From contig NZ_KB235896.1 in NCBI RefSeq assembly GCF_000332135.1, forward strand, positions 4,208,356 through 4,272,355: DNA of 64,000 bases, given 5' to 3'. A model generated the notes under the pieces. It worked only from the letters and a program-made list of their open reading frames with translations, made no database searches and was not told the origin of the DNA. This document shows positions 1-64,000 of this stretch, in pieces. Position 1 is the stretch's first letter. Each line of letters begins with the position of its first letter. The position numbers were made by a program, and so were the translations under genes. The stretch is from Anabaena sp. PCC 7108. Lineage in GTDB: Bacteria; Cyanobacteriota; Cyanobacteriia; Cyanobacteriales; Nostocaceae.

Positions 1-108
1 AGTCCTGACTAATTTAACTGAGATTCTATTTTGTTCGTGTAGCTTTTATATGTAAACTCTAATATTGCATAGAAAAAACGTTTACCCTCATGACTGGAGA
101 GCAAAATT

Positions 109-747
109 TTGGGCATAGAACTACGCAGTTTCGTATTTCTAGACAATCTGCAACCTCAACACGCCGCATATATGGGAACAGTAGCCCAAGGTTTCTTACC
201 ATTACCTGGGGATACATCCCTGTGGATTGAAATCTCACCTGGTATCGAAATCAATAAAATTACAGATGTCGCCCTCAAATCTGCCTCTGTCCGTCCGGGA
301 GTACAGGTAGTGGAAAGGCTATATGGACTATTAGAAGTGCATTCTGGTTCCCAAGGGGAAACACGAGCCGCCGGACAAGCAATTTTAGCTCTGCTGGGAG
401 TGAAAAAAGAAGACTGTCTCAAACCCCGTGTGGTTTCTAGCCAAATTATTCGCAATATTGATGCTTACCAAACTCAACTTATTAACCGCACCCGTCGGGG
501 ACAGTTATTGTTAGCAGGACAAACCCTATATGTATTGGAAGTTGAACCTGCTGCTTACGCTGCGTTAGCTGCAAATGAAGCTGAGAAAGCTGCGTCAATT
601 AATATCCTGGAAGTGCAAGCTGTAGGCAGTTTTGGAAGGCTGTATTTAGGTGGACACGAACGGGATATCCTAGCGGGGGCAGCGGGAGCCTTAACGGCGA
701 TTGAAAACGTCCCTGGTCGAGAAAATCCCCAGCAGCGCAAGGAATAA
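109..747 (+). CDS. ccmP: Carboxysome shell protein, tandem BMC-domain (CcmP-like)
   Basis: Encodes 212 residues made of two consecutive bacterial-microcompartment shell domains, roughly residues 1-100 and 105-205. That is the length and architecture of CcmP, the tandem-BMC protein of beta-carboxysomes whose trimers form double-layered shell tiles with gated pores. The second repeat contains the motif [17 protein letters not shown], typical of this family. The start is TTG at 109: an in-frame stop lies at 91-93, and GGAG at 96-99 gives a well-placed ribosome binding site. The ATG at position 90 is out of frame. The gene stands apart from a main ccmKLMNO cluster, as ccmP usually does. It is followed 11 bases later by a pentapeptide-repeat gene and may be cotranscribed with it. 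CcmO, also tandem-BMC, is the alternative but is usually longer. Confidence 0.85.
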
Positions 748-758
748 AAGGAGCGAAA

Positions 759-1574
759 ATGGCAAATCAAGAGCATCTGAGATTACTCAAAGCAGGTGCA
801 GTTACCTGGCTAAAGTGGAGAAAGCAAAATCCCCAAATTGAACTTGATCTGAGTGCGGCTAACCTGCAAGGAGAAAACTTGCGAGGTGCAAATCTCCAAG
901 GTGTAAATTTAACCAAGGTAGATTTAAGTCATGCTTTATTGGTGCGAACCAATTTCAGCGGTGCAAATCTGAGTAATGCTAACCTTAACCAAGCTATTTT
1001 AATTGAAGCTAATCTGAGTGCAGCTAATTTTAGTATTGCTAATTTGAGTGGTGCAATATTGTCACAGGCTGATTTGAGTGATATAAATTTGATTGGTGCT
1101 GATTTGAGTGCAGCAAATCTCAGCGGTGCTGTGATTACAGATGCTAATTTGATCGGGGCTGATTTTAAAAATGCTATTTTGCGAGACGCGGATTTAGGAA
1201 ATGCCAAATTAATCCGCAGTAACCTGTGTTTTACTAATTTGTATAAAGCTAATTTAATTGCTGCTGATTTGAGTGAAGCGAACTTATATGAAGCAGAAGT
1301 AATGGCAGCTTACCTTTATAAAGCTAATTTGTATAAAGCTAATTTAACTAAGGCACATTTGGGTAGTTCATATCTATTTAGAGCTAACTTGAGTGAAGCT
1401 AACTTGACGGAAACTGATTTAAGTTGGACTAATTTGCGAGGTGCAAATCTTGGTGGTGCAAACCTCAAAGGTGCGAACCTCAGAGGTGCGAATATTCAGG
1501 GTGCGAACCTCAATGGTGCTAATTTTCAAGATGCAATTATGCCTGATGGTTCTAAAAATAATGGCGTTGCATAA
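759..1574 (+). CDS. Pentapeptide-repeat protein
   Basis: A 271-residue protein. After a short N-terminal segment (about residues 1-28, with a basic WLKWRK stretch) it consists almost wholly of A(N/D)Lxx pentapeptide repeats up to about residue 262, which predicts a right-handed quadrilateral beta-helix. AAGGAG at 748-753 is a good ribosome binding site for the ATG at 759. No enzymatic domain is visible; the function of such cyanobacterial proteins is mostly unknown. The gene follows ccmP by 11 bases. The last codons (GGC GTT GCA TAA) are the left end of a MITE-like repeat beginning at 1563, so the present stop and the final residues GVA were supplied by an insertion and the ancestral C-terminus may have been different. 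Confidence 0.85.
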   Translation: MANQEHLRLLKAGAVTWLKWRKQNPQIELDLSAANLQGENLRGANLQGVNLTKVDLSHALLVRTNFSGANLSNANLNQAILIEANLSAANFSIANLSGAILSQADLSDINLIGADLSAANLSGAVITDANLIGADFKNAILRDADLGNAKLIRSNLCFTNLYKANLIAADLSEANLYEAEVMAAYLYKANLYKANLTKAHLGSSYLFRANLSEANLTETDLSWTNLRGANLGGANLKGANLRGANIQGANLNGANFQDAIMPDGSKNNGVA

Positions 1575-1674
1575 TTCGGGATGATTTGAGAATCTGCATC
1601 AATATGTAATCACCGCGTCCCCCTGTCCCCGCGTCCCCGCGTCAGCCTCAATCATCCCCTTATTCAGCAAACCC
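1563..1674. repeat. MITE-like element, family A, copy 1
   Basis: Begins GGCGTTGCATAATT and shows inner inverted arms GGGATGATTTGAG and CTCAATCATCCC, with a variable GC-rich centre of CCCCGCGT-type units. It aligns over its whole length with 49596-49701. The right terminus here reads GCAAACCC instead of GCAACGCC, so this end is eroded, and no target duplication is obvious. The left end overlaps the last codons of the pentapeptide-repeat gene. Confidence 0.8.
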
Positions 1675-1677
1675 TAA

Positions 1678-4600
1678 TTATTTATTTGCGGTTCTTCCAG
1701 CTAGGTTGGCAACCATTAGTACTAGTTGATCTAACTCGATAGGTTTAGCACAGTGCATTTGGAAACCTGCTAAGTGAACCTGTTGGATTTCATCATCACT
1801 CACATAGCCTGTCAGGGCAGCAGCAGGAATTTCTCGCCCAAGTTTAGCATCAAGCGATCGCACTCGCTGGATCAGACTAAAGCCATCTTGGTCTGGCATC
1901 CCGATATCGGATAGAAGCACATTATACATACCTGGGTTAGTCGTCAAGATTGCAATTGCTTCGTCAGCGGATGCCGCCGTTGTCACCTCAGCATCATAGG
2001 TTACAAGTGCAGTCATCAATAACTCACGGATATCTTCCTCGTCATCCACAACCAGAATATGCAAATCCTTCAGTGACGGGAGATGATCAACGGGTGATTC
2101 TACAAACTCTGCTAAATCCTCTTCTCTTTGTGAATTACTAGGCAGCAAAGGCTCTTTGACAGTAGAAGAGAGAGGCAACTGGATGATTATGGTTGTCCCT
2201 AGCCCCTCACCTGAACTTTCTGCCTGGACTGTACCGCCGTGAAGTTCAACCAAATGACGGACAATTGAAAGTCCTAGCCCAAGTCCTTCATGAACGCGAG
2301 TTTTGCTACTGTCAGCTTGGCGAAAGCGTTCAAAGACATAAGGCAGAAACTCACTAGGTATGCCAATACCTGTATCACTAACTCGAATTTGAGCTTGGGA
2401 ATCAACACGCTCTAAAGAGATTTCTACCATTCCCCCTGGTGGAGTAAACTTAATAGCATTAGACAGCAAATTCCAGATTACCTGTTGCAACCGATCTACA
2501 TCACCTAGGACTTTTCCTATTGCTGGTTGCAGATGGGATTGAATCTGAATATTTTTAGCATCTGCCGATAAACGGACAACTTCTAAAGCTGCTTCAATTA
2601 CAGATTGTAGATCAATGAGATGATTGTTGAGACTCAGTTTGCCAGTTGTAATCCGCGAGATATCAAGGAGATCTTCAATCAATTGAGTTTGTGCCTTGGC
2701 ACTGCGTTCCAGTACTTCCAGTCCGCGGGCAATTTGCTCTGGCTCAAGATTCTTCTTCCGAAGCAACTGAGACCATCCCAGTATGGCATGGAGGGGGTTG
2801 CGAAGTTCATGGGAGAGAATTGATAAAAACTCATCCTTGGCGAGGTTAGATGCCTCTGCTTCCAGTCTGGCTGACTGCTCATAAGACAATAACCGGCTAC
2901 GTTCTGCTTCCAATTGTCTCTGCTGCGTAATATCCCGAATTGCCAGCAGAACCATCGGCTCATTTTTTTCTTGAAGAATTTGACAACCATTGAGTAACAA
3001 AACTTTATACCCAATTTTATCGAAAACAGCCGTGATCTCAAATTCTTGCAGATGAATCTTATTAAGAAAAATTTCTTCTAGACAGGTGATGAGATGGGGA
3101 ATATTCCACTCACCTTTTCCTAGCTCAAAAATCAATTGCTGCTCTATTTCTGGTGATGAAACTTGGAAAATTCGATAAAAGGCTTGATTTGCTGTAACAA
3201 CACGTAAACCAGAATCAAGTACCAACAAAGGTTCTGGAACAGTCTCCACAATAGCTTCAGCATAATTACGGGCTTGTTCCAGCTGCTGGGCGGTGTGCTT
3301 AAGGGCATTAATATCCACGAATACCATCACCACACCATCAATTTTATTTTCTGTAGTCCGGTAAGGTCGAATGCGGAGATTGTACCAATATCCCTGCTGG
3401 TCTTGTACTTCTAGCTCTTGGACATTGAGGCTATCCATCACTTCTTGCAGCAATGACTCTAAGTTAGGAAGATCAATTGTAGAACGGATATCACTAAGTG
3501 GCCTCCCTATATCTGTGGGAATAAGATTCAGTAACCTTTGTGCCACAGGTGTAAAGCGGCGAATTCGCAAATCGCTGGTCAGGATAATGATGGGAATATT
3601 AACACTGCTGATCAAATTCAACAAATCATTGTTGACATAGTGTAACTCCAGATTTCGACTATGTAGTTCTTGGTTGGTTGTATAAAGTTCTTCGTTAGTT
3701 GCTTGAATCTCTTCTTTAGCTGTTTGTAATTCTTCGTTAGTGCTTTGGAGTTCTTCGTTGCTAGATAATATTTCTTCATTTGCGACTTTCAAGTCTTGAG
3801 TAATGGCTTCATGCTCATGGGTAATTAATTGCAAATACTCTTGAGTTGCAGCTAGTTCTTGTTTAGTGGCTACTAGTTCTTCTCGAAGTCGGAGTATTTC
3901 TGGCGCTATATCTAGCTGTTCGATATTTTTTTTAGGATTGACTGGGCTAGGTTGATGTGCTAATTCAGATACATCCTCAAATAAAACCAAAAAGTAGTAA
4001 GTTTCTCCCTCATCAGCCTGGAAGGGAATCACTTCAACATTAAGTTTTTGATTCGGTTCGCTGCCTTCAATATGTAAATTTTCTTTTCTGACAGAAATAT
4101 TCTGTCTTTTCGCTTGCAAAATTCCAGTCCGCAACTCTTCTAGCAGCCCTTTGCGTGCCATTTTCAGCAGGTTGAAGCTAGGTTGTCCAGGGGCTGGTCT
4201 CAAATAGGGACTGGTATCTCCCCGGAATTGGAGAATGTCTATTCTGTCGTTAATTAATACCCCAACTGGTGCATAGAGATTCAAGACAATCTGGTCAGCC
4301 AGTTTTTGTAAGTCAACAGCCTCCCCGCTCTTTTCGCTGATTTGCTTGTGAGAATCTTGTCTGGCTATGGGATAGTTACTGGTAGAAAAATCTAGTTGCG
4401 GGCGCACAGATACCAATTTTCGGGAGTAAATATTGTATTTTCTATCGACTACAGGGAATAAATCTGAGAATTCTCCTGTACTCTCCGAGGTTCCTAACAT
4501 CAGAAACCCGGTCGGCTTAAGAGCATAATAAAAAATCTGCATTACCCGCTTTTGCAAAACAGATTCAAAATAAATCAGTACATTTCGACAACTAATTAAA

Positions 4601-5910
4601 TCTAGATTAGAAAAAGGCGGTTCACCAATTAAGTTTTGTCTGGCAAACACGCATTGTTCACGAATTGTTTTACTGATTTTATAGCCACCTTCTACTGAAG
4701 TAAAAAAGCGTCTAAGTTGTTCTGATGAAACATTAACTAGTTGGCTTTGCTTGTAAATACCTAACCGAGCTTTTTCAATGGCAGTCTCGTTAATGTCTGT
4801 AGCAAAAATTTGGATCGCAGGTTTGGGGATCACATTCTCCAAAAACTCTAGCAGACAAATAGCAATGGAATAAACCTCCTCACCTGTGGCACATCCTGGT
4901 ACCCAAATCCGAATGGGTAAGTCATTGGATTTGCCCTTAGTGATTGTCGGAAATACTCGCTCTTTCAATCCTTGATAAACTTCAGGATCACGGAAAAAAC
5001 TGGTGACACCAATCAGAATTTCTTGGTATAAGGCATATATTTCTGCTGGATTTTCTTGGAGATACCGAACGTAAGCCGCCATCTGCTCTAATTTATACAA
5101 CACCATCCGCCGAGCAATCCGCCGATTAATGGTAGTTTGCTTGTAGTGGGTGAAGTCAACTCCTGTGGCTGAGTGCAGCAAAGCAAAGATTGTGGGCAGG
5201 GCTTCTGGAATTTCAGACAGTGGCTCAATTGTTTCTGGCTTAGTTAAACCAGCCACATGAGGATGATGGGCAATTTGTGCCAATTCCTCAGCTATTTGTG
5301 ATGGTGGCAGGATAAAATCTACATAGCCTGTGGCGATCGCATTATTTGGCATCTCGGTGAATTGTGCGGAGACTTCATTCTGGGCAAAGGTAATGCCACC
5401 AGCCGCTTTAATCTCTCCTAATCCCAGGGAGCCGTCTGCATTGCTACCAGATAGAACTACACCAATTGCTTTGTTTCCTTGCTCGGCTGCCAATGAACTA
5501 AAGAAAGCATCGGCAGGCATATACCTACCAAGAATTTTCTTACGGCTGATCAGTCGTAGCACCCCCCGTTCCAGAGTCATTTTTGTATTGGGTGGAATGG
5601 TGTACACCTGGTTTGGTTCGACGATGATCCCATCTTCCGCTTCCTGGACTGGCATCTGAGTTTTTTTAGTGAGAATCTCAGTTAGCAAACTCTTTTGACT
5701 GGGGTCTAAGTGCTGAATCAGCACAAATGCCATGCCAGTATCGATGGGTAAATGCTCTAATAATTGGGTAAATGCTTCTAATCCCCCCGCAGATGCGGCA
5801 ATCCCAACTATAGGAAATAATACATTGCTTGTATCCTGCTCCTTTGGCATCGCTCCTTCAACAGCAGCAGAATTGGAGGGCAACGACTCAGAAGGATGGT
5901 CGGAGTTCAT
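1678..5910 (-). CDS. CheB-CheR-PAS hybrid histidine kinase with receiver domain
   Basis: A 1410-residue fused signalling protein. In order: CheB-type methylesterase (about 30-220; SAGG and QHLDP motifs), CheR N-terminal and SAM-dependent methyltransferase domains (about 245-520; PGCATGEE and FATDIN motifs), a long Glu/Asn-rich coiled coil (about 670-760), two PAS-like domains (about 760-1000), a HisKA dimerisation domain with phospho-accepting His in SHELRNPLHA (about 1025-1090), a HATPase domain (DTGIGIP and GLGLGLSI boxes, about 1130-1245) and a C-terminal receiver (VVDDEED and LSDIGMPD, about 1285-1405). No membrane segment is apparent, so it is probably cytoplasmic. Proteins of this build are common in cyanobacteria but their stimuli are unknown. 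The gene is monocistronic; its 3' end lies four bases from the MITE ending at 1674. Confidence 0.93.
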   Translation of the reverse strand: MNSDHPSESLPSNSAAVEGAMPKEQDTSNVLFPIVGIAASAGGLEAFTQLLEHLPIDTGMAFVLIQHLDPSQKSLLTEILTKKTQMPVQEAEDGIIVEPNQVYTIPPNTKMTLERGVLRLISRKKILGRYMPADAFFSSLAAEQGNKAIGVVLSGSNADGSLGLGEIKAAGGITFAQNEVSAQFTEMPNNAIATGYVDFILPPSQIAEELAQIAHHPHVAGLTKPETIEPLSEIPEALPTIFALLHSATGVDFTHYKQTTINRRIARRMVLYKLEQMAAYVRYLQENPAEIYALYQEILIGVTSFFRDPEVYQGLKERVFPTITKGKSNDLPIRIWVPGCATGEEVYSIAICLLEFLENVIPKPAIQIFATDINETAIEKARLGIYKQSQLVNVSSEQLRRFFTSVEGGYKISKTIREQCVFARQNLIGEPPFSNLDLISCRNVLIYFESVLQKRVMQIFYYALKPTGFLMLGTSESTGEFSDLFPVVDRKYNIYSRKLVSVRPQLDFSTSNYPIARQDSHKQISEKSGEAVDLQKLADQIVLNLYAPVGVLINDRIDILQFRGDTSPYLRPAPGQPSFNLLKMARKGLLEELRTGILQAKRQNISVRKENLHIEGSEPNQKLNVEVIPFQADEGETYYFLVLFEDVSELAHQPSPVNPKKNIEQLDIAPEILRLREELVATKQELAATQEYLQLITHEHEAITQDLKVANEEILSSNEELQSTNEELQTAKEEIQATNEELYTTNQELHSRNLELHYVNNDLLNLISSVNIPIIILTSDLRIRRFTPVAQRLLNLIPTDIGRPLSDIRSTIDLPNLESLLQEVMDSLNVQELEVQDQQGYWYNLRIRPYRTTENKIDGVVMVFVDINALKHTAQQLEQARNYAEAIVETVPEPLLVLDSGLRVVTANQAFYRIFQVSSPEIEQQLIFELGKGEWNIPHLITCLEEIFLNKIHLQEFEITAVFDKIGYKVLLLNGCQILQEKNEPMVLLAIRDITQQRQLEAERSRLLSYEQSARLEAEASNLAKDEFLSILSHELRNPLHAILGWSQLLRKKNLEPEQIARGLEVLERSAKAQTQLIEDLLDISRITTGKLSLNNHLIDLQSVIEAALEVVRLSADAKNIQIQSHLQPAIGKVLGDVDRLQQVIWNLLSNAIKFTPPGGMVEISLERVDSQAQIRVSDTGIGIPSEFLPYVFERFRQADSSKTRVHEGLGLGLSIVRHLVELHGGTVQAESSGEGLGTTIIIQLPLSSTVKEPLLPSNSQREEDLAEFVESPVDHLPSLKDLHILVVDDEEDIRELLMTALVTYDAEVTTAASADEAIAILTTNPGMYNVLLSDIGMPDQDGFSLIQRVRSLDAKLGREIPAAALTGYVSDDEIQQVHLAGFQMHCAKPIELDQLVLMVANLAGRTANK

Positions 5911-6112
5911 ATAAACTGATTAAATACAAAGCTAGAAAATTTAACTTGAAATTTAGCTTTCTAGTGTATTTTGTTATGGGTTGTCTTTAGTGTAGCAGAA
6001 TATAGTTATCAGTTACTTTTTAGTCCGTTTTTTATATGCATCAAAAAGCATGAGTAAAAGCCGATTTACTCATCATTTAGTATATCTGCAATTGGGTAGA
6101 TACTTGAACATT

Positions 6113-6209
6113 AGACATCTCCATAAATTAAATATACGTTTTTCAGAACCCTTGTAGAGTCGTTACATGGGTAGGGATTCTCGGCTCTAGATTTTTTTTA
6201 GAGATGTCT
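6113..6209. repeat. MITE-like element, family B, copy 1
   Basis: A 97-bp element with 9-bp terminal inverted repeats AGACATCTC/GAGATGTCT, flanked by a direct ATT duplication. Its whole length aligns with the reverse complement of 61220-61318. The centre carries GGGTAGGGATTCTCGGCTCT. It lies in the 481-base gap upstream of the CheB-CheR kinase gene, where no other gene is seen. Confidence 0.85.
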
Positions 6210-6267
6210 ATTACTACATTTACTTTGCAATTTTACTGAGATTACCATAACAAATGCACAGAATTGA

Positions 6268-6289
6268 TAGGCGGCTATAGAGCCGCCTA
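6268..6289. repeat. Short palindrome in intergenic region
   Basis: Arms TAGGCGGCT and AGCCGCCTA separated by four bases form a perfect 9-bp stem. It resembles the small GC-rich hairpins scattered in this genome. No poly-T run follows directly, so I do not call it a terminator. Confidence 0.5.
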
Positions 6290-6391
6290 CATAAATCAAA
6301 AGCCAATTTAATGATTTTGGATTGGCATCTTTGACTCTATTTCGATTATGTTGAATTTTAACCAGTCACCCCAATCACAAATCTCAAATTT

Positions 6392-6607
6392 CTATGCTTC
6401 GTCGTAGGGTTCTAAATCCAAGAGGTGAATATAAGGCTCAACTAACTCTGGACGCTGAAACGCAATAGCTCTGAGTAGATGCCAATCATTTAAACCCTCA
6501 AAAGCATTACTGTAATTATCCAATTCCAGACGCGTAGCCAAATCTTCCACCTCTGCTGCTTGCATGGCAGCAATTTCTGTTTTGGAAATGCTTAGAGTTG
6601 TCATCAT
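6392..6607 (-). CDS. Small acidic protein of unknown function
   Basis: A 71-residue soluble, acidic protein. It has no motif I can assign, but a very strong ribosome binding site (GGGAGGGG) sits just upstream of the tandem ATG ATG at 6607. The composition is gene-like: amphipathic helices and a tail rich in Leu, Glu and Asp. It lies 153 bases downstream of the esterase gene on the same strand and could share its transcript. The product may be conserved within Nostocales, but this is an impression and not a demonstrated match. Confidence 0.6.
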   Translation of the reverse strand: MMTTLSISKTEIAAMQAAEVEDLATRLELDNYSNAFEGLNDWHLLRAIAFQRPELVEPYIHLLDLEPYDEA

Positions 6608-6760
6608 GGTTGCCCCTCCCTTTTGCAGCGTTTGCTTTCAGCCCTGGGTGGAGTTACTTTGAAAAGCTTCCACCCAATCTATATTACTCATTAGCGGGCA
6701 TCTATTTTGTAAAAATTTTGCTGATTTACACCCTGATTTGTAAAATATTGATAACTTGGG

Positions 6761-7387
6761 CTAACCAATTGTGTTCAAGACGAAATTTCTTAGCACTCCT
6801 AGCATTTCTGGACTGATTTCATGTCCCATGTCAAATTCATGGTATTCTACTGCGACTCCTAGGGATTCAGCAACGGTTTTGGCTTTGATGGCAGCTGGCA
6901 ATGGTACAACTTGATCTTGTCTACCATGCATGATTAATGTGGGGGGAAAACTACTTTTTTTGAGGGTTTCTATCCCCGGATGTAAATATCCACTCATAAC
7001 GACTAAACCAGCTAGGGGTAAGTTTAGTCCTACGTCTAAGGTCATAGCACCACCTTGAGAAAACCCGCTCAAAATAGTCCGCGATAACGGTACTCCTGTA
7101 TTACTTTCTAAGGATTGTAACCAATCTATGAGCATTTGCCGACTTTCTGTCAATCCCTCATACTTGTTTTCATCCCGCAGGTCATACCAAGCTCTACCGA
7201 TGGGAGTATATGGGTATGTATAAGGTGCATTGGGCAGTAAAAATTCATAGCTAGGTAAGTCTAAATAAGGCAATAAAGATGCTACGTCTTGAGCATTTGC
7301 ACCCCAACCATGTAAGGTAACGATTAAAGCGGTGGCTTTTGGCTCTGTTTTGGGGGAAAACTTGATGAAATCTAATGTTGGAGTCAT
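6761..7387 (-). CDS. Alpha/beta hydrolase, phospholipase/carboxylesterase family
   Basis: A 208-residue serine hydrolase of the carboxylesterase (YpfH/Est, acyl-protein thioesterase-like) group. The nucleophile lies in GFSQGG; the acid is the Asp of HGRQDQVVP and the base the His of DMGHEISPE, giving a complete Ser-Asp-His triad in the usual order. An oxyanion-hole region LHGWGAN follows the first strand. Length is normal for the family and no signal peptide is seen, so it is cytoplasmic. The natural substrate is unknown; short-chain esters or acyl-proteins are the family's usual substrates. The start ATG at 7387 matches the family N-terminus. Confidence 0.88.
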   Translation of the reverse strand: MTPTLDFIKFSPKTEPKATALIVTLHGWGANAQDVASLLPYLDLPSYEFLLPNAPYTYPYTPIGRAWYDLRDENKYEGLTESRQMLIDWLQSLESNTGVPLSRTILSGFSQGGAMTLDVGLNLPLAGLVVMSGYLHPGIETLKKSSFPPTLIMHGRQDQVVPLPAAIKAKTVAESLGVAVEYHEFDMGHEISPEMLGVLRNFVLNTIG

Positions 7388-7497
7388 GAGTGATTTCGTT
7401 AAGAATTAACGCGGATTTAAACACAATCTTACTGCGATGTCAGGGAGAGCTACGATGTTATACCGTTTCTTGGTGAAGATACAATTTAGTCGTTGTT

Positions 7498-7534
7498 GTA
7501 GAGCCGAGAATCCCTACCCATGGAAAGTCTCTAC
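7498..7534. repeat. Partial family B repeat core
   Basis: The stretch reading GTAGAGCCGAGAATCCCTAC and its continuation is shared with the centre of the family B elements at 6113-6209 and 61220-61318, but neither terminal inverted repeat is present. It lies in the 290-base gap upstream of the esterase gene. Confidence 0.6.
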
Positions 7535-7677
7535 CAAATAAATTTGGCGAAGCTTCACATAGAATTGGTATTAGTTATGGCTGATTGCTAAAGTTACATA
7601 TAACGTATATACGGTAATGTAATTTAATTGAGCGAAAACTAAATTTGGATTATGTATATTTAAACATACTTATTAGC

Positions 7678-7887
7678 CTAATCTTGAGATTGGCGATCGC
7701 CTGGTTTTTCCTGAAACTGTTGAGGATTATGCTGTGTTTGCATTTCATACCACTCATTCAAACAGTATTGTGACCAACAAAAGCAATACTCGTACCAGCA
7801 AAAATCGCACAACTTGGATTCTGGTATCTGCTGACTATTTGAAAGGGGTGTAACCCTGTTTTGAGGACAGTGAATGTAATTACTCAT
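7678..7887 (-). CDS. Small cysteine-rich protein of unknown function
   Basis: A 69-residue reading frame with six cysteines (positions 7, 27, 30, 35, 37 and 42). Five of them are packed with aromatic residues in the central segment CDFCWYEYCFCW, which suggests a metal site or disulfide-rich knot. CGGAG lies about nine bases before the ATG at 7887, a plausible ribosome binding site. The C-terminal third is polar and probably unstructured. I do not recognise the family. A repeat (7946-8033) lies just upstream, so any promoter is close or embedded in it. Confidence 0.45.
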   Translation of the reverse strand: MSNYIHCPQNRVTPLSNSQQIPESKLCDFCWYEYCFCWSQYCLNEWYEMQTQHNPQQFQEKPGDRQSQD

Positions 7888-7945
7888 AAATTTTGACTCC
7901 GGGAATTTCTGAAATCCTGTTTTTGGATGTAACTGTAACTATTTA

Positions 7946-8033
7946 ATACCAGATTAGTATGAAGCTGTATAGAATAAGTGAACGCGGATGCACGCAGATA
8001 AACGCGGATAACGACAGAACATAAAATTGGTAT
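7946..8033. repeat. MITE-like element, family C, short copy
   Basis: Starts ATACCAGATTAGTATGAAGC and ends AAATTGGTAT, so the termini are imperfect inverted repeats (ATACCA.../...TGGTAT). The core contains CGCAGATAAACGCGGATAA, shared with 50999-51120 (opposite orientation) and 56014-56176. At 88 bp it is the shortest of the three copies and seems to be an internally deleted derivative. Confidence 0.75.
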
Positions 8034-8064
8034 AAGTAATCCTACAAGATTAATGACACAGATT

Positions 8065-8155
8065 AGACATAGCACTGAAAATTAAATCTGCGTTTCCTAG
8101 AATCTTTGTAGAGATTTTCTCTGGAAGGTCTCTACAATTTTTTCTGGAGATGTCT
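8065..8155. repeat. MITE-like element, family B, copy 2
   Basis: Starts AGACATAGCACTGAAAATTA and ends GGAGATGTCT, flanked on both sides by ATT, the same 3-bp duplication type as the copies at 6113 and 61220. At 91 bp it is diverged in the centre, lacking the GGGTAGGGATTCTCGG core. Its right half overlaps the 3' end of the glycosyltransferase gene. Confidence 0.75.
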
Positions 8156-9370
8156 ATTGTGTAAGCAAATTTGTTCATAATGTTGACCGGCTATTTCCCA
8201 AGTGAATTCTGTTTGTACCAGTTGTCTAGCATTAGCAGAGAGTTGTAATCGGAGTTCCGGCTGTTCAAATAGTTGAGTAATAGCGGCTATATATTCTGCG
8301 GGTTGATTTGCTCGAAGTGCGCGTAATGGCGTTGTTTGACCATCTACGTTTAGTCCTTCTAAACCGCGATCGCTTGCTACTATCGGTATACCCGCAGCCA
8401 TAGCTTCTAGGGTTTTATTTTTTATACCAAATCCTGTCCGCATAGGAACAACGCAGATAGTAGATTTGTGCAGATATGCTGCCATTGAGGGGACACGTCC
8501 AGTGACATTAATTCCTGGTTGATTTTTCAGTTCTAAAACTTCTGGTGCAGGACGAGAACCAACAATATTAAATGTTGTCTCTGGATATTTTTTTTGAAGT
8601 TCTGGTAATACTTCATGACTGAAAAAACAAACAGCGTCTATATTTGCTAAATTATCCATTGCTCCGATAAAAATTATGCTATGTCCCCCTGGATCTTCGA
8701 GACGGTTAGGAAAAGTAACTAAATCTACACCATTAGGAATAACTGCAATTGCCGCATTTTTGTTTAACTGTTGCAGTTGTTGTTGATCTTCGGCTGTGGT
8801 AACTACAATGTGAGAAAATTTGTCACAGTAGTTTTGTTCATAACGACGCAATAATGGTAATATAACTTTGTCTCTTAATTTATTTTCTGATGTACCAGTT
8901 GCTAACTGATTTAGACAAGTTCCATAAACAGAACTATGAACATTAACTATAGTTTTTACTTGCTTTTGAAAATAGGGACGAATATAAATTTCATTGACGC
9001 TGTGTTCACAGGTAATTACATCACATTTCCCTGCTTTAACAAAGTTGTCTACCCATGTTTGCATTTCCACTGAATAGCGGTTGAGGACACTGGGAGGTGT
9101 TCCCTGTAACAAGAATTTTCCTAGTCGCTGGATTTTCTTGGGTATTCCTACGGTGCTTCTTGGATCTGGGGGACGCTCAAAAACGACTAAGTTATCTACG
9201 CAATCCCGTAAATCTGCTATTTCCGAATCTGTCACATCCGACTCACGTTGAGTGACTAGGGTGATACTATGGCTTTGACTGAGGTATTTGAGTAGATTAA
9301 AGGTTCTGACTTGGGTTCCGCCCCTTGTCGGTGGATAGGGAAAGGTGGAAGATAGCATTAAGATATTCAT
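8132..9370 (-). CDS. Glycosyltransferase family 4 (group 1)
   Basis: A 412-residue GT-B glycosyltransferase from the preferred start at 9370. An in-frame upstream ATG at 9412 would add 14 residues, but the family N-terminus is MNILMLSSTFPYPPTRGG. The glycine-rich nucleotide-sugar loop is RGGTQVR. The C-terminal GT1 domain shows IPNGVD, IIFIGAMDN, VTGRVPSM and the donor-binding EX7E-like segment GIKNKTLEAMAAGIPIVA. It probably transfers a sugar from a nucleotide-sugar to an envelope polysaccharide or lipid on the cytoplasmic side. The last seven residues (RHLQKKL) and the TAG stop are encoded by the family B MITE at 8065-8155. It is divergent from the family 2 glycosyltransferase at 9456, with an 85-base shared promoter region. 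Confidence 0.88.
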   Translation of the reverse strand: MNILMLSSTFPYPPTRGGTQVRTFNLLKYLSQSHSITLVTQRESDVTDSEIADLRDCVDNLVVFERPPDPRSTVGIPKKIQRLGKFLLQGTPPSVLNRYSVEMQTWVDNFVKAGKCDVITCEHSVNEIYIRPYFQKQVKTIVNVHSSVYGTCLNQLATGTSENKLRDKVILPLLRRYEQNYCDKFSHIVVTTAEDQQQLQQLNKNAAIAVIPNGVDLVTFPNRLEDPGGHSIIFIGAMDNLANIDAVCFFSHEVLPELQKKYPETTFNIVGSRPAPEVLELKNQPGINVTGRVPSMAAYLHKSTICVVPMRTGFGIKNKTLEAMAAGIPIVASDRGLEGLNVDGQTTPLRALRANQPAEYIAAITQLFEQPELRLQLSANARQLVQTEFTWEIAGQHYEQICLHNRHLQKKL

Positions 9371-9455
9371 AAACGTAATCGTGAAGTTTAGGATATTACC
9401 GAGTAAAGTCATAACATAATATACTACAATTACTCTCAGTTTGCCGATTTAGATT

Positions 9456-10436
9456 ATGCCTAAAGTTAGTGTTTGCATTCCCACTTACAACCGAGCTAAT
9501 TTACTTTCTTACGCTGTGAATAGTGTTTTATCTCAAACTTACAAAGACTTTGAAATTATTATTTGTGATGATGGTTCTACAGATAATACTTCGGAAATAG
9601 TCAGTAAATGGGATGATCCACGCATTCGCTATATCAGACAACCTGTTAATGGTGGCCGTAGTCGGAATATGCGTTCTGGTTTTAAAGCTGCTTGTGGGGA
9701 TTATTTTATCAAATTTGATGATGATGATGCAATTACTCCCGAATTTCTAGAGAAAACCGTGGCTGTTTTAGATGCAGCATCAAATGTAGATTTTGTTTGT
9801 ACAAATCATTGGATTATTAATCAGAATAACGAAAGAATTGAATCAGCAACTAAAGAAAATTCTAGTAAGTGGGGAAAAGATAAACTTGAAGCTGGGCTGA
9901 TTCCTGATTTAATTAGGGAAACTTTTATCAAGCAAAGTTTGCAAGTTGGTTCAACTTTGTTCCGTCGAGATTGTTTGATGGAAGTTGATTATATGCGTCC
10001 CCAAGCTGATGGATGTGAGGATTTTGATTTATTAGTCAGATTGGCTATTGCAGGTAAGCAAGGGTATTTTTTACCTGAGTTTTTGATGGAATATCGTTTT
10101 CATGGTGGACAAACAAGTTTAAAACAAAATCTGCATTTTCTGTCCGCCAAAGTTTTTTGTATAAATAGTTACAAATTTCCTGATCAAGAATTAGAGAAAA
10201 TGCGATCGCACAAATTAGCTATTACCCAGCAAGCTTTAGGTTTAAGACTGATTGAAAAGGGTGATAGCATCGAGGGAAGAAAGCTTTTACAGCAATCAAC
10301 TCAGGTTTTAGGGAGTGATAAAAAAATCATGTTGGGTATGATGCTATCTTATCTACCAATCAGTTTACGGAAGTCAGCTTTACAGATTTTTCGTCAGATT
10401 CGTCCCAAGGATTATACTGAGCAAGTACGGGGGTAA
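9456..10436 (+). CDS. Glycosyltransferase family 2
   Basis: A 326-residue inverting GT-A glycosyltransferase. The N-terminal nucleotide-binding fold reads VSVCIPTYNRA, followed by CDDGSTDNT and the metal-binding acidic motif FDDDDA near residue 90. A central acidic EDFDLLVRL segment matches the catalytic-base region of the family. There is no membrane helix. It is likely to act in exopolysaccharide or glycolipid assembly together with the divergently encoded family 4 enzyme. The ATG at 9456 begins directly with the conserved first strand, so this start is probably right. Confidence 0.88.
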   Translation: MPKVSVCIPTYNRANLLSYAVNSVLSQTYKDFEIIICDDGSTDNTSEIVSKWDDPRIRYIRQPVNGGRSRNMRSGFKAACGDYFIKFDDDDAITPEFLEKTVAVLDAASNVDFVCTNHWIINQNNERIESATKENSSKWGKDKLEAGLIPDLIRETFIKQSLQVGSTLFRRDCLMEVDYMRPQADGCEDFDLLVRLAIAGKQGYFLPEFLMEYRFHGGQTSLKQNLHFLSAKVFCINSYKFPDQELEKMRSHKLAITQQALGLRLIEKGDSIEGRKLLQQSTQVLGSDKKIMLGMMLSYLPISLRKSALQIFRQIRPKDYTEQVRG

Positions 10437-10641
10437 ATTTAGATTTTACTGAGCTAAACACGCTCTAGGGTATGAAAACTATGAATCAATCTTGATTAGC
10501 AGTGCATTTGACATTATTAAACAAGTTTCAAATGGCTATTACTTAAACATAAATCAAAGTGGGAATTAGTCAACACTCAAAATTAGCTAAAACTCATGAA
10601 TTCCACTGTCTTTCATGAAAACTACGGTGAAGGGAAATATC

Positions 10642-12705
10642 ATGGCATCGATTGATGAACTTATTCTCAGGAATACTAATCCTTTTGATAATATTTACCC
10701 TACAAATTTTTGGCATAAACAAGATAATTCAGAATCGACAATTGATTATATTCATCAGGAAGCATTTGTCATAATTGAAACACTATTAAATCAAGTTTCT
10801 CAAGATTCTCGAACAAGAACTGTACTAATTCATGGTAATACTGGTTCTGGCAAAACTTACTTATTGAGTAGACTTAAAAGACAATTAAATTATAAGGCGT
10901 GTTGTGTTCATATTCCTCCTTTTCCTCAACGGGATAGCATTTGGCGGCGAATTCTGCGCTATACAGTTGATAGTTTAGTACAAGTTGTAGAAAACAATCA
11001 AAGCTCTGTATTATTGCTGTGGTTATCGACTATCAAGCAAGATGTGAGTAAAGACACTAGATTAGATTTTTGGCGAAGTGATAAGCAAAAATTTATTAAT
11101 AAACTTAAAGAGATATATAAACAAGTTAATATTTACGATCCTGATGTTTTCTTTGGAGTTTTGTATGAATTAAATAATCTAGAAGTTGATAACTTAGCTG
11201 GCAAATATCTGCGGGGAGATAACTTGAGTGAAGAGTCTTTGCAAAAAATAGGAGTAGAAAAATCTATTAATACAGAGACAACAGCAAGAGAAAACCTAGC
11301 TAATTTTAGTAAAATCATGGCTGATATTCAGCCAATCATAATTTGTTTTGATCAAATAGAAAGTATAGCTCGTTTACCAAATGGCTCAATAGATTTAGAT
11401 ATCTTATTCCAAGTCAATGCCAAAATTCGAGAGGAAAATCAAAACTGTCTGATTATTATTAGTATTTCAACTCATAGCTGGGAACAGAATAAATATCAAA
11501 TTGAACAATCCTATAAAGATACTATTAATCAAACAATAGAATTGAGAAATATTAGCTTGGCTCAAGCAGAATTGCTTTTAGGTTCTAGACTTCACTCTCT
11601 ACATCAACAGGCAGATACTCAGCCTATTTCTCCTATATATCCTTTAAATCGTCAATTGTTAGAAACCACATTTACGACAGGTAGAACTAATCTCAGAGAT
11701 GTGTTAATCTATGCTAGGAACGTATATAAAGCTTACAAAGAATGGTTAGCTAAAGATGATAAATCAGATCATTTTAGCTTGTCTAAAAAAAATCAAAATA
11801 AAAAAGATGAGTATTTAGAGTTTCTCTCATATTTTAAAGTAAAGTGGCGTGAAGAGTTTTCACAAATTCAGAAACAAATTACACAAGTTAGCCAATTATC
11901 ATCTCCAGAATTAATTCAGTTTCTCCAAGAAGTTTTATTAGCTTTGCAAATCGAAAAAGTTACAAATCCCCTATTTATTAGAACCAAGTATGCTAGTTAT
12001 TCACTAAGTTATGAATTGCAGGATAAATCAGAAATAGTGGGAGTTGTTTGGGCAGAAGATCCTAATATAACTAGTTTTTTTCATGTCATGGAAGCTTGTA
12101 GGAAAACTCTTGAGAAAAATCCGTCTTTGAAATTGAGTCTAATTCGTGGAGAATCTTTAGGTAATCCCAAAAGTCAGGCTTATAAACTTTATAAAGAAAT
12201 TTTTATTGGTTCTCATCATCGTTATATTACAACAGATTTAAACTCTGTTCATTATCTAGCTACGTATCATAATTTTGTGAGAAATGCTCGTGAAGGAGAT
12301 TTGGTAATTGGTAGTAAGATTATCAGTTTAAAAAATTTGCAATCTTTGATTTATACAACTAAGATTTTGCATAATTGTCTTTTATTACAAGAGTTAGGAG
12401 TAGTCAAAAAAGCTCATGATTTGGCAACTCAAACTAATGGTAATAATGAACCAACTATGTTTAAGCCTATGAATGAAAAAAACGTATGGAAGGAAAGCAA
12501 AGATTATATATTTAATCTAATCATAACTCAGCATTGTTTGAGTAGAAAAGTTTTGCTGAAAAAGGCTTGTAATAACTTTCCAGGATTGAAGAAGTTACAA
12601 CTAGATGGTTTGATTCAACAGTTATGTTGGGAAAATAAGATTAAAGTTATTGATTCTAAAGCTTCTCCTGAGTCTCAGTTGATTTGTTTGTTTCCTAAAA
12701 AGTGA
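10642..12705 (+). CDS. Large P-loop ATPase of unknown role (possible defence ATPase)
   Basis: About 687 residues from the ATG at 10642, which is preceded by AAGGGA. An in-frame ATG at 10615 would add nine residues and lacks such a site. An N-terminal NPFDN...FW signature is followed by Walker A (GNTGSGKTY, about residue 65-73) and Walker B (IIICFDQIES, about 232-241), with a STHSWE sensor-like strand after it, so this is an AAA+/STAND-like ATPase. The region after residue 390 is not recognised. It contains a strand-rich block (VVWAEDPN, LSLIRGESLG) that could be a nuclease-like or ligand-binding fold and ends in what looks like a small winged-helix segment. It is AT-rich and stands upstream of the nuclease-ParA/ParB genes, which suggests an accessory island. 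No family name is offered. Confidence 0.75.
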   Translation: MASIDELILRNTNPFDNIYPTNFWHKQDNSESTIDYIHQEAFVIIETLLNQVSQDSRTRTVLIHGNTGSGKTYLLSRLKRQLNYKACCVHIPPFPQRDSIWRRILRYTVDSLVQVVENNQSSVLLLWLSTIKQDVSKDTRLDFWRSDKQKFINKLKEIYKQVNIYDPDVFFGVLYELNNLEVDNLAGKYLRGDNLSEESLQKIGVEKSINTETTARENLANFSKIMADIQPIIICFDQIESIARLPNGSIDLDILFQVNAKIREENQNCLIIISISTHSWEQNKYQIEQSYKDTINQTIELRNISLAQAELLLGSRLHSLHQQADTQPISPIYPLNRQLLETTFTTGRTNLRDVLIYARNVYKAYKEWLAKDDKSDHFSLSKKNQNKKDEYLEFLSYFKVKWREEFSQIQKQITQVSQLSSPELIQFLQEVLLALQIEKVTNPLFIRTKYASYSLSYELQDKSEIVGVVWAEDPNITSFFHVMEACRKTLEKNPSLKLSLIRGESLGNPKSQAYKLYKEIFIGSHHRYITTDLNSVHYLATYHNFVRNAREGDLVIGSKIISLKNLQSLIYTTKILHNCLLLQELGVVKKAHDLATQTNGNNEPTMFKPMNEKNVWKESKDYIFNLIITQHCLSRKVLLKKACNNFPGLKKLQLDGLIQQLCWENKIKVIDSKASPESQLICLFPKK

Positions 12706-12772
12706 TTGATTTTTGCGCCAAGTGCGGGGGTATGTTTTACGCAAAGGCGCAAAGGGTTATTTCATTCTCATC

Positions 12773-12895
12773 TAGTCCGTCTCAGAATGAATTCTGAGCC
12801 TAATAGCTAAAGTCGGTTAAAATCGACTATTGAGAATTCATTTAGTCCGTTTTAACGGACTTTGGCTATTAGACCGGAACTTCAGTTCTGGGCGG
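12773..12895. repeat. Nested palindromic repeat
   Basis: A stretch made of several inverted units: CTCAGAAT/ATTCTGAG around 12781-12798 and AGTCCGTT/AACGGACT at 12844-12861, with CTAATAGC and GGCTATTAG arranged symmetrically outside. It fills most of the 294-base gap between the convergent ATPase and ParB-like genes and could end both transcripts through its hairpins. A short GCGCAAAGG repeat fragment precedes it. Confidence 0.65.
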
Positions 12896-12999
12896 GTTTT
12901 GTTGATAATTAAATAACTTTGGTTGCTTCTTTTTTCAACACCAAATATGGTTTAAATGAATCACGAAGACACGAAGAACACGAAGGAAGAAGAGGTTAA

Positions 13000-13788
13000 C
13001 TATTGTGTTCTTATTTCTGCAATCTCTTTGAGTTTTTGGTAAGTAGCAGGTCCAAAGCCTTTAATACTATATTCAGCACCACTTTTGGTTGATGTTTTAA
13101 GATTTGCCCAAGTTAAAGTTTTATTCGGTTTCCGCCAATAGCGAATTGCTTCTAATGCTGCTTTTCTTTCTTTCTGGTTTACATTCTCATTTGTTAAATA
13201 ATTTGCAATTTCTTCATCTGTTGCTGTTACTAAATTTAATTTCTGCGGCTTTGGCAGATCTATAACTTGTTGAACAAGTATAGTTAATGTTTCTACCACT
13301 GATGTAAGATGTTCTATTTTGTTTTCCAGTGATTCTAGTCTGTCGTCAACATCTACTTTTTGTGTATTTGCTGGTGGATTAGAGATAAGTTGTTTGAGCA
13401 TTGCATAAATTTGTTTATTTTGATCAAGTAATTTACCAATTTCAGTTTTTTCATCTATTGGGTTGACTATTTTTTCAGTATCTCCTTCTTTAAGAATTGC
13501 TACTTGATTTAGTGCTGCATCTTCTTTTTCAGCAGGGATAATAAAGGCATTAACAATTTCTCCCCTATTGGGATTTTTTTCTCTAGCTCTTACAGCAGCA
13601 TAGTATTCAAAATGCCCATCAATTACTTCATATTTTTCAAAACCAATTTTTTTAAGTACCAATGGTTTCAATATTCCTCCTGACTCTAATATTGAATCAG
13701 CAAGAGTATCTAAATCAGCTTCATCAAAGTTAGAACGAGGAACATTTGAAGTTACACCATCAATTTCCACAATTGAAAACTTGCTCAC
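13000..13788 (-). CDS. ParB-like protein with coiled coil and C-terminal helix-hairpin-helix
   Basis: A 262-residue protein starting at GTG 13788. The N-terminal 100 residues form a ParB/Srx-type domain: EADLDTLADSILESGG, then LKPLVLKK, then VIDGHFEYYAAVRA where ParB proteins have GERRxRAA. The change of GERR to GHFE means canonical CTP binding cannot be assumed. Residues about 110-180 are predicted coiled coil. The C-terminus contains IKGFGPATYQKLKEIAEI, a helix-hairpin-helix DNA-binding motif. The ParB-type central HTH is missing. The start lies two bases after the stop of the nuclease-ParA gene, and GGAG inside that gene's last codons is its ribosome binding site, so the two are translationally coupled. 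A role in DNA binding or partition is inferred from this pairing. Confidence 0.8.
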   Translation of the reverse strand: MSKFSIVEIDGVTSNVPRSNFDEADLDTLADSILESGGILKPLVLKKIGFEKYEVIDGHFEYYAAVRAREKNPNRGEIVNAFIIPAEKEDAALNQVAILKEGDTEKIVNPIDEKTEIGKLLDQNKQIYAMLKQLISNPPANTQKVDVDDRLESLENKIEHLTSVVETLTILVQQVIDLPKPQKLNLVTATDEEIANYLTNENVNQKERKAALEAIRYWRKPNKTLTWANLKTSTKSGAEYSIKGFGPATYQKLKEIAEIRTQ

Positions 13789-13790
13789 GA

Positions 13791-15167
13791 CTATATCTCC
13801 ATTTTTCTAATTACTTCTAAAGCTAAAGACTCAAATTCAAAAGCTGATGCACTAGCTGATGATTCATATTTTGCAAAATCAAAAATTGATTTAGGATCAG
13901 GTATTTCTAGATTGCCTACAATTAAATTTTTGTTAATACAATGAGATAACGCTGTTCTTTCTGTAATCATGTTATCCATCAATGGAAGTTCATAGCGTTT
14001 TGGAATTAAATCTCTATGGCGTGGGAATGAATGTCTGAGATATTGAGCATTACTAGAAATTTTTGATGGCAGAACACCCATAATTTGAATAGGCAGTTTT
14101 CCCATATTTTCCTTAATCTCGTTAATCTGTGTTTTGATGAAATTTTTTACACTTATCAAACCTTGATTAGAAAATGGTTTCAAATCTGAAGGAATAATTA
14201 AGTAGTCAGCAGCAGTCAAGGAAACTAAAGCATATAAATCTAATGATGGTGGAGTATCTATGATCACAATATCATATTTATCATTTACCAGTGCCAATTT
14301 TTTTGCCAATCTAGGTATAGTTATAGCTGACCTAACAGTTAACTCGGATTGTCTTTCTATTAAGCTAATATGTGAAGGTATAACATCTATTTCTATTAAA
14401 TTAAAACCATTTGATTTACGAACAATATCAGGTATAGAAAATGATTTATCTTCACCTGCAATTAGCAAATGAAAAATATTGCGATCTTTTAAATCATCAT
14501 CATCTTCAAACTCAAACTTTATTAATCCTGTTGCAAAAGTTGTATTGGCTTGAGCATCTATATCAATTAAAAGAACTTTTTTACCTTGATTACTCAATGC
14601 TGCTGCTAAATTTACTGCAACAGTTGTCTTACCAACTCCACCTTTATGATGATAAATTGCGATTGTCTTCATAGAATGCTCCTTTTTTGTTTCTAACTGT
14701 GATACTTGAACTTCTAACTGTTTCTTAAACTGCCTATTCTTCAGACTTTCTCTACCAATTACCCCCCTAATTTCCTCGATATTTTCCTCAATATTATTAC
14801 CATCACATTGAAAGACTAACTTAATTTCAACCCCGTCTTTTTCATAAATTCTGATTTCTTTACCATTAGTTAACAACCCATAGCGCACATTTAAGCTCGT
14901 TAAATAATGCCGAAGTCGTAAAACATGATAATTTAAATTTTGCTTCGGGCTTTTTGCCTCCATTACTACACTAAGCGGTGAATTAACATCTAACACAAAG
15001 GGAATAGTTTGTGCTGAAAATGCTAAAAAATCTAAGCGAATGCTACCAAAGGCTACTTCCTGATGCCATGTATCAGCTGTATAACCTAATTGCGGTAGCA
15101 AATATTGAACTATGAGTTTACTTTCAACTTCGCTTTCATTACGGCACAGTGCAGGGTTAAAAAGCAA
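13791..15167 (-). CDS. Restriction-type nuclease domain fused to ParA ATPase
   Basis: A 458-residue fusion. Residues 1-140 resemble the N-terminal nuclease domain of type I restriction HsdR subunits (HSDR_N), with a PD-(D/E)XK-like active site: an early Glu cluster (11-15), D46 in IRLDFLAF, and E70-x-K72 in VVMEAKSP. After a charged linker, residues 166-458 are a ParA/Soj-type ATPase: MKTIAIYHHKGGVGKTT (deviant Walker A with signature lysine, 175-182), LLIDIDAQAN, and IVIIDTPPSLD (Walker B). The start is TTG 15167 with AGAGG upstream; an internal ATG at residue 166 could also produce free ParA. It is coupled to the ParB-like gene downstream. The fusion suggests a DNA-cleaving step controlled by a ParA cycle, which is inference. 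The divergent 304-base region to the next ParA gene presumably holds both promoters. Confidence 0.85.
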   Translation of the reverse strand: MLFNPALCRNESEVESKLIVQYLLPQLGYTADTWHQEVAFGSIRLDFLAFSAQTIPFVLDVNSPLSVVMEAKSPKQNLNYHVLRLRHYLTSLNVRYGLLTNGKEIRIYEKDGVEIKLVFQCDGNNIEENIEEIRGVIGRESLKNRQFKKQLEVQVSQLETKKEHSMKTIAIYHHKGGVGKTTVAVNLAAALSNQGKKVLLIDIDAQANTTFATGLIKFEFEDDDDLKDRNIFHLLIAGEDKSFSIPDIVRKSNGFNLIEIDVIPSHISLIERQSELTVRSAITIPRLAKKLALVNDKYDIVIIDTPPSLDLYALVSLTAADYLIIPSDLKPFSNQGLISVKNFIKTQINEIKENMGKLPIQIMGVLPSKISSNAQYLRHSFPRHRDLIPKRYELPLMDNMITERTALSHCINKNLIVGNLEIPDPKSIFDFAKYESSASASAFEFESLALEVIRKMEI

Positions 15168-15471
15168 CGTGTTTTACCTCTAAGGAACAGTAATCATCAT
15201 GAGAATTTAGCTACACGATTCATTGTGTCATAACATGAACTTTTAACTTTATAAAGTTTACTTAAAGTTTTGTAGTCAAAAGCTAATTAACTTAGTATTT
15301 ATACGCAAATTATGTACATTCCTCAAAGTCGGGCATCAACCACCTAAATGAGAAATAATATCTAAAAGCACATTTTCGCATCTTCCCAAAGACTAAATTA
15401 GCGAAGGTTAAAATCTATTAGATAATATGTACGCTACCTAAATGGGAATGCGTCAGCAGAGGAAGTCAAAA

Positions 15472-16356
15472 ATGGGATATGTAATTGCAACTGCAAACAT
15501 GAAAGGTGGAGTAGGCAAAACTACACTCACCGTTAATTTAGCTACTTGTTTAGCGAAAAATCACGCAAAAAAGGTGCTTGTTCTCGATTTAGATAGTCAA
15601 ATTAGCGCCACACTTAGCTTAATGTCGCCAGTAGAGTTTGCTAAACGTCGCAAACAAAGAAAGACATTTAGATATTTGATAGATGAAGTTATTAATCCAG
15701 AACCTGATGCTAAATTGACGATTCATGATATCATTCAATCTCAAGTCTGCAATCTTCCCGGATTAGATTTGTTGCCAGGTGATATCGATTTATATGATGA
15801 ATTTGTCGTTTCGGAAATGGTGCATAATCAAGCAGTTGCTTTGGGTGAACAAGATTTTGAAACAATTTGGAATCGTTTTGAAAGAGTTCTAATTAGGGAT
15901 ATTTTAAAACCAGTACGTGATGAATATGATTTTATTCTTTTAGATTGCGCCCCTGGTTATAATCTCATGACTCGTAGTGCTTTGGCAACTAGCGATTTTT
16001 ATCTGCTTCCTGCTAAACCAGAACCGTTATCTGTGGTGGGAATTCAATTATTAGAAAGACGCATTGCTAAGTTAAAAGATAGTCATGAACATGAAGCAAA
16101 AATCAATATCAAAATGTTAGGAATTGTCTTTAGTATGTGCAATACTAATTTGTTGACTGGTAGATATTATAAACAAGTAATGCACCGAGTTGTTGAAGAT
16201 TTTGGTGTAGAAACTATTTGTCAGTCACAAATTCCCGTTGATGTAAATGTAGCCAAAGCTGTTGATAGTTTTATGCCGGTAACTTTAATGAGTCCAGGTT
16301 CTGCTGGTGCTAAGGCATTTATGCAGTTGACTCAGGAATTGTTGCAGAAATTGTAA
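15472..16356 (+). CDS. ParA-family ATPase
   Basis: A 294-residue ParA/MinD-superfamily ATPase beginning MGYVIATANMKGGVGKTT, with the deviant Walker A including the signature lysine, then LVLDLDSQIS and a Walker B region FILLDCAPGYN. The ATG at 15472 is preferred because AGAGGAAG lies eight bases ahead of it; an upstream in-frame ATG (15442) has no such site. Length is typical. No ParB or McdB-like partner is encoded immediately downstream. It is divergent from the nuclease-ParA gene, so both ParA proteins may belong to one module. Cargo is unknown: carboxysome, plasmid and chemoreceptor positioning all use such ATPases. Confidence 0.85.
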   Translation: MGYVIATANMKGGVGKTTLTVNLATCLAKNHAKKVLVLDLDSQISATLSLMSPVEFAKRRKQRKTFRYLIDEVINPEPDAKLTIHDIIQSQVCNLPGLDLLPGDIDLYDEFVVSEMVHNQAVALGEQDFETIWNRFERVLIRDILKPVRDEYDFILLDCAPGYNLMTRSALATSDFYLLPAKPEPLSVVGIQLLERRIAKLKDSHEHEAKINIKMLGIVFSMCNTNLLTGRYYKQVMHRVVEDFGVETICQSQIPVDVNVAKAVDSFMPVTLMSPGSAGAKAFMQLTQELLQKL

Positions 16357-16398
16357 AAGCTAATATATAGGAATAATATTTGATTTATGAAAAGATAC

Positions 16399-16463
16399 GT
16401 AGGGTGCGTCAGACTCCATAAATTCTATTAATAAACAGATTTGTAATATCTGACGCACCCTAC
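16399..16463. repeat. Inverted repeat GTAGGGTGCGTCAGA
   Basis: Perfect 15-bp arms GTAGGGTGCGTCAGA and TCTGACGCACCCTAC separated by 35 AT-rich bases. The GTAGG... outer end is like that of the REP-type repeats next to the RAYT genes in this window, so this is probably another mobilised hairpin. It lies just after the ParA gene and may also end its transcript. Confidence 0.75.
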
Positions 16464-16504
16464 AATACCTAATTTTTTTCAAAAATCAAATATGACTTCT
16501 ATAG

Positions 16505-16564
16505 ATCCCCGACTTATTTTTTGATATTGTCAGTAAATTATCAATTAATCTCAAAAGTCGGGGA
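16505..16564. repeat. Inverted repeat ATCCCCGACTT
   Basis: Perfect 11-bp arms ATCCCCGACTT and AAGTCGGGGAT enclose 38 AT-rich bases. It sits directly downstream of the broken Uma2 gene. Together with 16399-16463 it fills nearly all of the ParA-Uma2 intergenic space. Confidence 0.7.
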
Positions 16565-16579
16565 TATGTTATAAATTTA

Positions 16580-17200
16580 TTACCAAATTTCACTTAAATC
16601 TAAAATAAATTCGGGTAAAATATCTTCACCGTTTAATGTTTGTGGTTTATCTAATTCTGCCACAACTTTACCAGGACGATAAATAAATACTTTTCGTTGT
16701 TTTCTATCAATTAACCAACCTAATTTAATACCATTTTCTATATATTCTTGCATCTTTTCCTGTAGTGTTTTTAAATTATCTGTTTCGGAATGCAATTCCA
16801 CAACAAAATCAGGACAAATAGGTGCAAATTTCTTTCTTTGTTCTGCTGGTATTGCTTCCCATCGTACTTTTTTGATCCATGCTGCATCAGGAGAAAGAAT
16901 TGCACCATTAGGTAAGGTAAAACCACCACTAGAACCAAAACCTACACCTGTACCATCTTGTTTTGTTCATGTCCATAATTGCCCAGTTAAATTAAAATTT
17001 CGTTCATCTGTTTCTGAACCTGTAGGTGACATAATTAATAAATCGCCAAGATGGTTACGTTCAATTCTAAAATCACGGTTTAATTTACAGAAATCAAAAA
17101 ATTGATCATCAGTCATGATGATATCTGGTTGCATTTTCAGCACCATTGGTAAGGTTTCTGTAACCACGGCTGTTTGTGTATTCATAGTTTTGATTTTCAT
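16580..17200 (-). pseudogene. Uma2-family (DUF820) endonuclease gene with one nonsense codon
   Basis: Read through one in-frame TGA at 16967-16969, the frame is open for 206 codons and matches a complete Uma2/DUF820 protein. The N-terminal part has MTDDQFFDFC and MSPTGSETDERN. After the TGA come DGTGVGFGSSGGF, PNGAILSPDAAWI, CPDFVVELHSETD and the C-terminal WLIDRKQRKVFIYRPG. At the TGA the family normally has Trp (a WT-K-D-G-T-G context), so a single G-to-A change (TGG to TGA) explains it. No other lesion is seen, so the inactivation looks recent. Uma2 proteins have a PD-(D/E)XK nuclease fold and unclear biology, and are very numerous in cyanobacteria. Confidence 0.85.
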
Positions 17201-17275
17201 CCTATGTATAATCGGAAAACTTACTCTTTGCTAAGGGTTTAGCAGTGCTAAACCCCTACAAGTATCTATTTTATT

Positions 17276-20203
17276 TTAAAACTCCCCAGCTAAAGCGGGA
17301 ATACATCTTTCACAGAGTAAAGGATGTTCTGCTGATTCACCTACATGGGTAGAATAATTCCAACAGCGATCGCATTTGTGGTAAGATTTCCCATCAGACT
17401 CGTAATCTGCAGCATTGACTACGCCAATATCCCAATTATCTTCACCTTGAACTCGCAGGGTTTTTAATCCTTTTAATGTCTCAGGTGTATCTAATAATTG
17501 CACTTGGGAAGTGAGGAATAAATACCGTAATTCATCAATTCCTTTACCGCGAACATTTAACGGTTCGATAGCAGCGCGTAATTTTTCATCACTGAGATAA
17601 ATCAAAGCGATAGATTCTAGAGAAGAACCAATCAGCTTTTCTGTCCGTGCTTGTTCTAAAACTTTATTAACATCACCACGAATCCGTCGCAGTGTTTTCC
17701 AAAATTCTGCTAATTCGGGATTATTCCATTCATCACTCACCTTGATCCAACCAGCTTGAAACACTGATTTATAGGATGTTTTGTAGGGGATAAATTGCCA
17801 GATATCCTCCGCAGTATGACACAAAACAGGTGCGATCGCTCTCGCTAAATTCTCCAAAGCAATTTGCAAAACCGTTTGACAACTGCGACGACGAAAACTA
17901 TCAGCAGCACTGATATATAATCTATCTTTCGCAACGTCTAAATAAAAGTTCGACAAATCAACAACACAGAAATTCTGCACAGTTTGGAAAAAGCGGAAAA
18001 ACTGGAAACTATCAAAAGCTTCCGTCACCTCATTAAACACCTCACGAATGCGGTGCAACATATACTTATCTAAATCTGGCAAATCATCAAAATTAACTGC
18101 ATCTTTTTGAGGATCAAAATCATGCAAACTACCCAACAAAAACCGCGCAGTATTGCGGATTTTATTTCTGACATCAGCTAATTGTTTAATGATGTTACTT
18201 CCCAGACGCACATCACCAGAATAATCAACCGAAGAAACCCACAAACGCAAAACATCCGCACCATAAGCAGGTTGTTGTTTTTGGTTACTACCACCGTTAA
18301 TAATAACTTGGGGATCAACCACATTTCCCACCGATTTACTCATTTTTCGGCCATTTTCATCCAAGACGAAACCATGAGTTAAAACCGTTTTATAGGGTGC
18401 AATTCCATTAACCGCAACACTGGTTAAAAGAGAAGATTGAAACCATCCTCGATGTTGATCAGAACCTTCCAAATACATATCAACGGGATAACCTAATTCT
18501 GGTCTTTGCTTTGCCACAGCAGCCCAGGACGAACCAGAGTCAAACCATACATCCATCGTATCTGTACTTCTGCGGTAATTTTGTCCATTACTGCGGTAAG
18601 GTTCAGGTAACAACTCCTCCACCGACAACTCCCACCAAGCATCAGAACCTTTCTCTGCAATGATAGCTTGAACGTGGTTAATGGTATCTGCATTCAGCAA
18701 CGCTTCCCCAGTTTCCTCATCATAGAAAACAGGAATGGGAACACCCCAAGAACGCTGACGAGAGATACACCAGTCAGAACGTTCTGCAACCATCGGTGTA
18801 ATTCTATTCTCACCTTGTGCGGGAATCCAACGCACAGATGCGATCGCTTTTAAAGCATCTTCCCGAAAACCAGCCACAGAAGCAAACCATTGTTCAGTCG
18901 CGCGGAAAATCGTCGGTTTTTTCGTTCTCCAGTCATAAGGATATTTATGAGGATAAGCTTCCTCCTTCAACAGAGAACCGACCTCATTCAAAGCGTCAAT
19001 AATCGCTTGATTACCATCGCCCAAAACATTCAAGCCCGAAAATTTACCAGCTTCATCTGTGAAATTACCACTATCGTCAACAGGCGCAAGAATCGGCAAA
19101 CCGTAACGCTGACCAACAATATAATCCTCTTGACCATGACCAGGAGCAGTATGTACCAACCCAGTCCCCGACTCAGTAGTGATATAATCACCACCAACCA
19201 CCACCGGACTTTCACGGTCAAAAAGAGGATGACGGTAAGTAGTATGTTCCAAATCCTGACCAGAGAATTTAGCCTTTACCGTTAACTCACAATCCAAAAC
19301 CGCAGCCAACCGTTCCACCAACTCAGCCGCAACAATCAGATATCTGCATCCTCTCAAATATCTGTATTCGCTTTGCGCCTCTGCGTCTCTGCGTGAGACC
19401 TCCACCACCGCATATTCCAACGCACCATTCACAGCCACAGCCAAATTACCGGGAATAGTCCAAGGAGTAGTAGTCCACACAGCCACACCCAACTCAGGCA
19501 AGAAACCATCTAAACTAGCTTTTAACCCTTCAGCAACCTTCACGACCGGAAAAGCGGCGTAAATACTCCTAGAAACGTGACCTTCAGGATATTCTAACTC
19601 AGCTTCTGCTAAAGCCGTTTTAGAACTAGGACTCCAATGCACCGGCTTTAAACCGCGATAGATGTAACCTTTGAGGAACATTTCCCCAAATACACCAATT
19701 TGCGCGGCTTCGTATTCTGGTTTTAACGTTAAATAAGGATTTTCCCAATCACCCCAAATCCCATAGCGTTTAAAGCTTTCTCGTTGTTCATCAACCGTCT
19801 TCAGTGCGAACTCTTTCGCTTTTTGACGCAATTGCAAAGGTGTGAGATTTTGCCGTTCTGCCTGTTTCATATTTTGCAGAACTTTTAACTCAATCGGCAA
19901 CCCGTGACAATCCCAACCTGGAACGTAGCGAATTTTACGACCTTGTAGGAGTTGGTAACGGTTAATAATATCTTTGAGAATCTTATTTAAGGCATGACCA
20001 ATATGCAACTGGCCGTTAGCATAGGGAGGACCATCGTGCAGTATAAATAATTCGCCGGGGTTTTCTTCAGATAAGCGAGAATAAATGTTGTTTTCTGCCC
20101 AGAATTTTTGGATTTCGGGTTCGCGCTTGATTGCGTTTGCCCGCATATCAAAGTTAGTCTTGGGGAGGTTAACGGTATCTTTGTATTTTCCAGTTTCGGT
20201 CAC
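17276..20203 (-). CDS. ileS: Isoleucyl-tRNA synthetase
   Basis: Class Ia synthetase charging tRNA-Ile, about 975 residues from GTG 20203 (family N-terminus TETGKYKDTVNLPKTNFDMR). A longer in-frame start at 20278 would add 25 unrelated residues. It shows the HIGH box (PPYANGQLHIGHALNK), the CP1 editing domain with GTGLVHTAPGHG, WCISRQRSWGVP, the KMSKS loop (GRKMSKSVGN), and a C-terminal zinc-finger CDRCWNY...CERC. In the editing domain, near 19371-19400, the protein has a short odd segment RRDAEAQS encoded by a copy of the intergenic repeat GCGCCTCTGCGTCTCTGCGT, inserted in frame. The gene is monocistronic, with a REP-like repeat just upstream. Confidence 0.95.
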   Translation of the reverse strand: MTETGKYKDTVNLPKTNFDMRANAIKREPEIQKFWAENNIYSRLSEENPGELFILHDGPPYANGQLHIGHALNKILKDIINRYQLLQGRKIRYVPGWDCHGLPIELKVLQNMKQAERQNLTPLQLRQKAKEFALKTVDEQRESFKRYGIWGDWENPYLTLKPEYEAAQIGVFGEMFLKGYIYRGLKPVHWSPSSKTALAEAELEYPEGHVSRSIYAAFPVVKVAEGLKASLDGFLPELGVAVWTTTPWTIPGNLAVAVNGALEYAVVEVSRRDAEAQSEYRYLRGCRYLIVAAELVERLAAVLDCELTVKAKFSGQDLEHTTYRHPLFDRESPVVVGGDYITTESGTGLVHTAPGHGQEDYIVGQRYGLPILAPVDDSGNFTDEAGKFSGLNVLGDGNQAIIDALNEVGSLLKEEAYPHKYPYDWRTKKPTIFRATEQWFASVAGFREDALKAIASVRWIPAQGENRITPMVAERSDWCISRQRSWGVPIPVFYDEETGEALLNADTINHVQAIIAEKGSDAWWELSVEELLPEPYRSNGQNYRRSTDTMDVWFDSGSSWAAVAKQRPELGYPVDMYLEGSDQHRGWFQSSLLTSVAVNGIAPYKTVLTHGFVLDENGRKMSKSVGNVVDPQVIINGGSNQKQQPAYGADVLRLWVSSVDYSGDVRLGSNIIKQLADVRNKIRNTARFLLGSLHDFDPQKDAVNFDDLPDLDKYMLHRIREVFNEVTEAFDSFQFFRFFQTVQNFCVVDLSNFYLDVAKDRLYISAADSFRRRSCQTVLQIALENLARAIAPVLCHTAEDIWQFIPYKTSYKSVFQAGWIKVSDEWNNPELAEFWKTLRRIRGDVNKVLEQARTEKLIGSSLESIALIYLSDEKLRAAIEPLNVRGKGIDELRYLFLTSQVQLLDTPETLKGLKTLRVQGEDNWDIGVVNAADYESDGKSYHKCDRCWNYSTHVGESAEHPLLCERCIPALAGEF

Positions 20204-20250
20204 AGTTTCATGCCTAAATGTAGGTGTGCAGGTTTGATCAATTATAAATC

Positions 20251-20312
20251 GTAGGTTGGGTTGAGAAACGAAACCCAACAGCAGTTATGGGTATTTTGTG
20301 GTTAATTTTTTG
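20251..20312. repeat. Truncated REP repeat, GTAGGTTGGGTT family
   Basis: GTAGGTTGGGTTGAGAAACG followed by AAACCCAACA and a tail closely similar to that of the copy at 21225-21307, but the second CCCAACCTAC arm is missing. It lies between the divergent ileS and antitoxin genes. Confidence 0.75.
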
Positions 20313-20355
20313 TTTTTGCAGGTTTACAATATATAAAGTCACTCACAATAGACTT

Positions 20356-20610
20356 ATGACACTAACCCTCAGCTTACCACCAGAATTAGAACAGTATTTA
20401 ATACAGAAAGCACAACAGCAAGGGCTTTCTGTGGAAACTTATGCACTGGAACTTATTCAAAAATCTATTTTCCAATTAGAGAAAAATTCATCTCTTGAAG
20501 AAACACCCACAGAAATTGTAATTGAAGGTATTCATCAAGGAATAAAAGAAGCATTAAGTGGACAAACTATACCTCTTTCACAAATGTGGGAAGGGATAGA
20601 TGCAGAATAA
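20356..20610 (+). CDS. Probable type II antitoxin
   Basis: An 84-residue protein from ATG 20356 (MTLTLSLPPELEQYLIQKAQ). The opening strand plus helix is like that of ribbon-helix-helix or related antitoxins, and the acidic C-terminal half would wrap the toxin. An upstream in-frame ATG at 20287 would add a hydrophobic stretch and overlap a repeat, so it is rejected. The gene overlaps the RelE/ParE-like toxin gene by 11 bases, the usual antitoxin-first order, which is the main support for the assignment. Confidence 0.75.
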   Translation: MTLTLSLPPELEQYLIQKAQQQGLSVETYALELIQKSIFQLEKNSSLEETPTEIVIEGIHQGIKEALSGQTIPLSQMWEGIDAE

Positions 20611-20977
20611 TAATGAACCACTACCAATTGAAATTACTCTTACTCCTCGTTTTCAAAGAGATTTGCGAGAACTGGCTAAACGCTATCGTTCCATTCGTAG
20701 TGATATTCAACCTTTAATTGATCAACTACAAGCAGGTGAAACTCCTGGAGATAGAATTGCGGGAATTAAATATCAAGTTTTCAAAGTTCGTATTAAAAAT
20801 AGTAACATTCAAAAAGGAAAAAGTGGAGGATATAGAGTAATTTTTTATCTAAAAAATGCTCAAGGAATTATACTCACTACAATTTATTCTAAATCTGATC
20901 TAACAGATGTGAGTAATGAAATAATTGAACAAGCAATAGCTCAATATGAAGAAGAAAATACCATTCCAGATGACTAA
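20600..20977 (+). CDS. RelE/ParE-family toxin
   Basis: A 125-residue basic protein with the RelE/ParE fold signature: TLTPRFQRDLRELAKRY, a central LQAGETPGDRI loop, KVRIKNSN, KGKSGGYRVIFYL and LTTIYSKSDL. Family members either cleave ribosome-bound mRNA or inhibit gyrase; the sequence alone does not decide which. It overlaps the upstream antitoxin by 11 bases and the following DUF4926 gene by 8 bases, so the three genes are translationally coupled. Confidence 0.85.
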   Translation: MQNNNEPLPIEITLTPRFQRDLRELAKRYRSIRSDIQPLIDQLQAGETPGDRIAGIKYQVFKVRIKNSNIQKGKSGGYRVIFYLKNAQGIILTTIYSKSDLTDVSNEIIEQAIAQYEEENTIPDD

Positions 20978-21218
20978 AAGTATGCCCCAATTACTAGACG
21001 TAGTATCACTCACAGTTGATTTACTTGAATATAATTTGCTACATGGTCAAGTTGGTACAATAGTTGAATTATTAGCCGATGGTGCTGCTTTTGAAGTAGA
21101 ATTTAGCGATCTCAATGGACAAACCTATGAATCTGTTGGTTTACGTCCAGAGCAAATTATGGTATTACATTTTGAACCAACATCCCCTAATTTAGTGCCG
21201 GAAATGGTTACAGCGTAA
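20970..21218 (+). CDS. DUF4926-domain protein
   Basis: An 82-residue small beta-rich protein (LLDVVSLTVDL, GQVGTIVELL, AAFEVEFSD, ESVGLRPEQIMVL), recognised as DUF4926. Members are short SH3-like proteins often encoded near toxin-antitoxin pairs; the function is unknown. The ATG at 20970 lies inside the last codons of the toxin gene (ATGACTAA), indicating coupled translation. A further in-frame ATG at 20982 is possible. A REP repeat begins seven bases after the stop. Confidence 0.75.
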   Translation: MTKSMPQLLDVVSLTVDLLEYNLLHGQVGTIVELLADGAAFEVEFSDLNGQTYESVGLRPEQIMVLHFEPTSPNLVPEMVTA

Positions 21219-21224
21219 ATAACT

Positions 21225-21307
21225 GTAGGTTGGGTTGAGAAAACCCAACACCACTCATTGGTATCTTGTGGTTAATGTTGGGTTTCACTTCATTCAACCC
21301 AACCTAC
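21225..21307. repeat. REP repeat, left flank of RAYT
   Basis: GTAGGTTGGGTTGA ... CAACCCAACCTAC, an imperfect long inverted repeat of 83 bp with inner CCCAACA/TGTTGGG arms. The right-hand CCTAC supplies the TAG stop codon of the RAYT gene read on the other strand. Confidence 0.85.
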
Positions 21308-21846
21308 TCGTTGCCAATATCATTATCAAAAATAATTTCCTCACCTGCACCCCACATCATGTCATACATACCTTGACGCACAGCCCGATGAAAACTGGAA
21401 TATTCCCAATCTTTTGGTGCTGTTACCAAACCATGTTTCACCGGATTATAATGAATATATTCAACGTGATTTTGAAAATCAATTTCATCTCTAATTAAAT
21501 GTTCCCAAAAACGATATTGCCATATAGCCCGTTGTTTTTTATTTTTTCTAGAAACAGATATATTTTCTGGTGAAATAGTTTCACATTTACAACTAAAATA
21601 ACTTTTAATTAAACGCCAACGGGTAGAAAAATCATGATCATTTTCTGGTAAAGTCCAAATACAGTGGAGATGATCAGGTAAAATAACAACAGCATCTATA
21701 ATAAATGGATATTTCTGCATTACATAACCAAAAGCATCTCTTAATAAAGAAACATTTTTTGGTAAACATAATATTTTTTGTCTTTTCTCTGTCACGACTG
21801 TAAAAAAGTATGTTCCTCCTGCCACTTTGGCGCGGCGATATTCCAT
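21304..21846 (-). CDS. REP-associated tyrosine transposase (RAYT, TnpA_REP)
   Basis: A 180-residue single-domain Y1/IS200-like HUH nuclease. It begins MEYRRAKVAGGTYFFTVVT, typical of RAYTs. The HUH motif is DHLHCIW (H59, H61) and the catalytic-tyrosine segment is HVEYIHYNPVKHG (130-139). Such enzymes nick single-stranded REP hairpins and are thought to spread them. Here REP repeats of one family flank the gene on both sides (21225-21307 and 21899-21986), and its TAG stop is the first TAG of the adjoining repeat. The frame is intact and the enzyme is probably active. It interrupts the run of toxin-antitoxin genes. Confidence 0.92.
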   Translation of the reverse strand: MEYRRAKVAGGTYFFTVVTEKRQKILCLPKNVSLLRDAFGYVMQKYPFIIDAVVILPDHLHCIWTLPENDHDFSTRWRLIKSYFSCKCETISPENISVSRKNKKQRAIWQYRFWEHLIRDEIDFQNHVEYIHYNPVKHGLVTAPKDWEYSSFHRAVRQGMYDMMWGAGEEIIFDNDIGNE

Positions 21847-21898
21847 ACTATAAATATCCTTTCAATAAAGTTATGTTTTATAAACTTGATTTTACCCC

Positions 21899-21986
21899 GT
21901 AGGTTGGGTTGACGCAAGGAAACCCAACATTAATTATAATATCCTGGTGGGTGGTGTTGGGTTTCACTTCGTTCTACCCAACCTAC
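21899..21986. repeat. REP repeat, right flank of RAYT
   Basis: GTAGGTTGGGTTGACGCAAG ... CTACCCAACCTAC over 88 bp, with inner AACCCAACA/GTGTTGGGTT arms. It ends five bases before the stop of the vapC-like gene and begins 52 bases upstream of the RAYT start. Confidence 0.85.
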
Positions 21987-21990
21987 AAAT

Positions 21991-22407
21991 TCATGACGTG
22001 GAAGGTGCTACCCAATTTTCATATTCTAAATCAGGGATATTTTGAAAGTGTTTAATATTAGCAGTGATTAAAACGCATTTATTATTAATTGCTGATGCTC
22101 CAATCAGTAAGTCAAGGGGAGTAATTAATAAACCTCTCTGACGTAAATCTCTATAAATAATACTGGCAACATTAGCTGTATCTATATCAAGAGGTAAAAT
22201 CTCGCTGCTATTGGCAAGAATTTCAAATTGCTGCAAAAGATTTCTAGCATCTTTGTACAGCAATCCACTTTTGATTTCGTAGTAGGTAAGAACCGAAAAA
22301 GTTAGATAACTGTGAAATTGTTGATATTCACGGAATTTTTTGACAACTTGTGTTTCACCTCGCAGAAAATATGAGAGGATATTAGTATCTAGTAAGGCTT
22401 TTTTCAC
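21991..22407 (-). CDS. VapC-like PIN-domain toxin
   Basis: A 138-residue PIN-domain ribonuclease of the VapC type. Acidic metal-binding residues are D7 in LLDTNILSYF, E44 in YYEIKSGLL and D99 in TPLDLLIGASA, with the terminal strand VLITANIKHF carrying Asn in place of the usual fourth acidic residue. Such toxins cut tRNA or rRNA and are neutralised by the cognate antitoxin. The ATG overlaps the antitoxin stop by four bases. Its 3' end abuts the REP at 21899-21986. Confidence 0.9.
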   Translation of the reverse strand: MKKALLDTNILSYFLRGETQVVKKFREYQQFHSYLTFSVLTYYEIKSGLLYKDARNLLQQFEILANSSEILPLDIDTANVASIIYRDLRQRGLLITPLDLLIGASAINNKCVLITANIKHFQNIPDLEYENWVAPSTS

Positions 22408-22649
22408 AGTTCAATTTGCCTTTGCAAGTCTAGTAATCTTTGTTCTCCAATCTCATGTTCGAGGTTTTGTAAAAGTATAGTTTCTTCAGCACTGGCAATA
22501 CCAGCAAATTGCATAAAATCTATATTCTTTGGATGCAGTAGTTGTTGACGCTGTGCTAATTGCTGGAAAATCAGTTGAGCAATTTCATTCTGTTCATCTT
22601 CAGGTAGCCGTGAGACGACAGCATAAGCTTGTTGTAAGAGATTAGTCAT
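22404..22649 (-). CDS. Antitoxin partner of the VapC-like toxin
   Basis: An 81-residue acidic, helical, Gln-rich protein (MTNLLQQAYAVVSRLPEDEQ) encoded directly upstream of the PIN toxin with a 4-base ATGA overlap. The N-terminal PEDEQNEIAQLIFQQL pattern occurs in cyanobacterial antitoxins paired with PIN toxins. No clear DNA-binding fold is visible by eye, so autoregulation is not established. Confidence 0.75.
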   Translation of the reverse strand: MTNLLQQAYAVVSRLPEDEQNEIAQLIFQQLAQRQQLLHPKNIDFMQFAGIASAEETILLQNLEHEIGEQRLLDLQRQIEL

Positions 22650-22725
22650 AGTTTTTTGTCGCCATTATCAAAAATTTTGGTAAGTTGATAAAACTAGATT
22701 AATTTTATCACAAACATTTTATCTT

Positions 22726-23100
22726 TCATAAGAAAACTTTATTTTTTATTAACTGTAAATTTATTTTAAATAAAATTGTGTTTTGTACTACAGAACCACC
22801 TATTAATGAACGAAGAAAAAATACCTTTGGAGATTCTGTTAAAGTTACATTTCTACCTAAGCAGTAAGTTGGAAATTTTCTTTTTTTAATTGTTAATTTT
22901 CGTGGAGATTGACCCCATTTTTTTTGATGTTCTTGCCAAGCTTCTGGCATTTCATCCCATATTCTACCATCTAATAACTTATCTCCAGCTTTAGAAGTTC
23001 TACCACCAATTTGCTTAAAGAAAAATGCAACTTCTGCTTTTTGGCATTGATCACGAATGTCTTCAGCCCATTCAATAGATGAAAATCGTTTATCTAATCG
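22726..23100 (-). pseudogene. Remnant of a DUF5131 (phage Gp37/Gp68-like) gene
   Basis: An open frame without its own start begins after a TGA at 23101-23103. It encodes SIEWAEDIRDQCQKAEVAFF, then FKQIGGRTSKAGDKLLDGRI, then WDEMP, which is the C-terminal signature of DUF5131 proteins (radical-SAM-like phage Gp37/Gp68 relatives). The first some 200 residues of the family, including the Cys motif, are absent. Downstream of about residue 60 the sequence is basic and no longer family-like. The gene is therefore truncated at both ends. The rest of the 22650-23277 gap shows only short protein-like scraps and no further gene. Confidence 0.7.
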
Positions 23101-23277
23101 TCAATTATTTCCGCAAGAATTAAAAGGTATCAGTTGGTGAATAAAAGGTTATTGTACCTATTACCGGATGGAACGAAGTTTTTGCACAAGTACCTTGGAT
23201 GATACGTATTGAACCAACAGCAGAGAATAATTTAGATGCGTTTCCCCTGGGCTGAAGCCCTGACTACCAACTTTTAA

Positions 23278-24141
23278 TTATTTTACTAATAAAGCTTTCT
23301 TCAATTGCCAAGAAGCTTTCTCAATCGCATCTAAACTACCTGGATTTACCAATCCATAATAATCAAAAACATAAACTCTGTTATTTTTAGTAGCTTGTAA
23401 TTTCTGCCAAAACGGTTCTTTTTTTAAGGAATTTAATAAAGTTGGTTCGGCATTAACGACTATTAAAACTTCTGGATTTGACTCTAAAACTTTCTCTGCT
23501 GAAAGTGTTACATACCCACCAATGGGACTGTTACCTTGTAATTCGGCAGCTATATTTTTAGCCCCAAATCTGGCAATTAAATCACCAGCCCAACTGTTTT
23601 TATTTGGTGTTAAAATTGGTTGACGACTAACTAAAATTAAAGTAGAAGGATTTTGAGTGAGGTTATTAGGTAAAAGGGTTTTGTAGCGATTTAATAAAGG
23701 TTTTGGATCGATATCAATTTCCTTAGCAAGTGTTTTGGTTAGTTCTTCTAGAGATTTCCAGCTATTTACTTGAGTCGATAAAGTGCGTATTCCTAGCTGC
23801 TGAAGTTTTTTAATCGGTACGTCAGAAAAGCCAGTTGTACCAATGACTAAATCTGGTTTTAAAGCAACAATTTTTTCTAAATTTGGCGGACTTTGACCTT
23901 CGCTGATACGGGGAATATTTTCAAATTTGGAGTTATTTTTAAATAAGCTACTACCAGTAATTCCGACAAGTTTACTTTTATCTAACTGCAAGATAATATC
24001 AGCTGCGAGAGAGGAAAGAGAAACAACTCTTGTGGCTGATGTTATGTTTGACTTTTGTGGTGGTATTTGGGTTGTTGCTGTGGTACAGGAGAATAAGAAG
24101 AGGGTGAAGATGAGTGCTATTGCAGATGATATCCAAGGCAT
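23278..24141 (-). CDS. ABC-transporter substrate-binding lipoprotein, BtuF/FhuD type
   Basis: A 287-residue periplasmic binding protein of the helical-backbone (class III) metal-chelate family. A lipoprotein signal peptide ends at LFLFSC (Cys19). Then follow the family landmarks VSLSSLAADIILQLDKSKLVG, NLEKIVALKPDLVIG, LGIRTLSTQ, GYVTLSAEKVLESNPEVLIV and a C-terminal LDAIEKASWQLKKAL helix. Relatives bind cobalamin, haem or ferric siderophores; the ligand cannot be told here. No permease or ATPase gene lies alongside, so it must work with components encoded elsewhere. It is 59 bases downstream of mobA on the same strand. Confidence 0.85.
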   Translation of the reverse strand: MPWISSAIALIFTLFLFSCTTATTQIPPQKSNITSATRVVSLSSLAADIILQLDKSKLVGITGSSLFKNNSKFENIPRISEGQSPPNLEKIVALKPDLVIGTTGFSDVPIKKLQQLGIRTLSTQVNSWKSLEELTKTLAKEIDIDPKPLLNRYKTLLPNNLTQNPSTLILVSRQPILTPNKNSWAGDLIARFGAKNIAAELQGNSPIGGYVTLSAEKVLESNPEVLIVVNAEPTLLNSLKKEPFWQKLQATKNNRVYVFDYYGLVNPGSLDAIEKASWQLKKALLVK

Positions 24142-24200
24142 AATATGATTATTGTTTTTTAACGCGGAGGGACGCGAGATGAGTTTGTTTTTATTATGGC

Positions 24201-24785
24201 TTAATTAACTATAAATTGCTGTACATCTTCTGGGGTGTTACAGTTAAAGAGGATATCAGGTTCTGATAATGGTAAAACTTTTACTGGATATAGTTTTAGC
24301 CACTGTTGAAATGAGCGTCCCCCTTGGTTGATAAAATCTAATAGTAGAAGTAAACAACGACTGCGATAAAAACCACAAAGTGGTTCCCAACCTTGAGGAT
24401 TTTTTACTAAATAGGCAATATTTTCTTGTTCTACAAAATCTAGTCTTTTCACCCAATCTTGCAACACTTCAACTTGCAAGTTCGGTAAGTCGCAAGCTAA
24501 TAATAATACCCATTCTGTTTTTACTTTCTCCAGTCCTTGTGCAAAACCTACTAGGGGTCCTTGTGTATCAGTGGGTGTTTCTTGTATAAATTCACATTGA
24601 GGCAACGGCAAGTGTTGATATCGTTCTGGCCAAGGTGTGACTATATATATGGTATCGGTGCAACTTTTTGCAACATTGCAAACTCTTTGTAATAAGGGTA
24701 TTCCCTGAATGGGAATTAAAGCTTTATCTTCTCCCATACGAGAACTTTTGCCTCCTGCTAAGACTATAGCGGTTAAATTAATCAT
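24201..24785 (-). CDS. mobA: Molybdenum cofactor guanylyltransferase
   Basis: A 194-residue MobA enzyme that joins GMP to molybdopterin to form the guanine-dinucleotide cofactor used by molybdoenzymes such as nitrate reductase. It shows the nucleotidyltransferase loop LAGGKSSRMGEDKALIPIQG at the N-terminus, the metal-binding LLLACDLPNL, and the C-terminal NCNTPEDVQ motif. Length is normal and there is no membrane segment. It lies just upstream of the binding-protein gene with a 59-base gap, a possible shared transcript without a clear functional link. Confidence 0.92.
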   Translation of the reverse strand: MINLTAIVLAGGKSSRMGEDKALIPIQGIPLLQRVCNVAKSCTDTIYIVTPWPERYQHLPLPQCEFIQETPTDTQGPLVGFAQGLEKVKTEWVLLLACDLPNLQVEVLQDWVKRLDFVEQENIAYLVKNPQGWEPLCGFYRSRCLLLLLDFINQGGRSFQQWLKLYPVKVLPLSEPDILFNCNTPEDVQQFIVN

Positions 24786-25006
24786 AGGAACAAAATATTT
24801 TTTGCTACGTCTAATGACAAAGTTAATGTCACAATGCTACTGTCACAATAGTTCTTATCTTTTTCAGCAGCTATGTCACCAGGCAATTTCAGGGAATGAT
24901 AAACCATATATTGTACCGATTTAGAACTTTGACGTTGTCTTCTATGTTTACCCTATATATATTCAGTTTTAAAATTGACATAATAATAGAAAAAATTAAT
25001 CTCAAC

Positions 25007-25194
25007 AATCCCATCAATATCACAACTATCAAACATCCTGTAAATTCTTTAATCCTGGATATCCTGATATGGCTACGCCACGCTTCGCTATCAGACAATT
25101 AAAATCCCATCAACATCACAACTATCCCGCCTCCTGTAAATCCTTAAATCGTGGATATCCTGATATGGCTACGCCACGCTACGCTATCAGACAA
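25007..25194. repeat. Two 92-bp tandem repeat units
   Basis: Units 25007-25098 and 25103-25194 begin AATCCCATCAAYATCACAAC and both end in GGATATCCTGATATGGCTAC plus a cacgctwcgctatcagacaa tail. The period is 96 bases, exactly 32 codons. The GGCTACGCCACGC part is a palindrome-rich cyanobacterial interspersed repeat. The units occupy most of the 24786-25272 gap, in which no other gene is visible. Confidence 0.85.
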
Positions 25195-25272
25195 AAAAAT
25201 CATCAATATTTTACGGATGCTTACCCCAATAGATGTATTAACTATTATCCACTAGGAAACGGTATCAATGCT

Positions 25273-25629
25273 ATGTCCAATTATAATCAAGCAGTTGCTC
25301 AAGATGTCAACAACTTAGCAGCTATCAATAATATAGCCTTCATTAAATATGAACAAGGAGAGATAGAAACAGCGATTAAACAATGGCAACAAGCCATCAA
25401 AATTAACAATCAATCTGCTGAAGCTACCTTAGCTTTAGCTGTAGCTTTATATGTTAAAGGAGAACAACAACAGGCTTATAAATTAGCTGAAACTGCATTA
25501 AAATTAGATAAAAACTTTGCTGATTTTCATTGTATGAGAAAGAGTCTTTGGGGTCAAAGCATAATTACTGATGCTCAAAAATTGCTATCTACACCCAAGA
25601 TAAAAACCTTGTTATTAGAGTTGCGTTAA
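25273..25629 (+). CDS. TPR-containing protein, probable 3' fragment
   Basis: From ATG 25273, 118 residues containing tetratricopeptide-like helices: NNLAAINNIAFIKYEQGEIE, AIKQWQQAIKIN, AEATLALAVALYVKGEQQQA and ALKLDKNFAD. The same frame extends upstream through the tandem repeats to 25069 without a stop, but that part encodes repeat-derived sequence (MATPRFAIRQ twice). The likely history is a longer TPR gene whose 5' part was lost or replaced by repeats. Whether it is expressed is unclear, and no ribosome binding site is convincing. Confidence 0.5.
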   Translation: MSNYNQAVAQDVNNLAAINNIAFIKYEQGEIETAIKQWQQAIKINNQSAEATLALAVALYVKGEQQQAYKLAETALKLDKNFADFHCMRKSLWGQSIITDAQKLLSTPKIKTLLLELR

Positions 25630-25874
25630 TATCAATAAAAACCCCTTAAGAAGAATGTAGAGATTTTGCCTGAAACGCCTCTATATAGAAAGTGACAGGG
25701 GACAGGTGAAAGTGTAAAAAGTCTCTTAATATCGAGGTTTCATACAGCAGTTTTCATGTATTTAAACTACGCTGTTGATTTCTCTCTGCACCTCAGCGTG
25801 AGAAAAAAATGTGGTTTATTTACCTGAAAATAGCTGTAACATAGTCGGGGTATTAGCTTCGTTAACTGAAAATT

Positions 25875-26882
25875 ATGGGTAAGCAGCGCGTTCTGTCGGG
25901 AGTTCAACCAACTGGTAACTTACATTTGGGTAACTATTTAGGTGCGATTCGCAACTGGGTAGAAATTCAAGACCAGTATGAAAATTTCTTTTGTGTGGTG
26001 GATTTACACGCCATTACTGTACCGCATAACCCCGCCACTTTAGCGGCTGATACTTACAAGATTGCTGCTTTATATTTAGCCTGTGGTATTGATTTGAGTC
26101 ATTCTAGCATTTTTGTCCAATCTCATGTTTCCGCCCACAGTGAACTCACGTGGTTGCTAAATTGCATTACTCCCCTAAACTGGTTGCAAGATATGATCCA
26201 GTTTAAGGAAAAAGCCGTTAAACAAGGTGAAAATGTCGGTGTGGGTTTGTTAGATTATCCCGTGCTAATGGCGGCAGATATTCTGCTTTATCAAGCGGAT
26301 AAAGTGCCAGTGGGTGAAGATCAAAAGCAACATTTGGAACTAACGCGGGATATTGTCAACAGATTTAATCATCAATTTGCGAAAAAAGCACCTGTATTAA
26401 AATTACCAGATCCTTTGATTAGAAAGGAAGGTGCAAGGGTGATGAGTTTGACAGATGGAACAAGGAAAATGTCAAAATCAGATCCTTCAGAATTAAGCAG
26501 AATTAATGTTTTAGACTCTCCAGAGGAGATTACCAAGAAAATTAAACGCTGTAAAACTGATTTGGTGCGAGGTTTAACTTTTGATGATTCAGAACGCCCA
26601 GAATGTCATAATTTATTAACTCTCTATACCCTACTGGCTGGAAAAACCAAGGAAGAGGTAGCGGTTGAATGTGCAGATATGGGTTGGGGACAATTCAAGC
26701 CTTTGTTAACAGAAACAGCAATTAATGCTTTAAAACCAATTCAAGAAAAATATCAGGAAGTAATGGCAGATAAAGGTTATTTAGAGTCAGTTTTGCGAGA
26801 TGGTAGAGAAAAAGCGGAAACTATAGCTAATCAAACTCTCATGCAAGTAAAAGCTGCTTTAGGTTTCTCTGTTCCTCTTTAA
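25875..26882 (+). CDS. trpS: Tryptophanyl-tRNA synthetase
   Basis: A 335-residue class Ic synthetase charging tRNA-Trp in the cytoplasm. Diagnostic motifs are SGVQPTGNLHLGNYLGAI (HIGH-type box), LDYPVLMAADILLYQADKVPVGEDQKQH, and the KMSKS-type loop GTRKMSKSDPSE. Length is normal. It is followed 59 bases later by metF on the same strand, which may be cotranscribed. The start agrees with the usual N-terminus (MGKQRVLSGVQPTG). Confidence 0.96.
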   Translation: MGKQRVLSGVQPTGNLHLGNYLGAIRNWVEIQDQYENFFCVVDLHAITVPHNPATLAADTYKIAALYLACGIDLSHSSIFVQSHVSAHSELTWLLNCITPLNWLQDMIQFKEKAVKQGENVGVGLLDYPVLMAADILLYQADKVPVGEDQKQHLELTRDIVNRFNHQFAKKAPVLKLPDPLIRKEGARVMSLTDGTRKMSKSDPSELSRINVLDSPEEITKKIKRCKTDLVRGLTFDDSERPECHNLLTLYTLLAGKTKEEVAVECADMGWGQFKPLLTETAINALKPIQEKYQEVMADKGYLESVLRDGREKAETIANQTLMQVKAALGFSVPL

Positions 26883-26941
26883 GGTTTAGGCTTTTAGGTG
26901 TAATTTGTTTTACCCTGTAAGAAAACCGAACTGATCACATT

Positions 26942-27856
26942 ATGCCGGATACCCATAGCTTCAGTGCTTTAAATAACTTCCGTAAAGCAGCCCTTGCGGG
27001 TGAATTTCTCATTACCGCTGAAGTTGCACCTCCCAAGGGCGGAAATCCCACCCATACCATCGAAATGGCGGCGACTCTTAAGGGAAGGGTTCATGCTGTC
27101 AATATTACTGATGGTAGCCGCGCTGTGTTGGGAATGTCTTCTCTAGCAGCTTCGGTGATTTTGTTGCAAAATGGAATTGAGCCGATTTGCCAAGTTGCTT
27201 GCCGCGATCGCAATAGAATTGGAATACAAGCAGATTTGATGGGCGCTCATGCTTTGGGTATCCGCAACATTTTAGCTTTAACTGGCGACCCTATAAAAGC
27301 CGGTGATCATCCTGAAGCAAAAGCTGTTTTTGATTTAGAAGCTGTGCGATTATTGCAGTTAATTAGGAAGATGAATCAGGGTGTTGATTTTAATGAAAAA
27401 CTGCTCAATGATGGTGCATTAGATTTATTTGCAGGTGCAGCAGTAGATCCTCAAAGTAAAAGTTGGTCAGGTTTGCAAAGTCGTTTTGAAAAGAAGATAG
27501 AAGCCGGGGCGCAATTTTTTCAAAGTCAATTAATTACTGATTTTGAAAGATTAGAAAAGTTCATGGATAAAATTGCATCTAGTTACAATAAACCAATTTT
27601 GGCTGGAATTTTTCTGTTGAAATCGGCAAAAAATGCCCAGTTTATTAATAAAGCGGTTCCAGGTGTGAATATTCCTGAACACATTATTGATAGGTTAGCA
27701 AAAGCGAAACAGCCGTTACAAGAAGGGATGAAAATTGCAGCGGAACAAGTGCAGATTGCGCGGGGATTGTGTCAGGGTGTGCATATAATGGCGGTGAAGC
27801 GGGAAGATTTGATTGCGCCAATTTTGGATTTAGCAGGAGTGGGAAAGGTTAGTTAG
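26942..27856 (+). CDS. metF: Methylenetetrahydrofolate reductase family protein
   Basis: A 304-residue FAD-dependent TIM-barrel protein of the MTHFR family, reducing 5,10-methylene-THF to 5-methyl-THF for methionine synthesis. Visible motifs: FLITAEVAPPKGGN (substrate-binding Glu), VNITDGSRAVLGMSSLAAS, PICQVACRDRNRIGIQADLMGAHALGIRNILALTGDP, and GAQFFQSQLITD. It is of the short cyanobacterial type without a regulatory domain. The last 36 bases (27821-27856) recur as a diverged copy at 28781-28816, downstream of the next gene. An 18-base piece of the family A MITE left end follows the stop at 27867. Confidence 0.9.
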   Translation: MPDTHSFSALNNFRKAALAGEFLITAEVAPPKGGNPTHTIEMAATLKGRVHAVNITDGSRAVLGMSSLAASVILLQNGIEPICQVACRDRNRIGIQADLMGAHALGIRNILALTGDPIKAGDHPEAKAVFDLEAVRLLQLIRKMNQGVDFNEKLLNDGALDLFAGAAVDPQSKSWSGLQSRFEKKIEAGAQFFQSQLITDFERLEKFMDKIASSYNKPILAGIFLLKSAKNAQFINKAVPGVNIPEHIIDRLAKAKQPLQEGMKIAAEQVQIARGLCQGVHIMAVKREDLIAPILDLAGVGKVS

Positions 27857-28019
27857 AAGGAAAAGCGGCGTTGCATAATTAAAGTATGAATTTAGTAGAG
27901 ACGTTACATGGAACGTCTCTACAAGGACTTTGACATCACGGATATTTAAATTCAGTCGTTGTCTCTGATATTGCTAATTTTGCTAAACTAAAACAAACCT
28001 CATAAAATCCGAGGAAGTT

Positions 28020-28721
28020 ATGAAATTTACTACAGATCCTCCCTATACAGAAACCAGTCTCCCAGACCATACCCAACTCCCAGAGTCAGACGGTAAATTT
28101 GTGAAAAATTGGCAAGAACACCCCCAAAGCATTTTGCTAACAGAGTCCATCACACCAGTATTACAAAAACGTCATCCAGATGGTCAGTATTGTATTGGTC
28201 AAGATTTAGGAATCTACTGGCGTATTACTGACCCTCCAGAACGCGGTGCAGAAGCTCCAGATTGGTTTTATGTTCCCAATGTACCACTTTTATTAAATGG
28301 TCAATTTCGCCGTTCCTATGTGCTATGGCAAGAATATATTTCGCCATTAATTGCCTTAGAATTTGTTTCAGGAAATGGCGCAGAAGAACGAGATAAAACT
28401 CCTTGGCAGGGTAAATTTTGGATTTATGAACAAGTAATTAAACCTGCTTTTTATGGCATTTATGAAGTCACTAAAGCCAATCTAGAAGTTTATGAATTAA
28501 TCGGTGGACAATATCAGCTATTATCAGCAAATGAACGGGGACATTATCTAATGACACCTATGGGTGTTGAAATAGGGTTATGGCAGGGAGAATATAAAAA
28601 TATGGAATTACCCTGGCTGCGTTGGTGGGATTTGCAAGGTAATTTGTTGTTAACTGGTGAAGAAAGAGCAAATCGCTTGGCTGCACAATTACGTGCTTTG
28701 GGGGTTGAACCGGAAGCGTAA
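28020..28721 (+). CDS. Uma2-family (DUF820) putative endonuclease, long form
   Basis: A 233-residue Uma2/DUF820 protein of the longer subtype. CIGQDLGIYWRITDPPERGA is followed by EAPDWFYVPNVP (predicted catalytic Asp), then LIALEFVSGNGAEERDKTPW (Glu of the ExK-like site) and KFWIYEQVIKPAFYGIYE. A C-terminal segment ends in a helical EERANRLAAQLRALGVEP tail typical of this subtype. Function is unproven; the fold is PD-(D/E)XK nuclease-like. GAGGAAG just upstream of ATG 28020 is a good ribosome binding site. The gene sits between metF and a duplicated metF tail. Confidence 0.88.
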   Translation: MKFTTDPPYTETSLPDHTQLPESDGKFVKNWQEHPQSILLTESITPVLQKRHPDGQYCIGQDLGIYWRITDPPERGAEAPDWFYVPNVPLLLNGQFRRSYVLWQEYISPLIALEFVSGNGAEERDKTPWQGKFWIYEQVIKPAFYGIYEVTKANLEVYELIGGQYQLLSANERGHYLMTPMGVEIGLWQGEYKNMELPWLRWWDLQGNLLLTGEERANRLAAQLRALGVEPEA

Positions 28722-28780
28722 TATTATTTTGGATTTTGGGTTAAAAATGCTATGGCGAAACGCCCGCTGGAAGCGATCGC

Positions 28781-28816
28781 ATTTTAGATTTAGCGGAGGT
28801 GGGAAAGGTTAGTTAA
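28781..28816 (+). pseudogene. Duplicated 3' tail of metF
   Basis: Thirty-six bases that match the last 36 bases of metF at 31 positions and still read ILDLAEVGKVS-stop in frame, against ILDLAGVGKVS-stop in metF. No other metF sequence is present. It marks the far side of a duplication or insertion that brought in the Uma2 gene. Confidence 0.75.
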
Positions 28817-28926
28817 GCATGAGGTGTGATACCTGATTTCATAAAGAAGTCGGGTATATAGATATAAGAAATAGATTTGATGGGTGATAAATGTTTCATC
28901 CTGATATCAACTTCAAGTTTTCACAT

Positions 28927-30726
28927 CTAAAAGATGTCTAGTCTGTCTAGTCCCCAAACTTTCATAGCGATATTAACTAAAATTTCTTGACGTTTATTAA
29001 TAGCTTCATAATCCCACATTCCAAAATGAATTAGTCCAAGACTAACCATTGCACGATTTATTTGTGTATTATTACCAACATGAGGTTTTTCAGCCAAGGA
29101 ACGAGTAATCAATATTTTTGATTGTTGATATCCCAATAGTTTATTTTGATAGTTTTTATCAGAAATAGAACTATTTATAGTTTTTTCTAATAAAGTCAAA
29201 TTACCGAGTTTACTAGAATAAGAATCTTGTTTAGCTTGAGGTAAAATATGTTCAATAGTGATTGATTTATCTAAGTAAAAATCTAGAGATTCAGAGTGAC
29301 CGAAGGCTTCTTTTTCAACATATTGAGTTATTTTAGCTAATAAATAACGTAACCGATACTTCGCTAAATTTGATCCAGAAGTTTGGCTTACAGATTGTTG
29401 AAATTCGTCTTTCAATTCTGTGATTTGAGGGATAAAATATTTATCAACAAAATCATCTAGATTTTCAATAGTTTTCACACATCTTAATTCCCTTGACCAA
29501 ATAGCAAATTCTCTAGTAATATTAAAGTCTTTTCGCCTAGTTTTTCTAGTAATAGAAATAATAAAAAATAAGTTTTCAATATAATATGATAGTTTTTCAA
29601 AAATAGCTTTTTCTAAAAAATGTCCTCCTAGCAATAATAGTAAATGAGCTTTGACTCTACCTTGGATTTTACCAATAGCTTTTAAATGTAAATTATCTGA
29701 TCCATCAATATTTTTTCCCTGACTAAATTTACAATAGTGATCAGCAGCTAAAATAAGATCATCGAGAAATTTCACGGGATTACTTTGAATACCTTGTTGT
29801 TCTCCATATTTAAGAAACCAATCGTAAATTTCTTCTTCTGGAAAACTATTTGATAAGTCAACCTCGTAATGAGACATCAAATAATATCGTAAAAATTGTA
29901 AAGGTTGTTGTTTATTTTCATAGAGTAATTTTAAAAGTTCTTCCCACTTTTTCGTTAAAGCTTGCCAATGGCGGTCTCTTGCCTGTTCTTTCGCCGTATG
30001 AATGAATAGGTAATTTTTCAATAAATCAACAGGAGTTAATCCTATACCTCTTTCATTAATTGTTTCAAAAACCTTTAAAGCATTTGTTAAATTAGGGGTT
30101 TCAATTCTAATTAATTTAGTTCGGTTGGCGATAGCTGTCGAAACTTTTTTATATAATTTAATATCTTCTTCTAAATTTTCTGAAAAATATTTTTTAATCA
30201 CTTTCCATGCTTTCGCTATATTATCAGCAGACGCTGAAGATTGTAGTAATAACTTCTCAGGTTCTTGTCCATCTAATATATAATCATTAATCACTTTTTG
30301 CCCAAAGCTATCATATTGAAGACTTAATCGAGGTTTGTCAATATCTTCGCCTGTGTCTGTACTTTGAGTAGTACCTTGTAAATAACCTTCTATCGCTTTT
30401 GAATTATCACCCAGTTTTTTAATAGAATCTCTAATGACACAAAAAATCAGATATATAGTAGTGAGTCTTTGTTGACCATCTATTAATTGAAAAGTTTGTT
30501 TATCATCAGTAGAATCTGGATATACAACAATCGAACCTAAAAAATACTCGGATAAAGTTGTATCTCCTTCGTCTAGACCTAATCCTTCAAATAAATCTTC
30601 AAGTAATTTTTGAACCTGATCTTTTTGCCAGACATATTCACGTTGAAAATCTGGGACAATATAGAAATCCTGAAAGATTGTTGAAAGACTGAGGTTTCTT
30701 GATTCAATAGTAGGAATAGTAGACAT
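28927..30726 (-). CDS. GmrSD-like restriction enzyme (DUF262 + DUF1524 HNH)
   Basis: A 599-residue protein with an N-terminal DUF262 domain (PDFQREYVW, then the signature DGQQR at 83-87) and a C-terminal DUF1524 HNH nuclease domain (IEHILPQ, then SKLGNLTLLEKTINSSISDKN near residues 490-530). This is the single-chain form of GmrSD, type IV enzymes that cut modified (for example glucosylated hydroxymethylcytosine) DNA in an NTP-dependent way; related proteins act in other anti-phage systems. It is monocistronic and AT-rich. The actual target is unknown. Confidence 0.88.
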   Translation of the reverse strand: MSTIPTIESRNLSLSTIFQDFYIVPDFQREYVWQKDQVQKLLEDLFEGLGLDEGDTTLSEYFLGSIVVYPDSTDDKQTFQLIDGQQRLTTIYLIFCVIRDSIKKLGDNSKAIEGYLQGTTQSTDTGEDIDKPRLSLQYDSFGQKVINDYILDGQEPEKLLLQSSASADNIAKAWKVIKKYFSENLEEDIKLYKKVSTAIANRTKLIRIETPNLTNALKVFETINERGIGLTPVDLLKNYLFIHTAKEQARDRHWQALTKKWEELLKLLYENKQQPLQFLRYYLMSHYEVDLSNSFPEEEIYDWFLKYGEQQGIQSNPVKFLDDLILAADHYCKFSQGKNIDGSDNLHLKAIGKIQGRVKAHLLLLLGGHFLEKAIFEKLSYYIENLFFIISITRKTRRKDFNITREFAIWSRELRCVKTIENLDDFVDKYFIPQITELKDEFQQSVSQTSGSNLAKYRLRYLLAKITQYVEKEAFGHSESLDFYLDKSITIEHILPQAKQDSYSSKLGNLTLLEKTINSSISDKNYQNKLLGYQQSKILITRSLAEKPHVGNNTQINRAMVSLGLIHFGMWDYEAINKRQEILVNIAMKVWGLDRLDIF

Positions 30727-30841
30727 AAGTTTTTATTTTTTGAATTATCTTAAATAATGAATTTCGATTAGGGAAGTGAGGCTGTAAAGATCCATCATAA
30801 AATTATACTACAGACACTGCTTCAGTATGAGAGATCGTTTC

Positions 30842-30973
30842 TTATTTCTCTTGCAACATCACTTGTTTACGCTCTTTATACTCAATATACTGACATAGAG
30901 CATAATTGATAAGCTGTTGTGCAGCTAAATATTGCGAAAAATCCATGAGTTCTTGAAAATCCTGAAAGTTCAT
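30842..30973 (-). CDS. Possible short gene or gene remnant
   Basis: A 43-codon frame MNFQDFQELMDFSQYLAAQQ continuing to a Lys/Glu-rich end. It is open upstream of the ATG for ten more codons (QGITDNLPGL), which suggests the tail of a longer lost gene. No family is recognised and no clear ribosome binding site is seen. The rest of 30727-31234 contains only short inverted repeats (ACTCATG/CATGAGT near 31030-31055; TGTGGCAGAA/TTCTGCCACA at 31104-31195) and no convincing gene. Confidence 0.25.
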   Translation of the reverse strand: MNFQDFQELMDFSQYLAAQQLINYALCQYIEYKERKQVMLQEK

Positions 30974-31234
30974 CAAACCCGGTAAATTATCAGTAATTCC
31001 CTGTTATTTTAAGTGACGCAAACAAACACTCATGACTTCAGTTACAGCCATGAGTGTAGTCAGGGGAAAAAAGACAATTTTAAAACCCAAATTTGGCCAT
31101 TCTGTGGCAGAAAAGGGGGGGAGCTTTGCCACCTTCAACAAAATTTACTACCAGTGGCACATGAGGAAAAGCAGCGGCTTGGCAATTCTGCCACAAATTG
31201 AGGTGCTTTTTACTGCTAACCGCTGCTGTAACTC

Positions 31235-32500
31235 CTAAAACCGTCCATTCCCCTGGACAATATGCTTCACAGTCGTCAAAGTCTCCAAACTAATAAATCC
31301 CCGGCGATGTCCTTTTTGATTCGACATTCCCAAAAATACTGCATCTCCCCGTGAAGAGTTGCGGGAAAACCGAGGGGAAGCATTGATGTAGGTGGAGGCG
31401 CTGTTGACTCCTAAAGCAAATTGCCGACTTTCTTGGTAAGATTCTGTGACGATGCAATCAGCATGACTGCTACTATATTGATTAATCCAAGCGATCGCAC
31501 TTTCTAAGCTATCCACCAATTTAAAAGCTACTGTTTTCGTTAAATATGGCGTTCCCCATTCTCCCTCTTTCGCTAACTGCAACTGGGGAAAAGCTTCTAC
31601 TAATTCCTCATCTGCTTTGAGTTCAAAGCCTTTATCCTTTAAACTATTCCACAACACAGACAAGGAAGATGGTAAAGCTTGACGATGAATAAGAACCTTT
31701 TCAATGGCGTTGACTGGATCTGGTTCACTCTCATGACTATCGAGAATCATCCAGCGCACCATTTCCAAGCTACTATTGAGCGACCAGTATAGGTAACAAT
31801 TACCCATCGCTGACTTTAAAACCGGACAAGTTGCTTGTTTTATTACCTGTTGGATTAAGCTAGAACGTCCATAGGGAATAACTAAACTGAGATACTGGTC
31901 TTGAGTCACTAAATCTCGAACAGAAGCACCATGTTCAGATGTAACTAATTCTATACAGCCTGGTGGTAAACCAACTTCAGTAATAGCATTTTGCAGTACT
32001 TCTACAATCGCCGCGTTAGAATGACTAGCTTCTGTACTACCTTTGAGAATCACACTATTACCAGTTTTAATACAAAAACCAGCTGCGATCGCACCCAAAT
32101 CAGGAAAAGCCTCATAAATAAATCCAATTACTCCCAAAGGCATCAACTGAGTATAACTTTGGGAGTCTTCCTGTTGATAATCGGCAGTTCTCACCCGTCG
32201 CAAGGGATCTGATAATTCCCCTAAGCGTTGGAGAATCTCCACTGTATTCTCTAACCTTGAGGGAGTTAGCTTCAACCAATCTAAAATCAACTCTGATACT
32301 GCCATTTCTCGACTTGCTTCTAAATCCAATGTATTGGCTTCAAGAATGTCGTCGAATGAATGTTTTAGTGCTTGTGCCATTGCCAACACAGCACGACTCC
32401 GATCTATTCCCTTAGTGATACCTAACTTCAGGGAAGTTTGATAAGCGCGTCTAGCACTCTTGATAGGTTCAGGAAAATCATCAAAAACTTCAACGGTCAT
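31235..32500 (-). CDS. proA: Glutamate-5-semialdehyde dehydrogenase (gamma-glutamyl phosphate reductase)
   Basis: A 421-residue aldehyde-dehydrogenase-superfamily enzyme for the second step of proline synthesis, reducing gamma-glutamyl phosphate with NADPH. Motifs: PLGVIGFIYEAFPD, SVILKGSTEASHSN, the catalytic Cys region AMGNCYLYW, SSHADCIVTE, VNSASTYINASPRFS and GRGDAVFLGMSNQKGHRRG-like SSRGDAVFLGMS. Most ProA proteins have GNCH at the active site; here it is GNCY, so this may be a diverged paralogue. The upstream membrane-protein gene ends four bases before this start, indicating an operon. Confidence 0.85.
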   Translation of the reverse strand: MTVEVFDDFPEPIKSARRAYQTSLKLGITKGIDRSRAVLAMAQALKHSFDDILEANTLDLEASREMAVSELILDWLKLTPSRLENTVEILQRLGELSDPLRRVRTADYQQEDSQSYTQLMPLGVIGFIYEAFPDLGAIAAGFCIKTGNSVILKGSTEASHSNAAIVEVLQNAITEVGLPPGCIELVTSEHGASVRDLVTQDQYLSLVIPYGRSSLIQQVIKQATCPVLKSAMGNCYLYWSLNSSLEMVRWMILDSHESEPDPVNAIEKVLIHRQALPSSLSVLWNSLKDKGFELKADEELVEAFPQLQLAKEGEWGTPYLTKTVAFKLVDSLESAIAWINQYSSSHADCIVTESYQESRQFALGVNSASTYINASPRFSRNSSRGDAVFLGMSNQKGHRRGFISLETLTTVKHIVQGNGRF

Positions 32501-32504
32501 TGAG

Positions 32505-32963
32505 TTAACGTCTGTAGGTAAGCCAGACCATAATTACTGGCGGGATAGCCAACAGCAATGTTATTACCCAAACAACGATGCTTGGAACATTTGCCAGCCG
32601 TGCTAATAATAGCCATATAATCACTAGCACGAAAATAATGCCCAGCGCTATTGGCCAATAATTTTCTCTCCATCGGGGTTGGACAATGCGCCAACTATTT
32701 CCTGTCCAGCGCCAAGCTTGCTTATACGGATAGGTGGGAGAAAGTTTTTCTAGCACATGACCATTATCTTCTACAACGAAAATTTGCTGACAGCGATCGC
32801 ATCCAAATGCATCTGTTAGCGTAATCGGGATTAACTGTCCACGGCGACGGCAGGGACAAATATATTCCGTATTAAGATCTATTTTTTCAGGTTTTTGAGA
32901 TGGCACAAGCGATATAAATAACTTGAGCGTGTTTTTCTTAACTGTTCTAGCTGAAGACCCCAA
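32505..32963 (-). CDS. Membrane protein with N-terminal zinc-ribbon-like cysteines
   Basis: A 152-residue protein. Residues about 30-65 contain two Cys pairs (CPCRRRG and CDRC) like a zinc ribbon. Residues about 106-125 and 128-148 are two closely spaced transmembrane helices (IALGIIFVLVIIWLLLA and VVWVITLLLAIPPVIMVWL). It ends four bases upstream of proA and is likely cotranscribed. Function is unknown; it looks like a conserved cyanobacterial family. Confidence 0.75.
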   Translation of the reverse strand: MGSSARTVKKNTLKLFISLVPSQKPEKIDLNTEYICPCRRRGQLIPITLTDAFGCDRCQQIFVVEDNGHVLEKLSPTYPYKQAWRWTGNSWRIVQPRWRENYWPIALGIIFVLVIIWLLLARLANVPSIVVWVITLLLAIPPVIMVWLTYRR

Positions 32964-33136
32964 GAATTACTTCCTGGACTACTATTTCTAGTATATTTCT
33001 GGCTGCATTGTACTTGCCATTTTCAAATTGACAAAATACTTAGCACTAAAAAACTCCGCTCCCTTTGACCTTGTTCTCACATAAACAGATGCCATCAGCG
33101 GTTTAATAATCTGAGTTTTCTAAATATTAATTGAAA

Positions 33137-33208
33137 AGCGGGTAACGCGATTCGAACGCGCGACATCAACCTTGGCAAGGTTGCGCTCTACCACTGAGCT
33201 ATACCCGC
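33137..33208 (-). tRNA. trnG-GCC: tRNA-Gly (anticodon GCC)
   Basis: The minus strand folds as a complete cloverleaf. Acceptor arms are GCGGGTA and TACCCGC with discriminator T; the D arm contains AGCTCAGTGGTAGAGC; the anticodon stem-loop ACCTTGCCAAGGT gives anticodon GCC; the T arm contains GTTCGAATC. CCA is not encoded. It lies alone between the proA operon and ribH. Confidence 0.96.
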
Positions 33209-33272
33209 AACTTTCACATTAATATAACTATCTCAGATTTATCCCGGTTTGTCAACCCCTAAATTTATGTTT

Positions 33273-33376
33273 TTTGGTGATTGGTGATTGGTAATTGGTG
33301 ATTGGTGATTGGTGATCGGTGATTGGTAATTGGTGATTGGTGATTGGTGATTGGTGATTGGTGATTGGTAATTGGT
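33273..33376. repeat. Heptanucleotide STRR array (TTGGTGA/TTGGTAA)
   Basis: About fifteen tandem copies of the 7-mer TTGGTGA with scattered TTGGTAA and TCGGTGA variants. Short tandemly repeated repetitive sequences of this kind are a hallmark of heterocystous cyanobacteria. The complementary array lies at 34607-34697, so the ribH-psbZ pair is framed by inverted arrays. Confidence 0.95.
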
Positions 33377-33409
33377 AGACAAGATGAGCAAATATTGATA
33401 TTTCTTCTG

Positions 33410-33440
33410 CCCCCTGCCCCCTGCCCCCTGCCCCCTGCCC
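33410..33440. repeat. Heptanucleotide STRR array (TGCCCCC)
   Basis: About four tandem TGCCCCC units ending two bases before the ribH stop codon. It is a second STRR type, with different composition from the adjacent TTGGTGA array. Confidence 0.9.
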
Positions 33441-33441
33441 G

Positions 33442-33999
33442 CTAAACCACCTCTGACTCCACGGGATTTTGGATTGCAGCTGGAAGGGTTTGAGCATTCC
33501 GAGCATAAGGTTCTGCTAGGTTAGAGCGTAAATTACGCATCAGGCTGGCCATTTCTATAGCATTCATGGCATAATCCCAGCCGTGATTACTTTTAATTCC
33601 GGCTCGCTCTAATGCTTGTTGCATCGTGTCCGTTGTCAAAATGCCAAAAATCACGGGTACGCCTGTTTGAAAGCTGGCAGCAGCAATACCCTTAGCTACT
33701 TCAGATGAGACATAATCAAAATGGGGCGTTTGTCCTTTAATCACCGCACCCAGACAAATTATGGCATCATAACGATGGGAGAGCGCCAACTGCCGAGCCA
33801 CGGTAGGAACTTCAAAGCTGCCTGGAACCCAAACATAGTCTACTTGATTGCCTTGAGGATCGGGATTTATACCATGACGTTTCAGACAATCTTGACATCC
33901 TTCTACAAGTTTGAGAGTAACTAAGTCATTGAATCGACCAATCACCATTGCAAACCGCAAAGGCTCTGTTTGAGTAAAATTTCCCTCAAAAACTGCCAT
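33442..33999 (-). CDS. ribH: 6,7-Dimethyl-8-ribityllumazine synthase
   Basis: A 185-residue lumazine synthase, the penultimate step of riboflavin synthesis. Family motifs are visible: [37 protein letters not shown] (catalytic His in the PHFD segment) and [20 protein letters not shown]. The N-terminus [13 protein letters not shown] is the usual one for cyanobacteria. It is slightly longer than average owing to a C-terminal extension ending near the STRR. It lies downstream of psbZ on the same strand, the common cyanobacterial order. Confidence 0.95.
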
Positions 34000-34056
34000 G
34001 ACTGCCTCTTAAATTAACTATAAATTCTTAGCCAATACTCTTTTCTGCCTTCAATA

Positions 34057-34154
34057 TAGAGGAGCAGGAAAGCAAGTTTAGGAAAAAGTCATCAGACAAA
34101 AGAAAATCTCTTTTTCAGCTTTGACCTTATTACCTGAGCTTTTCTGCTCCTCTA
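34057..34154. repeat. Long inverted repeat between psbZ and ribH
   Basis: Seventeen-base arms TAGAGGAGCAGGAAAGC (34057-34073) and GCTTTTCTGCTCCTCTA (34138-34154) pair with one mismatch around a 64-base loop that itself holds an A/T hairpin. It could be a transcribed structure in the psbZ 3' or ribH 5' untranslated region, or a small mobile element. No second copy is seen in the window. Confidence 0.6.
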
Positions 34155-34195
34155 AATTTTTATGTTATGCGCTTGTGACTGTTTGTAACCGTCAT

Positions 34196-34384
34196 CTACA
34201 CCACAAAAAAGTTTAATATCCCGACTAAAACCACTAAGATCGTCCAAACTCCAGAACCAACCCACAGTAGCTTTTTCGATTCAACCCAATTTTGAGGGGT
34301 TGCATAAGCGACAGGAACGCCAATCACCAAGACAAAAGACATTAGAACTAGAGATACTAAAGCAAATTGGAATACTAAGGTCAT
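34196..34384 (-). CDS. psbZ: Photosystem II reaction centre protein Z
   Basis: A 62-residue thylakoid protein beginning [20 protein letters not shown], the standard PsbZ (Ycf9) start and length, with two transmembrane helices (about 3-25 and 38-60) joined by [15 protein letters not shown]. PsbZ sits at the photosystem II core periphery near CP43. The frame is open further upstream to an ATG at 34480, but the added residues are not part of the family, so 34384 is the start. Followed by ribH. Confidence 0.96.
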
Positions 34385-34606
34385 TTTTACTTTTCCCAAC
34401 ACAGCGATATCGTAACTTGTCCCAAGACTGTCGCTGTATGATGGACAGACTGGGTTGTTCAGTGACCCCGGTGAACTCACTTGATCTTCTGAACCATTAA
34501 TATTTTACGTCCGGTTTGTAACAGATGATCAATTGTCATTAGTCATTATCTCCACCTGCTTCTTCTCCCTGTTCCCTGCAACCTCTCCCTCTGCTCTCTA
34601 TTACTG

Positions 34607-34697
34607 TCACCTGTCACCTGTCACCTGTTACCTGTCACCTGTCACCAATCACCAATCACCAATCACCAATCACCAATCACCAATCACCAATCACCTG
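34607..34697. repeat. Heptanucleotide STRR array (TCACCTG then TCACCAA)
   Basis: Several CACCTGT units followed by about seven ACCAATC units and further CACCTGT units. The ACCAATC block is the reverse complement of the array at 33273-33376. The array ends about 14 bases before the DHH/CBS/CCA gene start. Confidence 0.93.
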
Positions 34698-34710
34698 TCA
34701 CCTATTCCCT

Positions 34711-37404
34711 ATGGATTTAATTCTTTGTCACACAACTGCTGATTTTGACGCTTTGGGGGCGGCTGTTGGCTTAACTTGTCTGCTGCCAGGGAGTAAGATT
34801 GTCCTAACTGGGGGAGCGCATCCGCCTGTACGTGACTTTTTAGCGTTACATCGGGATGAGTATGCGCTAATTGAAAGACGTTCGGTTAATCCAGAAAAGA
34901 TTCGCTCTTTAACGGTTGTAGATACTCAACAGCGCGATCGCTTGGGTAAAGCTGCTGAATGGTTTGATTTAGCCAATATCCAAGAAATCGTAGTTTATGA
35001 TCATCACCTCGGACAAGATAGTGATATTCCCGCTACACAATTATATCTTGATCACGTGGGCGCTACGACAACCTTAATGGCGGAAGAATTACAAAAACGT
35101 CACATTTCTTTAACTTCTGCCCAAGCAACTGTCATGGCTTTGGGTATTCATGTCGATACAGGTTCGTTAACTTATAGCCAATCGACACCCAGAGATGCTT
35201 TAGCGTTAGCCTGGTTAATGCAGCAAGGAGCAAGTTTAACCGTAATTTCTACCTACCGTGACCCTGGTTTATCGCCACAATTACAACAATTATTAAGTCA
35301 GGCTTTGGAAACTTTAGAGTATATCTGTCTCAGGGGATATACGATAGGTTGGGTGACATTAAAAACAGATGGTTTTGTGCCAGGGTTATCAAGTTTGGCT
35401 ACAGAACTGGTCGAATTAACAGAAATTGATGCCATCCTGTTGGCAAATGAATATGCTTTAAGTGATGATGAATGGCGATTAACGGTAATTGGGCGATCGC
35501 ACATTTCCGGTACAAATCTGAATCTTCTCTTTCAAGTATTTGACGGTGGTGGACATTCTCAAGCTGCTTCCTTGAATCTTCGTACACAAGACTCACAGCC
35601 GATCTTGCAGCAACTCCTAGATGGGTTAAAAGCCCAAATTCCCCACCCTCCCACAGCTAGGGATTTAATGTCTTCCCCAGTCCGCACCATTCGACCTGAA
35701 ACCACAATAGCCGAAGCGCAACGTATTTTACTACGTTACGGCCATTCAGGTTTATCTGTTGTTAATCCCCACGGGCAATTAGTTGGTATAATTTCTCGGC
35801 GCGACTTAGATATTGCTTTACATCATGGTTTTAGTCATGCACCAGTGAAAGGATACATGACCAATAATTTAAAAACCATCACCCCAGATACCACCTTGCC
35901 ACAAATTGAGTCCTTGATGGTGACTTATGACATCGGACGTTTACCAGTATTAGAAAATGATCATCTAGTTGGTATTGTCACCCGCACCGATGTTTTAAGG
36001 GAATTACATCAAGCCGATATATTTGATGGAGAAATACACAAAGATGGGGAAATTAATATTAATTTGCCACAATTGCAAAATAAATTAAATCCGCAACTTT
36101 GGCAATTACTCACCACCGCATCTCAAGAAGCAGAAAAACGCGGTTGGCACCTTTATTTAGTTGGTGGTGCAGTGCGGGATTTGCTGTTAGCAGAAGCTGA
36201 AACTGGCACTTTAATGATTAATGATATTGATTTAGTCGTTGATGGTTTTCATAAAACAGCATCAGTGGGTGCAGGTGTAGAATTAGCAAAAGCACTCCAG
36301 GAAATTTATAAAAATGCCCGTTTAGAAATTCATGGTGCTTTTCAAACTGCTGCTTTATTATGGCACAAAGACCCAGAATTAGATTCATTATGGGTAGATA
36401 TTGCCACTTCTAGAACTGAATTTTATCCTTACCCAGCCGCAAATCCTGAAGTAGAAGCGAGTTCAATACGTCAAGATTTATATCGACGGGATTTTACCAT
36501 TAATGCCATGGCATTAAGGTTAACTTCTCCTCGTGCTGGAGAATTACTGGATTTTTTTGGTGGTTTCTTAGATTTACAAGCCAAGCAAATTCGGATTTTA
36601 CACGCTAATAGTTTTATTGAAGATCCTACTCGAATTTATCGCGGTGTCCGCTTTGCTGTCCGGTTTAATTTTCAAATTGAAAAGCAAACAGAAGCATATA
36701 TTCATTATGCCATAAATAGCGGAGTTTATGATCGCACTTCCCAAGAAAATACCAAAACACCAGCTTTACAAACTCGCCTAAAAACAGAATTAAAATATAT
36801 ATTAACAGCAACTTATTGGCAATCAGCCTTAAAACTACTTGATAATTTAGGCGCTTTACAGTGTATCCATCCTACCCTAAAATTAGATTCAGAACTCTAC
36901 CGACAATTGAATTTATTAGAACGTTGTTTAGGGAGATTTGATAAGCAAAAAACCTTGACAAATTGGCATATTCGCCTAGAAGCATTAATCAGCTATTTAA
37001 AACCAGAATATCGAGCAAAAGTAGCCAAAAATCTGCAATTAGCTGATGATAGTATTGCCAGATTAAAGAATTTATCCCACATTCAAGCTGAGATAATCAC
37101 ATTATTACCTACTTGCGATTATCCCAGTCAAACTGTATATTTACTTAGAAAGCATGATTTACCAACTTTAATTTTAATTGCTTTACAAAGTTCCCGAAAA
37201 ATCAGAAGAAAGATTTGGCAATATTTAACAACATGGGTAAATGTGCCACCTTTATTAACTGGGAATGATTTAAAACAATTAGGTTATAAACCTAGTCCAA
37301 AATATAAGCAAATGCTTGATGATTTATTGACGGCAACTTTAGATGGCATGATTAAAGATAAAGCCGAAGCTAGAGAATTTTTAACCAAGCATTATCCTAG
37401 GTAA
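34711..37404 (+). CDS. DHH phosphoesterase-CBS-tRNA nucleotidyltransferase fusion
   Basis: An 897-residue protein. Residues 1-310 form a DHH/DHHA1 phosphoesterase (TADFDALGAA, VVDTQQRDR, YDHHLG, HVDTGSLTYS, and the glycine-rich GGGHSQAAS). Residues about 315-435 hold two CBS domains (DLMSSPVRTI and GYMTNNLKTI). Residues about 460-895 form a class II CCA-adding/poly(A)-polymerase-like nucleotidyltransferase (LVGGAVRDLLL, NDIDLVVDG, RRDFTINAMAL). This architecture is known in cyanobacteria, where tRNA CCA addition can be split between separate A- and CC-adding enzymes; which bases this one adds is not determinable. The first codon follows the STRR array closely, and no ribosome binding site is clear. 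Confidence 0.92.
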   Translation: MDLILCHTTADFDALGAAVGLTCLLPGSKIVLTGGAHPPVRDFLALHRDEYALIERRSVNPEKIRSLTVVDTQQRDRLGKAAEWFDLANIQEIVVYDHHLGQDSDIPATQLYLDHVGATTTLMAEELQKRHISLTSAQATVMALGIHVDTGSLTYSQSTPRDALALAWLMQQGASLTVISTYRDPGLSPQLQQLLSQALETLEYICLRGYTIGWVTLKTDGFVPGLSSLATELVELTEIDAILLANEYALSDDEWRLTVIGRSHISGTNLNLLFQVFDGGGHSQAASLNLRTQDSQPILQQLLDGLKAQIPHPPTARDLMSSPVRTIRPETTIAEAQRILLRYGHSGLSVVNPHGQLVGIISRRDLDIALHHGFSHAPVKGYMTNNLKTITPDTTLPQIESLMVTYDIGRLPVLENDHLVGIVTRTDVLRELHQADIFDGEIHKDGEININLPQLQNKLNPQLWQLLTTASQEAEKRGWHLYLVGGAVRDLLLAEAETGTLMINDIDLVVDGFHKTASVGAGVELAKALQEIYKNARLEIHGAFQTAALLWHKDPELDSLWVDIATSRTEFYPYPAANPEVEASSIRQDLYRRDFTINAMALRLTSPRAGELLDFFGGFLDLQAKQIRILHANSFIEDPTRIYRGVRFAVRFNFQIEKQTEAYIHYAINSGVYDRTSQENTKTPALQTRLKTELKYILTATYWQSALKLLDNLGALQCIHPTLKLDSELYRQLNLLERCLGRFDKQKTLTNWHIRLEALISYLKPEYRAKVAKNLQLADDSIARLKNLSHIQAEIITLLPTCDYPSQTVYLLRKHDLPTLILIALQSSRKIRRKIWQYLTTWVNVPPLLTGNDLKQLGYKPSPKYKQMLDDLLTATLDGMIKDKAEAREFLTKHYPR

Positions 37405-37768
37405 TTTAGAATATTATTAAAGCCATGGTTGAGTAGCGCTGTCGTTTAATTTAACGTAGATTTTACTTCTGTAATATCATGCTTCCTTAATTACTTATCA
37501 AAAAAACTTTTCGCATTAGTCCTAATTATCAGTCTTTGATATCTGAGTTGATATAGCGCTTTTAATTTAAATTAAATATACTACATTAGAGGATGGCGGT
37601 TCCTGGGGACGGTTATTACTATACACTTTTGTTGCTATTAGTTTCTTTTACCCGTGTCCCCCTGTCTTCCAGCCTTGTTCTAAACTGATAGAAAACTTTT
37701 ACTATCCACTAGAGCGCTACTCCAGTTATAATTTATTCCTATCGGATACCTGTGCCGGAGATCTACCG

Positions 37769-38683
37769 ATGAAAACTCTATCTAACCTTGATCAAGTAGC
37801 GAAATACCTAGAACAGCATGAAAACTCAACACGGATTAAAAAATTAATATACTGTGTATGTAAAAAGAAGTGGGAGAACGATCCAAATACGCTAAATAGC
37901 TGTACAGTAAGAAATTTAATTCAAGAATTATGCACATTAAACCCAACTTTATATAAGTTAAAATTATCTTTATCTAAAGTTGTCAAAAGCCTGAACAAAC
38001 AAGCTGAATACGCTTTAGTTGCCAGTATAGTTTTTAATGAAGTCCAGAAGTTATATATCAAGCAAAATCAATCAACAGGAACACCATCAAGTCCACTCAA
38101 TCAGGAGCAACATATTTTTGATAATTCTGAACAAATATCATCAAACTTAGTATATCAATCGCCAACAATTGAAATCAAATCTCAATATGATCAATTTGAT
38201 TTACGGCAAAATATTATGAAATATACTAACCCCCTCAGGGCGAAGATAGTTCTATTTTCTGCCCTTTACAAGAATTTTACTTTCAAGGAAGAAGACTGGT
38301 TCAAACTCAGAGCCGAAGAACTTGATAGTTTATTGCAGAAATTGTTTGATTCTTGTTCAAGCATTCAAGAGATTGAATCTAGACTAAATAATATCGTCAT
38401 ATCTGGGAGTGATCCAGATGAAAATGCTCAAGCAGTAAGTGCAATCATCCAATGTATGCGAGGTTTGTATGGCAATATTTCACCCAAAACAAACCAATAT
38501 CAACCAATCAACAGCTATTCATCTCAAGAAACTAGACCTATATCTAATGTTAATAGTGAAATCACATCAACTGCTATTAATCATATCTATGAGAATGAAA
38601 TAGATGATGATAATACCTGTCAATTTATGGCACCTCCTACGAAAGATATGTTCAATAAAAACAGTGATGGCGACTTTCGATAA
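37769..38683 (+). CDS. Protein of unknown function, partner of pentapeptide-repeat gene
   Basis: A 304-residue soluble protein without recognised domains. The N-terminal 100 residues are basic and helical (LIYCVCKKKWENDP, LKLSLSKVVKSLN). A central helical region (about 145-235) includes NPLRAKIVLFSALYKNFTFKEEDW, and the C-terminal 70 residues are polar and probably disordered. GGAG nine bases before ATG 37769 supports the start. It ends 53 bases before a pentapeptide-repeat gene on the same strand, which suggests joint expression. The 364-base region upstream holds a TATAAT at 37727-37732 but no gene. Confidence 0.7.
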   Translation: MKTLSNLDQVAKYLEQHENSTRIKKLIYCVCKKKWENDPNTLNSCTVRNLIQELCTLNPTLYKLKLSLSKVVKSLNKQAEYALVASIVFNEVQKLYIKQNQSTGTPSSPLNQEQHIFDNSEQISSNLVYQSPTIEIKSQYDQFDLRQNIMKYTNPLRAKIVLFSALYKNFTFKEEDWFKLRAEELDSLLQKLFDSCSSIQEIESRLNNIVISGSDPDENAQAVSAIIQCMRGLYGNISPKTNQYQPINSYSSQETRPISNVNSEITSTAINHIYENEIDDDNTCQFMAPPTKDMFNKNSDGDFR

Positions 38684-38736
38684 TTTTTTATTCTAGGGAA
38701 AATCGAAAAGACTTCATTAATTAACAGGGTACAAAT

Positions 38737-39729
38737 ATGGATGCTAATGAACTTTTGCAGCGATATGCAAATGGAGAAACAAAATTTATTGAGGCAAACT
38801 TAAATGGAGTAAATCTGTTTGATGCCGACTTGATTGGCATAGCCTTAAATAAGGCGGATTTGCGTAACACTATTCTAATTTTTAGTTATTTAAGTCGGGC
38901 AATACTGAACAAAGCAAATCTAACTTCAGCCAAGTTAAGTGGTGCAAACCTCAATCAAGCGAGTTTAATAAGTGCCAATTTCCATGATGCTGATTTGCAT
39001 GGGGCTACTTTGCAGGGTGCTGATTTGCGTAATGCCAATTTAACCTTAGCGGATATGCTGGATGCTAACTTAATGGATGCCGATTTGCGTGGTGCCGATT
39101 TAAGTGGTGCTAACTTAACAGGTGCGTGTTTGCGTGGTGCTAACCTGCGAGAAGAAAAGAGAATCTATTCTGCTATTCTCCGAGGTGCTAAACTGCACAA
39201 AGCTGATCTGCGGGGAGCTAACTTAACTGGTGCAGACTTAGCTAAAGTTGATCTGAGTGGTGCTAACTTGAGTGAAGCAATGCTGCGTTATGCTGATTTG
39301 AGTGGTGCTGACCTGAGTGGAGCGATTTTATACAATGCAACTTTGAGCGACACTAACCTGGTAGGTGCTAATTTGAAAGGTGCTAACATGATGAATTCTA
39401 GGCTAGAGCGGTCACATCTCAATGATGCTGAACTGACAGGTGTTAACTTGTATGGTGCAATTATGCCAGATACAAAACTGAACAGAGCCAAATTAAGTCA
39501 TGCAAACCTGAGTTTTGCCAGGTTGAGTAGAGCAGATTTAAGTCGGGCTAACCTGTCTCAGGCTAATCTAACGGAAGTAGACTTGGTTGATGCTTATCTT
39601 GCTAGAACAAACTTGAGTGGGGCTAATTTAAGCAAGGCAAATCTGATCAGAGCAGAAATGAGTACTACAAATATGACTAATGTAAACTTGCATGATGCAG
39701 TAATGCCTGATGGAAAAATTAACTACTAA
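38737..39729 (+). CDS. Pentapeptide-repeat protein
   Basis: A 330-residue protein starting MDANELLQRYANGETKF, a typical N-terminal cap for cyanobacterial pentapeptide proteins. About 55 A(N/D)Lxx repeats follow, up to the end MPDGKINY, predicting a long right-handed beta-helix. One segment near residue 137 (REEKRIYSAIL) interrupts the repeat register and may form a loop. No enzymatic domain. The C-terminal MPDG ending is also found in the pentapeptide protein at 759-1574, so the two are paralogues. Confidence 0.88.
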   Translation: MDANELLQRYANGETKFIEANLNGVNLFDADLIGIALNKADLRNTILIFSYLSRAILNKANLTSAKLSGANLNQASLISANFHDADLHGATLQGADLRNANLTLADMLDANLMDADLRGADLSGANLTGACLRGANLREEKRIYSAILRGAKLHKADLRGANLTGADLAKVDLSGANLSEAMLRYADLSGADLSGAILYNATLSDTNLVGANLKGANMMNSRLERSHLNDAELTGVNLYGAIMPDTKLNRAKLSHANLSFARLSRADLSRANLSQANLTEVDLVDAYLARTNLSGANLSKANLIRAEMSTTNMTNVNLHDAVMPDGKINY

Positions 39730-39788
39730 AAACATAATATAGTTTTTCAGTAATTTATTTTTTGGTGTTCCCCGACATACCGTAAAAT

Positions 39789-39815
39789 GGTGGGTTAAGT
39801 TGTCACTAACCCACC
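39789..39815. terminator. Hairpin between convergent genes, possible bidirectional terminator
   Basis: Arms GGTGGGTTA and TAACCCACC form a perfect 9-bp stem with a 9-base loop in the gap between the convergent pentapeptide gene and pmbA. The downstream T content is modest, so termination is probable but not certain. The sequence also resembles small mobile hairpins. Confidence 0.5.
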
Positions 39816-39879
39816 CTACTAAAAATTAGTTTAGCACTAATAAATGCGGCTCACTTCCTTGCTATCTGGTGAAAATATC

Positions 39880-41220
39880 TTACTCACCAGTAATAGAAAG
39901 TTCATTCACCCAAATTCTGGGAGAAACTCCACCTGGTGTTAACTCCACCTCTTTCTCCACATAAACAATTGACTGCAAAACTTCCAAGAAATCACCAGCT
40001 ACGGTTGCCGATTCAATACTGGTTTTTTCACCTTTGTTAATTAGCCAACCATCAAACGGCAAAGAAAACGAACCTTGTAAAGATTTAACACCTGCATGGA
40101 GAGCTTGTAAATCATCAATCAAAATCACATTTTCCGCAGTTTCTAAACTCAATTCTTGATCAGGTGTTCCGGCTGCAAAAACGTGATAAAAATTGGGACT
40201 TACACTCACCTTTGCGCCAATACTAGCATTACCTGTAGGTTTAGTATTAAACCTTTTAGCAGTTCCGGCACTGTGGAGAAAGCTGGTTAAAACACCATTT
40301 TCTATCAACTTTACCTGACGGGTAGGTGTACCTTCACCATCAAAACTTTCTGCACCAACATTAGCTGGATGTAAAGCATCATCATAAACCGAAAGTAAAG
40401 GTGAAGCAATTTGTTTACCGATATCTTCCGCTTTAGATAAACTTTGATTGTCAAGAATACTTTGAGCGTTGAATAAATTAGAAAAAGCACCCAATAAACT
40501 TAAGAAAGCTTCCGGTGAGAAAACAACTCGATATTTACCAGTTTTGATTTTTTCATAATTCAAATGACTGATAGTTTTCTCAGCCGTTTCTTTAATACAA
40601 CCAGCAATATCTAAATCCGCTAAACTTTCCTTAACTCGATAAGCACCTGCACTACGTGGTTTCTTATTTTCTTCCTCAGTTTTGGTGTAAAGATAAATCG
40701 AAGCTAAAGAATGAGATTCTGTTCTCACAGCACCATCACTATTGACATAAAACCTGTCAATATCCCTTTGTGCCAAACCATTATAAGGCACACTTGTAAT
40801 AGCAGGATGAGTAGACATAAGTTCTTTCTCTGCTACTAATAATTTATCTATTAGTTCAGAAACTGGGGCTTGGGCTACTTTTTCGTGATGTGTATTAGGA
40901 ATAGGAACAGTTGCTTCTGGACTAAAATCAGGAATGTTTTCTTTTACTCCAAAAAAACTAGCTTCATAAGCAGTTTTCAAAGCCAATTCTAAACCCAGAG
41001 GATCTACATCTGTGGTGCTAGTCACACCCATTGTATTCTCTTCATTCCAAACTCTAACAGTTACTCCAGAACGATTAGAAGCCTTAACTTGTTTGGGTTC
41101 ACCTTGGTCAACTTGCACACTTGTATCATCTACAGTTGAACCGTAAATATCAAACTTCTTAATGCCAAGTTTAGCGGCATTTTCTTGAGCGTAAGTTGCA
41201 ATTTCTTGAATCTTTGTCAT
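39880..41220 (-). CDS. pmbA: TldD/PmbA-family metalloprotease subunit, PmbA
   Basis: A 446-residue member of the TldD/PmbA (modulator of DNA gyrase, TldE) family. N-terminal QVDQGEPKQVKASNRSGVTVRV and GVTSTTDVD, then central and C-terminal family blocks such as DALHPANVGAESFDGEGTP and LIENGVLTSFLHSAGTAKRF. It lacks the HExxxH site, as expected of the non-catalytic partner. PmbA/TldE pairs with TldD in a heterodimeric zinc protease acting on unfolded or modified peptides. The tldD gene lies 208 bases upstream on the same strand. Confidence 0.92.
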   Translation of the reverse strand: MTKIQEIATYAQENAAKLGIKKFDIYGSTVDDTSVQVDQGEPKQVKASNRSGVTVRVWNEENTMGVTSTTDVDPLGLELALKTAYEASFFGVKENIPDFSPEATVPIPNTHHEKVAQAPVSELIDKLLVAEKELMSTHPAITSVPYNGLAQRDIDRFYVNSDGAVRTESHSLASIYLYTKTEEENKKPRSAGAYRVKESLADLDIAGCIKETAEKTISHLNYEKIKTGKYRVVFSPEAFLSLLGAFSNLFNAQSILDNQSLSKAEDIGKQIASPLLSVYDDALHPANVGAESFDGEGTPTRQVKLIENGVLTSFLHSAGTAKRFNTKPTGNASIGAKVSVSPNFYHVFAAGTPDQELSLETAENVILIDDLQALHAGVKSLQGSFSLPFDGWLINKGEKTSIESATVAGDFLEVLQSIVYVEKEVELTPGGVSPRIWVNELSITGE

Positions 41221-41252
41221 ATTTCAATTCACAATCAAAATCTAAGAACATA

Positions 41253-41388
41253 GTAGGTTGGGGAGCCACCGTTGTGGACGGGTTTCCCGGCTTGAGACGA
41301 GTGGCGTTTGACACAAGGAAACCCAACACAAATAATTCAACAAAACAAACTCTTTTGTTGGGTTGCGCTGTCGCTTAACCCAACCTAC
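41253..41388. repeat. REP repeat, GTAGGTTGGG family, long copy
   Basis: GTAGGTTGGGG at the left and CCCAACCTAC at the right, with inner AAGGAAACCCAACA and TTGTTGGGTT arms, 136 bp in all. It is the same family as the repeats flanking the RAYT at 21304-21846, inserted between tldD and pmbA. Confidence 0.85.
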
Positions 41389-41428
41389 GTAAATTTTTGC
41401 TCATTCACAATCTAAAATCTAACATTCC

Positions 41429-42901
41429 TTAACGTCCACCAACTGTTATGGAATCAACCTTGATATGAGGTTGACCAACTGTGGTGTAAATGCTGCCACT
41501 AACAGAACCACAAAAACCGGGTGCAAGTTCTAAATCTTGGGAACACATAGAAATTTTATTCATAATTTCCTTAGCTTCACCAATTAAAGTAGCGCCTTTT
41601 AACGGTTTAGTAATTTTGCCATTTTCTATTAAATAAGCTTCATCAACACTAAAGTTAAATTGACCTGTAGCACCGACACTACCGCCACCCATTTTTTTAC
41701 AGTAAATACCTTTATCAACAGAGGCAAATAAATCTTCGTTGGTGTATTCGCCAGTATCAATATAAGTATTTCGCATCCGACTAGCGGCAGCAAAAGTGTA
41801 ATTTTGACGGCGGCCACTGCCTGTTCTCGGATGTCCGGTACGTACTGAACCAGTTCTATCAGCTAAGAAATTTTTGAGAACACCTTTTTCAATTAATAAT
41901 GTTCTTTGTGCCGGCATTCCTTCGTCATCCATATCAATTGTGCCGAAGGCATTATCAGCGCGTCCTTCATCCCAAGCTGTTAAACTTTCATGGGCGATTT
42001 TTTCACCTTTTTTATCAGCAAAGGGTGTGGTATTGCGTTCAATTTGGGTAGTTTCTAACAGGTGTCCGCAAGCTTCGTGGAAAATTACGCCGCCAAAGTG
42101 ATTGGCCATGATAATGGGGTAAGTTCCTGATTCTACGTAATCTGCGTAAAGCATTTTACCGGCTGATTCGGCGATTTGTTCAGATGCTTGTTGATAATCC
42201 CAAGTTCTCAGGAAATTAGCATCGCTGGTGTTACCTGCACGTTCAGCAATGGAGGCGCGGTTAGCACCGTCAGCACAGAGAATATTAAATCCTACTGATT
42301 GGGTGAGGCGGATATCACGGGCAAATGTACCATCACTGGCAGCAACTAAAACTTCTTGCCAGTCACGGAAATAGGAAGCGCGGCGTGATTGGACGTGGGT
42401 AGCTTTTTTATTGAGTTGGGCAGTACCATCAAGGAGAACTTCTCCCATTTCGCGGATAGAACTACATAGAGGTAGCCAGCCATCTTTGCCACGTTTGGTG
42501 GCGTAGTCTCTCAGTAATTCGAGGTTAATTTCGGGAATGAAAGCATTAGCTGTAGGTAGTTGTAATCCTAAGATAGAAAGACCTTTTTCTAAGGCTGCTT
42601 TTAACCCGGAAAATGTCAGGTTATTGGTGCTGACGTAGCAGTCAGCTTTGCCTCGAAATACTCTAACTCCTGCACCTGTGGCTAAACTGGGAGAAATGCT
42701 GGTGATGATGTCGTCTTCTGCTAGACAACTGATGTAGTTACGACGTTCTAAATAGAATTCGATAAAATCAGCACCAGCGGCGCGTCCAAGTCCCAAAAGG
42801 GTTGCCAGTGGGGCTTCCCAGGTTTCATCAAATCGTTCTGAGGTGGATGAATACTGGAGAGTGGGGAGTTGATTCGAGAGAAGTAAGGTATTTGTAAGCA
42901 T
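41429..42901 (-). CDS. tldD: TldD metalloprotease
   Basis: A 490-residue catalytic TldD subunit. The zinc site HEACGHLLE (HExxxH) is present, followed by [27 protein letters not shown] and the C-terminal [28 protein letters not shown]. Length and N-terminus fit the family. With PmbA it forms a protease that in other bacteria matures peptide toxins. A REP repeat separates the two genes, but their co-orientation supports one functional unit. Confidence 0.94.
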
Positions 42902-43487
42902 GAATTGCCTCGTCTGCTGGCGTTATCTACAGATGTGACTGAAAAAATCCTGGTGTGTTAAGTCTAACAAATCAATGAAAGTCACTGTCGGCAGTTAGGC
43001 TGTAGAGGTTTCCTCACCTCAGAACTGCGACTAATTAAAATTTAGGGCTAAATGTAGCAATAAATATATAGAAATATATAGTTTAAAATCAAACATTTTG
43101 TTTTGCGATCGCTATTGCCAAGGTATGAAAAATACCAAAGCTATTTTCTGACATCTATTTTGTTAATAGATATACAATTCTTATATTTAAAGTATAGATA
43201 AAGATTTGATGAAAGATAATAGTAACTATTGGCAATTACGAGTAAGTGCCTGTACTATCTGTTTTAAGTAAGTAGTGCAAGGTAAATAATTAAAAGTTTG
43301 TAGAGAGGAATTTTGATATAAAAGTAGGGCTGTAGCCCTGACTAAGAGTAAATTTTAACATTTGTGACTTGACATAATCTGATTTATTTTTGCCTACTGA
43401 CTTAATAAGTCTAACCATGTTTTTGGAAGACAAAAAAGCCCAATATCTATAACTGTATAACCTGTAGTTACTTTTTTTAGATTATCT
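42902..43487. other. 586-base intergenic region without recognised gene
   Basis: AT-rich gap between divergent tldD and the adenylation-enzyme gene. It holds one HIP1 octamer near 43108, a short GGGCTGTAGCCC palindrome near 43327 and a TTGACA-like box at 43369-43374 that could be part of the promoter of the synthetase gene. No reading frame or structured RNA is convincing. Confidence 0.5.
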
Positions 43488-46232
43488 ATGAGCAATATTT
43501 ACCGTACGTTTTCCCACAATTTATTCAAACAAAAACTTGTTTGTCAAAAATTAGTTTTTCCTCCCAAAGGCTTTATTAGCTTTGATTCAGGAGATATTCA
43601 GCAATCTATACAAACTCGTTTTGAACAACAAGTTAACAAATATCCTCATGCTATTGCTGTCAAAACTAGTAATAAAACTCTCACTTATAAACAGCTAAAT
43701 CAAAATGCGAACCGATTAGCCAATAATATTCTTTTACAAAAAAGAGAAAAGTTAGAAGTGATTGCATTGTTACTAGAAAAAGGTGCAGATTTTATTACTA
43801 GCATCTTTGCAGGATTGAAAGCAGGAAAAATCATCGTACCTTTAGATCCTACATTTCCCATTGATAGACTAGCTTATATTCTCGAAGATTCTCAAGCTGT
43901 TATGATTATCACCAATAATCAAAATTTAGCTTTAGCCTATGAATTAACTACTAATAATTGTCAAATCTTAAACATTGATGAAAATATTAATAACATCTCT
44001 ACTAAAAACCTCAACATTGATATATCACCTGAAACACCAGCTTATATAATTTACACTAGTGGCTCGACTGGTAAACCTAAAGGAGTAGTGCATAGTCATA
44101 TTAATTCGCTACATTACTGCATGACTGATACTAATACTTTACTTATCAGTCCAAAAGATAGAGTAGTTTTTCTGTATTCATGCAGTGCATTAGGAGGATT
44201 ATTATGTATTTTCTACACTTTGCTAAATGGTGCGGGACTCTATTCTTATGATGTCAAAAAAGAGGGATTAACGAATTTAGTTAACTGGCTAATAGAATCA
44301 GAAATTACTATTTATCATTCATTTACTACTCTGTTTCGACATTTTGTAGAAACTCTCACAGATAAAGAAGATTTTTCCAAAATTCGGTTAGTGAAATTAG
44401 GTGGTGAAGCTACCTTAATTAGAGATGTAGAAAACTACAAAAAGTATTTTGCTGATAACTGTGTTTTGTATGCGAGTTTAGGCGCAACTGAAACTGGAAC
44501 TTTCAGAAATTTTATTGTTGATAAAAATACGAAAATAGTGGGTAGTAATGTTCCCATTGGCTACCCAGTTGAGGGTATGAAAGTTGTGCTGTTAGATGAA
44601 ACAGGACAGGAAATAGAAAGTGATAGTATTGGCGAAATCGCTGTTAAAAGTAAATATTTAGCTTTAGGTTATTGGCAAAAACCAGAACTGACAAAAGCTG
44701 TATTTTTATCTGATCTTCAAAATGAACAAGAAAGGATATATCGCACTGGTGATTTAGGGCGTATTGAGGCTGATGGTTGTTTGGTTCATATGGGAAGAAG
44801 AGACTTTCAGGTAAAAATTAGAGGCTTCAGAATTGAAGTGACAGAAATTGAGATGGAACTGCTAAATATTGGCACTCTCAAAGAAGCTGTAGTTATAGCC
44901 CGTGAAGACATTCCTGGAGATAAAAGATTAGTAGCTTATGTTGTTTCTAAACAAAAGTCTGCACCGAATATAAAGGAACTAAGACAACGTTTAAAAGACA
45001 AATTACCTGACTACATGATGCCTAGCACCTTCGTGTTTTTGGATGCATTACCATTAACACCCAATGGTAAAACAGATCGCCGATCTTTACCAGCACCTGA
45101 CTTAGGAAAACCAGAGATAACTGCCAACTTTACGCCTCCCTGTGATGATGTAGAATATCAACTAACGCAGATTTGGGAAGAATTTTTAAAAGTTCAACCT
45201 ATTGGTACAGAAGACAACTTTTTTGAATTGGGAGGAAATTCCCTATTAGCTGTGCGGTTATTTGCGGCTATAGAACAGAAATTTGGCAAAAAACTGCCTT
45301 TAGCATCTTTGTTTCCCATAGGTACAGTTGGTGCGATCGCTCAAATTATCCGTCAAGAAGCAGTTTTAGTAAATAGCTTATCAGCAACATCACATCAATC
45401 ATCTTTGGTAGCAATTCAACCCCAAGGTTCAAAACCACCGTTGTTTGTCATTCCCCCTCTTGGTGGAGAATTGTTGTGTTATCGAAATTTAGCAATACAT
45501 TTAGGACTTGAACAACCTGTTTATGGACTACAACCTCAAGGACTAGATGGAAAACAGCCTCCTTTGACGACAGTAGAAGACATAGCAGTCCACTATATTC
45601 AAGAAATACGGACTATTCAACCAGAAGGAGTTTATTTTCTAGGAGGGTATTCTTTTGGTGGTATTGTTGCTTATGAAATGGCGCAACAACTCCACAAGCA
45701 AGGTGAAAAAGTGGGTTTTTTAGCTATGTTTGATACTTGTCGTCCAGGGTCTTTCCATCGTTTATCATTTGTAAAGCGAATTCCCTTACATTTAAAAAAT
45801 ATTATCCAAGGAGGTCTCCGTTACTTTTTGAAAAAGATTTTAGGTTGGAGCCGACACACTAAATACTATATCAAAAAGGGATACGAGAATTATCTAAATC
45901 TTGCACCTCAAGTTGTGAAGATGTCTTCAACTGCAAAAGCAACTAATATGCATTTAGAAATCGTAGGTGCTAATACCCAAGCTTTGCAGAAATATAGTTT
46001 TCCAGCGTATTCAGGTAGAGTCAGTTTATTTAGAACTGATGATCAAAATCGCAGTGATGATATCGGTGTAAAATACGATTCTCAATTTGGTTGGGGTGAT
46101 ATAGTTAAAGGAGGATTAGATATTTATCATATTCCTGGTTCTCATCTTTCTCTTCTTGATGAACCTTATGTTAGGGTGCTGGCGGAACAATTGAAAGAGT
46201 GTTTAGAAAAAGTGCAGATGAATGATGTTTAA
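43488..46232 (+). CDS. NRPS-like adenylation-carrier-thioesterase synthetase
   Basis: A 914-residue single-module enzyme without condensation domain. The adenylation domain spans about 40-555: YIIYTSGSTGKPKG (A3), ASLGATETG (A5), YRTGDLGR (A7), GRRDFQVKIRGFRIE (A8), NGKTDR (A10). A peptidyl-carrier domain (about 565-640) has phosphopantetheine Ser585 in FFELGGNSLL, and a type I thioesterase (about 655-905) has nucleophile Ser722 in GGYSFGG and a late GSHLSLL His. Where most amino-acid-activating domains have the substrate-anchoring Asp in A4, this one reads YSCSALGG, so the substrate may be a carboxylic acid lacking an alpha-amino group. This is alignment by eye. No tailoring genes flank it. 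Confidence 0.88.
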   Translation: MSNIYRTFSHNLFKQKLVCQKLVFPPKGFISFDSGDIQQSIQTRFEQQVNKYPHAIAVKTSNKTLTYKQLNQNANRLANNILLQKREKLEVIALLLEKGADFITSIFAGLKAGKIIVPLDPTFPIDRLAYILEDSQAVMIITNNQNLALAYELTTNNCQILNIDENINNISTKNLNIDISPETPAYIIYTSGSTGKPKGVVHSHINSLHYCMTDTNTLLISPKDRVVFLYSCSALGGLLCIFYTLLNGAGLYSYDVKKEGLTNLVNWLIESEITIYHSFTTLFRHFVETLTDKEDFSKIRLVKLGGEATLIRDVENYKKYFADNCVLYASLGATETGTFRNFIVDKNTKIVGSNVPIGYPVEGMKVVLLDETGQEIESDSIGEIAVKSKYLALGYWQKPELTKAVFLSDLQNEQERIYRTGDLGRIEADGCLVHMGRRDFQVKIRGFRIEVTEIEMELLNIGTLKEAVVIAREDIPGDKRLVAYVVSKQKSAPNIKELRQRLKDKLPDYMMPSTFVFLDALPLTPNGKTDRRSLPAPDLGKPEITANFTPPCDDVEYQLTQIWEEFLKVQPIGTEDNFFELGGNSLLAVRLFAAIEQKFGKKLPLASLFPIGTVGAIAQIIRQEAVLVNSLSATSHQSSLVAIQPQGSKPPLFVIPPLGGELLCYRNLAIHLGLEQPVYGLQPQGLDGKQPPLTTVEDIAVHYIQEIRTIQPEGVYFLGGYSFGGIVAYEMAQQLHKQGEKVGFLAMFDTCRPGSFHRLSFVKRIPLHLKNIIQGGLRYFLKKILGWSRHTKYYIKKGYENYLNLAPQVVKMSSTAKATNMHLEIVGANTQALQKYSFPAYSGRVSLFRTDDQNRSDDIGVKYDSQFGWGDIVKGGLDIYHIPGSHLSLLDEPYVRVLAEQLKECLEKVQMNDV

Positions 46233-46262
46233 TTAGGATTTGCTGAAAAAGTTTCATAATTT

Positions 46263-46290
46263 GTAGGGGCGTATTGCAATACGCCCCTAC
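46263..46290. repeat. 28-bp perfect palindrome, copy 1
   Basis: A perfect palindrome whose half-site is GTAGGGGCGTATTG, at the 3' end of the decayed RAYT gene. The CTAC end provides that gene's TAG stop. An identical copy lies at 46875-46902, and both are followed by GTGA. Confidence 0.92.
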
Positions 46291-46845
46291 GTGATATGTT
46301 TGTGTTTGGCAGGATTTTCATCATCCAAATCCCATTGTCCTGGATTATTTATAATGTATTCTCGAATACAATTTAGATCATTTTCATTGCGAATAATAGA
46401 TTCATAGTAATTGCGCTGCCATATTGGTGTCGCCGGCAAATTACGAATTTGGTTAAGTTGTTTAGTGACGGTACTTTTAAACCCCCGTATAATTGCACCA
46501 ACAGTTTGGGAAGGCGATCGCAAAAAGGTATTCAATGTAGTGATAGAATGCGATCGCATATGCCAAGAAATAATCATGATTGCGTGTAAGTGATTAGGCA
46601 TCACAATGAATTTATCCAATTCAATATTTGGACGTAATTCAGGAGTTTTTAACCATTCTTTAATAACTGCATCACCATATTCATTTAACTGCATTTGAGA
46701 ATTTATTATATTTCCAAACAGACACTCACGATTATGAGTACATATCGTGATAAAGTATGCGCCTTCTTGGGAATAATCATATCCTTTAAGGCGAATAGAA
46801 CGGCGATGATGTTTTTAAGAATCATATGTCATAATTCTTTTGCAT
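46287..46845 (-). pseudogene. Decayed REP-associated tyrosine transposase (RAYT)
   Basis: From 46811 down to the TAG at 46287 the frame encodes a near-complete RAYT: HHRRSIRLKGYDYSQEGAYF, then ITICTHNRECLFG, MPNHLHAIMII (HUH), PIWQRNYYESIIRN and IREYIINNP (catalytic Tyr region). The expected start is ATG 46845 (MQKNYD), but a one-base frame difference and stop codons between 46828 and 46815 break the link to KHHRRS. A shorter product from an internal ATG at 46694 would lack the first strand. It is flanked by identical palindromes at 46263-46290 and 46875-46902, a different family from those at the intact RAYT. Confidence 0.85.
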
Positions 46846-46874
46846 GAGGTTTTTAAAATTCTAGTATTACAATT

Positions 46875-46902
46875 GTAGGGGCGTATTGCAATACGCCCCT
46901 AC
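46875..46902. repeat. 28-bp perfect palindrome, copy 2
   Basis: Identical to 46263-46290, half-site GTAGGGGCGTATTG, placed 29 bases upstream of the old RAYT start codon and 18 bases after the mutS stop. Confidence 0.92.
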
Positions 46903-46920
46903 GTGAGGTAATTACAATAA

Positions 46921-49503
46921 TTAAAGTCCTTCACGCAAACCCATCGCAATTTTACTATGCTTTTCAATTTGTCCCATTACCTGTTTTGCACGCTTGATTA
47001 CCACCGCCGGTAAACCTGCTAATCTTCCTGCTTCTATTCCATAGGATTTATCAGCACCACCGGGTTGAACTTGATGTAAAAAGATAATTTGGTCAGGTAA
47101 CTCTTTAACAGTTACTTGATAATTTGCCACATTAGAAACAATAGTAGCTAATTCATTTAACTCATGATAATGGGTAGCAAAAATAGTCCGAGATTTAATA
47201 TCAACAGCTAAATATTCAGCCACAGCCCAAGCAATTGATAAACCGTCAAATGTTGCTGTCCCACGCCCAATTTCATCTAATAGAACCAAAGATTGAGCAG
47301 TTGCATGATTAAGAATATTTGCAGTTTCATTCATTTCTACCATAAAAGTAGATTGACCAGTTGCTAAATCATCCACAGCCCCAACACGAGTAAAAATGCG
47401 ATCGCACACAGCCAACTTAGCAGACCTAGCCGGTACAAAACTACCAACTTGCGCCATTAATTGAATCAACCCCACCTGTCTTAAATAACAACTCTTCCCA
47501 CTTGCATTTGGCCCCGTCAAAATCACCAAATCAGGCTTCTCTTTCTCTGTGTCCTCTGTGTCTCTGTGGTTCGTTTCCCTCCCTCCTAACTCCGTCGAAT
47601 TAGGAACAAAAAACCCAGCAGGTAAAGACTGTTCCACCACCGGGTGACGACCATCAATCACCGCAATTTCCCGTCCTGTCAGCATTTCTGGGCGACAGTA
47701 ACCTTGATGTACAGCCAAATCAGCCAAACCACATAATACATCTGCGGCAGCGACAGCGCGGGAAATATTGCGGATTATTTCGGCATGATTACCCACTTCA
47801 TCCCGTAATGCGTCAAAAATCTCATATTCCAACTGATTTAAATCATCTCGCGCTGTGAGAATTCGTGCTTCTCGTTCTTTCAAATCAGGAGTAATGTAAC
47901 GTTCCTCATTTGTCAGGGTTTGTTTGCGAATGTAATTATCGGGAACTTGGTCAGATTTACTGCGGGAAATACTGATATAATAACCAAAACTCTTATTAAA
48001 TCCTACCTTTAAATTCGGGATTCCTGTTCTCGTTCTTTCATCAACTTCTAAATTTGCAATCCATTGTTGATCACTTTCGACAGTAGCTTTTCTTTCATCC
48101 AAAAGCGCATTAATTCCTGCCCGAATTAAACCACCTTCTTTGAGATGTATAGGTGGTGATTCTACGATGTGAGCGTGTAACTTTTCGGCTAGTTCTTCTA
48201 AGATGGGCGGGACTTTTTGCAAAGCTTTTAAGAAAGGGGAATGAGCATCTGCAACTAAGCGAGATAATTCAGGTAAACGGGAGAAGGAATCAGCTAAAGC
48301 TACTAAATCCCGTGCATTAGCTCTACCAGAAGCGGCTCTGACTGTTAAACGTTCTAAATCGTAAATTTGCCTTAATAAATTCCGCAAATCTTGACGCAAA
48401 GAGGTATTTTCTACTAATTCTTGAATAGTATCTTGGCGGGATTTAATTCCTTTCAGATCAAGTAGCGGTTGTAACAACCATCTTCTTAAAGCCCTGCTGC
48501 CCATTGCGGTGCGAGTTCTATCTAAAGCCCATAATAGAGAACCGTGAAATGTGCCATCGCGGACGGTTTGGGTAATTTCTAGGTTACGGCGGGTTTGATG
48601 ATCGACTATTAAATAATCAGTCAGGGTATAGGTGCGTAACAATTGCAGGGAAACTGGATTGGCTTTTTGAGTATCTTCGATGTATTCCAAAAGACCACCA
48701 GCGGCGCGAACGGCGAGGGGGAGATGTTCGCAACCTAAACCTTCGAGCGATCGCACTTTGAATTTCTGTAATAATTTACTTCTAGCTTCAGCTTGGGAAA
48801 AGGGAACTTGCGATCGCAAACTATAACAAAATGTAGGTGGTAAACATTGGGGAAGAGAGGGCGAAGTTTCCCCTGGACGCAGTAAACTACCTAAATCTGG
48901 GGCGTTAGTGGGAAACAGCACTTCGGAAGGTTGTAAACGCATTAATTCTTGCGTCAAGTGTTCTAAATCACTACCTTGAGATGTGAGAAATTCTCCAGTT
49001 GAGATATCTGCATAGGCTAAACCCCAATGATTAACAGCAATTACCACAGCCGCTATGTAATTATTTCGACTGGCTTTCAGCATTCCCTCTTCCAGTAAAG
49101 TCCCTGGTGTGAGAATGCGGGTTACTTCTCGTTTTACCAAACCTACTGCTTCTGATGAATCTTCCACTTGGTCGCAAATCACCACAGCATAACCTTTTTC
49201 CACCAACAAGGTTGTGTAGCGTTCCCAAGCATGATGAGGCACACCAGTCATAGCCACTCGACCGACTTCACCACCGTGTTTACTGGTTAAAACTAATTCT
49301 AATTCTCTGGAGACAGTAACAGCGTCTTGGAAAAAAGTTTCAAAAAAATCACCAACTCTGTACAGCAGCAACGCATGAGGATATTTATCTTTCGTTTCAA
49401 CATAGTGCTGATACATCTTACTCAGCTTACTGCGGTCTTCTACCAGATTTGTATCGGTAAGTGATGTGTTTGGTTGATGGGGTTCTGGTGTCGGAGTCGT
49501 CAT
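46921..49503 (-). CDS. mutS: DNA mismatch-repair protein MutS
   Basis: About 860 residues from ATG 49503; a GTG at 49527 would add eight residues. Mismatch-recognition domain I near the N-terminus ([10 protein letters not shown], containing the Phe-x-Glu wedge), lever and clamp domains in the middle, and the ABC-type ATPase at the C-terminus: [19 protein letters not shown] (Walker A), [31 protein letters not shown] (Walker B), FATHYHEL. Just before the ATPase, near 47545-47575, the protein has an odd segment NHRDTEDTE encoded by a copy of the intergenic repeat ACACAGAGGACACAGAG in frame. Confidence 0.95.
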
Positions 49504-49595
49504 AGTAGATGCTGAGAATTTAGGCACAGATTAGGCACTTTATCCGATCATAGCTTGATGTGGAATGCGATAGCTTCAGGTTTATTTATTTTCTG

Positions 49596-49701
49596 GGCGT
49601 TGCATAATTGCGGGATGATTTGAGAATCCGCATCAATATATAATCACCGCGTCTGGAGTGTCCCCGTGTCAGCCTCAATCATCCCCTTATTCAGCAACGC
49701 C
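49596..49701. repeat. MITE-like element, family A, copy 2 (complete)
   Basis: A 106-bp element with termini GGCGTTGC and GCAACGCC and inner arms GGGATGATTTGAG/CTCAATCATCCC. It is flanked on both sides by ATTTTCTG, an 8-bp target-site duplication. It lies in the 368-base gap between divergent mutS and the dus gene, which otherwise shows no gene. Confidence 0.9.
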
Positions 49702-49871
49702 ATTTTCTGGTGTTGTAGAATATGGATGATCACGCAGATAAATACCTGAGCAAAATTAATTGTATATTTTTGGAACCAATAAAAATCCCTGAAGTGGGGA
49801 CTTCCTCGATAGGTTAACAAATCTTCCTACTACCTTCGATTAACATAAATTTTATCTTTGAATTTATTGCT

Positions 49872-50927
49872 ATGCTTTCACTGTCTCCGACTCTCCAAGC
49901 TAGACTCTCCCAACCTCTAAAAATTGGCTCATTTGAAGTTAAAAGCCGTGTGTTGCAATCGCCGTTATCGGGAGTGACAGATTTGGTATTTCGTCGTTTA
50001 GTACGTCGTTATGCCCCAGAATCGATGATGTATACCGAAATGGTGAATGCAACGGGGTTGCATTACGTCAAGGAGTTACCCATAATCATGGAGGTAGATC
50101 CCAACGAACGCCCCATTAGCATTCAGTTGTTTGATTGTCGTCCAGATTTCCTCGCCGAAGCAGCAATAAAAGCAGTTGCTGAAGGTGCAGATACTGTTGA
50201 TATTAATATGGGTTGTCCAGTTAATAAAATCACCAAAAATGGTGGTGGTTCTTCCTTATTACGACAACCAGAAATAGCCGAAGCGATTGTGCGGGAAGTT
50301 GTCAAAGCTGTTGATGTTCCCGTTACCGTCAAAACCAGAATTGGTTGGAATGATCAAGAAATTACCATTCTGGATTTTGCGAAAAGAATGGAAGATGCTG
50401 GCGCAAAAATGATTACGGTGCATGGACGTACCCGCGCTCAAGGTTACAATGGTAATGCTCGTTGGGAATGGATTGCACGGGTGAAGGAAGTGCTTTCAAT
50501 TCCAGTCATTGGGAATGGAGATATTTTTTCTGTAGAAGCAGCAGTGAGATGTTTAGAAGAAACAGGTGCAGATGGGGTTATGTGTTCTCGTGGAACTTTA
50601 GGATATCCGTTTTTGGTAGGTGAAGTCGATCATTTCCTAAAAACCGGGGAATTATTACCAGCACCAAATGCAATTCAAAGATTGGAATGTGCTAGAGAAC
50701 ATTTATATGCTTTATGGGAATATAAGGGCGATAGAGGTGTACGTCAAGCCCGTAAACATATGACTTGGTATGCTAAAGGCTTTATGGGTGCGGCAGAGTT
50801 ACGCGGACAATTAAGTTTAGTAGAAACTGTGCAGCAAGGTTTGGATTTAATTGATAGGGCAATGGAAAAACTAGCAGCTGGTTATGAACCAGAGGAAGAT
50901 GCACAAGCTGACCTAGTTATAGTATGA
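49872..50927 (+). CDS. dusB: tRNA-dihydrouridine synthase, DusB type
   Basis: A 351-residue FMN-dependent TIM-barrel enzyme that reduces uridine to dihydrouridine in tRNA D-loops. Visible motifs: VLQSPLSGVTDLVFRRL, SIQLFDCRPDFLAEAA, INMGCPVNKITKNGGGSSLL (catalytic Cys), VTVKTRIGW, TVHGRTRAQGYNG, PVIGNGDIFS and GVMCSRGTLGYPFL. The DusB/Nifr3 subfamily fits best by length and the GCPVNK motif. Cytoplasmic, monocistronic, start ATG 49872. Confidence 0.93.
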   Translation: MLSLSPTLQARLSQPLKIGSFEVKSRVLQSPLSGVTDLVFRRLVRRYAPESMMYTEMVNATGLHYVKELPIIMEVDPNERPISIQLFDCRPDFLAEAAIKAVAEGADTVDINMGCPVNKITKNGGGSSLLRQPEIAEAIVREVVKAVDVPVTVKTRIGWNDQEITILDFAKRMEDAGAKMITVHGRTRAQGYNGNARWEWIARVKEVLSIPVIGNGDIFSVEAAVRCLEETGADGVMCSRGTLGYPFLVGEVDHFLKTGELLPAPNAIQRLECAREHLYALWEYKGDRGVRQARKHMTWYAKGFMGAAELRGQLSLVETVQQGLDLIDRAMEKLAAGYEPEEDAQADLVIV

Positions 50928-50998
50928 AGATTTTTTAAGTTTGGCGATTTATTCAAGTCGTCAAATTCCATCTTGTTGGGTTATTTATCCAATACTTA

Positions 50999-51120
50999 AT
51001 ACCAATTTTATGTGAGGTTGCACATATTTCTGAAATCCATTGATTTATCTGTCTTTATCCGCGTTTATCTGCGTGTATCCGCGTTAAATTATTCTATGCA
51101 GCTTCATATTAATCTGGTAT
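50999..51120. repeat. MITE-like element, family C, reverse copy
   Basis: Begins ATACCAATTTTATGTGAGGT and ends ATTAATCTGGTAT, 122 bp, the reverse orientation of 56014-56176. The core includes TTATCCGCGTTTATCTGCGT. It lies between the dus gene and the FecR-like gene. Confidence 0.85.
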
Positions 51121-51159
51121 AAGTAGGGAACAAATACTGTCCAAAAATACTCTATTGTT

Positions 51160-52428
51160 ATGTTTAGTGATAACAAGTGGAGAGAAATGGGCAATAAGAT
51201 GTTATCAGTAACTCAGAAGTTAGTTGTTAGCAGTCTATTAGCAGTGTCTTGGATGACTCCTGTATTGGCAACCCAAGACCAACCGCTAAACCGTGCAGAA
51301 CTTTATAAATTGATTAAAACAGTTGAACTTTTACTACAAAATAAAACCCCACGGAAAGCCGAACTAAATGATGTGATGGTTCCCCGTGATGCTGTGAGAA
51401 CAGGAGTTAGTTCTGAGGCGCAATTATTCTTTAATGATAAATCTTTAATTCGTGTAGATCAACGGAGTATTTTTAGATTTGAACCTGGTGTCCGTCGGTT
51501 TCAATTACCAAATCGAATAGCTTTAAATGAAATGATTTTTAAGCTAGAAAATGGCACAGCTTTGATTTTAAGTCCACCAGGTAGTGTGGGGACGGAAGTG
51601 GAAACCCCAGGAAGTAAAGTTAGTATTTTGGCAATAAATCCTGTAAATTCTCCAAATAGCACCACATCTTTATCTGCAACATCTCTATTTTCACCAGCTA
51701 TTAAACCTAGTGCCGTGATGATAATTCATGATGCTGAAAATCATCACACACAAGTTTTTGCACTCACAGATGGAGATATTAAGATATCTGACCAACAAGA
51801 TCAAAAAACTGTTAATCTCAAAGGTGGTCAAACTGTAGCTGTCAGAAATGGTTTGGTAGGAAAAGTACAGGAATTTGATTTGCAGGGATTTTATAAATCA
51901 ACTAACTTAAGTCGTGGTTTGGCACCAGGACAAGAAAATCTAGTTGCCCAAGAAGCACCTAAAGTTCAGGAGACTATCAATTTTATCAGAACTCAAACTT
52001 TAGCAGCTTTAAGAAATCAAACTAAAAGAATCCAAGGATTTACTAGCAGTTTTCTTAGTGATGCTTTGGGTGGAACAGAAGGAGATTTAAATCCTCGGTT
52101 TCGAGGTTCGGTGAGGATTAGAAACCCACAAGTAACTACAGGGACTTTCTACCGTACTGAAGGAAATAATGCCATTTTTATTCCTGAGAATAATTCCAAT
52201 GATGTTAAGCAAATTACTGTTGATTTTGATAAAGGAACTGTTAACATTGGCGGTAATACAGGAATAAGTAATAACGCTGGTTTAAGTGGTAATAATGCCC
52301 GTGGTTCTGTGATCAATGCTAATGGACAAATCACTCAAATTGAAGTGTTTGGTGTAAATGGTGAAGAACCTCAAAATGGAATTCCCTACAGTGGCAGTTT
52401 GACAACTGGGGTAGCACGCGATCGCTAA
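51160..52428 (+). CDS. FecR-domain periplasmic protein
   Basis: A 422-residue exported protein. A signal peptide (KLVVSSLLAVSWMTPVLATQ) ends near residue 38; starts at 51160, 51187 or 51199 are all possible. A FecR domain follows (NDVMVPRDAVRTGVSSEAQL, then LIRVDQRSIFRFEPG and LENGTALILSPPG), a beta-rich fold found in many cyanobacterial surface proteins and not specific for iron. The C-terminal third is Asn/Gly-rich. It is 34 bases upstream of the porin gene and the two probably form an envelope operon. Confidence 0.82.
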   Translation: MFSDNKWREMGNKMLSVTQKLVVSSLLAVSWMTPVLATQDQPLNRAELYKLIKTVELLLQNKTPRKAELNDVMVPRDAVRTGVSSEAQLFFNDKSLIRVDQRSIFRFEPGVRRFQLPNRIALNEMIFKLENGTALILSPPGSVGTEVETPGSKVSILAINPVNSPNSTTSLSATSLFSPAIKPSAVMIIHDAENHHTQVFALTDGDIKISDQQDQKTVNLKGGQTVAVRNGLVGKVQEFDLQGFYKSTNLSRGLAPGQENLVAQEAPKVQETINFIRTQTLAALRNQTKRIQGFTSSFLSDALGGTEGDLNPRFRGSVRIRNPQVTTGTFYRTEGNNAIFIPENNSNDVKQITVDFDKGTVNIGGNTGISNNAGLSGNNARGSVINANGQITQIEVFGVNGEEPQNGIPYSGSLTTGVARDR

Positions 52429-52462
52429 TTATATATATATTGTATATTGATTTTAAGGAGTA

Positions 52463-54079
52463 ATGATGGGTGCAACAAATTTATTGCTTCTATCTGGAGT
52501 GGTATTAATTTCTTTAAATTTACCAGCTTTTGCAGATAATCTTCAACAGCCGAATAATTTACAAAACTCACAATTAATTTTTATAGAAGAACCTGAAAAT
52601 TTCGATATATCTCAAACACCAGCAGCATCTGATGATAGCAATCGTTTAACATCAGTTTCACAGTTATCTGATGTACAAGTGAATGATTGGGCATTTACAG
52701 CCTTGAAATCTTTAGTTGAACGTTACGGCGTAATTGCTGGTTATCCTGATGGCACATTTAAAGGTAATCATTCCATAAGTCGTTATGAATTTGCCGCAGG
52801 TTTACAAGCTGTCATGCAGAAGATTGATGAATTATCTGCTGAAGGTTTATCAAATGGTGTGAGTAAAGAAGACTTAGAAAAAATCCAGAAATTACAAGCA
52901 GAATTTGCAGTTGAATTATCTGTTTTAAGAGGGAGAATTGATAGTTTAGAAGCACGAAATGCTAATATAGAAGCACAACAGTTTTCTACTACTGCTAAAT
53001 TATCTGGACAAGTTATATTCGGACTAGCAACAGGTGCTGGTGGTGCGCCTCCAGGTAATGGTGAAACTAACACAATTCTTACCCAATTAACTCAATTACA
53101 ATTAACTTCTTCTTTTAATGGTAAAGACGTTTTTAGAATTGGGTTAACATCAGGAAATAGCACGGGTGATAGCTTTGGTAATCCTCAAGCTTTTAACACA
53201 AATATGGCCAGGTTGGCTTGGCAAGCAGATTATGATAATCAAGTAAAGTTAGACACTTTAGAATATAGAATAGCCGGATTAGGAGATAAAGTAGTTTTCA
53301 CCTTTAAACCTGTAGGATTCAGTCTGAGTAGTGTTCTCAGTGTTAATTCTCCCTACGCTAACGCAGGTCAAGGTGCTATTTCTTCCTTCGCTGGTTCAAC
53401 TTCTCTATTGAGAATTGGTAGTCTTGATGCTGGGTTAGGTTTTGATTGGTTGATGTCTGATAAAATGCGGTTGCAAGTGGCTTACGGAACCAGAAATAGC
53501 AACAACACTAACGAAGGTGTATTTGGTGCAGACCATAGTGCTTTAGGAGTGCAACTTTTATATAAACCAACTGCGTCTTTAATTACTGGTTTAGCTTATA
53601 TAAATGCTTATGCTAGTGATGGTCAATTAGATACTGGCACAGGTAGTGGTAATGCCGATACCTCTGGAGGATTAAATGAACCTGCTCAAATTCATGCTCT
53701 CAATGCAAGTATGAAATGGCAAGTCAGTGATAATATAGTTTTGAGTTTATGGGGGGGTGCAGTAGTTACTGATTACCTGAAATCAGATGCAGTTGCTCTC
53801 AGCACTACCTACCAAGCATCTGTAGGTTTATATGATCCTTTGGGGAGAAAAGGTGATTTATTAGGATTTATATACGGTCAACCTTTAAAGTTGAATGATG
53901 GTTATTTAATTGCTAATGTTGATAGTGGTAATTCTACACATTATGAGGTTTTTTACCGCTATTTAGTTAATGATAATATAGCAATTACTCCGGGATTTTT
54001 TATTGTTACTGACCCTGGTCATATTTCTAGGAATAATGATATTTTCATTGGTGTGTTGAGGACAACTTTTAATTTTTAG
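52463..54079 (+). CDS. Cyanobacterial outer-membrane porin (SLH + OprB-like)
   Basis: A 538-residue outer-membrane protein. An N-terminal signal peptide (LLLLSGVVLISLNLPAFA) is followed by an SLH domain (LSDVQVNDWAFTALKSLVER, then YGVIAGYPDGTFKGNHSISRYEFA) that binds peptidoglycan-linked polymer. A short coiled coil (about 115-175) and a long beta-barrel region ending in Phe (TTFNF) complete it. This is the abundant SomA/OprB porin type of cyanobacteria, sometimes annotated as iron-uptake porin. AAGGAG at 52455-52460 is the ribosome binding site. Confidence 0.92.
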   Translation: MMGATNLLLLSGVVLISLNLPAFADNLQQPNNLQNSQLIFIEEPENFDISQTPAASDDSNRLTSVSQLSDVQVNDWAFTALKSLVERYGVIAGYPDGTFKGNHSISRYEFAAGLQAVMQKIDELSAEGLSNGVSKEDLEKIQKLQAEFAVELSVLRGRIDSLEARNANIEAQQFSTTAKLSGQVIFGLATGAGGAPPGNGETNTILTQLTQLQLTSSFNGKDVFRIGLTSGNSTGDSFGNPQAFNTNMARLAWQADYDNQVKLDTLEYRIAGLGDKVVFTFKPVGFSLSSVLSVNSPYANAGQGAISSFAGSTSLLRIGSLDAGLGFDWLMSDKMRLQVAYGTRNSNNTNEGVFGADHSALGVQLLYKPTASLITGLAYINAYASDGQLDTGTGSGNADTSGGLNEPAQIHALNASMKWQVSDNIVLSLWGGAVVTDYLKSDAVALSTTYQASVGLYDPLGRKGDLLGFIYGQPLKLNDGYLIANVDSGNSTHYEVFYRYLVNDNIAITPGFFIVTDPGHISRNNDIFIGVLRTTFNF

Positions 54080-54236
54080 AATTATTTTTAGAATTATTGT
54101 GTTGAAAGTTTCTATTGAGTGAACGGCAAAGGTACAGGGTAGAAACTCTTTTTTTATTGTGACTTTAACTGCTGAACAAATTCCTCCTCTTGATGCCAGT
54201 ATTAGTAATTGTGAAAAAATATAACAATTTAGCTGT

Positions 54237-54827
54237 ATGACTCTTAGCCAATCTCACCCCTATTTTTCACCAGAAGAATACCTGGAAACTGAAAAATCTA
54301 GCCCGATAAAACATGAATATATCCAAGGGCAGATTTACGCAATGGCAGGAGCAAGTGATGCTCATGTAACAATTACTGCTAACTTAGTTACCCTACTAAG
54401 AAATCATATTCGTGGAACTGGGTGTCGTGTTTACGTTGCTGACATGAAAGCACGCATCGAATCTTTAAATATATTCTACTATCCTGATATCATGGTAACT
54501 TGTGACCAACGAGATACAAATTTTGAATATTTCAAACGCTATCCTAGCTTAATTATTGAAGTTTTATCACCCTCAACTGAAGCTTTAGACAGAGGTGATA
54601 AATTTAGTGACTACCAAGAATTAGAAACATTGCAAGAATATGTTTTAATCAGTCAGAACCGTCAGCGTGTTGATTGTTTTCGCCGTAATACAGAAGGCAG
54701 ATGGGAGCTTTATAACTTTAGAGGAAATCAAGAATTACAGTTTACCAGTTTGAATTTTTCTTGTTCCCTAAATGATGTTTATGAAGATGTCTCCCTCCCC
54801 AAAACTTTTAACCCTACTTCTATTTAA
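54237..54827 (+). CDS. Uma2-family (DUF820) putative endonuclease
   Basis: A 196-residue, intact member: YFSPEEYLETEKSSPIKHEYIQG, then QIYAMAGASDAHVTITANL, YVADMKARI, FYYPDIMVTC (catalytic Asp region), PSLIIEVLSPSTEALDRGDKF (Glu/Lys region) and YQELETLQEYVLISQNRQRV. It is the short standard form, with the PD-(D/E)XK-like residues present. Function is unknown. It is the third Uma2 locus in the window, after 16580-17200 (broken) and 28020-28721. Confidence 0.9.
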   Translation: MTLSQSHPYFSPEEYLETEKSSPIKHEYIQGQIYAMAGASDAHVTITANLVTLLRNHIRGTGCRVYVADMKARIESLNIFYYPDIMVTCDQRDTNFEYFKRYPSLIIEVLSPSTEALDRGDKFSDYQELETLQEYVLISQNRQRVDCFRRNTEGRWELYNFRGNQELQFTSLNFSCSLNDVYEDVSLPKTFNPTSI

Positions 54828-54960
54828 CTGTTTGCTTTCTACATATATATTTTCGCAGTTTTTGACCCCTTTTTTTTATTTATTTGTGATAAATCCGGGT
54901 TAACAGGTGACAGTCTGAAAAGTTTTGTGGTGTCCTTTTGTACATCTGAAATATTCCAAA

Positions 54961-55983
54961 CTAATGACCAACACTTAATTTCTTTTCTAATTTTCGAGAT
55001 GCTAAAGACATTGAGTAACAAAATAGCCAATAAATAAAACCTAGAAATATATAAACTTCTGCATAACGACCAATAAATCGTGGTTGTGCCAAGATAGAAC
55101 GGGCAATACCTGTTAGTTCGACTAATCCCACTAAAGATAAAAGGGAAGTATCTTTAAATAAACCAATAAATTGACCAACAACGGCAGGAATAACAGCGCG
55201 TAAAGCTTGAGGTAAGACAATTAATATTACTACTAATGGTGTATTAAATCCTAATGCTTTTGCTGCTTCAATTTGCCCCCGTGGAATTGATTGCAGTCCA
55301 GCACGTACATTTTCTGCCATGTAAGCAGCACTAAATATAACTAATCCAGCAATTCCTCGCAATAGTCTATCTAAATGTACATCTGCTGGTAAAAATAGTG
55401 GTAGCATAACTTGAGCCAGAAATAAAATCCCTATGAGTGGAACTCCCCTAATTATTTCAATATAAAGAATAGAAAACCAACGGACTACAGGTAAATTGCT
55501 AGTTCTTCCTAAAGCCAGTAAAATGCCAATGGGAAAGGAAATGACAATACTTACTACTGCTACTAATAGGGTTAGTAATAGACCATTCCATAAATTTGTA
55601 GATACAGTTTCTAACCCAAAACCACCACCAATTAACGACCAGATAATTGCCAAAGATAATAACCAAAATGGTGAAATCCAAGGTTTAATTAATTTAGATA
55701 ATTTTTGGGGAATTAAAAAATCTGTACATATGCCCCAAGTTATCGCACTGAGAGTTATAACTATTGCTAAAATAGTCCAAAGTCGCCAATATAAACTTTT
55801 AGGAAATCTGCCAACTAAAAACAAGTGTAAATTAACCTGAATTACTTGCCATTGGGCTTGAGTAATTGCCCAAGTTAATATGCCTTTAGTAGTCCAAAAT
55901 ATAAATATCAAACAGACAATGGTTAATAAACTATTGTACCAGTTATTAAATAAGTTTTTGCGTAACCAAGTTAATTTATTCAT
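54961..55983 (-). CDS. natH: Amino-acid ABC transporter permease, NatH/BztC type
   Basis: A 340-residue membrane protein of the His/Glu/Gln/Arg/opine permease group. Helices span about 18-36, 75-95 and 105-125. The permease core starts with LWNGLLLTLLVAVVSIVISF and contains the EAA loop QSIPRGQIEAAKALGFNTPL that docks the ATPase. Order and length match NatH of the Anabaena N-II neutral/acidic amino-acid transporter (natF-natG-natH; the ATPase BgtA is encoded elsewhere). A family C MITE separates it from natG. Confidence 0.88.
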   Translation of the reverse strand: MNKLTWLRKNLFNNWYNSLLTIVCLIFIFWTTKGILTWAITQAQWQVIQVNLHLFLVGRFPKSLYWRLWTILAIVITLSAITWGICTDFLIPQKLSKLIKPWISPFWLLSLAIIWSLIGGGFGLETVSTNLWNGLLLTLLVAVVSIVISFPIGILLALGRTSNLPVVRWFSILYIEIIRGVPLIGILFLAQVMLPLFLPADVHLDRLLRGIAGLVIFSAAYMAENVRAGLQSIPRGQIEAAKALGFNTPLVVILIVLPQALRAVIPAVVGQFIGLFKDTSLLSLVGLVELTGIARSILAQPRFIGRYAEVYIFLGFIYWLFCYSMSLASRKLEKKLSVGH

Positions 55984-56013
55984 TTATGATTAGTGATTAG
56001 GAAAATACAGATA

Positions 56014-56176
56014 ATACCAAATTAATATGAAGCTGCATAGAATAATTGTAGCTTGCTTCCCGTTCGCAAAGCGTGCCGTAGGCATAGGGTACGCGGATTC
56101 ACGCAGATAAACGCGGATAAAGACAGATAAATCAATGGATTTCAGAGTTATGTGCAACCTCACATCAAATTGGTAT
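56014..56176. repeat. MITE-like element, family C, long copy
   Basis: A 163-bp element from ATACCAAATTAATATGAAGC to CATCAAATTGGTAT. Compared with the other copies it contains an extra insert reading TGCTTCCCGTTCGCAAAGCG and following bases, itself a common cyanobacterial repeat motif. It stands between natG and natH inside the transporter operon. Confidence 0.85.
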
Positions 56177-56179
56177 GAG

Positions 56180-57082
56180 TTATCTTTCTTTTATTTGTAC
56201 TCTGCTGTTAAACAAATTCATAATTACAGAAATTGTTAAGCTGAGAGTGAGATAGGTGAGAATAATTAGTAACATAACTTCTACGGCTTTTCCCGTTTGA
56301 TTAAAAGTGGTAGAAGCGACAAAATAGATATCAGGATAGCCGATAGCGATCGCTAAACTAGAATTTTTGGTTAAATTGAGATACTGACTAGTGAGTGGGG
56401 GAATGATTACCCGCAAAGCTTGGGGAAAAATCACTAACCGCATTGCTAAACTAGATTTTAGTCCCAGAGATTGCGCTGCTTCCCATTGTCCCTTAGGTAC
56501 TGCTTGAATCCCACCCCTGATAATCTCGGCAATAAACGCACCTGTATAAAAAGTCAACCCAAGCAATAATGCTGAAAACTCTGGAGAAAAGCTTAACCCA
56601 GCAAGTTCTATGCCATTTTGACTGAAGTAAACCAACTTTCCTAGGGAAATTTTATTTTCGACTTTAGGAAAAGCCAGGAAAACCACAAAGTACCAAAATA
56701 GTAATTGCAGTAATAAAGGTGTATTGCGGAATATTTCCACATAAACTGAGGTAATATTCCGCAATAACCAGTTATCTGACAATCGAGAAATTCCCGCTGT
56801 TACCCCAACAATTGTTGTCAGGATGATTCCTAATATTGCTATCCTCAAAGAGTTGATTAAACCTACCCACAAAGCTAGGCTATAGGTATCAGTTGGTTGA
56901 TAGTTAATTAGTTTTTCGCCAATATCAAAAGAGGCTTGCTGTCGCAGAAAATCAAAACCGAATTTAATCCCTAATTGCTGTAAATTGCGGTTAAGATTAC
57001 TCCAGAGTATTGTTACCAAAACTATTATTAAAAATACGGCAATTAATTGTCCAGCAATTTTCCAAAAGCGATGATGAGTCAT
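56180..57082 (-). CDS. natG: Amino-acid ABC transporter permease, NatG/BztB type
   Basis: A 300-residue inner-membrane permease. An N-terminal helix (IAGQLIAVFLIIVLVTILWS) is followed by the polar-amino-acid permease core LWVGLINSLRIAILGIILTT and the EAA loop QAVPKGQWEAAQSLGLKSSL. It partners NatH as the second channel subunit. It lies 33 bases downstream of natF, and its 3' end is four bases from the family C MITE. Confidence 0.88.
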   Translation of the reverse strand: MTHHRFWKIAGQLIAVFLIIVLVTILWSNLNRNLQQLGIKFGFDFLRQQASFDIGEKLINYQPTDTYSLALWVGLINSLRIAILGIILTTIVGVTAGISRLSDNWLLRNITSVYVEIFRNTPLLLQLLFWYFVVFLAFPKVENKISLGKLVYFSQNGIELAGLSFSPEFSALLLGLTFYTGAFIAEIIRGGIQAVPKGQWEAAQSLGLKSSLAMRLVIFPQALRVIIPPLTSQYLNLTKNSSLAIAIGYPDIYFVASTTFNQTGKAVEVMLLIILTYLTLSLTISVIMNLFNSRVQIKER

Positions 57083-57115
57083 TATTTACGCATTGGTTTT
57101 TTTGTGTTGATCTAC

Positions 57116-58216
57116 TTATCTAAAAGGAGGAGAATAGAGTAGACCACCTTTTGACCAAAGTTGATTTTGTCCACGGGCTAAATTAAGTTTTGTCTGAGTT
57201 CCCAAATTGCGATCATAAATTTCGCCATAGTTACCAACGTGCTTGACTATCTTGGCCGCAAAGTCCTTTGTTAAGCCGAGTCCTTCACCAAGATTACCTT
57301 CTGTGCCTAAAAAACGCTTGATATCTGGGTCGGTAGTAGTGGTAAATTGTGCCAGATTTTTAGAGTTAATCCCTAATTCTTCAGCTTTTATCAAGGAATA
57401 AACTGTCCACTTGACGATATCAGCCCATTGAGAATCTCTTTTAACCACTGCTGGGGCGAGGGGTTCTGAGGAGAGAACATCATCGAGAATTACATTATCT
57501 TCCGGTTTGGGTAAAGTTGTCCGTCGGGAAACTAATGCAGAACGGTCGGCTGTAATCGCCTCACAACGTCCTTCTGCATAGGTAGCAAAGGTAATATTAA
57601 CATCTTCAAAAACCACTGGTTTATAGGTTATGCTTCTTTTCCGCATTTGGTCTCCTAGGTTTTGTTCTGTAGTAGTACCAGTTTGGACACAGATTGCTTT
57701 TTCCTTGAGGTCTGCTAGTGATTTGATACCGCTACTTTTGCGAACCATAATGGCTTGACCGTCATAAAAAACCACAGGTGCAAAATTTAAACCTTGAGAG
57801 GTATCACGACTCAATGTCCAGGTAGTGTTGCGGCTGAGAATATCTACTTCCCCAGCTTGTAAGGCTGTAAATCGTTCTTTAGAATTGAGATTCCGGTATT
57901 CTACAGCTTCAGGATCATCAAATACAGCTGCTGCTACGGCGCGGCAAATATCTACATCGATTCCGTTATATTTACCATCAGTTTCGACAAAGCTAAATCC
58001 TGGTAATTCACCACTAACACCACAGATGAGCTTACCACGGCTTTTAATGCTATTCCAGCGATCGCGCATAACTTGTGATGCAGACGTGCTGGCTGTAGTT
58101 GCTGTTTTTTCTGACCCGCTACTACAAGCAGTGAGAGCTAAAATGATGGAAACAATGGCTAAAATTAAACCAGATTGACGCATAGACTTAATCATCGTTT
58201 GTGCTGAGTTAAACAA
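57116..58216 (-). CDS. natF: Amino-acid ABC transporter substrate-binding lipoprotein, NatF/BztA type
   Basis: A 366-residue periplasmic amino-acid binding protein. Its signal peptide ends in the lipobox LALTAC (Cys31, or Cys24 if translation begins at ATG 58195). SBP_bac_3 motifs: GKLICGVSGELPGFSFVETD, YNGIDVDICRAVAAAVF, VEYRNLNSKERFTALQAGEV and NTTWTLSRD. The long C-terminal half fits the BztA/AapJ branch. In Anabaena, NatF-NatG-NatH with BgtA takes up glutamate, aspartate and neutral amino acids, which also recaptures amino acids leaking from filaments. No ATPase gene is adjacent here. Confidence 0.9.
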   Translation of the reverse strand: MFNSAQTMIKSMRQSGLILAIVSIILALTACSSGSEKTATTASTSASQVMRDRWNSIKSRGKLICGVSGELPGFSFVETDGKYNGIDVDICRAVAAAVFDDPEAVEYRNLNSKERFTALQAGEVDILSRNTTWTLSRDTSQGLNFAPVVFYDGQAIMVRKSSGIKSLADLKEKAICVQTGTTTEQNLGDQMRKRSITYKPVVFEDVNITFATYAEGRCEAITADRSALVSRRTTLPKPEDNVILDDVLSSEPLAPAVVKRDSQWADIVKWTVYSLIKAEELGINSKNLAQFTTTTDPDIKRFLGTEGNLGEGLGLTKDFAAKIVKHVGNYGEIYDRNLGTQTKLNLARGQNQLWSKGGLLYSPPFR

Positions 58217-58553
58217 ATCAGAATTTCATCGACATTTACAGCCGTTATCTTGGGTTAGATCAATCACATCTACAGCTTATCCTAATGGCAGCCGATATCA
58301 ATCTAGTAGTTTGTCAAGCTGATGCCTCCGGCACGCTACCGCCAACGCCACACTATGACGTGAACGTTCCTCAACTCAACCTACATAATTCTATTTTTTG
58401 AGCTTAACCGACAAGTATTGGGAGGTATAGCAGGTGACTCTTAACAGGTGACAGTGCTAAAACTCTTTTGGTGTCTAAGTTTTAGCATTGGTAGATGTCC
58501 TAACCGCCTTGTCCGTTGCTATATGTCAATTAAACCGTGGTGTACTAGTTATG

Positions 58554-58588
58554 AAAAAGCAACCCAAAGCGTTTTAAACTTGGGTTGC
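58554..58588 (-). terminator. Rho-independent terminator of psbA
   Basis: On the minus strand, GCAACCCAA and TTGGGTTGC form a perfect 9-bp stem around a 12-base loop, followed at once by TTTTT. It lies 46 bases after the psbA stop. The rest of 58217-58633 holds repeat scraps (a CCTCCGGCACGCTACC motif near 58326) and no gene. Confidence 0.85.
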
Positions 58589-58633
58589 CTACACTGTTTT
58601 TGAAGCAATGAAAATCAATTAAATTCAGGTCAA

Positions 58634-59716
58634 TTAACCGTGAATAGCAGGAGCAACTAAAGCTACAGGTTGAAAATCTCCAGCCGCTAAATCTAAGGGG
58701 AAGTTGTGAACGTTGCGTTCGTGCATTGTTTCCATTCCCAAGTTGGCGCGATTTATCACATCAGCCCAAGTATTAATTACACTACCTTGAGAATTAAGAA
58801 TAGAGTGATTAAAGTTTAAACCATTGAGGTTAAAGGCAAAAGAAGATACACCCAAGGCAGCAAACCAGATACCAATTACTGGCCAAGCACCTAAGAAGAA
58901 GTGTAAAGCACGACTATTGTTAAAAGATGCGTATTGAAAGATCAATCTACCGAAATAACCGTGAGCCGCAACAATATTATAAGTTTCTTCTTCTTGACCG
59001 AATTTATAACCGTTGTTTTGGGATTCAATTTCAGTAGTTTCCCGAACTAAAGACGAAGTGACGAGAGAACCGTGCATAGCAGAGAATAAAGAACCACCAA
59101 AGATCCCAACTACTCCCAACATATGGAATGGGTGCATGAGAACGTTATGTTCTGCTTGCAGTACCAACATGAAGTTGAAAGTACCACTAATCCCTAAAGG
59201 CAGCCCGTCAGAAAAAGAACCTTGACCAATAGAGTAGATTAATAGTACCGCAGTGGCAGCAGAAACAGGTGCGCTGTAGGCGATACAAATCCAAGGACGC
59301 ATCCCTAAGCGGTAAGATAATTCCCACTGACGACCTAAGTAAGAGAAAATACCGATCAGGAAGTGGAAAATAATTAATTGGTAAGGTCCGCCATTATATA
59401 ACCACTCATCTAAACTAGCAGCTTCCCAAATGGGATAAAAGTGCAAACCAATAGCATTGGAACTAGGAACAACCGCAGCAGAAATGATGTTATTGCCATA
59501 GAGTAAAGAACCACTAACAGGTTCACGAATACCATCTATATCTACGGGTGGTGCGGCAATGAAAGCGATGATGAAACAAATGGTTGCAGTTAAAAGTGCG
59601 GGAATCATCAGTACACCAAACCAACCAATGTACATCCGGTTGTTAGTACTGGTAATCCAATTGCAGAAATTCTCCCAAAGATTGTTACTTTGGCGTTGTT
59701 CCAGAGAAATAGTCAT
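58634..59716 (-). CDS. psbA: Photosystem II D1 protein, D1' (microaerobic) form
   Basis: Exactly 360 residues in standard D1 numbering. All catalytic and ligand residues are kept: Tyr161, Asp170, Glu189, His190, His198, His215, Ser264, His272, His332, Glu333, His337, Asp342 and Ala344 with a cleavable tail. It carries the full set of three substitutions that define the D1' form induced by low oxygen in Synechocystis, Thermosynechococcus and Anabaena: Ala80, Leu158 and Ala286. Residue 162, next to the redox-active Tyr161, is Ser where D1 proteins normally have Pro. Gln130 is present. It is divergent from petC with a 435-base shared regulatory region and followed by its own terminator. Confidence 0.95.
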
Positions 59717-59776
59717 AATGTTTAATTCTGAGGTTAATCGTTGTTCAAGGCAAGTTAACCTTATGCTTATTATTTA

Positions 59777-59801
59777 ACTACATAGTTATATAGCTTGTCA
59801 A
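59777..59801 (-). promoter_or_regulatory. psbA promoter with candidate operator
   Basis: On the minus strand TTGACA (59801-59796) is followed five bases later by the motif ATATAACTATGTAGT (59791-59777), which therefore sits between the -35 and the AT-rich -10 region. Its reverse, ACTACATAGTTATAT, is nearly identical to sites before petC and the persulfide dioxygenase gene. The position suits a repressor. Confidence 0.6.
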
Positions 59802-60053
59802 GTAAATTTTCATATTGTTTTAAAATTATTAGAGACAGCGAGGTTGAGGGGTATAACCTTGACTGGGCTTTCGGTTTAATGACTACTTAAAAATTCCCTA
59901 CCTTAATCTACTCCCCTTCTTTAGCTATTCCCTACCTTATGAGTGGTTTCATAAGTCAAATCGGACTGCTATAAATAGGGTTCGCTGAAAAAATTGTCTA
60001 TTAGAAAGAGAGTCATTTTTGAGAAAGATTTTATTTACTAATTAGCAATATTG

Positions 60054-60070
60054 CAATATAGTTATATAAT
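60054..60070 (+). promoter_or_regulatory. petC promoter with candidate operator
   Basis: The motif CAATATAGTTATAT (60054-60067) overlaps a perfect -10 box TATAAT (60065-60070). A weak -35, TTAGCA, lies 17 bases ahead. The motif shares ATAGTTATAT with the psbA and dioxygenase promoters and GCAATATAGT with the arsR upstream region. The remainder of 59717-60151 shows no gene. Confidence 0.6.
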
Positions 60071-60151
60071 AATGATGTAAACAAACCCTACCAAATCAAA
60101 ATATTAGCCAAAGCAATCAACAACTATACCGGAGATGAAAAGTATAAATAT

Positions 60152-60685
60152 ATGCACAATACTCTTCCTCTAGAAAGTCCCTCAATATCGAGGCGACAAC
60201 TACTAAATTTTCTCACAGGTGCAGTTGTGGCTACTACAGCCACCAGCGTGTTGTATCCTGTGACTAAATTCTTTATTGCTCCCACAGAAGGAAGTGAAGA
60301 TGGTTCTATCCTTGCTAAAGATATTCATGGAAATCTCATTCCTGCAAAACAGATTTTAGCTGAACCCCCTGGTACTCGTGCTTTAGTTGCGGGTTTAGCA
60401 GCAGAACCTACTTACCTAACAATACAGTCAGATGGTACTTTGCACCCTTGGGGAATTCTCGATAACTGTACCCATTTAGGTTGTACCTTTCCTTGGAATC
60501 CCAATGACAATCAATTTCAATGTCCCTGTCACGGTTCTCGCTATGATCCCGATGGGAGAGTAGTACGAGGTCCTGCACCTCTTCCTCTTAAACTTGTTAG
60601 TGTGAACTTGGAAGAGGAGTATATCAGAATTTCTCCCTGGACAGAAATTGACCCCCGGACTGGGGAAAAACCCTGGTGGGTTTAG
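60152..60685 (+). CDS. petC: Rieske iron-sulfur protein of cytochrome b6f (alternative PetC)
   Basis: A 177-residue Rieske protein. A twin-arginine-type N-terminus ([20 protein letters not shown]) forms the membrane anchor. The 2Fe-2S cluster ligands are in CTHLGC (C106, H108, C111 structural) and CPCHGS (C124, C126 structural, H127), followed by GPAPLPL. It would pass electrons from plastoquinol to cytochrome f in b6f. Cyanobacteria carry several petC genes; this one, beside a D1' gene and sulfide-detoxification genes, is likely an accessory copy for low-oxygen or sulfidic conditions (inference). It is followed 34 bases later by a rhodanese gene, probably in the same transcript. Confidence 0.92.
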
Positions 60686-60719
60686 TAGTTTGATTTTATG
60701 GAGAGCTAAATCTGCGCTC

Positions 60720-61211
60720 ATGAAAATACCACGTTTTTTAACTATAGTTCTATTGAGTTTCTGCGTATTTATTCCTGCCTTTTTTGGTGTTAACTATAAC
60801 GCATCAGCTTTAGCATCCCCTTTATCACCAATGCAGAAAATCGCAGTAGTTTCTACCACCACTGCTGAGTTGAAAACAACAGTGGATAATTTCCTCAAAT
60901 CTATACCTGGAGACTATTACACCGTCGGGAAAGTGGCTCAGTTGAAACAGTTACTCAAACAAGAGGATGTTTTTTTAGTGGATGTCAGACAACCTTCTGA
61001 GTACGCATCTGGTCATATTGGTGATGCTATTAATATTCCTCTGCGGACATTGGTGCAAAACCTCGACAAGATTCCCAAAAAACAGCCTGTAGTAATTTAC
61101 TGTTCCTCTGGTTATCGTTCTGCAATGGCAGTTATGTCGTTACACCTGTTGGGCTATGATAATGTCCGAGGTTTTCCACCCAGTATGAATGGTTGGAACG
61201 CAGCTAGTTAA
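60720..61211 (+). CDS. Exported rhodanese-domain sulfurtransferase
   Basis: A 163-residue protein from ATG 60720 with a signal peptide (KIPRFLTIVLLSFCVFIPAF ... ASALA), so it is probably periplasmic or lumenal. The single rhodanese domain (about 68-160) has VFLVDVRQPSEYASGHI and the active-site loop CSSGYRS with Cys128. The frame is open to an ATG at 60648, which would overlap petC and place non-signal residues first, so it is rejected. Rhodaneses move sulfane sulfur; the neighbouring persulfide dioxygenase and second rhodanese point to sulfide oxidation. Confidence 0.88.
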   Translation: MKIPRFLTIVLLSFCVFIPAFFGVNYNASALASPLSPMQKIAVVSTTTAELKTTVDNFLKSIPGDYYTVGKVAQLKQLLKQEDVFLVDVRQPSEYASGHIGDAINIPLRTLVQNLDKIPKKQPVVIYCSSGYRSAMAVMSLHLLGYDNVRGFPPSMNGWNAAS

Positions 61212-61219
61212 GATACAGT

Positions 61220-61318
61220 AGACATCTCTGCAAAAGATTGTAGAGCCGAGAATCCCTACCCATAGAACTTCTCTACAAGGGTTCTAGAAAACGCATATTT
61301 AATTTTCACTAGATGTCT
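61220..61318. repeat. MITE-like element, family B, copy 3
   Basis: A 99-bp element, reverse orientation of 6113-6209, with termini AGACATCTC and AGATGTCT and a flanking AGT duplication on both sides. It starts nine bases after the rhodanese stop. Confidence 0.88.
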
Positions 61319-61329
61319 AGTAGGAGTCT

Positions 61330-61365
61330 GGACTTACGCGAAATTTCGTATAAGTCCATTTTTTT
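61330..61365 (+). terminator. Rho-independent terminator after petC-rhodanese
   Basis: GGACTTA and TAAGTCC close a stem with inner CGAAATTTCG pairing (61330-61357), followed by ATTTTTTTG. It separates the petC-rhodanese unit from the dioxygenase operon. The GGACTTACGC sequence is also found at ends of some mobile elements. Confidence 0.75.
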
Positions 61366-61375
61366 GTCTCCCCAC

Positions 61376-61409
61376 TGGACATTTACATTTTATTACTATA
61401 TAGTTATAT
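61376..61409 (+). promoter_or_regulatory. Promoter of the dioxygenase operon with candidate operator
   Basis: TGGACA (61376-61381), 17 bases, then TATAGT (61399-61404) form a plausible promoter. The motif ACTATATAGTTATAT (61395-61409), containing the perfect palindrome ACTATATAGT, covers the -10. It differs from the psbA site by one base over 15. Confidence 0.6.
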
Positions 61410-61454
61410 CATCAAATAAAATAGCAACAAAAAATTTATCGGGAGGCAGTTAGT

Positions 61455-62144
61455 ATGTTATTTCGGCAACTGTTCGATCCAGAAACAAGTACATATACTT
61501 ATTTAATTGCTGACCTGGTGAGGAAAGAAGCGATTTTAGTTGACCCAGTATTAGAACAGGTGAAACGCGATCGCACTTTACTCAAAGAATTGGGGTTAAC
61601 GTTGAAATACTGCTTAGAAACCCACATCCACGCTGACCATATTACTGGAACAGGTAAACTCCGAGAAATGACAGGTTGTTTAGGAGTTGTACCCGCACAC
61701 GCCCATGCAGCTTGTGCAGATAGATTTATTAACGATGGGGAAATATTAGCCTTAGGGAATGTAAACATTGAAGCGATCGCAATTCCTGGTCACACTAACA
61801 GCCATAACGCATATTTGGTAAATGGTACTCACCTATTAACAGGAGATGGTTTACTGATTCGTGGTTGTGGACGGACTGATTTCCAAAGTGGGAATGCAGG
61901 TGTTATGTATGACGCTATTACAAAAAAACTGTTTACTCTATCTGATCAAACTCTAGTTTATCCCGGTCACGACTACAAAGGTCAGACAGTTTCCACCATT
62001 GGCGAAGAAAAGCAATGGAACTCCCGATTGGTAGGAAAAAACCGTGATCAATTTATAGAGTTAATGGCAAATCTCAATTTACCTAATCCGAAGAAAATTA
62101 TGGAAGCAGTACCAGCTAATCAACGTTGTGGTAATGCAGCTTAA
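61455..62144 (+). CDS. Persulfide dioxygenase (ETHE1-like metallo-beta-lactamase fold)
   Basis: A 229-residue MBL-fold enzyme of the ETHE1/PDO group. Motifs: ETHIHADHITG (H57, H59, D61, H62), IPGHTNSHNAYLV, LLTGDGLLIRGCGRTDFQSG and VYPGHDYKGQ. Such enzymes use a single iron, bound by two His and one Asp, to oxidise glutathione persulfide to sulfite with oxygen. GGGAGG about nine bases upstream supports ATG 61455. It heads an operon with a membrane rhodanese and a TauE/SafE exporter, which fits sulfide to persulfide to sulfite, then export. An 18-base fragment of the family A MITE left end follows the stop (62148). Confidence 0.92.
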   Translation: MLFRQLFDPETSTYTYLIADLVRKEAILVDPVLEQVKRDRTLLKELGLTLKYCLETHIHADHITGTGKLREMTGCLGVVPAHAHAACADRFINDGEILALGNVNIEAIAIPGHTNSHNAYLVNGTHLLTGDGLLIRGCGRTDFQSGNAGVMYDAITKKLFTLSDQTLVYPGHDYKGQTVSTIGEEKQWNSRLVGKNRDQFIELMANLNLPNPKKIMEAVPANQRCGNAA

Positions 62145-62196
62145 TTTGGCGTTGCATAATTAAAGAAAAAAACAAAAGAATTTAGGAGAGAATTTT

Positions 62197-62742
62197 ATGA
62201 CCACTTCTCATTTGAAGACATTACAAACTATTGACGCTCCAACTCTCAAGCAGTTACTTGAACAAGAAGCTGTGACATTAATTGATGTACGAGAACCTTC
62301 TGAGTATACAGGAGAGCATATCCCTACCGCCAGATTGGTTCCTCTTTCTCAGTTTAATCCACATCAAGTTCCTCAAGATCAAAGTACAAAGGTAGTTCTT
62401 TACTGTCGTTCTGGAAATCGCTCGACAATGGCTGCTAAAAAGCTATTTGATGCGGGATTTAATACGGTTACTCATTTAGATTCGGGACTGGGTGCATGGA
62501 AAGCCGCAGGTTATCCCACCAACATTAACGACAATGCACCGATTAGTTTAATGCGTCAGGTGCAAATTGTGGCAGGTTCTTTGGTATTTACAGGCACAGT
62601 GCTAGGTGCTTTTGTTTCTCCCTGGTTCTTAATTCTCAGTGGTTTTGTGGGAGCAGGATTGATGTTTGCTGGCATCACAGATACCTGTATGTTAGGGATG
62701 TTGCTGGTTAAACTACCTTACAATCAACGGAGCAGTGTATGA
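62197..62742 (+). CDS. Membrane-anchored rhodanese with DUF2892 (YgaP-like)
   Basis: A 181-residue protein. The rhodanese domain (about 10-110) has LIDVREPSEYTGEHI and active-site CRSGNRS with Cys70. The C-terminal 60 residues form two transmembrane helices of DUF2892 type (IVAGSLVFTGTVLGAFVSPW and LILSGFVGAGLMFAGITDTC). This is the YgaP arrangement, with the sulfurtransferase held at the inner face of the cytoplasmic membrane. The stop overlaps the TauE/SafE start by four bases. Confidence 0.92.
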   Translation: MTTSHLKTLQTIDAPTLKQLLEQEAVTLIDVREPSEYTGEHIPTARLVPLSQFNPHQVPQDQSTKVVLYCRSGNRSTMAAKKLFDAGFNTVTHLDSGLGAWKAAGYPTNINDNAPISLMRQVQIVAGSLVFTGTVLGAFVSPWFLILSGFVGAGLMFAGITDTCMLGMLLVKLPYNQRSSV

Positions 62743-63593
62743 CCTGGATGATTGGGCATCTACTGGCTGCCTGTATTGGGGTCAGCTTGGGTTTAATTGG
62801 TGGTGGTGGGTCAGTATTGGCGTTGCCGATTTTGGTTTATGTGATGGGTGTACCGCCAAAATCTGCGATCGCTATGACTTTAGTGATTGTCGGGACTGTC
62901 AGTATACTCGGCTTGATACCTCACTGGCAAGCTAAAAATGTCAACTTCAAGACTGCTTTTATTTTTGGTTCTACCACCATGCTGGGGGCATTTCTGGGGG
63001 CAAAAATTGCCACACTGCCATTTGTTACCGAATCTGTACAAATGATGCTGTTTGCGGTGATGATGTTACTAGCAGCACTATTTATGATTCAGAGGAGTTC
63101 TCAGTCTGTAATAGCAGATGAAAATTTGGCACTTTATCCCCCACCTATCTGCAAGTATTGTTGGTTGTGGTTAATGACTGAAGGTTTAGGTGTGGGAGTA
63201 TTAACTGGATTAGTTGGTGTGGGTGGTGGATTTGCGATCGTTCCCGCTTTGGTATTGTTAGGAAAAGTCCCAATAAAAAAGGCGATTGGAACATCCCTAC
63301 TCATCATTATCTTTAATTCAATTTCCGGCTTTTTAGGCTATGTAGGACACGTCCCCCTCAATTGGAACTTGATCTTATCCTTTATTATTGCTGCCAGTTT
63401 GGGAACAATTCCTGGTGCGTACTTTGCTCAGTTTGTACCGGCACAAAAACTTCAGAAAACCTTTGGTTATTTTCTCTTAGCAGTTGCATCTGTGGTGTTG
63501 GTGCAAAATTTTCATCCACCTCAATCTTCTAAGGTATCGAGTCATCATTCCACCAGCATGGTAGAGCGTAGTTTTAGGGCTAAGTCCTATTGA
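62739..63593 (+). CDS. TauE/SafE-family sulfite or sulfur-anion exporter
   Basis: A 284-residue polytopic membrane protein of the TauE/SafE (DUF81) family with two homologous halves, each starting with the glycine-rich motif: LGLIGGGGSVLALPILVYVMG near residue 20 and LTGLVGVGGGFAIVPALVLLG near residue 155. About eight membrane helices are expected. Relatives export sulfite or sulfoacetate. Translationally coupled (ATGA) to the rhodanese, and in context likely to remove sulfite made by the dioxygenase. Confidence 0.9.
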   Translation: MTWMIGHLLAACIGVSLGLIGGGGSVLALPILVYVMGVPPKSAIAMTLVIVGTVSILGLIPHWQAKNVNFKTAFIFGSTTMLGAFLGAKIATLPFVTESVQMMLFAVMMLLAALFMIQRSSQSVIADENLALYPPPICKYCWLWLMTEGLGVGVLTGLVGVGGGFAIVPALVLLGKVPIKKAIGTSLLIIIFNSISGFLGYVGHVPLNWNLILSFIIAASLGTIPGAYFAQFVPAQKLQKTFGYFLLAVASVVLVQNFHPPQSSKVSSHHSTSMVERSFRAKSY

Positions 63594-63597
63594 TCAA

Positions 63598-63630
63598 TAT
63601 ATGCTATACTAGCATATAGCAATATAGTAG
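63598..63630 (+). promoter_or_regulatory. Candidate ArsR operator upstream of arsR
   Basis: A palindrome with 9-bp perfect arms, TATATGCTA (63598-63606) and TAGCATATA (63610-63618), is followed at once by GCAATATAGTAG. The 10-mer GCAATATAGT also occurs in the petC promoter. It lies 27 bases before the arsR start, a fitting place for autoregulation. Confidence 0.6.
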
Positions 63631-63656
63631 ATAAAAATATTTGACTGCCATTGTCT

Positions 63657-64000
63657 ATGTTAAAAACTTCACCAGCGGCTCTAGGACAAATTGCTGATTA
63701 TTTTAAAGTGCTTTCAGAAATCAGCCGCCTCCAGGTTCTCTGTTGTTTGAAGTCAGGTAGCAAAAATGTCACAGAAATTATTGAAGCCACTGGATTGGGA
63801 CAAGCAAATGTTTCCAAGCATTTGAAGATATTAACACAAGCGGGAATTGTCAAGCGGCAACCACAGGGGGTGAGTGTTTATTATGAAATTACTGACCCCC
63901 TAATTTTTGAGATATGTGAGCTGGTGTGCGATCGCCTTTCAATTCGCTTAGAAGAACAGTCACAGCAGTTAAAACAACTAGTACCACTGCGCGGAATCCC
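63657..64000 (+). CDS. ArsR/SmtB-family regulator, SqrR/BigR-like (runs off window end)
   Basis: The first 114 codons of an ArsR-type winged-helix repressor; the frame is still open at the window edge. It begins MLKTSPAALGQIADYFKVLS. The recognition helix segment is GLGQANVSKHLKILTQAGIV and the wing KRQPQGVSVYYEIT. Cysteines lie at 29-30 (helix alpha-2 region, VLCCL) and at 87 and 91 (alpha-5 region, FEICELVC), the places where SqrR/BigR/YgaV persulfide sensors have their reactive pair. No metal-site CxCxxC motif is seen. Next to a persulfide dioxygenase-rhodanese-TauE operon, a reactive-sulfur sensor is the best reading. Confidence 0.82.
   Translation, partial: MLKTSPAALGQIADYFKVLSEISRLQVLCCLKSGSKNVTEIIEATGLGQANVSKHLKILTQAGIVKRQPQGVSVYYEITDPLIFEICELVCDRLSIRLEEQSQQLKQLVPLRGI

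Follow-up and report, generated by a model that had tools for sequence, protein, structure and literature searches.

A unit of seven genes in Anabaena sp. PCC 7108, coding for a D1' form of the photosystem II protein D1, a second-type Rieske protein (PetC2) of cytochrome b6f, two rhodaneses, a persulfide dioxygenase (PDO), a TauE/SafE-type putative exporter, and an ArsR/SmtB-family putative repressor, carries one 20-bp palindrome, ATATTACTATATAGTAATAT, in each of its four promoter gaps (psbA, petC, pdo, and arsR). The genes, the operator that they share, and its recurrence in other genomes upstream of pdo, of arsR, and of some D1' and PetC2 genes are read directly from the DNA. Since the operator stands at all four gaps, is found at 13 of 27 D1' genes but at none of 43 ordinary psbA genes, and the genes keep recurrent company elsewhere, shared ArsR control of the four promoters is well supported at the level of sequence. 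An initial annotation of this DNA had proposed a single regulator for D1', the alternative PetC, and the sulfur-detoxification genes, and the common palindrome now lends that proposal support from the sequence. We consider it fairly probable that the four promoters form a regulon run by the unit's own ArsR and released by reactive sulfur, with exchange of D1' and PetC2 as part of the response. An adjacent putative repressor together with a defined operator offers a concrete and testable candidate switch for the “low-oxygen” photosynthesis genes. Through it, the swapping of subunits in photosystem II and b6f would depend on the cell's reactive-sulfur status, which bears on photosynthesis in sulfidic, low-oxygen water.

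Layout of the unit and its palindromes

The window, that is, the whole 64,000-nucleotide stretch analyzed here, contains all seven genes contiguously and in the order that the initial annotation had given them (psbA, petC, rhodanese, persulfide dioxygenase, membrane rhodanese, TauE, ArsR), and the three D1' substitutions that it had read in the psbA product are all found (Table 1). The intergenic gaps point to four transcription units: psbA on the minus strand; petC and rhodanese 1, spaced by 34 bp; pdo, rhodanese 2, and tauE, with 52 bp between the first two and a 4-base overlap between the last two; and arsR. An Rfam search of positions 58000-64000 gave no RNA at the gathering threshold.

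Table 1. Genes, putative operators, and promoter-like sites of the unit (window positions)
Feature	Position	Strand	Remarks
psbA (D1')	58634..59716	-	A80, L158, A286; seven Mn-ligand residues checked, all present
Operator 1 (psbA), putative	59772..59791		15.9 bits, window rank 4; 55 bp ahead of start codon
psbA promoter-like pair	59772..59801	-	TTGACA (59801-59796), TTAAAT (59777-59772), spacer 18; pattern match in L324, coordinates converted to window
petC promoter-like site	60042..60070	+	TTAGCA-17-TATAAT; consensus match only
Operator 2 (petC), putative	60048..60067		18.9 bits, window rank 3; 84 bp ahead of start codon
petC2-type Rieske gene of cytochrome b6f	60152..60685	+	CTHLGC and CPCHGS present
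Rhodanese 1	60720..61211	+	Signal-like segment at the N terminus (by eye); CSSGYR with the active-site Cys; start codon picked by eye
pdo promoter-like site	61376..61404	+	TGGACA-17-TATAGT; consensus match only
Operator 3 (pdo operon), putative	61390..61409		22.9 bits, window rank 1; 45 bp ahead of start codon
pdo, ETHE1-type persulfide dioxygenase (PDO)	61455..62144	+	Domain and structure-database matches
Rhodanese 2, YgaP-like transmembrane domain	62197..62742	+	PF00581 and PF11127
tauE, TauE/SafE-type putative sulfur-anion exporter	62739..63593	+	PF01925, 163 bits
Operator 4 (arsR, autoregulation), putative	63606..63625		19.1 bits, window rank 2; 25 bp ahead of start codon
arsR, ArsR/SmtB-family putative repressor, 119 aa	63651..64000 in window	+	True end 64010; last 10 bases beyond the 64-kb window

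The four best palindrome sites of the window are the unit's four promoter gaps, scoring 15.9-22.9 bits against 9.5 bits for the next-best site. The model behind these scores was trained on spacers between divergent ArsR and ETHE1 or ArsR and rhodanese genes of other genomes (42 collected, 41 used, several of them near-copies), and the window was excluded from the training spacers. Upon dinucleotide shuffling, a site of at least 15.9 bits appeared in 9 of 300 shuffles, and two or more such sites in none of the 300. Operator 1 covers the −10-like hexamer and the spacer of the psbA promoter-like pair; promoter-like consensus matches between 59600 and 64000 numbered 13, with 11.4 expected. At 0-1 mismatch, TATWRCTATATAGYWATA matches at least three places in the strain's own 5.9-Mb genome, two of which are the pdo and petC sites. 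A genome-wide regulon drawn up from the same pattern with up to 3 mismatches was rejected, the weak matches being noise because forward and reversed-control counts are alike (at least 75 and at least 76 places), as was one drawn up from a stricter pattern (7 places vs. 6 in the control). A loose IUPAC pattern was uninformative in the window, with 2 matches found and 2.0 expected.

D1', PetC2, and the sulfur genes across genomes

The triad A80, L158, and A286 is the mark of D1', the microaerobic form of D1. The window D1' also has Q130 and, unlike rogue D1, keeps all the Mn4CaO5 ligands (D170, E189, H332, E333, H337, D342, and A344). In a quick tree of 93 D1 rows, 43 ordinary and 3 mixed rows form one branch (SH-aLRT 98) without the 26 D1' rows, which fall into three groups and no single clade; the window D1' lies off the ordinary branch and clusters with an Aulosira plasmid gene and a gene of G004 (SH-aLRT 96). 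The Aulosira plasmid, which is conjugative, carries the nearest D1' found outside the genus (92%), with relatives of PetC2 and rhodanese 1 on the same stretch. A D1' profile was rejected as a sorter of D1 classes, 9 D1' being among the 30 loci listed and the other classed loci being ordinary. In the literature, A286 occurs in the microaerobic PsbA2 of T. elongatus (PMC9709244), and the microaerobic psbA type can dominate transcripts in sulfidic, low-oxygen water (PMC8651085); a sulfide-tolerant Phormidium is described, in the part of the report available, as having no alternative D1 (PMC8002359).

The window Rieske gene falls in a second subfamily, with 47% identity, among the matches listed, to the other full-length PetC of the genome. 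This subfamily is patchy (at least 13 of 60 genomes, the strain's own counted), and CTHLGC and CPCHGS are invariant in all 14 rows of its profile. When run against 388 genomes of the class, the profile scored at least 238 bits at 82 or more places, the next among the matches listed scoring 224.7, and the window protein, itself one of the 14 profile rows, scored 344. PDO matches 4ysb, which we take to be the Myxococcus PDO, at 268 bits (E 4e-79) and the human persulfide dioxygenase ETHE1 (4chl) at 228 bits (E 1e-66), vs. 70 bits for hydroxyacylglutathione hydrolase 1qh3, so that full-length similarity favors PDO over GloB. Querying the strain's genome with one cyanobacterial SQR returned only flavoproteins, which align with part of it at 28-34% identity, the best match being 28% identical over part of the protein.

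The exact seven-gene order is seen in the window of Anabaena sp. PCC 7108 only. The gene-order comparison that the initial annotation had called for nevertheless speaks against a chance rearrangement, as pairs, triples, and once the whole set (L147) recur in other orders. Within 10 kb of PetC2, across 90 loci, a D1' gene lies in 12, rogue D1 in 17, and ordinary D1 in 1, and 33 of the 90 loci hold a rhodanese 1 relative. These linkage counts are biased upward because many D1' loci were fetched owing to a nearby PetC2 or ArsR, and many PetC2 stretches are truncated at contig ends. L038, L047, and L330-L335, eight D1' loci retrieved solely for their D1, show no partner gene. Around ArsR, 37 of 80 loci carry ETHE1, 41 the membrane rhodanese, and 34 TauE. 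Given the operator placement, the shuffles, and the recurrent linkage, we judge chance juxtaposition unlikely.

For each gene class we then counted the genes with a site of at least 12 bits in the 400 bp upstream, taking gene starts from alignments with the window proteins; near relatives are present both among the training spacers and in the upstream sets. With training spacers included, 96 of 112 ArsR genes and 44 of 50 ETHE1 genes have such a site, as do 94 of the 103 promoters of the window's ArsR subfamily, training spacers again among them. It precedes 13 of 27 D1' genes and is lacking at the other 14; the count becomes 11 if L014 and L086, where the site is closer to divergent petC or pdo, are set aside. 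For PetC2 the fraction is 15/92 (5 of these at least 295 bp away, and 77 genes without a site), and for rogue D1 it is 1/20. No such site was found within these 400 bp at any of 43 ordinary psbA or 4 PetC1 genes. Restricting the count to sites at most 130 bp upstream with at most 3 mismatches gives 12 of 27 D1' genes vs. 1 of 43 ordinary ones (Fisher p 1.6e-5, kinship uncorrected), and 11 of these 12 close sites sit 53-76 bp ahead of the start codon. For six D1' genes that have a site, the fetched stretch yielded no ArsR relative (L008, L014, L038, L227, L331, and L334).

The candidate regulator and what it may sense

The window ArsR has an ArsR/SmtB fold (predicted model, mean pLDDT 87.2) and, by its nearest solved relatives, resembles the SqrR/BigR persulfide sensors, in a structure comparison of 50 rows from which SqrR itself is absent and in which other winged-helix families score equally high. 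Its C31 aligns, by sequence and by structure range, with the α2 redox cysteine of SqrR and BigR (which we number C41 and C42, respectively), and is present in 103 of 112 ArsR relatives. The α5 partner of those sensors (presumably C107 in SqrR and C108 in BigR) is unmatched: S97 is aligned there, and C93 (82/112) and C89 (112/112) sit 4 and 8 residues earlier, one and two turns away. The protein also differs from the SqrR/BigR persulfide sensors in scoring 42.7 bits against the BigR equivalog NF040642 of NCBIfam, for which the cut-off is 155, and in its predicted targets, which would extend to subunits of photosystem II and b6f. Persulfide as the signal is an inference, as one cysteine matches and its partner does not, and a published sqr mutant points the other way.

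It is possible, albeit improbable to us, that this ArsR governs only the pdo operon and itself, and that the psbA and petC palindromes are bound by a paralog or by another oxygen or redox factor, the sites then sharing ancestry but not signal. A second ArsR of the genome (G000:C2:471927), 67% identical among the matches listed, lacks C31 and belongs to a C31-free subfamily (9 of 112 relatives), members of which stand tail-to-tail with D1' in L027, L029, L233, L238, and L253; D1' sites were also scored as flank type TT/TA or TA/TA more often than pdo sites. However, it was a model trained on spacers of cluster-like ArsRs that gave the window psbA site its 15.9 bits, whereas promoters of the C31-free subfamily have a different core, mostly ACTAATTAGT, with only 2 of 9 reaching 12 bits.

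ArsR/SmtB proteins are often metal sensors, and the classical arsenic motif of ArsR is an α3 CxC. The window ArsR could thus sense arsenite, another metal, or H2O2, with the sulfur genes answering the reactive sulfur that arises under thiol or metal stress, a reading to which we give little credence. It has in its favor that NCBIfam assigns the protein only to a general metalloregulator subfamily (82.2 bits, cut-off 55), and that RexT, a cyanobacterial ArsR, senses H2O2 by vicinal cysteines (PMC8960804), such a pair being present here as C31-C32. Yet the CxC motif is absent, C32 occurs in only 41 of 112 relatives and the pair in only 33, and the RexT operator, ATTCG-N15-CGAAT (PMC8960804), differs from ATATTACTATATAGTAATAT. 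The frequent company of ETHE1, membrane rhodanese, and TauE also argues against it, as does the lowering of psbA and petC by H2O2 in Synechococcus PCC 7002 (PMC12466478).

Ordinary clustering, in which a mobile plasmid pool of sulfur and low-oxygen genes came together without shared regulation, is suggested by the Aulosira plasmid and the patchiness of PetC2, but is highly improbable given that the best operator sites of 64 kb are the four promoter gaps and that sites also precede D1' genes to which no partner gene is linked (L038, L331, and L334).

A possible reactive-sulfur switch and published systems

Under the reactive-sulfur regulon that we favor, and judging from the positions of the sites, an ArsR dimer would occupy the 20-bp palindrome and keep the four promoters off while reactive sulfur is scarce. 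Persulfides and polysulfides would accumulate when sulfide enters, or when a drop in oxygen stalls the oxygen-requiring PDO. Modification of the conserved thiols (α2 Cys31 with α5 Cys89 or Cys93) would then release the repressor, upon which PDO, the rhodaneses, and TauE would oxidize, transfer, and export sulfur, and D1' and PetC2 would take the place of the ordinary subunits in photosystem II and b6f. More tentatively, the low-oxygen induction of D1' and PetC2 may itself be a reactive-sulfur response: as PDO needs O2 to burn persulfide, loss of oxygen would raise persulfide and free the D1' and PetC2 promoters of ArsR. Together, ArsR and PDO would thereby sense oxygen indirectly and rewire photosystem II and b6f, an arrangement kept at D1' genes in several cyanobacterial families and borne by a conjugative plasmid. 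If PDO does serve as such a gauge, this would account for the reporting of oxygen by a thiol sensor.

The regulon is favored by a published response of Synechococcus PCC 7002, in which psbA, petC, pdo, rhod, and tauE all go up with polysulfide (PMC12466478). That study leaves the psbA copy unspecified and the petC paralogs undistinguished, also lists psbA as down-regulated, reports a fall in sqr, and in its available text does not mention ArsR. When sqr is deleted in that strain, expression increases 1.5- to 2-fold for each of the three psbA genes and 1.5-fold for petC, and SQR is credited there with making cellular sulfane sulfur (PMC7042703); the rise on sqr loss argues against simple derepression by sulfane sulfur in PCC 7002. 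Further points that weigh against the regulon are the D1' and PetC2 promoters lacking a site of 12 bits, the D1' loci with no partner gene, the unmatched α5 cysteine, the second ArsR of the genome, which may have targets in common with the first, and the sulfide-tolerant Phormidium described as having no alternative D1.

The initial annotation's phrase “new regulatory system” is too strong, as gene proximity and microoxic co-induction are already in print (PMC5061849, PMC11304991, PMC5295598); what is new here, as read from the sequence, is the shared operator and a candidate regulator. The mostly open-access literature searched yielded no published regulator or operator for linked variant psbA, petC2, rhodanese, sqr, and arsR genes, and the core TACTATATAGTA turned up in two papers, both on subjects other than cyanobacteria. 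That psbA genes which are normally silent can be induced microaerobically has been known for years, with the regulator unnamed in the accessible portions of the papers citing it (PMC5295598, PMC9709244). In Acaryochloris marina (psbA1-petC-rhodanese, AM1_0448-0451) and Synechocystis (slr1181-slr1185), a variant psbA, an extra petC, and a rhodanese gene are neighbors and are co-induced microoxically, and the available text describes no regulator, operator, or PDO/TauE/ArsR unit (PMC5295598). For the psbA1 form of A. marina, an inability to evolve oxygen is assumed (PMC5295598), whereas the window D1' keeps its Mn ligands. Thermostichales (sqr-petC2 and arsR-sqr-tauE) and Gloeomargaritales (arsR-sqr) place PetC2, TauE, ArsR, and sulfide handling in common neighborhoods, and petC2 induction at low oxygen is cited in the same work; its accessible text gives no shared operator and does not describe psbA as a member (PMC11304991). 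For anoxygenic cyanobacteria, sqr has been found near low-oxygen or anaerobic psbA in 15 genomes, and 27 sqr genes near arsR, a proximity taken as a hint of linked control (Grim and Dick 2016, PMC5061849). The text available of that paper has no occurrence of petC or Rieske and no operator; the window unit carries PDO in place of the sqr of those clusters.

Genes of the Unit and Their Types

All seven genes listed in the initial annotation are present as named (see table), and the D1' identity it had proposed holds, with A80, L158 and A286 all found in the psbA product. The seven Mn-cluster ligand residues checked are also intact, and together these features mark the protein as D1', as opposed to the ligand-poor rogue form. 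Elsewhere, the same genome carries three ordinary psbA genes and one of the rogue type. The rogue-type gene (G000:C2:2671692-2672729 in this genome; stretches L005 and L010) encodes the changed ligands D189, A333, V342, and F344, and lacks an upstream operator (best score -12.5 bits). The Rieske protein falls into a second subfamily (PetC2) according to a 14-row profile, which finds at least 82 places at 238 bits or more in 388 genomes of the class, the next score being 224.7. By eye, the flanks look ordinary: one neighbor is an amino-acid ABC transporter, the other a very long protein rich in repeats. Immediately to the right of the window (L009 12827-19000, minus strand) lies a gene of over 2000 codons with many repeats; by eye, its product is a secreted protein of very large size that contains nuclease-like parts and glycine/aspartate-rich repeats.

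Genes of the unit and predicted operators (window positions)
Feature	Position	Strand	Remark
psbA, D1'	58634-59716	minus	
Operator before psbA	59772		15.9 bits
Operator before petC	60048		18.9 bits
petC, Rieske	60152-60685	plus	
Rhodanese 1, exported	about 60720-61211	plus	
Operator before pdo	61390		22.9 bits
pdo, ETHE1-type persulfide dioxygenase	61455-62144	plus	
Rhodanese 2, YgaP-type membrane rhodanese	62197-62742	plus	
TauE	62739-63593	plus	
Operator before arsR	63606		19.1 bits
ArsR	63651-64010	plus	last 10 bases past window end

Predicted Operators in the Window and Beyond

ArsR relatives in many cyanobacteria have pdo or the membrane rhodanese gene as their divergent neighbor, and 42 such spacers from other genomes served as the source of an operator model. 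A 20-bp palindrome, ATATTACTATATAGTAATAT, was derived from them and is present in 41. The window is absent from this training set because its ArsR and pdo are co-directional. When the 64 kb were scanned, the four top-scoring places were those before pdo, arsR, petC, and psbA, the fifth reaching 9.5 bits. Of 300 dinucleotide-shuffled versions of the window, 9 contained any place of at least 15.9 bits and none contained two. The plain consensus with up to three mismatches matches twice in the window, both times inside the unit (0.10 expected), and the degenerate core with 0-1 mismatch falls at three places in the own genome among the matches listed, two of them the pdo and petC sites. The psbA operator covers the spacer and the TTAAAT of a TTGACA/TTAAAT promoter-like pair, and those of petC and pdo are likewise spanned by promoter-like hexamers, the frequency of which in the region is not above chance. 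Such placement over promoter elements is usual for repression. At G000:C2:3233680-3233697 (L311, L338), a TATTGCTATATAGCAATA palindrome precedes by about 40 bp an ORF of 109 aa that belongs to no Pfam family, with a nitrogenase-type-looking gene fragment nearby (by eye); this ORF is possibly a further regulon member.

Up to 400 bp before each relative in hand were scored at a threshold of 12 bits. Sites precede 96/112 ArsR and 44/50 ETHE1 genes (training spacers included in both), 13/27 D1' genes (window copy counted; in L014 and L086 the site is closer to a divergent petC or pdo), 15/92 PetC2 genes (5 of the sites at least 295 bp away), and 10/53 membrane rhodaneses. The rogue D1 shows one in 1/20 and the mixed-residue D1 in 1/4; none was found at this threshold and distance for ordinary D1 (0/43), PetC1 (0/4), rhodanese 1 (0/36), or TauE (0/44). 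Within 130 bp, TATWRCTATATAGYWATA with up to three mismatches occurs at 12/27 D1' versus 1/43 ordinary D1 genes (Fisher p 1.6e-5, uncorrected for kinship), 53-76 bp from the start codon in 11 of the 12 D1' cases. Since six site-bearing D1' genes (L008, L014, L038, L227, L331, L334) lie in fetched stretches without an ArsR relative, the D1' site is not merely that of a neighboring arsR. Sites were assigned to 191 of the 2993 genes in the PetC2, ArsR, and extra loci, including 88 ArsR, 43 ETHE1, 10 PetC, 8 rhodanese, and 7 D1 genes, and 6 of a small rhodanese-like family (by eye). Against a general role of the operator, roughly half of the D1' promoters and the majority of those of PetC2 carry no site, so many lineages have seen this control lost, altered, or taken over.

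Gene Neighborhoods Across Cyanobacteria

Across 90 PetC2 loci (median 19.6 kb, many ended by contig ends), SQR is found in 39, rhodanese 1 in 33, D1 in 28, ArsR in 18, and ETHE1 in 11; among complete D1 proteins, the rogue type is seen in 17 loci, D1' in 12, and the ordinary type in 1. The 80 named ArsR loci hold membrane rhodanese (41), ETHE1 (37), TauE (34), SQR (9), PetC2 (7), and D1 (4; D1' in 4, rogue in 1). None of the partner genes occurs in eight D1' loci (L038, L047, L330-L335) that were retrieved only for their D1, which counts against tight linkage. Nostoc sp. TH1S01 (L147) has the complete set in a different order (pdo, rhodanese 2, tauE, arsR, D1', rhodanese 1, PetC2), with sites at pdo (22.9 bits), arsR (13.6), and D1' (10.2). 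In Nostoc sp. LEGE 06077 (L150), PetC2 and pdo are divergent, with a 23.3-bit site between them or just within the open frame, and G004, a genome of the same genus, arranges psbA, petC, and rhodanese 1 as in the window (sites of 10.7 and 21.3 bits). Beyond the genus, the nearest D1' seen (92%) belongs to a conjugative plasmid of Aulosira, with PetC2 and rhodanese 1 in the same stretch.

The conjugative Aulosira laxa plasmid2 (L008, AP018309.1), which bears D1', carries near PetC2 a MerR regulator, an ArsP-type permease relative, a small thioredoxin-like gene, and an annotated cysteine synthase; its D1' has an 18.7-bit operator and the stretch no ArsR relative. In L228 (genome G250), operators at 9194 and 9585, one nearly the same as the window psbA site, lie beside a 92%-identical PetC2; the stretch gave no D1 match, which would fit a loss of psbA. 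Near PetC2, genes that by eye resemble heme oxygenase (L242 and L297) have operator-like sites in 2/7 cases. At L030 9641-11217 (G058), an ordinary D1 gene (G80, F158, T286) is immediately downstream of an ArsR relative in which both alpha-2 cysteines are missing and whose own promoter holds a 13.3-bit site. In Sphaerospermopsis aphanizomenoides BCCUSP55 (L144 8149-10345), an ArsR of 95% identity has a 29.3-bit operator, and its divergent neighbor is not pdo but a flavoprotein gene with similarity to rhodanese, so that a near-identical regulator appears to serve another likely sulfur gene.

Proposed Regulation and Published Data

The unit is probably a four-promoter regulon under its own ArsR, released by persulfide. 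ArsR would repress all four promoters until persulfide releases it; PDO, the rhodaneses, and TauE would remove sulfur, while D1' and PetC2 would adapt photosystem II and b6f to reducing conditions with sulfide and little oxygen. PDO uses up O2, so low oxygen alone would raise persulfide, and the same switch may thus answer to low oxygen. Such a system would be of the same kind as a SqrR-like sulfur regulon, with an unexpected target set. Excerpts of earlier papers already describe variant psbA, sqr, and arsR near each other (PMC5061849), and petC2 near sqr and arsR near sqr and tauE (PMC11304991). Our literature search found no description of the common operator, of an operator at D1' versus none before the 43 ordinary psbA genes scored (12 bits), or of a PDO-ArsR-D1'-PetC2 regulon.

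Published data, cited here from portions of each source, point both ways. Against the mechanism, sqr deletion in Synechococcus PCC 7002 raises psbA1-3 and petC (PMC7042703), the polysulfide study of that strain leaves paralogs unresolved, lists psbA also as down-regulated, and finds sqr down (PMC12466478), and ordinary D1 alone is reported for a sulfide-tolerant Phormidium (PMC8002359). In its favor, polysulfide in PCC 7002 raises psbA, petC, pdo, rhod, and tauE, and H2O2 lowers psbA and petC (PMC12466478); psbA transcripts in a low-O2 mat are mostly of the microaerobic type (PMC8651085); and psbA1, petC, and rhodanese genes rise jointly under microoxic conditions in A. marina, with the same joint rise cited there for Synechocystis (PMC5295598).
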